26,881 nt of DNA from a virus. Where the stretch lies: positions 1-26,881 of IMG/VR virus record IMGVR_UViG_3300014914_000033. One strand, given 5' to 3'. Shown here in pieces: positions 1 through 26,881 of this stretch (position 1 is its first letter; the number at the start of each line of letters is the position of its first letter). The notes beneath the pieces were generated by a model. The model did no database searches. It was not told where the DNA came from and saw only the letters and a list, made by a program, of their open reading frames with translations. The position numbers were made by a program, and so were the translations under genes.

Positions 1-123
1 AGAGGACATTGGCATGCTAATCGGTTTTGGTTATACTGTGAAGCAGATTAGTGAAATAACGGGAATTAGTGAGCGTACGATTTACAGGTATATGCCTGAC
101 ACGCTGAAGGATAAGGAACGGGC
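1..123. repeat. Terminal direct repeat, left copy
   Basis: Bases 1-123 are identical to 26759-26881. The repeat starts and ends inside a single coding frame that reads through it correctly. This is what a circular molecule, or a circularly permuted phage genome, gives when assembly runs past its own start. It is not a duplicated functional element. Confidence 0.95.
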
Positions 124-748
124 GGAGAAGATTAGTGAAGCGATGAAAAGCAAATCTGAAGTCGTAAGAAAGGAACTGACAGCTGTCAGTTCATATCCCA
201 AGACTCAAGAAACAACAGTGCAATTCGACAAAACCGACTTCCTTCACATACAGCAGCAAATCGCCCAGCAACTAACAGAATGTGAAGGCTGCGGAAGACG
301 CGTACACCGCACACGATTAAAAATCGTGAAGGGCAAACTTTTATGTCCGCTGTGCAGAGGAGAAAAACCGCAGCCGCCGCAGAGAGAGAGACGGGTTAAA
401 GTGACCAAGTCCAAAGACACTTGGCAACATCGCAAGGCGCAGATGCAGCCGCAACACAGCCAAATGGAGCTAGCTGTGCTGGAAAAGTTGAATGCGCTGG
501 GCGTTCCTGTAGAAACGGATGTGCCTTTCTGTTTGCAGCGCACTATACCTGACTTTTATTTTCCAACGAAGAACGTGGCAGTTTACCTTGATGGGCCTGT
601 GCATAAGGGCAGAGAAGACCGTGATGAGAACCAGCGTGAATTACTGGCGCGTTTGTATGGTATAACAGTAGTTTCAATATCTTATGAAAGACACAGTGTA
701 CAGGAAGCGGAGAGGATTATTCAAGAAATTCGGGAGGCGATACAATGA
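1..748 (+). CDS. ParB-like/HTH/zinc-ribbon/Vsr-like nuclease fusion, C-terminal part
   Basis: This is the 3' part of the gene that begins at 26232; the joined product is 424 aa. Residues below use whole-protein numbering. A helix-turn-helix lies at about 188-208 (VKQISEITGISERTIYRY). A zinc ribbon has cysteines C270, C273, C291 and C294. The C-terminus (about 330-424) resembles Vsr/DUF559 PD-(D/E)XK nucleases: an early Glu (E332), the motif TIPDFYF with D360, then VYLDG with D373 followed by H377-K378, and a downstream basic/acidic helix. Seen: all these motifs. Known: ParB-like domains bind DNA and, in some families, CTP or act as nucleases; Vsr-type folds nick or cut DNA. Inferred: a sequence-specific nuclease or nickase for replication, partition, packaging or host-DNA attack. 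The stop overlaps the next start. Confidence 0.8.
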   Translation, partial: EDIGMLIGFGYTVKQISEITGISERTIYRYMPDTLKDKERAEKISEAMKSKSEVVRKELTAVSSYPKTQETTVQFDKTDFLHIQQQIAQQLTECEGCGRRVHRTRLKIVKGKLLCPLCRGEKPQPPQRERRVKVTKSKDTWQHRKAQMQPQHSQMELAVLEKLNALGVPVETDVPFCLQRTIPDFYFPTKNVAVYLDGPVHKGREDRDENQRELLARLYGITVVSISYERHSVQEAERIIQEIREAIQ

Positions 749-969
749 AAGTGGGTTCTAACGTTAAGAGAAAGCCGCGTTACTGGGTTGAAGATGACGG
801 GAAAGTTTTGTTTGAAAGTGATGACGCTTCAGAAGCAATACAATGGGCGATAGACCATGCAGGGCAAATAGAGTTAAATGGCGAATTCGAATTAAAAGAA
901 CCAATAAATGTAACGACAGGCACGATTATTAAAGGAAAAAGAAAACTCGAACGGCGGGAGGCGGTATAA
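745..969 (+). CDS. Small protein resembling the first coil of a pectate-lyase-type beta-helix
   Basis: A 74-aa protein that overlaps the stop of the nuclease gene by 4 bases. Residues about 26-66 follow the start of a right-handed beta-helix: an acidic loop, the segment SEAIQWAIDHAG, a short strand with a GEFEL turn, then PINVTTGTIIKG. The spike protein at 6978-8309 has the same arrangement (VIQSAIDKV, GDYVLDS, then IPSGKVFI). No later helical coils are present, so it cannot form a full spike. It may be a cap or decoy fold or a remnant of a larger protein. The function is unknown; the resemblance is by eye. Confidence 0.6.
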   Translation: MKVGSNVKRKPRYWVEDDGKVLFESDDASEAIQWAIDHAGQIELNGEFELKEPINVTTGTIIKGKRKLERREAV

Positions 970-1166
970 TGACAAGGAAAATAAAAAACAAGAAGCTGCG
1001 TGAGCTTTACATGCAATGGGCCAACCTTGAAGAAAAATGGTTAGAAGCAGACGACAACGAAAGAAAAAAGATAGAACAGCAACAGAGAGAATTGTTGGGT
1101 GTAGAGTCTTTTGGCTCTGCAACTGTGGAAAAGCTGCTTGTTCTTATTGAGACGGTTTTGGAGTGA
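969..1166 (+). CDS. Hypothetical small charged helical protein
   Basis: A 65-aa protein whose ATG overlaps the stop of the previous gene by one base (TAATG), indicating translational coupling. It is rich in Lys, Arg and Glu and should be almost entirely alpha-helical. The middle (about 18-42) has coiled-coil spacing. I recognise no motif or family. The tight packing in the early operon is the main evidence that it is real. Confidence 0.6.
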   Translation: MTRKIKNKKLRELYMQWANLEEKWLEADDNERKKIEQQQRELLGVESFGSATVEKLLVLIETVLE

Positions 1167-1187
1167 CGAGAAAGGGTGAGTGAATGC

Positions 1188-1412
1188 ATGACTAGATTTT
1201 TCTGGTTGAAGTACGACGGTAAAATCGTTGAAGAAATAACCGCGGAAAAATATCGACAGCTTATACAGAATCCAGCAGGCCACAAGCACAAATTCGCTAT
1301 TGTCGACGGGAATTGGCTGGGACTGATTAATTGTCCGTGGATTCGGTTGAATGTGCTTAAACAAGTGTTAGAGGCGGCTGAAAAATGGAAGGAAAAATCG
1401 AAAAACTTATAG
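1188..1412 (+). CDS. Hypothetical early protein, 74 aa
   Basis: The ATG at 1188 was chosen because a GGTGAG Shine-Dalgarno element lies 7 bases upstream; an in-frame GTG at 1176 would add four residues but has no good ribosome site. The product is a mixed alpha/beta protein with several Trp and aromatic residues and a helical basic C-terminus. No known domain was recognised. Its 3' end overlaps the next gene by 28 bases, in keeping with the compact operon. Confidence 0.6.
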   Translation: MTRFFWLKYDGKIVEEITAEKYRQLIQNPAGHKHKFAIVDGNWLGLINCPWIRLNVLKQVLEAAEKWKEKSKNL

Positions 1413-1666
1413 ACAATTTTGTCAAAGAAAAATTCGTTCAAGAAATCCACACGAAATGCCCACATTGCAACAAATACTTTACAATAACACTTCCCGTCGA
1501 CTCAATTGCAATAGCAGAATCAATAAACGAACTTAAAGAATTCATAAAATCAGTTATTTCAACCGCAAAAAAAGAATATCCATACGGATTTTCCATTTCA
1601 GTCAGTTGGAAACAAAAAGACGAATGGTTTGAAGAATGGTTTGGAAAAAGAGGGAGAAAACAGTGA
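1385..1666 (+). CDS. Hypothetical protein with one CxxC knuckle
   Basis: A 93-aa protein. After an N-terminal amphipathic helix it has a single zinc-knuckle-like half site (TKCPHCNKYF, about residues 24-33), then a helix and strand, and an aromatic acidic/basic tail. One CxxC cannot complete a zinc site alone, so metal binding would need dimerisation or His ligands. It overlaps both neighbours. Function unknown. Confidence 0.6.
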   Translation: MEGKIEKLIDNFVKEKFVQEIHTKCPHCNKYFTITLPVDSIAIAESINELKEFIKSVISTAKKEYPYGFSISVSWKQKDEWFEEWFGKRGRKQ

Positions 1667-1881
1667 AGCGGGGACGAAAGTCAAAACGCGAACAAGCATT
1701 AAAAGCCGTACAAAAACTAGACGGCAGGTGGACGCTAACCCGCGAAATAGCCCTGTGGGCTGGAATGCCCGTTCAAGTGATAGCACGGTATCTCACGCAG
1801 GAGAAAAAGAAGGGACTGCTGGAGCATAGGTATGTTAAGCGGAATGATACGACGTTGTGTATGTGGAGACGGAAAAAATGA
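1663..1881 (+). CDS. Winged-helix DNA-binding protein, 72 aa
   Basis: The GTG at 1663 was chosen because it overlaps the stop of the preceding gene and has a GGGAG ribosome site about 7 bases upstream; an upstream in-frame ATG at 1636 lacks this. The very basic N-terminus is followed by helices and an HTH-like segment (TLTREIALWAGMPVQVIARY), then a basic wing. This pattern fits a small winged-helix regulator of the kind common in viral early operons. Target unknown. The neighbouring gene encodes a second winged-helix protein. Confidence 0.65.
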   Translation: MKRGRKSKREQALKAVQKLDGRWTLTREIALWAGMPVQVIARYLTQEKKKGLLEHRYVKRNDTTLCMWRRKK

Positions 1882-2144
1882 TTCAGGAAACCAGTCTTGA
1901 AGCGTACTTGGAAGTAAAGCCAAGGCTCGGCGAGAAGCAGAAAGAAGTCTACAGACTGCTAAAGAATGCTACGCGCGTGGGTTTTGACATGACAAACATG
2001 GAAATCGCACAAGCATTAAAGTGGAGTATAAACCGTGTAACGCCGAGAGTTTATGAGTTGCGGCAATCGGGTTTGGTGGTGTTGAGTCAAAAGCGGAAGT
2101 GCGGTGTTACGGGTAGGAGGGCGATGGCGTGGCGCGTTCGCTAG
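1878..2144 (+). CDS. Winged-helix phage regulator, 88 aa
   Basis: The ATG at 1878 overlaps the previous stop (ATGA), with GGAG upstream. The protein matches a small winged-helix family often found in tailed phages: a conserved lead-in (LEVKPRLGEKQKEVYRLL), a recognition segment (NMEIAQALKWSINRVTPRV), a YELRQSGLV helix-strand, and a wing ending in CGVTGRRAMAWR. Likely role: transcriptional regulation or DNA binding during early infection. The family resemblance is from memory of the motif, not from a search. Confidence 0.8.
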   Translation: MIQETSLEAYLEVKPRLGEKQKEVYRLLKNATRVGFDMTNMEIAQALKWSINRVTPRVYELRQSGLVVLSQKRKCGVTGRRAMAWRVR

Positions 2145-2248
2145 GCTGGCTTTACCATGGCAAAAACCGCAAGCAATGCTATTACAGGCCGAACTGTCTC
2201 GTCTGCTATGCCAAGCTAATTTTGAAACTGATTTGTCGGAGGAGATGA
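2129..2248 (+). CDS. Cys-rich microprotein, 39 aa
   Basis: GTG start inside the 3' end of the winged-helix gene, 8 bases after a strong GGAGG at 2116-2120, running to a TGA at 2246. The product is basic with four Cys residues, three of them close together (CYYRPNCLVCY) in a possible zinc-knuckle arrangement, and a hydrophobic-basic tail. It fills the otherwise empty 110-base gap between neighbouring genes, which supports it. Function unknown. Confidence 0.55.
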   Translation: MARSLGWLYHGKNRKQCYYRPNCLVCYAKLILKLICRRR

Positions 2249-2254
2249 ACAGAA

Positions 2255-2722
2255 ATGAGTAGAAAACAACCAGTCACTATGTTTCGTGAAGCATGGTTAT
2301 GGAGTAAGAAGGAAGAGCGACTTTACGCTAAATTGTGTATAGGTAAAACATTACATCTTTTTAGCGGTCGCAGTATGTTGGGCGATGTTCGTGTTGACAT
2401 TGACAGTTCAGTAGCTACGCACAAGATAGACCTAAGCGAAGGTAAATTGCCTTTTGCTGATTTAGAATTTGACACAGTCATCGCTGATCCGCCGTGGGTG
2501 GGGCCACAAATTTGGGATAAATGGGAGCAATTAATGAAAGAAATAATACGTGTTTGCAGAAAACGAGTGATTTTCATTCTGGGTAACCTTATTTTTCTGC
2601 TACCCAAACCTTTCAAGCTTACTAAAATATACGTGGTAAAAAAGATTAGTCCACAAATTAAACTTGTTTACGTTTGGGATAGAACTGATAGAATTTTGAA
2701 GGAGATTTTGGGAGAGAGCTAA
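2255..2722 (+). CDS. Small DNA adenine N6-methyltransferase-like protein
   Basis: A 155-aa class I SAM-dependent methyltransferase. A motif I-like strand and loop (LHLFSGRSMLGDVRVDID, about 33-50) is followed by motif IV DPPW at 78-81 within VIADPPWVG, the catalytic signature of N6-adenine amino-methyltransferases. It is shorter than typical DNA methylases and has no obvious target-recognition domain, so it may act as an oligomer, on RNA, or on unspecific sites. Likely role: protection of viral DNA from host restriction, or modification of host nucleic acid. GGAGGAG lies about 10 bases upstream of the ATG. Confidence 0.8.
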   Translation: MSRKQPVTMFREAWLWSKKEERLYAKLCIGKTLHLFSGRSMLGDVRVDIDSSVATHKIDLSEGKLPFADLEFDTVIADPPWVGPQIWDKWEQLMKEIIRVCRKRVIFILGNLIFLLPKPFKLTKIYVVKKISPQIKLVYVWDRTDRILKEILGES

Positions 2723-2725
2723 AAA

Positions 2726-3031
2726 ATGGTTCGAAAACGTAAAAAACGGATGGAATGGGGTCTCGCTAAGAAAAAGGACATGATACCATGGGAGCAAAGC
2801 AAGTGCAGAATTTGCCAGTACTTTCCCAACTGCCCAGTAAACGGAGACATACGCGGCACTCTTGTGATTCGAGAGTTTGCAGTTAAATGTCCCCGTTACA
2901 TTCCCAGAAAGATAGCCTCCGCTAACACGGGAAAACATGTAGAAAAAAGGGTTAACGGTTCCTACGTTTCTGCCGCCGCTGCCAATAACGGTAACCTATC
3001 CAAAAAACCAGAAGCACATCCAGACAAATGA
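2726..3031 (+). CDS. Hypothetical basic four-Cys protein
   Basis: A 101-aa protein that ends the rightward arm. A strongly basic N-terminus leads into CRICQYFPNC followed by a further Cys (KCPRY), giving four Cys residues that could bind one zinc ion. The C-terminal 35 residues are polar and probably disordered. It ends 16 bases before the convergent late operon ends. No convincing terminator is visible in that gap. Function unknown; nucleic-acid binding is plausible from charge alone. Confidence 0.6.
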   Translation: MVRKRKKRMEWGLAKKKDMIPWEQSKCRICQYFPNCPVNGDIRGTLVIREFAVKCPRYIPRKIASANTGKHVEKRVNGSYVSAAAANNGNLSKKPEAHPDK

Positions 3032-3047
3032 AAAGTTCAAACCACAC

Positions 3048-4619
3048 CTACTTCACCAACTGAATACCCCGCGCAACCTTCTTCTGAGTCTGCAAATGAC
3101 TCGCAACAGTCTCCAACGGAGAACCACTGGGCAACTGTCGAATATCCCCTGCACTCACCAAACTCGCTTTAGTAGTGAACTTATCATTAACAAAATTATG
3201 CTCCACAGCAAGCACGTCAAAGTTCTGTGCGGAAATGTTCTCCGCTGGAATCGTGAGGCTCAAACGGTCGCCGATTTTCACGTTAGTATTCCCGTTAATC
3301 GTTAAATCCACACGGACAGGCGGGTCTTTAAGCTGATATAATAGTGTTTCAGCCCGCTTTTCACATAGAGAGTCGCTCTGCAGCAAACTGTCCGTCACCT
3401 GCAGTTCACGCACACCGTAGCTGTTTTGGCTTGCAGAATTTTCCGCAGCCCCATACAGCCGCAGAGGCGTCACCTTCAACTCTTTCAAATAAAAAGAGTA
3501 GCTTGCCGACTCCGCGTAAGTGATAAACCGCAGCTTATATATTGCAGTCCAGCTCGGCGACCCGCTGCTGCTCCAGTTTCCACTCGGCCCCAATGTCAGG
3601 CTTTCCGCATGCCAATCGTTAAGACTAAACCCCGTAAACGTCTGGTAGAAATAGTTGCTACTGTCTGGAGCTTCAAGACGCACCGTAAAGCTTTGGTTGG
3701 TTACGCCTGGGCTCATTTGATACTGAAAGCTTAGTGTGTTTGCGCTTGCAGGGTTAACAGGTTTGTAGCCGCCTATAAAAGGGTACGGGTTGGTTGTACG
3801 GTAAAACTCTGTGTCTCCTTCCGCGTCGCTGTCCATTTTAATGCTGATGCCTTCCTGTGACATAGTACCCTGCACGGCAGTCCAGTGGGTCAAGCTGTCA
3901 GTCCAATAATAGTCTTGAAACGCATAGTCGCCGTACACGTAAATCTTATTTTTAACAGGTAGTATGCTGCGGATTACATCGTAGGATTGAATGTTTTCGC
4001 CTATGGAAAGTGTTTCTACGCCAGTACTGCGGATGGGCCTGCTTTTCCAGACAAGGTCGTTGTCCACATCTACGTAAAAGTCTTTTTTAATCTGTGTGGT
4101 AGCGTCAACCCAGTAGTCGCTGATGTCCTTTAAAACATCAAGATATGTTTGTGCGACACTAAGGGAAACTTGGCTGGTGTCAGTCTCTATGTCTGACGTA
4201 CCGAGACCCAGATCGTTCGCCAGCTCCGTTACAATCGTGGATGCTGCAGTGTTCTGCCATCCCTTGTTACGTTTCAACCGTCGCTCCAAAACTTCGCCGA
4301 GGCATTTTCCTTCAAAAACCCTGTAAAACTTGCCTTGCGCCATGATTCCTGAGATTTTACATATTTTTCCAGCAAAGTTAGGTGTTGTTGGAGCGTTTTC
4401 AACATCGTCGTACCAGAAGTAGATTTTAACTGTGTCGTTTAACACGATGTCAGTGTAATTGTAGCCCTGCCCTGTTGTTCCCTTGAAGACGGGCACGGCA
4501 AACGTGAAAGTGCCGACGCCGTTAAGCACCATCCGCACGTGAACATTTGTCAAGTCATCTGTAATCGTGTGGTCAAGGGTTGCACCAGTGTAAGTTTCAA
4601 CCTTGCATTTCGGTATCAT
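3048..4619 (-). CDS. Tail hub-like protein with inserted jelly-roll domain
   Basis: A 523-aa protein and the last gene of the leftward arm. Residues 1-230 and about 395-523 resemble tail-hub proteins (gp27/Gp37/late control D type): beta-rich N-terminal barrel strands, an ERRLKRN region followed by helices (AASTIVTELANDLG), then a C-terminal barrel (VRVDLTINGNTNVKIGDRLS). Residues about 236-386 look like an inserted beta-sandwich or carbohydrate-binding module: a DSLTHWTAVQG opening, many aromatic and Ser/Asn residues, and a closing strand (SFYLKELKV). Likely role: the tip or plug of the tail, with the insertion exposed for surface binding. The preceding tape-measure-like and gp10-like genes support a tail-tip role. 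Confidence 0.7.
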   Translation of the reverse strand: MIPKCKVETYTGATLDHTITDDLTNVHVRMVLNGVGTFTFAVPVFKGTTGQGYNYTDIVLNDTVKIYFWYDDVENAPTTPNFAGKICKISGIMAQGKFYRVFEGKCLGEVLERRLKRNKGWQNTAASTIVTELANDLGLGTSDIETDTSQVSLSVAQTYLDVLKDISDYWVDATTQIKKDFYVDVDNDLVWKSRPIRSTGVETLSIGENIQSYDVIRSILPVKNKIYVYGDYAFQDYYWTDSLTHWTAVQGTMSQEGISIKMDSDAEGDTEFYRTTNPYPFIGGYKPVNPASANTLSFQYQMSPGVTNQSFTVRLEAPDSSNYFYQTFTGFSLNDWHAESLTLGPSGNWSSSGSPSWTAIYKLRFITYAESASYSFYLKELKVTPLRLYGAAENSASQNSYGVRELQVTDSLLQSDSLCEKRAETLLYQLKDPPVRVDLTINGNTNVKIGDRLSLTIPAENISAQNFDVLAVEHNFVNDKFTTKASLVSAGDIRQLPSGSPLETVASHLQTQKKVARGIQLVK

Positions 4620-4942
4620 TCGCCAAGACTCACCATAAAATCGCTTGCAGAAGCCACCGCGGTTAAACCGCCCACTATAGCTAACGCCCAGCCAATCGGA
4701 CCTGAAGCAGCTTTAAAAGCAATCAACGCGGAATGCGCCAGCCGAACAACCATTATCAGCCGTTGAATCTTGTACACAGCCGAGGCTATGTCTTCAGGCA
4801 ATCCCAACCGTCGGGCTAAGGCGATGCTGCGGAAGAGAAGAGTTTCAAGTCTGCGTATTTCACTTATAGCCTGTTCAACGTTAAGTTCAAGGTTGAAAGT
4901 AACTGTCTCTTCACTGCTCAATCTTCTGCAACACCCTTTCAC
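4616..4942 (-). CDS. Very short tape-measure-like protein
   Basis: 108 aa from a GTG at 4942 (or about 101 aa from a TTG at 4921; the start is uncertain). A beta-like lead (VTFNLELNVEQAISEIRRLE) is followed by a helix with LARRLGLPED, then the hydrophobic stretch LIAFKAASGPIGWALAIVGG. This matches the N-terminal part of tape-measure proteins from archaeal and bacterial siphoviruses, which normally run to many hundreds of residues. Here the ORF simply stops and is followed directly by the hub gene. If it sets tail length at about 1.5 A per residue, the tail would be only about 16 nm. Alternatively it is a small membrane-active ejection protein. Confidence 0.6.
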   Translation of the reverse strand: MKGCCRRLSSEETVTFNLELNVEQAISEIRRLETLLFRSIALARRLGLPEDIASAVYKIQRLIMVVRLAHSALIAFKAASGPIGWALAIVGGLTAVASASDFMVSLGE

Positions 4943-5279
4943 GAATTTTCTCTTTTATGAAACGGCGGATAGCCTCGAAAGCAGGCTTCATAAAAGGAGT
5001 TTTAGATTCAACATACACCGCGTAAGTGCATGGCCTATGCGTCTTCGGGTTAATAAACTGTCTCCCACCCGCCAGCACACGCACATAACTTTCACTCCGC
5101 TCCTTACGTATGCTTCTCTGAAGCGTACCCGTATCCACAGGACAGTAGCCTCGAGCCAACATTATCATAAAGTCAGTTGCGTCGTTAAGCGCTTCCAAGG
5201 CGCCTTCCCGCATTTTGTCAGGTATCCGCGCAATATCCGCCTGAACAATTTCTCGAAGCGAGTTAAACCTTACGCTCAT
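4911..5279 (-). CDS. HK97 gp10-like head-tail/tail completion protein
   Basis: A 122-aa protein with the hallmark of the HK97 gp10 family: an N-terminal helix pair, then CPVDTGTLQRSIR (about 46-58), a beta section containing AGG and NP, a CTYAVYVE strand, and TPFMKPAFEA leading into a C-terminal helix. Family members join the head-tail interface or tail completion complex. It overlaps the downstream tape-measure-like gene by 32 bases and the upstream gene by 4 bases, as expected for coupled late genes. Confidence 0.85.
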   Translation of the reverse strand: MSVRFNSLREIVQADIARIPDKMREGALEALNDATDFMIMLARGYCPVDTGTLQRSIRKERSESYVRVLAGGRQFINPKTHRPCTYAVYVESKTPFMKPAFEAIRRFIKEKIRERVLQKIEQ

Positions 5280-6082
5280 AGGTTCAGCCCGAACCTTTCC
5301 ACATACGACTCGTTGCTCGCGCTACTGCGCCTATACTCTCTGAAAGTTAACTCTAAAATTCTGCGTGCACTGTTGCCGTCTGCCTCCCGTCTGAAAACAG
5401 GCGTGTCCAACGTGGCTTTAAACTGTTCTGTGCCCGTGTCAAGCCACTGCCACGGCTCCGTGTAACTGTTATGTGCGATGTCGAGGAAAACTTCGCCGTC
5501 AACATAGTCGCCGCTGCGTTTCCAGTCGCCCACGTCAAGGTCGCATCCGATGGTTACTGTAGCGCTTGGACTGCCCAAGTTCTGGGTGATGTCGCCTACT
5601 CTGGCTGGGATTTCAAGCATGGCGTAGCGGGCGGGCGGAGTGAACTCTAAGCCGTAGCCGCAGTTTGGAAAAGTGAAGATTCCTTTGCATACGAGGACGA
5701 AGTCGTAGTAAACTTGGCCTGTGGCTTGATTCGCGTACAGCCGTATCCGTGTTAGGGAACCTTTGTCAGTGTCCAGTGTCGCTGAGCCTTTCACCCATGT
5801 TGTTGACGAAGTTTCACTTAAAATTGTCTGGTTACCCGACGCGAAAACCGCAACAATTTTGGCTTTAATATTCGTGTCCGACGTCTTGTACCTGTACAGA
5901 AATGTTGTGTAGACGGATGGGCTTACATAGCCAATGTTGTCTTCAATATAATATGTTTTGTTTCCCGAGGAGCTTGTAATGTTAATCTTGAAATAGTCAT
6001 CGTGTTCACAGGTAAATGAGCCGACATTGCCATCTTCCGATTCCACCCAAGTGCTCACTGTGTCATCTGTGCAATCATCCAA
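5276..6082 (-). CDS. Tail protein: N-terminal jelly-roll plus Dit/tube-like C-terminal domain
   Basis: 268 aa from a TTG at 6082. Reading on upstream in the same frame reaches an ATA at 6112, 8 bases after a perfect AGGAGG; that start would give 278 aa (see the regulatory entry). Residues about 1-130 look like a carbohydrate-binding beta-sandwich (DDTVSTWVESEDG opening, TRIRLYANQATGQVYYDF closing). Residues about 150-268 contain a conserved-looking segment (EIPARVGDITQNLG, then SATVTIGCDLD) reminiscent of distal tail or tube proteins. Likely a structural tail component that contacts the host surface. The exact family is uncertain. Confidence 0.6.
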   Translation of the reverse strand: MDDCTDDTVSTWVESEDGNVGSFTCEHDDYFKINITSSSGNKTYYIEDNIGYVSPSVYTTFLYRYKTSDTNIKAKIVAVFASGNQTILSETSSTTWVKGSATLDTDKGSLTRIRLYANQATGQVYYDFVLVCKGIFTFPNCGYGLEFTPPARYAMLEIPARVGDITQNLGSPSATVTIGCDLDVGDWKRSGDYVDGEVFLDIAHNSYTEPWQWLDTGTEQFKATLDTPVFRREADGNSARRILELTFREYRRSSASNESYVERFGLNL

Positions 6083-6108
6083 ATGTGCATGCCCATACGT
6101 TACGGAAA

Positions 6109-6126
6109 CTATGCAGTACCCCTCCT
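6109..6126 (-). promoter_or_regulatory. Strong Shine-Dalgarno pointing to an AUA start overlapping the upstream stop
   Basis: On the minus strand AGGAGGGG (6126-6119) is followed by six bases and then ATAG, where TAG is the stop of the upstream gene (6111-6109) and ATA (6112-6110) is in frame with the next gene. The layout mimics the usual ATGA stop-start overlap, with ATA in place of ATG. No ATG, GTG or TTG lies at a suitable distance in that frame; the first is a TTG 30 bases further on without its own ribosome site. Confidence 0.5.
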
Positions 6127-6978
6127 ATAATTAAGAATGTATTCAGTGCTGTACAGGATTATGCTGCCCAATCGAGTATCGTTATCGCGTCTACGGTCAA
6201 GAGTACGCACGCTGCCCAACGGATGCTCCTCCAAAACCCGTCGAAGCTCAGTTTCAGCCTGCCACTTCAACTTAGTGCCTTCAATATTATCCCTGTCAAT
6301 GCAGAAAGTAGTGATCGGCACGTGTTCCTCGTAGCCGTAGGGCGTGTAGTCAGGATTCATAAGCGGTGTAGATTCGGGCTCGCCTATGCTGAAAACGAGG
6401 TCTACGCCTTTGGTTTTGAAAACTTTGGTCATGGGATAGTCGGGTTTGCCGTACGCTACTATATAGTTTGGCAGTGCAGTGTCGCTGAGGTAAGTTTCAA
6501 GGTAGACTTTGGTGCGGTAACGAGCGTCTTCCACACTGCTAGCCGAGTATGTTCCGCCGCTTAAATTTTTGAAAGGCAACAGTGTAAGGTCGCATTCTCG
6601 GAAAAAGAAGCTGTCTCCAAAATAATGTTCGCGCACCGTTTCAACCTGATAATACTGATCGGACGCGGTTTTAATTTCGTCGCCTTCATACACGGGGTCT
6701 GCTGTTAATCCTACAGCATCCAAGCGCACGTAAACGCCAGGCGGCAGAGGCATATGTGATGCTGCGCGTGAGACAATTATCATTTCAATGGTTGTTTCTT
6801 CGTAGCTTTTAGTGTACCAGCCTGTGGTGGAGTCGCGGCTGCCGAGCATTAATCGTCTATGTGTTACGTTGAGTGATGTGAAAGAAGAGAATTTTTTGGC
6901 TAGTTTGTCCCAGTCGTCTCTGTAGACGCCTAGACGGAAGTAGCCGAGATGACAGTAGCCTAAAACTGCTTTATTCAT
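6109..6978 (-). CDS. Putative tail/neck protein of unknown family
   Basis: A 289-aa protein whose ATG overlaps the stop of the spike gene (TAATG). It is a soluble alpha/beta protein with many aromatic residues. The N-terminal half has repeated short beta segments; the C-terminal half ends in a helix and strand (AETELRRVLEEHPLGSVRTL, then LGSIILYSTEYILNYRR) that recalls tail terminator or neck proteins. The position between the connector/spike and gp10-like genes supports a neck or tail role. No confident family assignment. Confidence 0.55.
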   Translation of the reverse strand: MNKAVLGYCHLGYFRLGVYRDDWDKLAKKFSSFTSLNVTHRRLMLGSRDSTTGWYTKSYEETTIEMIIVSRAASHMPLPPGVYVRLDAVGLTADPVYEGDEIKTASDQYYQVETVREHYFGDSFFFRECDLTLLPFKNLSGGTYSASSVEDARYRTKVYLETYLSDTALPNYIVAYGKPDYPMTKVFKTKGVDLVFSIGEPESTPLMNPDYTPYGYEEHVPITTFCIDRDNIEGTKLKWQAETELRRVLEEHPLGSVRTLDRRRDNDTRLGSIILYSTEYILNYRRGTA

Positions 6979-8309
6979 TATGGTTTGTACTCCGCTGTCC
7001 AGTAAAAAGTGTAGGTTCCGCTGTTTGCCACGTTTATGCGGAATGTTGTGTCGCCTATATTGCTTAGATACCAGTTTCCTGTTCCGCTTGTGGCGGGTGT
7101 AACGTTTATGGTTGTTGGTGTTCCAGCTAAGCCGTGTGTCACATCTACGTAGGTGGATGAGGATATGGTTGCGGTTCCGCTGTTTTCTGTTTTATATCCA
7201 GAATATTTCACGTCTGCACCCATATGTGATATAGTGAAAGAAGTGCCAGATGGCAAGTGTGGTGTTAATATTTCAATCATGTTATCTATTCCCGCCCCTG
7301 TTGCATCAACGTCTAAAGACGTGCCAAATGGAATCACCCGTATAAAATTTCTAAATGCACCGTCATCAATTTTAATCGACTTAACACAGTCTGAGATTTG
7401 CCCTTCCAAGTAGTTACCGTAGCAATCAGCGGATGAAAGATGGATGTTGCCATCTGTGTTTGCAGTAGAGAGAAGGTCTTGTCCCCTGTAGTTATATAAA
7501 ATGTTTGTCCATCCTAAAATTTTGATAACTGACTTGTTCCAATAACCCCCGTCAACTTGTAATTTGCGGATGATGTTATATCCGCCGTCAAGATACAAAG
7601 CATAATCAAACGGGTTACTTGAATCTGGATAGATTCCTATTTTTATTCTAAACTCGTTAATCTTTGGTCTGTCGCTGTAACTGCCCGCACCATCTACAAG
7701 AATAATTGAGTTCGTCCCTGTATACGAATATCCATAGCCTTGAGATAGATATATCTTTTTAAAGTCAAAGTAGCTCTCCCAAATATGTCCTTGCAACCTA
7801 AGTGTAGGCAATCCATATCTTGCTATAATATTCTCAAATACGTAACCTCCACCTTCCCCTTCGATGTTAATAAGAGGACGTTGCAAACTATCGTAAAGTC
7901 CGTAAAAATCTAAGTTTCTGAAAAAAACATATCCGTCGTAACTATTATTTTTCATTTCCAAAAGAAAACCTGTTCCACCAAAGTTACGCATTAGACGAGC
8001 TCCTTCTCCATCTACTATTATAAATACTTTTCCAGATGGTATGTCTGAAATAGTCAACTGCGAATCTAACACATAATCGCCTGCTCTGATAAAGATCCTG
8101 CCTCTTTTTTCGTTACAAACTTTATCTATCGCTGACTGGATTACTGTTGCTGCATCTGTTCCACTGTAGTCTGTACCATCTTTCAAAAGACATTCTGCAC
8201 GGTATGTGCTTCCGTCCTTCCAAACCACATAGCTCGCTGGAACACTCTGAATCATTCTATCCCAAGCTAAAGCTGCACTTATTTTCTGTCCATCACTAAA
8301 CACTGGCAT
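6978..8309 (-). CDS. Right-handed beta-helix spike (pectate-lyase-like) protein
   Basis: A 443-aa protein; an AGGACGTGA ribosome site precedes the ATG. After about 30 residues of leader it has a beta-helix start (AATVIQSAIDKV, GRIFIRAGDYVLDS, KVFIIVDGEG), then regular short-strand coils rich in Gly, Asn and aromatic residues to about residue 370. A C-terminal beta module follows (THGLAGTPTTINVTP, TTFRINVANSGTYTFYW). Such proteins form trimeric spikes that bind or cleave surface polysaccharide. I see no clear catalytic residues. Its gene lies between the connector and tail genes rather than after the hub. Confidence 0.8.
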   Translation of the reverse strand: MPVFSDGQKISAALAWDRMIQSVPASYVVWKDGSTYRAECLLKDGTDYSGTDAATVIQSAIDKVCNEKRGRIFIRAGDYVLDSQLTISDIPSGKVFIIVDGEGARLMRNFGGTGFLLEMKNNSYDGYVFFRNLDFYGLYDSLQRPLINIEGEGGGYVFENIIARYGLPTLRLQGHIWESYFDFKKIYLSQGYGYSYTGTNSIILVDGAGSYSDRPKINEFRIKIGIYPDSSNPFDYALYLDGGYNIIRKLQVDGGYWNKSVIKILGWTNILYNYRGQDLLSTANTDGNIHLSSADCYGNYLEGQISDCVKSIKIDDGAFRNFIRVIPFGTSLDVDATGAGIDNMIEILTPHLPSGTSFTISHMGADVKYSGYKTENSGTATISSSTYVDVTHGLAGTPTTINVTPATSGTGNWYLSNIGDTTFRINVANSGTYTFYWTAEYKP

Positions 8310-8314
8310 TCAAA

Positions 8315-8683
8315 TCACGTCCTCACAAAACTTCTACTACGCAAAAGCATAACCCCACGCTCCACAACCCCCCGCAACAACGCAAGCTGCGGATCCTCAT
8401 TAACCACATTGCTGCTCATCCCGCCCACCGCAGCCTCAGGCCCGTGATCAACGTAAGCCCGCACGTACAAGCTGGCCAGCGCCTTCACGACTGGAGCCTG
8501 ACTGCTTGTTACAGTTACGGATTTGCTGCCCTCCGACCCGCTCATGTTACTGATGCTCAGGCCTGTTTCAAGGTTAATGTAGTTTATCGCGTTGTCAATC
8601 AACGCTTCCACTTTAGCTTTGCTAATGTCTGACTCAGTGTAGTTGTTCTCGTCTAGGATGTCTTGAGCTGTGATTGTAGCCAT
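8315..8683 (-). CDS. Head-tail connector (gp6-like) protein
   Basis: A 122-aa, mainly helical protein. It begins with an ATITAQDILDENNY segment, then a helix (AKVEALIDNAINYINLETG), a short Ser/Val-rich loop, and a long helix (PVVKALASLYVRAYVDHGP). This is the pattern of gp6-like/gp15 connector proteins that form a ring below the portal. The start overlaps the 3' end of the upstream small gene by 31 bases. The assignment rests on pattern and gene order. Confidence 0.75.
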   Translation of the reverse strand: MATITAQDILDENNYTESDISKAKVEALIDNAINYINLETGLSISNMSGSEGSKSVTVTSSQAPVVKALASLYVRAYVDHGPEAAVGGMSSNVVNEDPQLALLRGVVERGVMLLRSRSFVRT

Positions 8684-8850
8684 TTAATGTATCTCTCCCT
8701 ATGTTTTTTGCGGCATTCTTCACACACCAACTTGCGCAAAATTTCACGCATAATTTTGTATTGGAAATAGAGAGAACCCTTCCGCTTGCGATACTCACGG
8801 AAATACTTAGCGTATTCTTCTTTTGATTTGAAACCGCTGGGAAGAGGCAT
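8653..8850 (-). CDS. Small basic protein with CxxC
   Basis: A 65-aa very basic protein: FKSKEEYAKYFREYRKRKG, then a helix leading to LVCEECRKKHRERY, then a basic tail. The Tyr/Arg-rich start resembles the small protein at 17667-17843 (AMRKIMRAYRARYKND). The CEEC plus His could bind zinc. It overlaps the connector start. It may bind nucleic acid; function unknown. Confidence 0.55.
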   Translation of the reverse strand: MPLPSGFKSKEEYAKYFREYRKRKGSLYFQYKIMREILRKLVCEECRKKHRERYIKWLQSQLKTS

Positions 8851-8856
8851 ATACTT

Positions 8857-9159
8857 TCACCAGTTAGCAATTAACTCCGCCAAACTAAGCAACGGCTTAA
8901 GCAACCGCCCTTTAACCTTCTGCTTCAACGTGCCACCATTACAGTTGATAAGCAAATAGTAAAGCCGCACGTTCTTCGGCAACGTCATCGGACTATGCGG
9001 AGCAACAAACATTATTTCCCTTTTTTCCTCCAAGTGAACATACAGCTCCCTGTCAACTTTACCGTAATAGTAACGTCTGTCCAAACATGTGAGACAGGTA
9101 AGATGAGGCCTGTGCAACGGTTTCTTACACAGTTTTTTACAAGGTAAACTTAAATCCAA
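8857..9159 (-). CDS. Hypothetical Cys-rich protein, 100 aa
   Basis: The start is a TTG at 9159 with only a weak ribosome site, so the N-terminus is uncertain. Four cysteines cluster near the N-terminus (CKKLC, then CLTC), suggesting a zinc site. A beta-like middle (LYVHLEEKREIMFVAP) is followed by a helical Leu-rich C-terminus. No family recognised. It sits in a run of small mostly Cys-containing proteins inserted between capsid and connector genes. Confidence 0.5.
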   Translation of the reverse strand: MDLSLPCKKLCKKPLHRPHLTCLTCLDRRYYYGKVDRELYVHLEEKREIMFVAPHSPMTLPKNVRLYYLLINCNGGTLKQKVKGRLLKPLLSLAELIANW

Positions 9160-9161
9160 AG

Positions 9162-9371
9162 CTAGATAAACGTCCTTTTACGTTTCTGAGGGTCAGGCTC
9201 CAACTCCCAGTGACTGCAGTAGCCCTGCCGCACATCCTCACGTTTCAACCTTCCAGGATAGGTGCATACGCGGATTCGTGGAGCGTTAACGCGTCGCTTG
9301 AACCATTTGCATGTGAAACAGCTTTTCTCCACCTTTTCTTTTTTGCCGAAAAGCTTGCTGAGAAGCTTCAT
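9162..9371 (-). CDS. Small zinc-binding protein, 69 aa
   Basis: The ATG overlaps the stop of the preceding gene. A basic amphipathic N-terminal helix leads to CFTCKWF, then VCTYPG, then GYCSHW: four Cys and a His that resemble small zinc proteins in which CxxC is followed by spaced single cysteines. Strongly basic overall. Likely a nucleic-acid or protein-binding accessory factor; role unknown. Confidence 0.6.
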   Translation of the reverse strand: MKLLSKLFGKKEKVEKSCFTCKWFKRRVNAPRIRVCTYPGRLKREDVRQGYCSHWELEPDPQKRKRTFI

Positions 9372-9616
9372 TGCATTCCAGCCAGCTTCTTCAGTTTAGC
9401 CAGCCACTCTTTTTGTTCAGGATAGTATTTTTCGCCGTACTCGCGCTGTGTAATGGTTAGGGGTAGCTCTGGAAACTCGTTGATTAAAGCGCGTAGCTGT
9501 TCTTTAAGGGAGCCGACGCTTTCAGTCACTGTTAACACTTCAGGCATCCGCGGCTTGCCAGTCATGTCCACAATTTTTTCAAGAGCTTTTTTCTTTTTAG
9601 CCTTCTTTTTTCCCAT
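9368..9616 (-). CDS. Lys-rich hypothetical protein, 82 aa
   Basis: The ATG at 9616 was chosen because AAGGTG lies about 6 bases upstream; GTG/ATG codons at 9625-9622 are too close to it. The N-terminus is a dense lysine tract (MGKKKAKKKKALEK), then a short linker and a helix (LKEQLRALINEF), ending in a Glu/Lys/Tyr-rich helix. The lysine arm suggests contact with DNA or the negatively charged capsid interior. No family recognised. Confidence 0.55.
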   Translation of the reverse strand: MGKKKAKKKKALEKIVDMTGKPRMPEVLTVTESVGSLKEQLRALINEFPELPLTITQREYGEKYYPEQKEWLAKLKKLAGMQ

Positions 9617-9627
9617 TTTCATCACCT

Positions 9628-9969
9628 TTAATATTTTTTATGGCTCATACGAGCCCATTCGGGTGCACGCCTGCTGAACCACTTTTCCCAGTCAGCTTCA
9701 ATCCACACAGGCGTCTTATAATAGTAAACGTCGTGGACACTGCAGTAGTAAGTTATGTGCATTACGTCGTCGCCCTCCTGCTCCGCATCCACATGCAACC
9801 CAGTGGGCCACGCCAAGTCTCCCTTAAAGTTTACTTCTGTAACGTTGCAGTCGCTGGGCTTGTCTCCGTACGGGCATACAAGATGGCAGTTGCACAGTAC
9901 GCCTGGACTGCCCTGGCGGATTGTGTGGATTGCTCCGCATCGGGGGCATTTAACTTTCATTTCAAACAT
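9628..9969 (-). CDS. Zinc-ribbon protein, 113 aa
   Basis: The N-terminal zinc ribbon is clear: VKCPRCGAIH, then VLCNCHLVC. A second Cys/His group follows further on (YYCSVHDVYYY), after an acidic stretch (DAEQEGDD). Trp residues are frequent in the C-terminal third (WIEADWEKWFSRR). The role is unknown; such ribbons often mediate nucleic-acid or protein contacts. It ends three bases before the Lys-rich gene region and starts just after the 38-aa microprotein gene. Confidence 0.6.
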   Translation of the reverse strand: MFEMKVKCPRCGAIHTIRQGSPGVLCNCHLVCPYGDKPSDCNVTEVNFKGDLAWPTGLHVDAEQEGDDVMHITYYCSVHDVYYYKTPVWIEADWEKWFSRRAPEWARMSHKKY

Positions 9970-9972
9970 TAT

Positions 9973-10089
9973 TTACAGTTCCCTGATTTTTTCAGCAAGT
10001 TCCAACGCGGAAGTTAACGTGACATGTTCAGAGGCTAACCGTTTCAGCTCTGCGATTTTCTCTTTTCTACGCTTTTGATGTGTAGGCAT
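9973..10089 (-). CDS. Basic helical microprotein, 38 aa
   Basis: ATG at 10089 and TAA at 9973. The product (MPTHQKRRKEKIAELKRL start, ALELAEKIREL end) is a highly charged helix or helical hairpin. Its ATG overlaps the stop of the zinc-ribbon gene upstream by one base (TAATG), good evidence for a real coupled gene. Function unknown. Confidence 0.5.
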   Translation of the reverse strand: MPTHQKRRKEKIAELKRLASEHVTLTSALELAEKIREL

Positions 10090-10262
10090 TATCTTGCCAG
10101 CTCCATAGCTGTCTTAAGTTTACGAATAACATCTAAAATAATTTTCGTACACGTCGGACAATAGCGTTTCGTGTAACTGTCAAACCTAAACTGACCAGGC
10201 AACACCGCATAAGCCTGACCGCACAAATCGCATTTACGGATTCGCGCATATTTTCGCGGCAT
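10089..10262 (-). CDS. Zinc-ribbon microprotein, 57 aa
   Basis: ATG at 10262 and TAA at 10089. Two CxxC knuckles (CDLCGQAY and CPTCTKI), spaced about 25 residues apart, define a treble-clef or ribbon-type zinc site. A C-terminal helix ends in LKTAMELAR. It is the first gene after the hairpin and T-tract that follow capsid gene B. The role may be regulatory or nucleic-acid binding; no family recognised. Confidence 0.6.
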   Translation of the reverse strand: MPRKYARIRKCDLCGQAYAVLPGQFRFDSYTKRYCPTCTKIILDVIRKLKTAMELAR

Positions 10263-10277
10263 AACCAAACCCAGACT

Positions 10278-10321
10278 AAAAAAGGGGAGAAAAGCTAGGC
10301 GCTTTTACCCTGCCTAGCTTT
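10278..10321 (-). terminator. Hairpin plus T-tract after capsid gene B
   Basis: A perfect 10-bp inverted repeat (10291-10300 with 10312-10321, 11-base loop) overlaps the capsid B stop codon. On the minus-strand transcript it is followed by TTTT, CTCCCC and then TTTTTT (10283-10278). This looks like an intrinsic terminator or an RNA-stabilising 3' end that separates abundant capsid transcript from the small-gene block downstream. Archaeal termination mainly needs the T-tract. Confidence 0.6.
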
Positions 10322-11393
10322 CCGTCAACACGTATATGCTGTCGTTGTAGACGGTTACGCTGTCCTGACGGGCCGTGACAGTGGCTCCCGCCAAGTCGCG
10401 GATTGGATCACTGTACTTCTCTATGCGAAGCCATCTTTTACGGCCGCTCAACAGCGCATAGTCCTTGTCGAACACAATTGTAACACAGTCTGTGAAGGCT
10501 TTGCTGTTTGTCAAAGTGTCAACGTCACTGTAAACCACGTTCATGCCTGCAAGGGTTGACGGCCACCCTTCCTTCACGAAAGAATCCATCAGCGTGACTT
10601 CAGCGTATTGGGCGCCTGCCGTCTCGATGATGCTGTGAAGCATAGCCTCATGTGTGACAACCATTGTATCAGGAGTGTAACCGTCATCCACCACTCCTTT
10701 AATCGCAGTTTTGATGTCGCTGGTTGTGCCGCCGCGGAACTTGGTTTCATCCGCGTCCCCAGTGTTGGCGCTGTTCACTGTGCCATCTCCGTCTGTCGCT
10801 GTTTTCAACACTGTCAATGCTTCGTTGCTTGCAAACTCACCCATCTCACGGCCTGCGTTGCGCAAGTGCATTTCTATAACGTCGAACTGGCTGTCTTCTA
10901 TAAGGTCGTTGGCTATCTGAAAGTTGATGCCCCAGCTTGTGGTGAAGTCCAAGGTTGCCTGCACGGTCTTAATTGTCTCCGTGGGCATGGATGCGCCGCT
11001 GCTGTACTTTTTAGGCTTGTAGCTTTCGTCCACGGCAATATCCACTTTAAGCGTGCTGCCAGGTATCTGGTCAGCAGGAATCATGGCTATGCTGATGTCT
11101 GCAACGATGTCGGCTTCAACTGCACTGTCAAACATGACTTGGTAGATTTTGTCGGGGATAAGGTAGGCTGCGCCTGCAATTCCAGTGGTTCCTGACTTAG
11201 CAAGGAACTCACGCAGTGGGATGCGCCGGAGGTTTTCCATGAGGGCCTTGCGTTTTTCAGGGTTGCCTGGGGCGTAGTGTTTAACTATGCCGAACTCGTC
11301 CCAGTCGAAGTATCCGTCGTCCAGTCTCTGTTTAACTTCTTTTATGAGCGGCTGCAGTTCGTCTTTCTGAACCATTTCTTGGATTCCCATCAT
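10314..11393 (-). CDS. Major capsid protein B (HK97 fold, paralogue)
   Basis: A 359-aa protein clearly paralogous to the product of 11926-13026. Both share the block REFLAKSG(T/S)TGIAGAAYLIPD near residue 60, a Leu-Ile-Glu-Asp segment (QIANDLIEDSQ), the KTATDGDGT loop, and a C-terminus of the type TDCVTIVFDKDYALLSGRKRW ending at ARQDSVTVY. The GRKRW/RQD C-terminal region resembles the P-domain and C-terminal strands of HK97-type coat proteins. The acidic helical N-terminus (about 60 residues) may act as a scaffolding arm. The neighbouring decoration, protease, portal and terminase genes support a coat role. Which copy predominates in the shell cannot be seen. Confidence 0.85.
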   Translation of the reverse strand: MMGIQEMVQKDELQPLIKEVKQRLDDGYFDWDEFGIVKHYAPGNPEKRKALMENLRRIPLREFLAKSGTTGIAGAAYLIPDKIYQVMFDSAVEADIVADISIAMIPADQIPGSTLKVDIAVDESYKPKKYSSGASMPTETIKTVQATLDFTTSWGINFQIANDLIEDSQFDVIEMHLRNAGREMGEFASNEALTVLKTATDGDGTVNSANTGDADETKFRGGTTSDIKTAIKGVVDDGYTPDTMVVTHEAMLHSIIETAGAQYAEVTLMDSFVKEGWPSTLAGMNVVYSDVDTLTNSKAFTDCVTIVFDKDYALLSGRKRWLRIEKYSDPIRDLAGATVTARQDSVTVYNDSIYVLTES

Positions 11394-11407
11394 TGTCGGT
11401 TCGCCTC

Positions 11408-11845
11408 TTAAAGTGTTTTACCGAGGAGAACAAGGATTTCGTCGCCGTCCGCCGTGCTCGGCTGCAAGGCTATGCCTAACACGTAGCTGTTGCCTCCGAA
11501 CGTTTTCATGCTCGCTGTTGTAAAAGTGCCGCCGATCACTTTGCCGCTTGCATTGCTCATAACCATGTCGCCTGTCGTAATATTTGTTCCGCTGCCGTCA
11601 GCAGTAAGTTTCAACACTCCTGTAATTGCTACTGGAATGTAGTCGCCCGTAGTACCGCTTTTCAAAGCTACACCTATACTGTCACCTACTGCACTGCCGT
11701 TCTGGCATTTAATTGCGCCAGCCACGCCTGTTCCAAGCTTGACAGGCCTGCCTTCCGTAACGGTTCCGCTTGCTTGGAAGAAGCCTATGTCTAAACCTGC
11801 AACTATCGGGTTGCTGTCTTCGTCTGGCCAATAATCTGTCGCCAT
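11408..11845 (-). CDS. Capsid decoration protein (DUF2190-like)
   Basis: A 145-aa all-beta protein with many Gly/Thr/Ser residues. The order of strands (GRPVKLGTGVAGAIKC, GDSIGVALKSGTTGDYIPVAI, TTGDMVMSNASGKVIG, VLGIALQ, DEILVLLG) is that of DUF2190/decoration-type proteins that cap capsid local symmetry axes. GGAGGAG precedes the ATG. It lies exactly between the two coat genes, which suggests that the capsid/decoration pair was partly duplicated, or that the protein serves both coats. Confidence 0.8.
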   Translation of the reverse strand: MATDYWPDEDSNPIVAGLDIGFFQASGTVTEGRPVKLGTGVAGAIKCQNGSAVGDSIGVALKSGTTGDYIPVAITGVLKLTADGSGTNITTGDMVMSNASGKVIGGTFTTASMKTFGGNSYVLGIALQPSTADGDEILVLLGKTL

Positions 11846-11873
11846 GTCTGTTTCTCCTCCTATACTTGTGGTT

Positions 11874-11889
11874 TCAGCCTCTCGGCTGA
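11874..11889 (-). promoter_or_regulatory. Small hairpin between capsid A and decoration genes
   Basis: The only sizeable spacer within the capsid genes (11846-11925) contains a perfect 6-bp stem (TCAGCC / GGCTGA) with a 4-base loop. No T-run follows it, so it is not a typical terminator. It may mark an mRNA processing site or stabilise the capsid A message 3' end. GGAGGAG for the decoration gene lies downstream. Confidence 0.35.
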
Positions 11890-11925
11890 GTGACTGGGTT
11901 TACCCGTTTGTCACCGTGAAAGAAT

Positions 11926-13026
11926 TTATGATTCACTTATCTTGCAGCAAGCATCCTTATACAACGTTACACAGTCCTGCCTGCAGCTTATCACCGCCCC
12001 AGACAAGTCTTTCACTGGATGTGCATAGTTTTCGATTTGCATCCAACGTTTACGGCCGCACAGCAACGCTGCGTTTCTATCTAACACCAACGTGACGCAG
12101 TCTGTCATTTTGCCCGAGCTTGTTCCAGAGTGGAGTTCGCTGCTGTTGTTGAACACTACGTCTAAAACGTCGAATTTCAAGTCGTAGCCTGCTGCTGGCG
12201 CTCCAACATTCAGGTTGGCCGCTGTGGCCGTTGACACTATGGCGTCTGCCCAAGCCTCGTACGTAACTATCAGCGTGTTGGGATGCCAGAACTCTGCTCC
12301 AACCTCCCGTATGCCCTCCAACAGGTTTGCTGTTGTCGTAGTGTCTGCGCCCGCCGTGACTGCCGCTTGTGTTCCGTCTCCGTCTGACGCGGCTTTCAAG
12401 TCTGCAAGGGCAAGGTCTGTAGCGTACTGTCCAAGCTGATGCGCTGCCTGCCGCGTATAAAACTCCACTAGGTCGAAGGCCTGCGCGTCTTCAATCAAGT
12501 CTTGACCTATCTGAAGGTTTACGCTGAAGCTTTTCGGGCTCAATGTCGCCTGCGTTGTCTTCCACGTCTGCACGGGCATACGTGCTCCGCTTGTGAACCG
12601 TTTAGGCCGCATTGTCCATTTGCCGCCGTCAGCCGTGTTGGTGGTTGTCAACGTCTGCCTTACAACGATGTCGACTAGTAGGTCGCCGCCGTTCCACCCG
12701 TCAACCACTTGCGCGGCAAACAAGGGAACTTTGTCGGTTTCATGGCTTGCCGTAATCAGCTTCGTGTGCAACGCGTCTGGAATCAGATATGCAGCTCCAG
12801 CTATGCCTGTGCTTCCGCTTTTAGCAAGGAACTCTTTCAATGGCGTGCGTTTGAAAGTTTCTTGCAGTTCGTAGCGTAAGGCTTCGTCTTCCACTGCGAA
12901 AACACTGCATCGTGTATGCTCTGGTGTCTCCATGTTCGGGTGGAACTTGCCCCAACTGTCCATGGTGGCTTCGATGAGGTCTAGCTGCGGCTTAAGCTTG
13001 TCAACCATCTCTTGAAAACTCAGCAT
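11926..13026 (-). CDS. Major capsid protein A (HK97 fold)
   Basis: A 366-aa protein directly after the protease-scaffold gene, the usual place for the coat gene. It shares with capsid B the block EFLAKSGSTGIAGAAYLIPD, the region QIGQDLIEDAQ, KAASDGDGT, and the end TDCVTLVLDRNAALLCGRKRW followed by SCRQDCVTLY. The middle (about 90-150) differs, with a Trp/Arg-rich insertion. Residues 1-60 form an acidic helical arm that may be removed during maturation. Four Cys residues cluster near the C-terminus and are absent from B, which could allow disulfide or metal links. The protein is presumably the main shell subunit, alone or mixed with B. Confidence 0.87.
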   Translation of the reverse strand: MLSFQEMVDKLKPQLDLIEATMDSWGKFHPNMETPEHTRCSVFAVEDEALRYELQETFKRTPLKEFLAKSGSTGIAGAAYLIPDALHTKLITASHETDKVPLFAAQVVDGWNGGDLLVDIVVRQTLTTTNTADGGKWTMRPKRFTSGARMPVQTWKTTQATLSPKSFSVNLQIGQDLIEDAQAFDLVEFYTRQAAHQLGQYATDLALADLKAASDGDGTQAAVTAGADTTTTANLLEGIREVGAEFWHPNTLIVTYEAWADAIVSTATAANLNVGAPAAGYDLKFDVLDVVFNNSSELHSGTSSGKMTDCVTLVLDRNAALLCGRKRWMQIENYAHPVKDLSGAVISCRQDCVTLYKDACCKISES

Positions 13027-13032
13027 CGCCGT

Positions 13033-15282
13033 TTACCTCCGTTTTTTACGGGCAGTTTCACGCATCTCTTTAGCAGGGTCGCCTATTGTCACGTCAGCCG
13101 TTTCTTTAACAACTATTGGATTGTGGCCTTTGAAGTTGCCTTTAAGCTTGCTTTTAAAGTTATCCAATTCTGTTCTGATTTCCGCGGTTTCTTTAACAGT
13201 TTTTTCTACTTTTTCCTTAAGTTTGGCCTCTAGCTCAGCGATTTTCGCGTCTTTTTCCTTAACCTGCTCGCCTAACGTTTTCAGTTCTGCAACTACTTTA
13301 CTGTCCAATCCCTTCAAAACGTTGTCAAAGTCTTTCCGCCATTTAGCCAGTTCCTCATAGGCTTTCTCTAACGCCCCAAGGTTTTCTCGGATTTCGCTTA
13401 GGCTGCTGCACTGTTTGTTCATGGTTGTAGCTAACGAGCTCAAATATTTCTTCGTGTTTCTATTCATCGTTGACAATGTTTCCCTGACATACCGTGTTAG
13501 CTTGCGGTCTGCGTCGCTGCGGATTCTGCTTTCAACAATCCTTTGGCTGTGAAGGGCGGCGGGCAGTCTAGCCACAATCTGTGTCAGTTTGGCAACAGCG
13601 TCGACATCACTGTTACGTGTTTCTATGAGCTTGCCCAGTTTCTCTTCCACCCGCGAAAGGCGGATGTAAGTTTTTTCAGGGTTAAACGTTTCCTTCAAAG
13701 ACTCACCTATGAGTTTGCGTCGAATGTCAGCGCAGTACGCTTCCGGATCGCCCTTATCTTGGTTTTTGGATACGCAGTCGTCGAAGCTTGTGTACCCGGC
13801 TTTACTCCAGTCTGCATGCGGCACGTCCCCGGGCTCAGCTAGTTTCGGCAGAAGCTTAATCTCTCGGACAAGATCTGACACTTCGGTGGGAATTGTTTCG
13901 TCCGGTACACACGTGCCTGCTTCCGCGTCGTAGTGGCTGCCTTCTGGACAGTGATGTTCTTCGGGTGCTGGCGGAGGTTCGGGGAACGGGGCGGGCGGTA
14001 GTTTGCCTTCGTCCTGTTCGCCTATTGTTGGTTCAGGCGTCATCTGCGGGGCAGGAGTTTTCGCTGTCGGAGATATTTCAGGCCATTCTTTAGGCACGCA
14101 TTCTCCGTCTTTTAACACGAAACCTTCGGGGCATGGTGCTGGCGGCTTTACGGTGGGTTCTGGCGGTGGGCCTTGCTGTAGCTGTTCTGCAGCGCGTTCA
14201 AGATTGTACGCGAAAAGCTTGTCTTCCTCAATTTTTTTAGCCACGTGTCGGATTGCTTCTTGAACGGTTTTGTAGCCGTAGAACTCCATAGTATGCTTAA
14301 TGGTGCGGTTTTTAATTGCAGCACAGATTTTCTTCGCCTGCTCTTCAGTGTACCCGTCGCTCATGCGGTCGCGGACACATTGATCCCAAGGATAGTCTGC
14401 CTCTAAAATTTCTTCGCCGTGAATAGCTTTCTTATGAGCTATGCAACGCGGGTCGTCGGGATGTTCTTCGCAGTAGTGGCTTCCTGGTTTAATGTCTTCC
14501 TGTTCTTCGGATACAGGAACGCATTTGCCTTGTTCTTCGTCCCATTTTTCTCCTTCAGGACATTTTTGCTGTTCCGCTAGCTTTCTGGCTTGGTCTACTG
14601 TGATGCTCTGCTGCTTCGATATTGTAGGTGCTTTTGCCTTTTTCATTTTTTCTCTCCATTCAATTTTTTCTTTAACATCATGTGTTACTGTTTCCAGTAA
14701 CTGTGAAAAGTCCTTGTAGCCTAGTGTCTCCATAAGTTCGCTGGCAAAGTCAACTGTTGTTCCTTCCACTCCTGGAACTTCGGGGGCTACTACAAGGCTT
14801 AGGTATGTGCCCACGATGCCGTGGGGCTGTGTGATGCCGTTTTTAATTAGGTGTACTTCTCGCATGTGGTTGCGGAACTGTTCTTCCGTGTAGAATTTTT
14901 CTCCGCATTTGGGGCAGCGGTTGTAAAGGTATTCCGCTTCGATTGATACGCCGCGGATTCGCGGGTCTTTGTTGCGAAGCATGTCCACGTATGGCTGTTT
15001 TTTGACAACCGCCAAATATTCGAGGCAGCCGTTCTCGTATTCCATCCATTCCACGTGGCCAACGATGCGTTTAGGGTCATGGTTGATGGTGAGGGGTTTA
15101 CGTCGCCACGTGCGGGCTGCCCTTTTCAGTTCTTCGTCTACGTATTGTCTGAGGTTTCGGCTTGTTCCCGCGCATGCTGCGATGCCTTTGATGGCGACCG
15201 TGTTCTTGCCAACATCAGCGATGTCTTGGAAGGCTTCGCGGGCTAGCCAACTGAACTTTTCAGTTATAACTTGTTTAGTCAT
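13033..15282 (-). CDS. Fused capsid maturation protease and scaffold with C2H2 zinc finger
   Basis: 749 aa from the ATG at 15282, which has GGTG 7 bases upstream (a GTG at 15291 adds three residues). The N-terminal third is an HK97/XkdF-like serine protease: TINHDPKRIVGHVEW gives the likely catalytic His (H68), and GVSIEAE the Ser (S113). Directly after the Ser strand a C2H2 zinc finger is inserted (C123, C126, H139, H144), followed by the remaining protease strand (GTYLSLVVAPEVPG). The middle contains three CPEG...CVP repeats (about 241-256, 384-397, 445-460), two DxCV...YC-type motifs, and Pro-rich linkers. The C-terminus (about 540-715) is long coiled coil with a basic end, as in scaffolding proteins. 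Role: assemble procapsids and cleave scaffold and coat. Confidence 0.82.
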   Translation of the reverse strand: MTKQVITEKFSWLAREAFQDIADVGKNTVAIKGIAACAGTSRNLRQYVDEELKRAARTWRRKPLTINHDPKRIVGHVEWMEYENGCLEYLAVVKKQPYVDMLRNKDPRIRGVSIEAEYLYNRCPKCGEKFYTEEQFRNHMREVHLIKNGITQPHGIVGTYLSLVVAPEVPGVEGTTVDFASELMETLGYKDFSQLLETVTHDVKEKIEWREKMKKAKAPTISKQQSITVDQARKLAEQQKCPEGEKWDEEQGKCVPVSEEQEDIKPGSHYCEEHPDDPRCIAHKKAIHGEEILEADYPWDQCVRDRMSDGYTEEQAKKICAAIKNRTIKHTMEFYGYKTVQEAIRHVAKKIEEDKLFAYNLERAAEQLQQGPPPEPTVKPPAPCPEGFVLKDGECVPKEWPEISPTAKTPAPQMTPEPTIGEQDEGKLPPAPFPEPPPAPEEHHCPEGSHYDAEAGTCVPDETIPTEVSDLVREIKLLPKLAEPGDVPHADWSKAGYTSFDDCVSKNQDKGDPEAYCADIRRKLIGESLKETFNPEKTYIRLSRVEEKLGKLIETRNSDVDAVAKLTQIVARLPAALHSQRIVESRIRSDADRKLTRYVRETLSTMNRNTKKYLSSLATTMNKQCSSLSEIRENLGALEKAYEELAKWRKDFDNVLKGLDSKVVAELKTLGEQVKEKDAKIAELEAKLKEKVEKTVKETAEIRTELDNFKSKLKGNFKGHNPIVVKETADVTIGDPAKEMRETARKKRR

Positions 15283-15499
15283 TTTGTTCACCGAGCTTCA
15301 GCTCTAAATACTGTTTGAAAAGAATGAGCACTTCACGGTTTAGCGGCGGCCGCGGTTTAAGGCGTGTGGGCGGATGCCGTAGCGGAAAGCCTGTGCTGGG
15401 CTGCACTGCAGGCACACCGTATTTAGGCCAGTAGTTGGGCTCCCAGTATCGGCTGGGCCAGTAGGTTGTAGGCCAGTAGCCTGCGTTCAGTAACGCCAT
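15275..15499 (-). CDS. Aromatic-repeat (YWP) virion-associated protein
   Basis: A 74-aa protein. The first 28 residues are a tandem repeat of Tyr-Trp units (GYWPTTYWPSRYWEPNYWP), then a Pro/Arg-rich linker and a short C-terminal helix (VLILFKQYLELKLG). Similar YWP-repeat proteins accompany structural genes in many tailed phages; their function is poorly known. The 3' end overlaps the protease gene start. Expected to be a minor virion or assembly component. Confidence 0.65.
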   Translation of the reverse strand: MALLNAGYWPTTYWPSRYWEPNYWPKYGVPAVQPSTGFPLRHPPTRLKPRPPLNREVLILFKQYLELKLGEQND

Positions 15500-15501
15500 G
15501 T

Positions 15502-16290
15502 TTAGCTTCCATCCAATGTGACTGCTGTGCGGTTGCCGTTTGCGTCCACGGTTGCGGATATACGGTTTTTGCTGTCAGCCAAGTCTCGGAACGTTATGGT
15601 GTTTGTGCCTCCGCCGCTGGATTTTCCTGCCAATGCAGAGAGATATATGCGTAGGGCTTCGCGCAGGGTCATGCTTCCTTCTATCACTTCGTCAAGTATG
15701 GCGTCTACGCCTGCACTGCTTAAACTGTAGCCTGTTTTGTCGCTTACATTGTTAACTGTGCCGATTGTCACGCTTGACTGGTCGGCTGCAAGGCTGAAAC
15801 CGCTTTTGTCTGTGAGGGCGCGTGTTGCAACAGACCAAACGTCTGCAGCACTGTGGCTTGACCGCGTGCTCACCGCCACATCCAAGTTGCTTACGTCAGC
15901 TTTGAAATCGTTCACTCCAGACACTGAGTTGCCTGCTACTTGGGTGATGTCTACCTGCAGCTTGTCGGTGCTGAAGAGGCTGTCGTAAACGTTTGCGGGG
16001 ATAACCATGTACTCATGCCAGACTGGCAGGGCGCCTGACTTGTGCACGTACAGTTGTAGTCTGCCCAGTGTGTCGGTGTCAGTTGCGTTTAACGGACAGT
16101 CGTAAATGCCAAGTTCGTCGTGAGTGCAGCTTGTTGAGTCGTTTTTCTGTGCGATGTCTCCCCCGTTCTTGGATAACCGCACGTCTGCTTGAGCGATAGT
16201 TAAGCCTGTTTCCGCTGTTTTGCCGTCTGTGTCATCTAGGAACGGGCCTATTTTAACGGTAACGGCGGTTGACTGTTTTAGATATAACAT
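15502..16290 (-). CDS. Phage fibre-like virion protein
   Basis: A 262-aa protein whose full arrangement I recognise from many bacterial tailed phages: a beta N-terminus (MLYLKQSTAVTVKIGPFLD), a KNGGDIAQKND turn, LPVWHEYMVIPANVYDSL, repeated Ser/Val/Asp-rich segments around DKTGYSLS, a helix (LDEVIEGSMTLREALRIYLS), and a C-terminal GNRTAVTLDGS strand. It is thought to be a fibre or head-associated adaptor. Its close resemblance to bacterial-phage proteins suggests exchange across domains. Exact role unknown. Confidence 0.7.
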   Translation of the reverse strand: MLYLKQSTAVTVKIGPFLDDTDGKTAETGLTIAQADVRLSKNGGDIAQKNDSTSCTHDELGIYDCPLNATDTDTLGRLQLYVHKSGALPVWHEYMVIPANVYDSLFSTDKLQVDITQVAGNSVSGVNDFKADVSNLDVAVSTRSSHSAADVWSVATRALTDKSGFSLAADQSSVTIGTVNNVSDKTGYSLSSAGVDAILDEVIEGSMTLREALRIYLSALAGKSSGGGTNTITFRDLADSKNRISATVDANGNRTAVTLDGS

Positions 16291-16291
16291 T

Positions 16292-16876
16292 TTAAATCCT
16301 CAACGGTGCGATTTTTGGAAATGTAAGTTTTCGTGTGGAAGCGATGGCGGTTCGTAAGTTACGGTAATGACGCATGGCAACTGGAATGCTTAAGCCGCCT
16401 CCGCTTGGCGTGTAAGTGCAGTAAATGCTAAATTTTCCTGTGCGGTCGCTTGCAGGTAAGTCTCCCCAAGTATCGCTATATGTTGCGCTAACATACCAAC
16501 GGTTTACGGAAGCATCATCGTCTCGGAGCATTCGTGCGGTGCTGCCTGAACCCGTGTCCGCCCAGGCACATAATACATAATCGGTATTTGCTTCAAGAGT
16601 AGGGGGAGTTGGAAAATTAAAAGTGAACCATGCGGCTGTGGTGTTAAGTGTTAATGTTTTTTCTTCCGTTTCTCCATTCGTAATAGGAGAACTTAAGTCT
16701 GAAGCTTTATAAATAGCACATTTCACATGTCCTTCCCAAGTTCCACTTGATGCTTTAAGAGCAGCAGTTATGCTTTGTGCAGTTCCATCTTCTGGGCAAG
16801 TATATTGGCTTGCATCTTTATAATTGGATAAAGTGCTACCTAAACTGCCTATTGTCTCATACCCAAAAGTTGCCAT
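16292..16876 (-). CDS. Beta-sandwich virion protein
   Basis: A 194-aa protein. Residues about 1-155 form a jelly-roll-like domain seen in many phage surface proteins: a TCPEDGTAQSITAALK lead, an HVKCAIYKASD strand, WFTFNFPTPPTLEANTDYVLCAW, and FSIYCTYTP as last strand. The C-terminal 40 residues are basic (MRHYRNLRTAIASTRKL) and may tether it to the capsid. Likely a surface decoration or glycan-binding protein. It starts with an unusual T/S/G-rich segment and has no signal peptide. Confidence 0.65.
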   Translation of the reverse strand: MATFGYETIGSLGSTLSNYKDASQYTCPEDGTAQSITAALKASSGTWEGHVKCAIYKASDLSSPITNGETEEKTLTLNTTAAWFTFNFPTPPTLEANTDYVLCAWADTGSGSTARMLRDDDASVNRWYVSATYSDTWGDLPASDRTGKFSIYCTYTPSGGGLSIPVAMRHYRNLRTAIASTRKLTFPKIAPLRI

Positions 16877-16885
16877 TTCGGTTCA

Positions 16886-17305
16886 CTAGCTGCGGTTCAA
16901 CTCGCTTTTCAACTTCTCCAACACTTCACGCTCCAAATCAGCATTCGCACCCAAACGCTCAAGCAAAGCAAGAACCTGCCTAAGCAACTGCATAATCTCA
17001 GTGTTAGCCTGCTCCGCCAACAGCTTAAGCTCTTCAGCCTGCCAGCCACGCCGCTCAGCAGCATACCTGTACAGTTCAGTGATAAGCGTGCGGTAGCCCT
17101 CCACAACCTCTCGAATCGTCTCCCCCAGAATATCCGTGTCAATCAGGCCAACAGGCAAAATCCGCGTTTTCTCAATAGCCTTTGCCAGCCGCTCTTCATA
17201 CTCTTTAAGCAAATGTTCAATGTTCTTCTCTGAAACTTGAAGCACGGTACGTGCTGGTTTACGTTCAAGCTGTTCAAGTATACGTTTCAAAGTTTCAGCA
17301 CTCAC
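16886..17305 (-). CDS. Helical coiled-coil protein
   Basis: 139 aa from a GTG at 17305 that overlaps the stop of the MuF-like gene (GTGA) and has GGAAGGTG 5 bases upstream; an ATG at 17359 in the same frame would give 157 aa and a 58-base overlap. Almost wholly alpha-helical with heptad-like Leu/Glu/Arg spacing (LLKEYEERLAKAIEK; LLRQVLALLERLG). Between portal/MuF and virion genes it could be a minor head protein, chaperone or internal protein. No family recognised. Confidence 0.6.
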   Translation of the reverse strand: MSAETLKRILEQLERKPARTVLQVSEKNIEHLLKEYEERLAKAIEKTRILPVGLIDTDILGETIREVVEGYRTLITELYRYAAERRGWQAEELKLLAEQANTEIMQLLRQVLALLERLGANADLEREVLEKLKSELNRS

Positions 17306-17667
17306 GTCTTCACCTTCCTTTTGTAGCATTCCCTCGCCCAACGTGTAATGTTTATCCATTTGAAACGTTGGCTAGGGCTTAACCGCTGTTTTTCCAACTG
17401 CCCACCCGCTTTAGGCTTGCGTATACCGTAGGGCGAAACAAGCACGTCTTTGCTGCGTCCAGCCCAACGCAGACGACAACGACAATGCGGATGCACCATA
17501 GGCTTAACAGTGTTCACGTTCAACACAACATGGTAGGGAAAAGCGTTTGCCAGTTCGTCTCCACGATATTTAGTGCCGTCCAAAGCCAAGCAGACGGGGC
17601 ATGTTCGCGGGCTGGTTACGCGGGCGTCGAAAATCCACCATACATGCGGGTCGTAAGGGTTAGACAT
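17302..17667 (-). CDS. MuF-like minor head protein, short form
   Basis: A 121-aa protein with the core of the MuF/SPP1 gp7 family: SPRTCPVCLALDGTKYRG, then a central strand region, and MVHPHCRCRLRW. The CPxC and HPHCRC residues fit the conserved structural Cys/His pattern of that family. It is far shorter than usual, lacking the N-terminal helical half. Members bind the portal and enter the procapsid. Its place just after portal and a 58-aa basic gene agrees. Confidence 0.8.
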   Translation of the reverse strand: MSNPYDPHVWWIFDARVTSPRTCPVCLALDGTKYRGDELANAFPYHVVLNVNTVKPMVHPHCRCRLRWAGRSKDVLVSPYGIRKPKAGGQLEKQRLSPSQRFKWINITRWARECYKRKVKT

Positions 17668-17843
17668 CAGCAGGTCACTGGCACATCAAAAATAAGCATT
17701 CGTGTAATTGTCTCGGAATACTTCTTTTGAAGACGGCTGATTTGTTTCTGAATAAAAATCGGATCATTTTTGTAGCGGGCGCGATATGCCCGCATAATCT
17801 TACGCATAGCCTGTCTTTGTTTCGCTGGATCCTTGTAAGGCAT
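17667..17843 (-). CDS. Small basic protein, 58 aa
   Basis: ATG at 17843, one base overlapping the portal stop (TAATG); TGA at 17667 overlaps the MuF-like start. Strongly basic and helical: MRKIMRAYRARYKND followed by IQKQISRLQKKYSETI. Exact abutment with both neighbours argues for a real gene. A similar Arg/Tyr-rich segment occurs in the product of 8653-8850. It may be a small DNA-binding or assembly protein. Confidence 0.6.
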   Translation of the reverse strand: MPYKDPAKQRQAMRKIMRAYRARYKNDPIFIQKQISRLQKKYSETITRMLIFDVPVTC

Positions 17844-19093
17844 TACTCTTCACTCTCTTCCTTCGGTTCTTCCATCTTTTTCTGCTGAAACATCACCTTC
17901 CGAAGCTGCGCCCGTTCTTCACGCTGCTTCCGCATCTCCTCAATAAGGTCGCCGTAGCCCAACTCCATAGCAGCAACTTCAGGCGTAATAATGCCCGACT
18001 GAACAAGCGTAGCGTACATTTCCACACGCTCATCCAAATGAGCTTCAGGCGGCTCCCACTTCAACTTCGGACACACCTTAACACTGTAACCCAAATCTTC
18101 CAAATACGGCTTAAACACTTGATTCTCAACCACATGGCTGATAATCCGCTGCATAGGCTCAATCAGGTTCGCACGAGCCCAAGGCATCATCTCTCTGGCG
18201 CTAGCCATGGTGCTGCTCCACTGCTTACTAATCGGCGGAACCAGCAGCCCGTCAATACACTGGTCTTTCAGAAACTCCAGCACCTTCGCAATTTCCTGCA
18301 CCGGCGTGCCGCCTGTGCTGCCAACCTCATGGCCAATCGGATAACTCGTGACAAACTCGTCGCCAGGCGCCCAATTCTTAATCTTGCTTTTAATCGTTTG
18401 AATCTCCGAGTCTGTCGGCGTGTAGTTTTCGTCTCCAATCTTCCACAAGTGCTTCGGAAACGCTTGTTTATGCATGTACTCTTTTAAGTCAGTTTCCAAC
18501 TGTTCAAGAATTTCAAACTCTGTTTCAAGGCCTACCAGCAGGCTTGTACCGTAAGGCCAGCTTTTACTTGTCACGTTCCAGTGAAACGGTATTATCTCGT
18601 CAGCGTTCCAAACCGTGGTTTCATGTCCGTACCACAGTTGCCGCCATTTCGTAATATTCCCGATTTCATCCTGCGCTGCAGGCTCAATATACTCCTGCGA
18701 GGGAATAATACGTATGTCAAATTTCGGCGTCCAAGTTTTCTCCCAGAAAAAGCTGCCGTACTTAGCCATGCCCACCGCAGTCTCATACAACATGATAATC
18801 ATGCCCACTTCGTCTGCCAACTGGCGGATTCTCTCAGCAGCCTCTTTAGCACGTGCCTCATGCACTTTGCCAACTGAGGCGGGTTCAATGTAAATGCCCT
18901 GTGCGCACAGTTGCCCCGCGATGGTTAGGATTTGCGCTTTAGCCAGCGGATGACGCTCGTAAATAGTGTCATAGTATCTGCAGCGTTTAAGCCAGCTTTT
19001 CTCTCCCGCCCAAAACTTACGCTTCCTTCGAGTGGACGCTCCGCTTATGAAGAATCCTTTAAATTTTTCCCAAAACTTCAACTTTAACTTCAA
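17843..19093 (-). CDS. Portal protein
   Basis: A 416-aa protein with the expected features of tailed-virus portals: a basic N-terminus, a helical ERHPLAKAQILTIAGQL segment, an alpha/beta core with FWEKTWTPKF and IPSQEY, the segment WPYGTSLLVGLE in the clip/stem region, and a long helical crown (AREMMPWARANLIEPMQRII). The C-terminal 40 residues are charged (Glu/Lys) and probably disordered. It forms the ring through which TerL pumps DNA. The gene overlaps TerL by 4 bases, the standard order. Confidence 0.88.
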   Translation of the reverse strand: MKLKLKFWEKFKGFFISGASTRRKRKFWAGEKSWLKRCRYYDTIYERHPLAKAQILTIAGQLCAQGIYIEPASVGKVHEARAKEAAERIRQLADEVGMIIMLYETAVGMAKYGSFFWEKTWTPKFDIRIIPSQEYIEPAAQDEIGNITKWRQLWYGHETTVWNADEIIPFHWNVTSKSWPYGTSLLVGLETEFEILEQLETDLKEYMHKQAFPKHLWKIGDENYTPTDSEIQTIKSKIKNWAPGDEFVTSYPIGHEVGSTGGTPVQEIAKVLEFLKDQCIDGLLVPPISKQWSSTMASAREMMPWARANLIEPMQRIISHVVENQVFKPYLEDLGYSVKVCPKLKWEPPEAHLDERVEMYATLVQSGIITPEVAAMELGYGDLIEEMRKQREERAQLRKVMFQQKKMEEPKEESEE

Positions 19094-20286
19094 ACGAAAT
19101 ACCCCCTAGGCCTGCTAACCTGCCACGCAGCCAACGCCAACGCAATAACACAGTCGTCATGGTAGCCTTCAGGCGCCCCATAACGAATCGTGCCCGACGG
19201 CGTTGTCGTGTACCCGTAAAGTTTAAGCTCGTTCACCAACTCAGGAATATCTGGAAAACTTATCTTGCGGTTGTCGATAAGAATGCTGAGGTTTTCTATC
19301 AAGTCTTTTTTGCTTGCACTCGTAAACTTGTACCCTTCAACTTTCACATTGTTCCGTCTTAGTTCGTCCAGTACTGGATCTCCAACTCCTGTGCTGTCGA
19401 TAAGCAGTCTAGCCTTGTACCGTTGAGCCAAATTGACGATACGCCGCCGCTGGAACACCCAGTCCAACTCACTGAAACGGTCGAAGGCGCAAAGGTGACC
19501 GTCGTTGTCCAAAACACAGAGTACGGTGAAGTCCTGATGTTTCGCAAGATCAGCTCCCATAACATACGTTTTATGCAAGACAGGCGGTTCCAAACTTCCT
19601 TTAACACATTCTTCAACCCCGCGAAAAACACTTCCAACATCCTCAATAAACTGCGCGTAAATTTCCTGGCGTAGCGCAAGCTCAGGCATGTCCCGGGCGA
19701 AATCTTCAATTTCTTTAGGGTCAAGGTATGGGTTGCTGTGAGATGGAAACGTCCAGCTTTCATAGTCTTTCTGAGCAGGGTCTTGTCCGCGAGTCCAAAG
19801 TCGGAAGTACCAGTTTTTGCCTTTCGGGGTGCCTGTAAACCATGCTACGCCCTTCCGGTCCATAAGCGCAGGTCTCAACGCAAGATCCCACGCTTCCTCT
19901 TTGATTTGACCGCCTTCATCCATCCAAAGCCAATCCAACCCTTCGCTTCTGAGGCTGTCAGGATTGTCCGCGCTTTTAAACCAAACGTGACGGTCTCCTA
20001 CCAAGCGGATGTGATGGTCTGCACGGTTGATTTCCACGATAAGCACGCGAGGGCAGAACCGCAGGAACTCACGCCACATTTTCTGAGTATGCCAGTATGT
20101 TGGCGCTACGCAGAAGCCTACGCTGCCCGGCGGAGATTTGGTGGCTTGTCTTATGGCTTCGTTGGCTCCGCAGATGGTTTTGCCCCAGCGTCTGCCGCAG
20201 GCTAGAATGCGGAACCGGGCTTTACTTTTGTGAAACAGTTTTTGTCCGGGATGCGGCTTGTATGGAATGGTTAATGTGAGACTCAT
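19090..20286 (-). CDS. terL: Terminase large subunit
   Basis: A 398-aa packaging ATPase/nuclease. The Walker A (CGRRWGKT, about 30-37) and Walker B (LDWLWMDE, 117-124) plus coupling motif TGTP (151-154) form the ATPase. The nuclease half has RNase H-like acidic sites: MGADLAKHQDF with D246, LLIDSTGVGDP with D297, and GYHDDC with D377/D378. The full set of acidic and P-loop residues is present, so it should be active. The ATG at 20286 follows GGGAG closely and lies within the end of the small terminase gene. It docks on the portal and pumps DNA into procapsids. Confidence 0.95.
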   Translation of the reverse strand: MSLTLTIPYKPHPGQKLFHKSKARFRILACGRRWGKTICGANEAIRQATKSPPGSVGFCVAPTYWHTQKMWREFLRFCPRVLIVEINRADHHIRLVGDRHVWFKSADNPDSLRSEGLDWLWMDEGGQIKEEAWDLALRPALMDRKGVAWFTGTPKGKNWYFRLWTRGQDPAQKDYESWTFPSHSNPYLDPKEIEDFARDMPELALRQEIYAQFIEDVGSVFRGVEECVKGSLEPPVLHKTYVMGADLAKHQDFTVLCVLDNDGHLCAFDRFSELDWVFQRRRIVNLAQRYKARLLIDSTGVGDPVLDELRRNNVKVEGYKFTSASKKDLIENLSILIDNRKISFPDIPELVNELKLYGYTTTPSGTIRYGAPEGYHDDCVIALALAAWQVSRPRGYFV

Positions 20287-20617
20287 CGGACTCCCACTTT
20301 AAAATTATTTCATGTAATTCTTCAGCCATTAACGGTTTTTTATCTAATAGTTTGCCAAGCAGCTTTGACACTTGCCTATATGCTTCTACAAGATCCTTGC
20401 TTATGATTCGGCTGTGGAGACGTAGCCATTCTTCGCGAAGCCAAGCTTCAAATTCGCCGGATTTAACCCATGCGTTAATGTCGCGGTCTATGGTTTTTTT
20501 TGATACGCCGCAGCTTTCTCCAATTTTTTCATGGGATAAGCCTAACAGTAGCCCTGATTTGATTTTAGGTAGTCTTTTAAGTGTTTGTTTGGAGAGAGTC
20601 ATTTTGGGACATTTCAC
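20222..20617 (-). CDS. terS: Terminase small subunit (HTH)
   Basis: A 131-aa protein with an N-terminal HTH (LLLGLSHEKIGESCGVSKKT, about 23-42) and a helical C-terminal section (LREEWLRLHSRIISKDL) typical of small terminases. It sits immediately upstream of TerL, overlapping it by 65 bases. Role: recognise the viral packaging site and bring TerL to it. Assigned mainly from the HTH, size and position. Confidence 0.8.
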   Translation of the reverse strand: MKCPKMTLSKQTLKRLPKIKSGLLLGLSHEKIGESCGVSKKTIDRDINAWVKSGEFEAWLREEWLRLHSRIISKDLVEAYRQVSKLLGKLLDKKPLMAEELHEIILKWESDESHINHSIQAASRTKTVSQK

Positions 20618-20823
20618 CTGAAATGGGGGCTTGCTTCTGAAAGTTTAACGCGTTTTTCCCGCGGAAACTCCGCCTCATCTATATCCGCAATCAAGTCGGG
20701 AACGTCTATGCCTTCCATTACGTGGTCACGGTTTTTCACTGCCACGTAGATTGGTAAGCCTTTCGTGGTTTTTACGTTGTGCTGGTAGATTGTCCAGTTT
20801 TTGTGTTCACAGATTTTCTTCAT
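20614..20823 (-). CDS. Hypothetical small protein, 69 aa
   Basis: The ATG at 20823 has GGTGG about 6 bases upstream; an in-frame ATG at 20844 has no ribosome site. The protein is a compact alpha/beta (WTIYQHNVKTTKGLPIYVAV, then DVPDLIADIDEAEFP). No known motif. It overlaps the small terminase start by four bases, so it belongs to the packaging operon. Confidence 0.55.
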   Translation of the reverse strand: MKKICEHKNWTIYQHNVKTTKGLPIYVAVKNRDHVMEGIDVPDLIADIDEAEFPREKRVKLSEASPHFR

Positions 20824-20926
20824 GTGTTTCCACCGTTTTTTCAAGCCATTTATACAGGGCGTACTCTACGGCAAGTGCGGCTGCGGATACGATGGTTATG
20901 CAGATGATTTGGGTTGTGGTGTCCAA
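20807..20926 (-). CDS. Possible single-helix membrane microprotein, 39 aa
   Basis: A TTG at 20926 opens a 39-codon frame ending at 20807. The product has one hydrophobic helix (QIICITIVSAAALAVEYALY) followed by a charged tail (KWLEKTVETHEENL). The start has no clear ribosome site, but the frame fits the gap between neighbours. If real it is a small membrane protein next to the membrane block upstream. Holin-like action is only a guess. Confidence 0.35.
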   Translation of the reverse strand: MDTTTQIICITIVSAAALAVEYALYKWLEKTVETHEENL

Positions 20927-20952
20927 AGGTTTTGCGCCGCCATGAGGTGGTT

Positions 20953-20973
20953 AGAGAGAAAGAAGAAGAAAAA
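20953..20973 (-). terminator. Pyrimidine/T-rich tract after membrane block
   Basis: The minus-strand transcript contains an uninterrupted 21-base pyrimidine tract including a TTTTT run, just after the exported-protein gene. Archaeal RNA polymerase often stops at T-rich tracts without a hairpin. This may partly separate the membrane block from the terminase genes. Between it and that gene lies a TTCTAGAA palindrome (20980-20987). Confidence 0.35.
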
Positions 20974-21002
20974 TATGCGTTCTAGAAGATTCTAACAGGC
21001 GT

Positions 21003-21431
21003 TTACGCACCTTCACCTTTAATGTAGAAGCCCCAGCTAGGCCACGAAGTAGCGTCCGAGGGAATAGTAAGGTTTAGCCATCCGCCAACCTGTTCTGAAG
21101 GCGCCAAGGTGGTTCCGTTGCCTTGCCACTGTAGTTGCCATCCGCTAGGCAAACCGACGACCTCAAGAGTGACATTTAGCGTGGTGTCGCCCGTGTTAAC
21201 TACGGTAAAATTTTCAAAATAATATGTGGAGCCAGGTTCGCAGTCTTCCCAGTCTATTGTGGTTCCGTTGGCTAATGGTGTGCCGTCGAGGTATGCTTGG
21301 AGCTCTGGTGTGATTATTGTGCCCGTGTTGGGAAAGTATAGGCGGTACAGCGTGTCGGCTATGACTATGGTTGCAAGGGCTACTGTGGCGATTAGGGCGA
21401 CTGTTACAAGAAATTTTTTAATGGTGTTCAC
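21003..21431 (-). CDS. Exported/membrane-anchored beta-sandwich protein
   Basis: About 139-144 aa. The nearest ordinary starts (TTG 21437, GTG 21431) overlap the GGAGG itself; an in-frame ATT at 21422, 8 bases past GGAGG, would give the typical start KKFLVTVALIATVA. A hydrophobic helix or signal anchor (about first 24 residues) is followed by a linker and a beta-sandwich (YYFENFTVVNTGDTTLNVTLE; GGWLNLTIPSD), with several N-x-S/T sites suiting archaeal glycosylation. Probably displayed on the cell membrane or virion. Role unknown. Confidence 0.65.
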   Translation of the reverse strand: MNTIKKFLVTVALIATVALATIVIADTLYRLYFPNTGTIITPELQAYLDGTPLANGTTIDWEDCEPGSTYYFENFTVVNTGDTTLNVTLEVVGLPSGWQLQWQGNGTTLAPSEQVGGWLNLTIPSDATSWPSWGFYIKGEGA

Positions 21432-21435
21432 CTCC
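21418..21435 (-). promoter_or_regulatory. Strong Shine-Dalgarno pointing to an AUU start
   Basis: On the minus strand GGAGGTG (21435-21429) is followed by AACACC and then ATTAA, where TAA is the upstream stop and ATT is in frame with the exported-protein gene. GGAGG to ATT is 8 bases, the same spacing as at 6112 and as for the GTG at 2129. Starting at ATT leaves a textbook membrane-anchor N-terminus. Confidence 0.5.
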
Positions 21436-21672
21436 AACTGTTCGCTTTTTCTTTTTTGGTCTCGCCAAATACGCGATTACAGCGATTACGCTTAGGGTGG
21501 AGGGGATAGTCCACCAGTGATGCATGTAAAACGCTGCAACAAGTAAGTGAAGGCCAGAAAGCACGAAAAAGATGCCTAAAAAGAATCCTACTCCCAAGAA
21601 GCATGCGTAATATTTTATTAGTCGCCAGAAGGGCAGTTCAACCCATGTTTCCCGCTCATCCTGAGCACCCAT
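21418..21672 (-). CDS. Small two-helix membrane protein
   Basis: An 84-aa protein with two predicted membrane helices (about 19-49, YYACFLGVGFFLGIFFVLSG; and about 55-70, TIPSTLSVIAVIAYLA), a polar N-terminus and a basic C-terminal tail (RPKKKKR). Its ATG lies one base after the stop of the coiled-coil membrane gene. A holin-like or structural membrane role is possible. No family recognised. Confidence 0.65.
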   Translation of the reverse strand: MGAQDERETWVELPFWRLIKYYACFLGVGFFLGIFFVLSGLHLLVAAFYMHHWWTIPSTLSVIAVIAYLARPKKKKRTVGGEHH

Positions 21673-21673
21673 T

Positions 21674-22222
21674 TTATTTCACCACGGTTTTTTCCACAAC
21701 CTGCGTGTCCTTCAACAACAGCATTCGTTCTAATGCCTGAACTTGCGCTTGCAACTTTTTAATTTCCTCAGCCTTTTGCGCGATAATGCCTTGCGATTCT
21801 GCTAAGAGTTTTTGGTAGTCTTGACTTTGCAACTGTTGAACTTGCTGTTGCAGAGTTTGGTTTTGCTGTTGCAACTGCGCGTAGGCCTGGGAAAGTTTCA
21901 TGTTATCCTCAATAGCCCGCTGCGCTTCAGCCGCTATTTGTGCTTTCTGCTTTTCATAATGCAACTGCAACAGTTTGCCGCCTACAACTCCGCCTATGCT
22001 TACAGCCGCGGTTAACACTGTCAACGGGTTTTTCTGTACATAATCGGATACGGCGGGCAGGAAGGTTTGCTGGCCTATTTTCACTGCAGCTACAACAGGG
22101 TTAACTATTGTGTAAACGGGCTGAACTTTGTACAGCCACAGCGTGTAAGCTGCCAAACCTAGAATTACACCGATAAGTACGGCTTGGCCTGTGCTTATTC
22201 CCTTTTTTTGTGGTTTGTACAT
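21674..22222 (-). CDS. Membrane-anchored coiled-coil protein
   Basis: A 182-aa protein. Two hydrophobic helices (about 12-30, GQAVLIGVILGLAAYTLW; about 65-85, LTVLTAAVSIGGVVGGKL) are followed by a long Gln-rich coiled coil (about 88-178; repeats of LQQQNQTLQQQVQQLQSQ). The shape is that of a membrane tether with a cytoplasmic or external rod, as in spanins or membrane-shaping proteins. The neighbouring GTPase gene suggests a joint action at the membrane. Function unknown. Confidence 0.7.
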   Translation of the reverse strand: MYKPQKKGISTGQAVLIGVILGLAAYTLWLYKVQPVYTIVNPVVAAVKIGQQTFLPAVSDYVQKNPLTVLTAAVSIGGVVGGKLLQLHYEKQKAQIAAEAQRAIEDNMKLSQAYAQLQQQNQTLQQQVQQLQSQDYQKLLAESQGIIAQKAEEIKKLQAQVQALERMLLLKDTQVVEKTVVK

Positions 22223-22569
22223 GATGGTTCACAGTTTAAACTTGACAGTCTACGCGGCAGGTTCTCAGTGTCCCTGCGGAAATACTGCCAGAACATGCGT
22301 GTGGGGTTGGTGTTGTTGAAATAGTCTTTCAGGTTGACGATTATGGTGTGGTTGTACACGCCTTTACGGTTGTACTCGTCGTTTACAGGGACAATGTAGC
22401 TTACCGCGCCATACTGGTCGTTGATTATTGTGCGTAGGCATCGGGGTTTGTCCGCCATGCTGCCTAGGTGGATGAGGAACTCAAGCTCTTCCAGAGACAG
22501 GATTTTCTCAAGGTTCGGTGATGCTGCAACCAAGCGTGAAAGCAGACTTATGAACTGTTCACATTTCAT
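22195..22569 (-). CDS. Hypothetical protein between GTPase and membrane rod
   Basis: A 124-aa soluble protein whose ATG overlaps the GTPase stop (ATGA). N-terminal helices (FISLLSRLVAASPNLEKIL, LEELEFLIHL) are followed by a beta section (GAVSYIVPVNDEYN, HTIIVNLKDYF) and a Cys-containing tail. No motif recognised. Strict coupling to the GTPase suggests a partner or regulator. Confidence 0.6.
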   Translation of the reverse strand: MKCEQFISLLSRLVAASPNLEKILSLEELEFLIHLGSMADKPRCLRTIINDQYGAVSYIVPVNDEYNRKGVYNHTIIVNLKDYFNNTNPTRMFWQYFRRDTENLPRRLSSLNCEPSCTNHKKRE

Positions 22570-23534
22570 GTGGCAAAACCAAGCAGAAAATCAATCAAGT
22601 CAACATAACTTTGCAAGTCACAATCAGGAATCCGCCTGTGCTTAATAATTATCCGCGGCGTTCCGTCTTTCCACGTTTTAGGCGTGCCATCACTGTTGCG
22701 TTCCACGTGAATGTAGCTGGGAAAAACGCGGATGTTAGCTCCGAAGCCGAAGCCGTGATCCTTCAAGGTCATGCTGGTCTGCGGAAAACATGTGTGCATA
22801 AACTCGTCTAAACCCCGCCCAGTAGGATCGTAAATGTCCATACCCCAGTTAGGCGCGTAGCTTTCAATAGTATCCCACTTTGTGATCACCACAGCAATGC
22901 CCTTGATGGGTTTACCGTGGCTCTGCTCTTTATACGTGAAAATGCTGTTCAAAACCCGGGTGAGATACACGTCTGGGTCTTCCTGCACTTCGTCGCTGGG
23001 CATACTGTAGCCTTTAATTCCTAAGGCTCGGCTGCTGTCGACGCAGAGGATATACCCGTCGCATTCTCGGACATAGTTAACAAGGTTCTGCGCTAAACTG
23101 TAGGCTACTGGTGCGATGTTCTGGGCGGTGCGGCTGTACTGGGCTACAAGAATGTCAATGTCTTCTCCTGCAATGTCAACTATGGGCACTTGAATTTTGC
23201 GTTCTCCAAAACTGGTTTTCTGCCGCATTAACAAGCCTGCTTCTGCCGCGTATCGCATGTGCGCTGTTGTTTTCGGTGGAAAATGGCCTTGTCTTAGATG
23301 GCTGACCGCGTCTAGAATGCTGCTTGTTCCTTCCAACACGCGGCATCTGAACGTGGGCATGTCGCTGCTAAGCACCTGCGCTGCAAGCACCAGCATCGCG
23401 CTAACAGTTGTTTTACCGCTGCCCGTAGGCCCTAGCATGGCGAAACGTGTTTTATACGTGTACAGTTGGGTGGGCATTATGGGCTGCGCTGGCTTTTGAA
23501 AGATTTTGGTGCGCAATTTGTTTAGAAAGCTCAT
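22566..23534 (-). CDS. GTPase-like P-loop NTPase
   Basis: A 322-aa protein with an intact P-loop GPTGSGKTT (35-43), a G3-like DIAGED (120-125), a hydrophobic strand with DSS (YILCVDSSRA), and a G4-like TKWD (218-221), all in the order of TRAFAC GTPases. It resembles the 'double-GTPase' type proteins found with membrane or defence systems more than a packaging or replication ATPase; there is no RecA or helicase motif. The C-terminal region (about 245-322) is a beta-rich domain of unknown type. Flanked by four membrane proteins. Likely role: nucleotide-driven action at the membrane, such as virion exit, entry or host interference. The biochemical role is inferred. Confidence 0.75.
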   Translation of the reverse strand: MSFLNKLRTKIFQKPAQPIMPTQLYTYKTRFAMLGPTGSGKTTVSAMLVLAAQVLSSDMPTFRCRVLEGTSSILDAVSHLRQGHFPPKTTAHMRYAAEAGLLMRQKTSFGERKIQVPIVDIAGEDIDILVAQYSRTAQNIAPVAYSLAQNLVNYVRECDGYILCVDSSRALGIKGYSMPSDEVQEDPDVYLTRVLNSIFTYKEQSHGKPIKGIAVVITKWDTIESYAPNWGMDIYDPTGRGLDEFMHTCFPQTSMTLKDHGFGFGANIRVFPSYIHVERNSDGTPKTWKDGTPRIIIKHRRIPDCDLQSYVDLIDFLLGFAT

Positions 23535-23950
23535 TGTGCGGGAGCCTCCTGTTTCTGTTCTGGTTGCGGTTCAGGAGTTGGCTGTGGGGCTGGTGGCGGT
23601 GTAGGTTCTACTGCTACTTGTGGAAGTGTTGGTGTGGGTGCGTGCTGGTATATGCGTTGTGTTACTGTTTTGGTGACGGCGGGTGTGCGTTTCCAGATGA
23701 GTCGTCGGAAGCCTATCCAGAAAATGTTGCCGATTACGAAGACGGCTAGGACTACGGCGGCTGCTTGCCACCCGCTTGCGGCTCCCCAAGCCATTAACCC
23801 TGTTAAGGTTGAAGAAATGGCTGTGGGTATTGTTACTAGGAATATTTGGTGTAGTGTGGCTCCGACTGTGTCGGGGTATTGTAGGCATAGGGCGTAAATG
23901 GTAGGGGTTAAGACGGCTAGTATGATTAGGAACCAAGCGAGTTTCCTCAT
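23531..23950 (-). CDS. Three-helix membrane protein with Pro/Gln-rich tail
   Basis: A 139-aa protein. GGAGGTG lies about 10 bases before the ATG at 23950. Three membrane helices (about 4-25, 36-58, 60-80) are followed by a basic connector (RRLIWKRTP) and a C-terminal low-complexity tail of Pro, Gln and Glu (about 105-139). Stop overlaps the GTPase start by 4 bases, so the two are co-translated. The tail may bind partner proteins. Role unknown; possibly the membrane partner of the GTPase. Confidence 0.7.
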   Translation of the reverse strand: MRKLAWFLIILAVLTPTIYALCLQYPDTVGATLHQIFLVTIPTAISSTLTGLMAWGAASGWQAAAVVLAVFVIGNIFWIGFRRLIWKRTPAVTKTVTQRIYQHAPTPTLPQVAVEPTPPPAPQPTPEPQPEQKQEAPAQ

Positions 23951-23959
23951 GGTTCATTT

Positions 23960-24202
23960 TCACCTCCTTAAAGTTGTTTGGAGTGAACCAGTGCCTCTGC
24001 TGTCAACCAGAACTTCTCCTCTCAGGAAATTTACAGCGTCCATGCTGACGGAGTTAAACTGTTCCTGTAGAAAACGTATAAGCGTGTCGCGGTTGACCGT
24101 GCAGACTTTTTCTGCGCGGAACGGGTCGTTGAAGGCTGTGTTCAAGAGAAAACGTTTTGCAGCTCTTTTTTGCAAGGATGACAAACTTCTTTTATTGGGC
24201 AT
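23960..24202 (-). CDS. First gene of the leftward arm, hypothetical
   Basis: 80 aa from the ATG at 24202 with GGAG 9 bases upstream (a GTG at 24217 would add five residues). Basic helical N-terminus (SLQKRAAKRFLLN), then FRAEKVCTVNRDTLIRFLQE and a beta tail. No family recognised. Being first after the divergent promoter it could be a regulator of the late operon, but no DNA-binding motif is clear. Confidence 0.55.
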   Translation of the reverse strand: MPNKRSLSSLQKRAAKRFLLNTAFNDPFRAEKVCTVNRDTLIRFLQEQFNSVSMDAVNFLRGEVLVDSRGTGSLQTTLRR

Positions 24203-24263
24203 AAAACCTAACTCCACTCAAAGGTGGAACAGGAATGGTGGACCAGCTGACAGATAGTATATG

Positions 24264-24275
24264 ATGTCGTGACAT
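24264..24275. promoter_or_regulatory. Palindromic operator candidate
   Basis: ATGTC-GT-GACAT is a perfect inverted repeat with a 2-base centre. It begins at the downstream edge of the leftward TATA-like box, where archaeal repressors block the polymerase. The ribbon-helix-helix protein (25024-25176) or the winged-helix proteins of the right arm are candidate binders. Confidence 0.45.
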
Positions 24276-24290
24276 TTAAAAGATTTACGG
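24275..24290 (-). promoter_or_regulatory. Leftward archaeal promoter (BRE/TATA-like)
   Basis: The minus strand reads CCGTAAAT (BRE-like) then CTTTTAAA (TATA-like), about 75-80 bases upstream of the ATG at 24202. Predicted start site about 25 bases downstream, near 24250. It would drive the membrane block and probably the whole late arm, as no other convincing promoter was seen there. Confidence 0.5.
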
Positions 24291-24307
24291 TTAAAAATTT
24301 TCTTTTA

Positions 24308-24321
24308 ATAAACTTTATATA
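24308..24321 (+). promoter_or_regulatory. Rightward archaeal promoter (TATA box)
   Basis: TTTATATA at 24314-24321 with an A-rich BRE-like stretch before it, about 40 bases upstream of the ATG at 24358. A start site near 24344 would leave a short leader containing GAGGTGG (24348-24354). This is the clearest promoter in the window and would drive the early arm. Confidence 0.65.
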
Positions 24322-24357
24322 CTTAACACGCATATAGTAAGCATACGAGGTGGTGTA

Positions 24358-24501
24358 ATGAACTTAAAAAAGGTAAAATGTAGAAAATGTGGAGCAGAAG
24401 CTGAAGGGTACATCCGTGAGGATGGCGCCATAATGGTGCTCCACGAAGACGGTTTGTTTTACAACAGTTGGGTATGGGGTTGCGATAAATGCAGTCAATA
24501 G
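24358..24501 (+). CDS. Zinc-ribbon microprotein, 47 aa
   Basis: First gene of the rightward arm. GAGGTGG lies just upstream of the ATG. Two CxxC knuckles (VKCRKCGAEAEG and WGCDKCSQ) at the two ends form a zinc ribbon. The stop overlaps the next gene. Being first after the strongest promoter suggests an early regulatory or host-takeover role; function unknown. Confidence 0.65.
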   Translation: MNLKKVKCRKCGAEAEGYIREDGAIMVLHEDGLFYNSWVWGCDKCSQ

Positions 24502-24635
24502 ATCCTAGAGAGTGGGAGAAATCCCGTAATCCCCCGCCTTACAACAAGTGTCCAAGGTGTGGGGCGAGGTTGTTGACGGATAAGCGGAGTCATCATTGGC
24601 TGCGGTGTCCAGAATGCGGGTGGACAGGATGGTGA
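24489..24635 (+). CDS. Zinc-ribbon microprotein, 48 aa
   Basis: ATG at 24489 overlaps the previous gene by 13 bases. NKCPRCGARLL followed by LRCPECGWTGW is a textbook zinc ribbon of the type seen in many archaeal small proteins and in C-termini of transcription factors. Second of two adjacent zinc ribbons. Role unknown. Confidence 0.65.
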   Translation: MQSIDPREWEKSRNPPPYNKCPRCGARLLTDKRSHHWLRCPECGWTGW

Positions 24636-24745
24636 GAAAACGTTTGAGTAAAGCTGCACGGAAATGGCTTATCAAAGCGGCAAGCGTTCAGGAAAACCCG
24701 TTTGAACAGGCTGAACTATTGTATATTATATGGAGTTACAGCTAA
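24629..24745 (+). CDS. Basic helical microprotein, 38 aa
   Basis: ATG at 24629 (GTG at 24632 also possible), overlapping the zinc-ribbon gene by 7 bases and ending in TAATG with the next. N-terminus is strongly basic (RKRLSKAARKWLIKAA), the C-terminus hydrophobic-aromatic (LLYIIWSYS). Function unknown. Confidence 0.45.
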   Translation: MVRKRLSKAARKWLIKAASVQENPFEQAELLYIIWSYS

Positions 24746-25023
24746 TGAGTCCTAAACCTAGTGAAAAAGGAAGATGGTTAGAAATCACGTTCACTCATTG
24801 GGATGGGTTGCCAACTGGAAAAGAAGCGCCAGTAATAATAATAACGCTGTCGGAGGGAAATCCTAAAAATCCGAAGTTTCCCATGAAAGAACTGGCGAAA
24901 GCAACTTACTACTACCCTGGGGATGATAAAGCACATGACTTTCAAAATCTTCTCGAACAATTAACCCCGCAAGAAAGACAGTGGATGTATAAAATAGTAG
25001 GAAAGTGGATTACAGAAGAGTGA
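24745..25023 (+). CDS. Hypothetical early protein, 92 aa
   Basis: The ATG at 24745 overlaps the previous stop and has GGAG 9 bases upstream; an in-frame ATG at 24730 would add five residues. An alpha/beta protein: RWLEITFTHWDG, VIIITLSEGNP, then helices (LLEQLTPQERQWMYKIVG). No family recognised. Confidence 0.6.
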   Translation: MSPKPSEKGRWLEITFTHWDGLPTGKEAPVIIITLSEGNPKNPKFPMKELAKATYYYPGDDKAHDFQNLLEQLTPQERQWMYKIVGKWITEE

Positions 25024-25176
25024 ATGGAAATGAGTGAGAAGGTTCGTATTGCTTTTAACTGTCCACGGCAGCTTCTAGAAGAGTTTGACAAAGCCATAGA
25101 AGGTAAGTATGGGGATAGGACGGCGGCGATTTTGGATGGTATGCGTAAGGTGTTACGGGAGCTGAAAGAAAAATGA
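25024..25176 (+). CDS. Ribbon-helix-helix (CopG-like) regulator, 50 aa
   Basis: ATG at 25024 directly after the previous stop (ATG 25030 also possible). One beta strand (KVRIAFNCP) then two helices (RQLLEEFDKAIEGKY; RTAAILDGMRKVLRELKEK): the pattern of a ribbon-helix-helix DNA-binding dimer. It may bind palindromes such as the one at 24264-24275 and regulate the divergent promoters. The target is inferred. Confidence 0.7.
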   Translation: MEMSEKVRIAFNCPRQLLEEFDKAIEGKYGDRTAAILDGMRKVLRELKEK

Positions 25177-25192
25177 TGCAGGTGAAAGGGTG

Positions 25193-25456
25193 ATGTTGTT
25201 AAAGCAGACGTTGAAAATTTTGAAGGAGCTTCTAACGAAGTGTGAAGTAACTGAGGTTCGGATAACAGAGTCAGAAGAGGTAGTTCACTGCGAAACTGAC
25301 GAACCAGAGTTTGACATTAAAATAGTTCAAAACTTAAGACACTGGCAGATTCAGGCAATAGACGAGGTTTTAGCTGATTTTCCTAATGTTGAAATAGAGT
25401 TTGACTTTCGAGAAGGGTTGATGATTTTCGAGGTTGAAAAGAAGGAGGATTGTTGA
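25193..25456 (+). CDS. Hypothetical acidic alpha/beta protein, 87 aa
   Basis: ATG at 25193 with AAAGGG upstream (GTG at 25190 also possible). Helical N-terminus (LKQTLKILKELLTKC), strands (EVRITESEEVVHCE), a helix (WQIQAIDEVLADFP), and an acidic strand (VEIEFDFREGLMIFEVE). Acidic, small and uncharacterised, like many early viral host-interference proteins. No family recognised. Confidence 0.55.
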   Translation: MLLKQTLKILKELLTKCEVTEVRITESEEVVHCETDEPEFDIKIVQNLRHWQIQAIDEVLADFPNVEIEFDFREGLMIFEVEKKEDC

Positions 25457-25459
25457 ACC

Positions 25460-25594
25460 GTGAAGGTTTTCCGTGTACGCGTAAAAGGCTACAAAACCGC
25501 CGTAGAATTTTTCGATAAAAAAGACTTTGACAGGTTCGTTGACTCTCTAGGAGATAAGCTGGACAATTTGTGGGTGGAAGTTAAAAATGCATGA
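25460..25594 (+). CDS. Hypothetical microprotein, 44 aa
   Basis: GTG at 25460, GGAGG (25444-25448) upstream, stop at 25594 overlapping the next gene by 8 bases. A strand (KVFRVRVKGYKTAVEFF) then helix (KKDFDRFVDSLGDKL) and a final strand. Compact alpha/beta fold. Function unknown. Confidence 0.5.
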   Translation: MKVFRVRVKGYKTAVEFFDKKDFDRFVDSLGDKLDNLWVEVKNA

Positions 25595-25772
25595 ACTCAT
25601 GATAGAGTTTGAATTGAAACAGAAGTCGCTGAAACAAATACTGGATACGCTCGTAGAATATTTAGATTTGGAGTTGAAACGTGGTGGCATAACCAACTAC
25701 ACAATAAGCATCCCCATAGACAACGATTTTATAATTTTGCATGCGCAAGGCTACGAGGCTAAACAAGAATGA
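25587..25772 (+). CDS. Hypothetical protein, 61 aa
   Basis: Small alpha/beta protein: MHELMIEFELKQKSL, helix (KQILDTLVEYLDLELKRG), then strands (YTISIPIDNDFIILHAQG). Overlaps both neighbours by a few bases, fitting a coupled operon. No family recognised. Confidence 0.5.
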   Translation: MHELMIEFELKQKSLKQILDTLVEYLDLELKRGGITNYTISIPIDNDFIILHAQGYEAKQE

Positions 25773-25993
25773 GCGAGAAAGTTGTTTGGCGCAAAGCAAG
25801 AAAGAAACCTGTAATCGTAGAGTTCAGAAAAGTGAAAGGTGAAGTGGAAAAAATTTGGACAAGAGAAGGTATGATTTATGCTTTTCCAGAAACAGATTTC
25901 ATTATTCGCGGTGTAGAAGGAGAAATTTATCCGATTAAGAAGGAGATTTTCTATAAAACCTACGAAATTATAGGAGAGGATAAACAGGAATGA
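25769..25993 (+). CDS. Small phage protein of the RKKPV...GVEGEIYP type
   Basis: A 74-aa protein that I recognise as a widespread small phage protein: an ARKKPVIVEFRKV lead, then TDFIIRGVEGEIYPIKKEIF and a KTYEII end. Homologues occur in many bacterial phages, usually as unlinked early proteins, with no agreed function. It suggests gene exchange between phages of different hosts. The ATG overlaps the previous gene by 4 bases. Confidence 0.65.
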   Translation: MSEKVVWRKARKKPVIVEFRKVKGEVEKIWTREGMIYAFPETDFIIRGVEGEIYPIKKEIFYKTYEIIGEDKQE

Positions 25994-26235
25994 AGGATTT
26001 GCTTGAACTTTTAAAGTTTCTCGACGAAAAACTCGGAGAATTCACCATTACAACTGATAGAAACTATGTTGAAGAAGATGATTTATCTCTTTTCATAACT
26101 TTAGGTAAAGAGGAATGCTTGGAATTTGAGGATTTAAAGAAAATTTCCGAGTTTTGCGACGATTTAACAGTAAACACGGACAATGAAGGGAAGTTGTTTC
26201 TGCATCTTCTGTTCTTGCCGAAGAAGGGAGAATGA
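25990..26235 (+). CDS. Hypothetical acidic protein, 81 aa
   Basis: Acidic alpha/beta protein (LLELLKFLDEKLGEFTITTD; EFEDLKKISEFCDDLTVNTD). Its stop overlaps the start of the nuclease-fusion gene, indicating coupling. No known motif. It could be an inhibitor or partner of the downstream nuclease; this is only suggested by position. Confidence 0.55.
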   Translation: MKDLLELLKFLDEKLGEFTITTDRNYVEEDDLSLFITLGKEECLEFEDLKKISEFCDDLTVNTDNEGKLFLHLLFLPKKGE

Positions 26236-26881
26236 TGAAGGATATTTACCAGCTTCTACAGGAATATGCTGGTCTAACAAGGCAAGAAGCAGAAGAACGA
26301 TTAGCAATAGAAGACAACGGCACAGAATGGATACTCAAACTCAGAACACATTTGGAATATTCAACATACAGAGCCATTCTCGACTTAGCCCGTGACCACG
26401 GCGGAGCCTACGATCCCAACCCGCCGCGCAAATTTATAGTACCCAAACCCACAGCAAAACCGCAGGGCATAGCCGCTGCATCAGAAGAAGGAGTTAAACC
26501 GCAGCTTTTAGAAATGGAAAACAAAAAGAACGAAACACAAGACTACAGTTTAGCCCGCAGCCTCCACAGCCCACTACAACAGCTAGTGCCATGCCTAGCT
26601 GACGCAGAAGGAAAAATTTTCGACGGCTTCCACAGAAAAAAAATAAACCCAAACGCGTGGACAGTGAAGCTGGATCACATTAAAACGCCTGTAGACCGAG
26701 CGCTAGCGCGGATGACTGTCAACTTTTGCAGAAGACATTACACGGCTGAAGAAATGCGAGAGGACATTGGCATGCTAATCGGTTTTGGTTATACTGTGAA
26801 GCAGATTAGTGAAATAACGGGAATTAGTGAGCGTACGATTTACAGGTATATGCCTGACACGCTGAAGGATAAGGAACGGGC
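26232..26881 (+). CDS. ParB-like/HTH/zinc-ribbon/Vsr-like nuclease fusion, N-terminal part
   Basis: Begins with ATG at 26232 (a second ATG follows), overlapping the previous stop; continues into base 1 of the circle and ends at 748 (424 aa in all). Residues 1-105 are helical and then linker-like. Residues about 108-165 are ParB-like: SPLQQLVPCLADAEGKIFDG then FHRKKINPNAW, where ParB families have a GxxR-type motif (here DGFHR). A helical region leads into the HTH at about 188-208. The remainder is described under bases 1-748. No ParA partner is seen, so classic partition is unlikely. Confidence 0.8.
   Translation, partial: MMKDIYQLLQEYAGLTRQEAEERLAIEDNGTEWILKLRTHLEYSTYRAILDLARDHGGAYDPNPPRKFIVPKPTAKPQGIAAASEEGVKPQLLEMENKKNETQDYSLARSLHSPLQQLVPCLADAEGKIFDGFHRKKINPNAWTVKLDHIKTPVDRALARMTVNFCRRHYTAEEMREDIGMLIGFGYTVKQISEITGISERTIYRYMPDTLKDKER
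26759..26881. repeat. Terminal direct repeat, right copy
   Basis: Exact copy of bases 1-123. Joining base 26758 to base 1 gives a closed circle of 26,758 bp and restores an intact 424-codon gene. True fixed direct terminal repeats of a linear virus are possible but less likely, because the boundary falls in the middle of a gene. Confidence 0.95.

Follow-up and report, generated by a model that had tools for sequence, protein, structure and literature searches.

The Fusion Gene and Its Circular Genome

ParB proteins are familiar as clamps that act in segregation, and the question raised by the locus described here is what such a DNA-binding module might be doing in a virus when it forms one polypeptide with a Vsr-like nuclease. 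The window, by which we mean the whole stretch of 26,881 nucleotides analysed from IMG/VR record IMGVR_UViG_3300014914_000033, carries an exact 123-bp direct repeat at its two ends (positions 1-123 are identical to 26759-26881), and the record is therefore circular, with 26,758 unique bases. When the two ends are joined, a stop-free reading frame for a single protein of 424 aa runs across the junction, as a preliminary description of this DNA had reported; the motifs of the joined protein include CEGC at 270, CPLC at 291, PD at 359-360 and YLDG at 371-374. A 425-residue homologue (L095, in virus G032; contig IMGVR 3300033156_001050) is collinear with residues 5-423 at 44-46% identity and spans the junction, from which it follows that the join is real and that the joined frame is a genuine gene. 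The order of domains in the window protein is an N-terminal domain, a ParB core, a helix-turn-helix (HTH), a four-Cys element and a Vsr-like nuclease (Table 1). The N-terminal domain was not part of the preliminary description, and neither were the palindrome and the cassette exchange that are described below.

Table 1. Positions in the window of the fusion gene, its encoded parts and the associated palindrome
Feature	Position	Strand	Basis or remark
Fusion gene, 5' part, codons 1 to 176	26232..26758	+	Joined ORF, 123-bp repeat, L095 collinearity
Fusion gene, 3' part through the stop codon	1..748	+	After circularisation
N-terminal alpha/beta domain, residues 1-75	26232..26456	+	pLDDT >90, homologues
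ParB/Spo0J core (predicted), residues 103-165, DGFHRKK at 131-137	26538..26726	+	Foldseek, Z-scores
ParB-type HTH (predicted), residues 166-212	26727..26867	+	Crosses the junction, to 109 in the other copy; HTH_7
20-bp perfect palindrome GAACTGACAGCTGTCAGTTC, codons 234-240	173..192	.	Proposed cognate site of the ParB-HTH module
Four-Cys element, C270/C273/C291/C294	281..355	+	CxxC at 270 and 291
Vsr/DUF559/EDxHD-like nuclease (predicted), residues 325-424	446..745	+	Fold matches, invariant residues
Codons of nuclease residues	E332 467-469, D360 551-553, D373 590-592, H377 602-604, D384 623-625

Predicted Structure of the Two Halves

AlphaFold models were made of the window protein's own two halves (residues 1-216 and 255-424), each aligned with relatives. 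The model of the first half has a pLDDT of 82; most of the N-terminal domain and of the ParB-HTH part exceeds 90, and residues 76-106 form a disordered linker. Ranks 1-14 of the Foldseek matches to the ParB-HTH model are all held by ParB, Spo0J, KorB and pNOB8 ParB structures, Caulobacter ParB included, at probabilities of 0.91-1.0 and with modest E-values (best 0.0075); the Z-score is 7.5 over 101 residues against Spo0J (1vz0_C) and 8.2 against the KorB-operator and ParB-parS complexes. Pfam places HTH_7 at residues 178-209 (E 1.7e-5, above the curated cut-off) and has no family match to the ParB core of the window protein, and PHROG ParB matches to this protein are weak; in L103, a homologue with the same architecture, Pfam identifies HTH_ParB at E 4.1e-10. 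The GxxR and NxxRR motifs, which along with Glu motifs are tied to CTP binding and clamp formation in ParB proteins, remain in the window sequence, and the Glu residues of the canonical motifs are absent. By its predicted fold, the ParB-HTH half belongs to the ParB/Spo0J superfamily. The preliminary description had recognised a ParB-like core around DGFHRKK and an HTH, and had staked its reading on a ParB fold at residues 108-165; the structure prediction places a ParB fold there, followed by an HTH of the ParB type. The N-terminal domain is homologous in G032, G035 and G036 and alignable in L103, L133 and L134, and its PDB matches reach only Z ~4, which does not argue for a new fold, because another domain can fill the match list of a single model.

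In the second half, the four cysteines that had been described as a zinc ribbon are certainly present, and they are kept in all seven of the other virus fusions (L103 has the variant Cys-Cys-Cys-His), but no family gives the element a firm match (best 0.0039, of DksA/TraR type). The model of residues 255-424 has a pLDDT of 74 overall and of 80-90 across most of the nuclease, which aligns with NGO0050 (3hrl) at Z 10.4 over 87 residues (2.1 A), with the catalytic domain of I-Bth0305I at Z 9.9 and with Vsr at Z 9.6. These scores exceed those of most unrelated rows, Foldseek by itself giving weak E-values only, and Pfam matches DUF559 at residues 354-423 (E 8.9e-5, above the curated cut-off). Eight aligned sequences all have S329, D360, Y371, D373, H377, D384 and V399, position 332 is E or D in the aligned fusions and in a stand-alone nuclease (L117), and the same nuclease core is kept in L133 and L134; in G035 and G036 the residue that corresponds to D360 varies with the alignment used. 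The models thus assign this half a Vsr/EDxHD fold with conserved E, D, H and D residues, which bears out the PD-(D/E)XK/Vsr-like end with D360 and D373 of the preliminary description, as well as the C-terminal nuclease fold by which that description was to be judged. Conservation of the nuclease-core residues across the fusions suggests that catalysis is under selection in this family of proteins.

Relatives of the Fusion Gene

A single-protein scan of viral contigs with the window protein gave no match, and relatives were reached instead by way of the terminase (TerL) and through alignments. Seven other virus records and a contig of a metagenome-assembled genome (MAG) have the same architecture, and each of the nine fusions, the window's included, has the ParB-HTH, the Cys element and the nuclease. 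A search for the same fusion, which had been recommended at the outset for archaeal viruses, has in this way turned an apparent one-off into a small virus family. The genome of G015 is syntenic with the window over the structural genes and has its fusion gene at 22252-23241; later scans added L095, L096, L097, L101, L103, L108, L133 and L134, of which L103 is a 3-kb contig assigned to a Desulfobacterales MAG (possibly misbinned). The fusion gene is absent from the available sequence of terminase relatives that are ~70% identical (G001-G014), these records being fragments. A set of 50,697 phage records contained no match, and plasmid matches were confined to Sulfolobus ParB proteins, weakly and over the ParB part. 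The portal protein of the window matches haloarchaeal tailed viruses, and the carriers probably constitute a group of archaeal tailed viruses.

Related modules also occur apart from one another. G034 has a split form, in which a ParB-HTH gene without the nuclease is accompanied by a separate 115-aa DUF559/Vsr-like nuclease (L117:1315-1662), and second ParB-HTH genes that lack a nuclease lie near tyrosine integrases in G015 and G036 (L083:1492-2250 and L116:1495-2421). The window virus has no integrase and no second ParB.

Among the other genes of the window, 10314-11393 and 11926-13026 are tandem paralogues, probably of major capsid type, that share a 75-bp repeat (71%) and both have homologues in G015. 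The reading frame at 13033-15291 (752 aa) has a C2H2-finger-like stretch and repeated CPEG...C motifs that match the CBM_14 chitin-binding profile. A P-loop protein (22566-23534) is conserved beside structural genes in G015, G033, G035 and G036; it matches double-GTPase families, and a ParABS partition system, considered as a candidate, was rejected with no ParA recognised among the window proteins that were scanned. A methyltransferase-like ORF at 2255-2722 has a DPPW motif of N6-adenine type and falls below the Pfam cut-off; restriction-modification was likewise rejected, this ORF having no tblastn match in six relatives and that of G035 being unrelated. Early-region genes of the relatives include DUF5131/radical-SAM-like and PAPS-reductase-like ones (L130:8666-9382, L121:125-838 and L126:4727-5446). 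Rfam and tRNA scans of the window returned nothing, and PADLOC returned weak partial matches only.

A Palindrome at the Edge of the ParB-HTH Module

The palindrome of the window lies between the HTH and the Cys element and is the sole perfect palindrome of at least 14 bp in this genome. Perfect palindromes with different sequences occupy the same place in G035 (AAGTCGCACGTGCGACTT), G036 (CTGCGAGCTCGCAG) and L103 (AAATTTACACGTGTAAATTT), and near-perfect ones do so in G033, G015 and G032. The strongest inverted repeat sits at one or other border of the ParB-HTH segment in 9/9 fusion genes (the zone fractions multiply to 9e-8, the zones being partly post hoc). The fusion gene, which makes up 3.8% of the sequence of eight genomes, contains five of their six perfect palindromes of at least 16 bp (binomial 4e-7). 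When the linker repeats of the first ten genes were compared with synonymous-codon shuffles, p ranged from 0.0066 to 0.49, with weak values for G032 (0.06) and G015 (0.04) among them, and the Fisher combined value was 4e-7. Because the pattern was first noticed in some of these ten genes, L133 and L134, which were found by ParB-HTH similarity alone and after the pattern had been set, act as a subsequent test. The predicted linker of L134 contains GTTTCCACGCGTGGAAAC, a perfect palindrome of 18 bp (p 0.006), and L133 has the half-sites of L134 around a different centre, its 3' repeat being imperfect (p 0.12). The two share GTTTCCA-N4-TGGAAAC, a conservation that is due in part to protein homology, since the half-site codes for conserved residues. 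Palindromes at the 5' edge in two viruses (22 bp in G035 and 16 bp in L133) are left unexplained by a model with a single site. The scanned palindromes are single-copy in their genomes, and a search for iteron arrays, tandem repeats and extra copies of the site found none.

The window and G036 share CTGNNAGCTNNCAG, and their modules are ~85% identical over the best part; by our own estimate, the odds of such likeness between the two sites are roughly 1 in 80. The palindromes of L103 and G035 have a CACGTG centre, as does the parS of B. subtilis.

The 18-bp core of the window palindrome, AACTGACAGCTGTCAGTT, recurs without a mismatch in G038 (IMGVR_UViG_3300035179_000328) at 24674-24691, equivalent to L138:5674-5691. 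A stand-alone ParB-core ORF of 65 aa, which precedes terS and terL, follows this copy at a distance of 63 bp, and terS lies ~300 bp downstream of the copy; the palindrome in the fusion gene of G038 itself has a different sequence. This copy is the sixth of the perfect palindromes of at least 16 bp counted above, and the only one of them outside the fusion gene.

Exchange of the Module Together with Its Palindrome

The proteins of G035 (L101) and G036 (L108) agree at 39/40 positions of the N-terminus and at nearly 100% of the final 180 residues, whereas identity in the ParB-HTH core is only ~35%. In its core L108 is closer to the window protein, with up to 34/40 positions identical, the remainder of these two proteins being ~30% identical. 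At the DNA level, homology of 96.8% between G035 and G036 resumes at L101:8727 and L108:8808, which is 5 bp after the palindrome in G035 and 3 bp after it in G036. As judged from these alignments, G035 and G036 have exchanged the ParB-HTH cassette only, and because the palindrome ends just before the recombination junction in both, it is part of the exchanged cassette.

Possible Functions of the Fusion Protein

The reading that we prefer, tentatively and at a little under an even chance, is that the fusion protein is a site-specific DNA endonuclease that binds the palindrome in its own gene and cuts its own genome there. The ParB-HTH module would be a sequence-specific, probably dimeric, DNA binder and the C-terminal Vsr/EDxHD-type domain the cutter. 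The module would recognise the palindrome that follows immediately downstream of the HTH codons in the same reading frame, by virtue of which the binding domain and its cognate site would form one exchangeable cassette. The palindrome is read as the cognate dyad of a ParB-HTH dimer because it is loopless, lies beside the module and travels with it, and because similar recognition helices pair with similar sites, as in the window and G036 and in L133 and L134. Once bound, the enzyme would make a nick or a cut in the viral genome itself, at this single site or close to it, and action there is the simplest supposition, given that every member has an apparently intact nuclease and a site. We infer, in short, that the protein binds its palindrome and cuts there. 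Cutting within its own gene needs some form of control, and none is visible in the sequence. Of the uses suggested in the preliminary description, that of a host-genome degrader finds no support; what the palindrome and its exchangeable cassette indicate instead is a single site in the viral genome itself.

The most likely use would be the opening of the circular genome for replication, an arrangement that would resemble lambda O and the origin within its gene, with packaging or concatemer processing as the next choice. Taken alone, the replication role is clearly less probable than the cutting itself and must be called doubtful, because base composition does not support it: GC skew in the window follows gene direction, and the palindrome lacks an AT-rich flank, so that neither provides an independent sign of an origin. 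Nor was other independent evidence of replication found for the window virus. In agreement with the preliminary description, the scanned window proteins included no recognisable integrase, ParA or known initiator, and Pfam scans of the larger early proteins of the window and its relatives identified no known replication initiator. More doubtful again is the full proposal, namely that a ParB-clamp endonuclease nicking at a palindrome in its own gene represents a new kind of initiator of replication or genome processing whose binding domain and site are swapped together. If this were true, each virus would have a private origin or incompatibility type, and the combination of a ParB, an apparently intact nuclease and a private in-gene site would tie clamp loading to DNA cutting. 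It could also explain how replication starts in small archaeal viruses without a recognisable initiator, and the family offers protein/site pairs for tests of binding and cleavage, as well as possible site-specific nickases.

Other readings have to be weighed against cutting of the virus's own genome. A free-standing nuclease of the homing type, or one that excludes rivals by cutting other viruses, could bring about the cassette exchange through break repair at the palindrome; I-Bth0305I is among the best structural matches, the exchange boundary abuts the palindrome, and the exact 18-bp core of the window site is found in G038 upstream of terminase genes. We nevertheless regard this as unlikely. 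If the palindrome is the target, it is present in every carrier, each with a strong one inside the fusion gene, whereas the target of a homing gene is as a rule missing or interrupted in the genome that carries the gene; neither an intron nor an intein was seen (Rfam found none), and a methyltransferase able to protect the site is not conserved among the relatives. An autoregulator, or a segregation or copy-number factor, in which the ParB part binds its own gene as an operator or centromere while the nuclease has a regulatory role or works at another place, seems quite improbable to us, with no ParA recognised and with the nuclease-core residues conserved in every fusion as if catalysis were selected. 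It would nonetheless agree with the nuclease-less ParB-HTH proteins of the relatives, some of them beside integrases, and with the fact that ParB proteins bind a 16-bp parS whose centre in B. subtilis is the CACGTG seen in L103 and G035.

The presence of a single site per genome, and of the G038 palindrome ~300 bp upstream of terS and terL, would suit a packaging or concatemer-processing nuclease, for which the palindrome would be a pac- or cos-like site inside the gene of the protein that recognises it; a pac site inside the gene for the terminase small subunit is known in other phages. The window site, however, is ~6 kb from the terminase genes, and a separate TerS-like gene (20222-20617 in the window) directly precedes TerL there and in the relatives, which makes the packaging-site nuclease of the preliminary description less likely; we consider it improbable. 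To view the palindromes as having nothing to do with binding, and as RNA hairpins or the mutational products of template switching within a disordered linker, is in our estimation the least probable of these readings. The linkers are variable and of low confidence in the models, and the palindromes differ in sequence among viruses, as would be expected; yet they are mostly loopless dyads concentrated in one gene family, the 18-bp core of the window recurs exactly in G038 outside a coding linker, and L133 and L134 keep their half-sites despite different centres.

Comparison with Known Systems

The ParB fold, the HTH, the Vsr/EDxHD nuclease and cognate sites within genes are each already known. 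Their combination into a swappable module-plus-site joined to a nuclease was not found in the families, records and literature searched; the literature search found no description of a ParB-HTH/nuclease fusion. The fusion resembles ParB, Spo0J, KorB and pNOB8 ParB in its predicted core and HTH fold, in its GxxR-type and NxxRR motifs and in the HTH_ParB match of L103, and it resembles the ParB/parS pair in having a short palindromic dyad near the gene. It differs from this family in that the window has no ParA, the start of the ParB N-domain is missing (the alignment begins at Spo0J residue 50), a C-terminal nuclease takes the place of the dimerisation domain, and the palindrome is different in each virus. 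With I-Bth0305I and Vsr it has in common the nuclease fold, the acidic and His residues and a cleavage domain that is linked to a DNA-binding region distinct from it; in contrast to these enzymes, it would bind through a ParB-HTH, has no intron or intein context and keeps its own palindrome. The DUF559 protein NGO0050 (3hrl) is the best structural match to the C-terminal domain, which also has the Pfam match, and is, unlike the fusion, a compact stand-alone protein, a form that G034 possesses.

In phage lambda, ori lies inside the O gene, and O binds ori by means of its amino-terminal half (PMC4488673). The fold of the fusion is unrelated to that of O, its site is a single palindrome rather than a set of iterons, and the AT-rich element and skew switch of the lambda O type are absent at the window palindrome; it also has a nuclease domain where O has a domain that recruits helicase. 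What the two share is a DNA-binding half at the amino terminus and, in the fusion gene, a proposed site within the coding sequence that follows it, the role in replication being for the fusion a proposed one.
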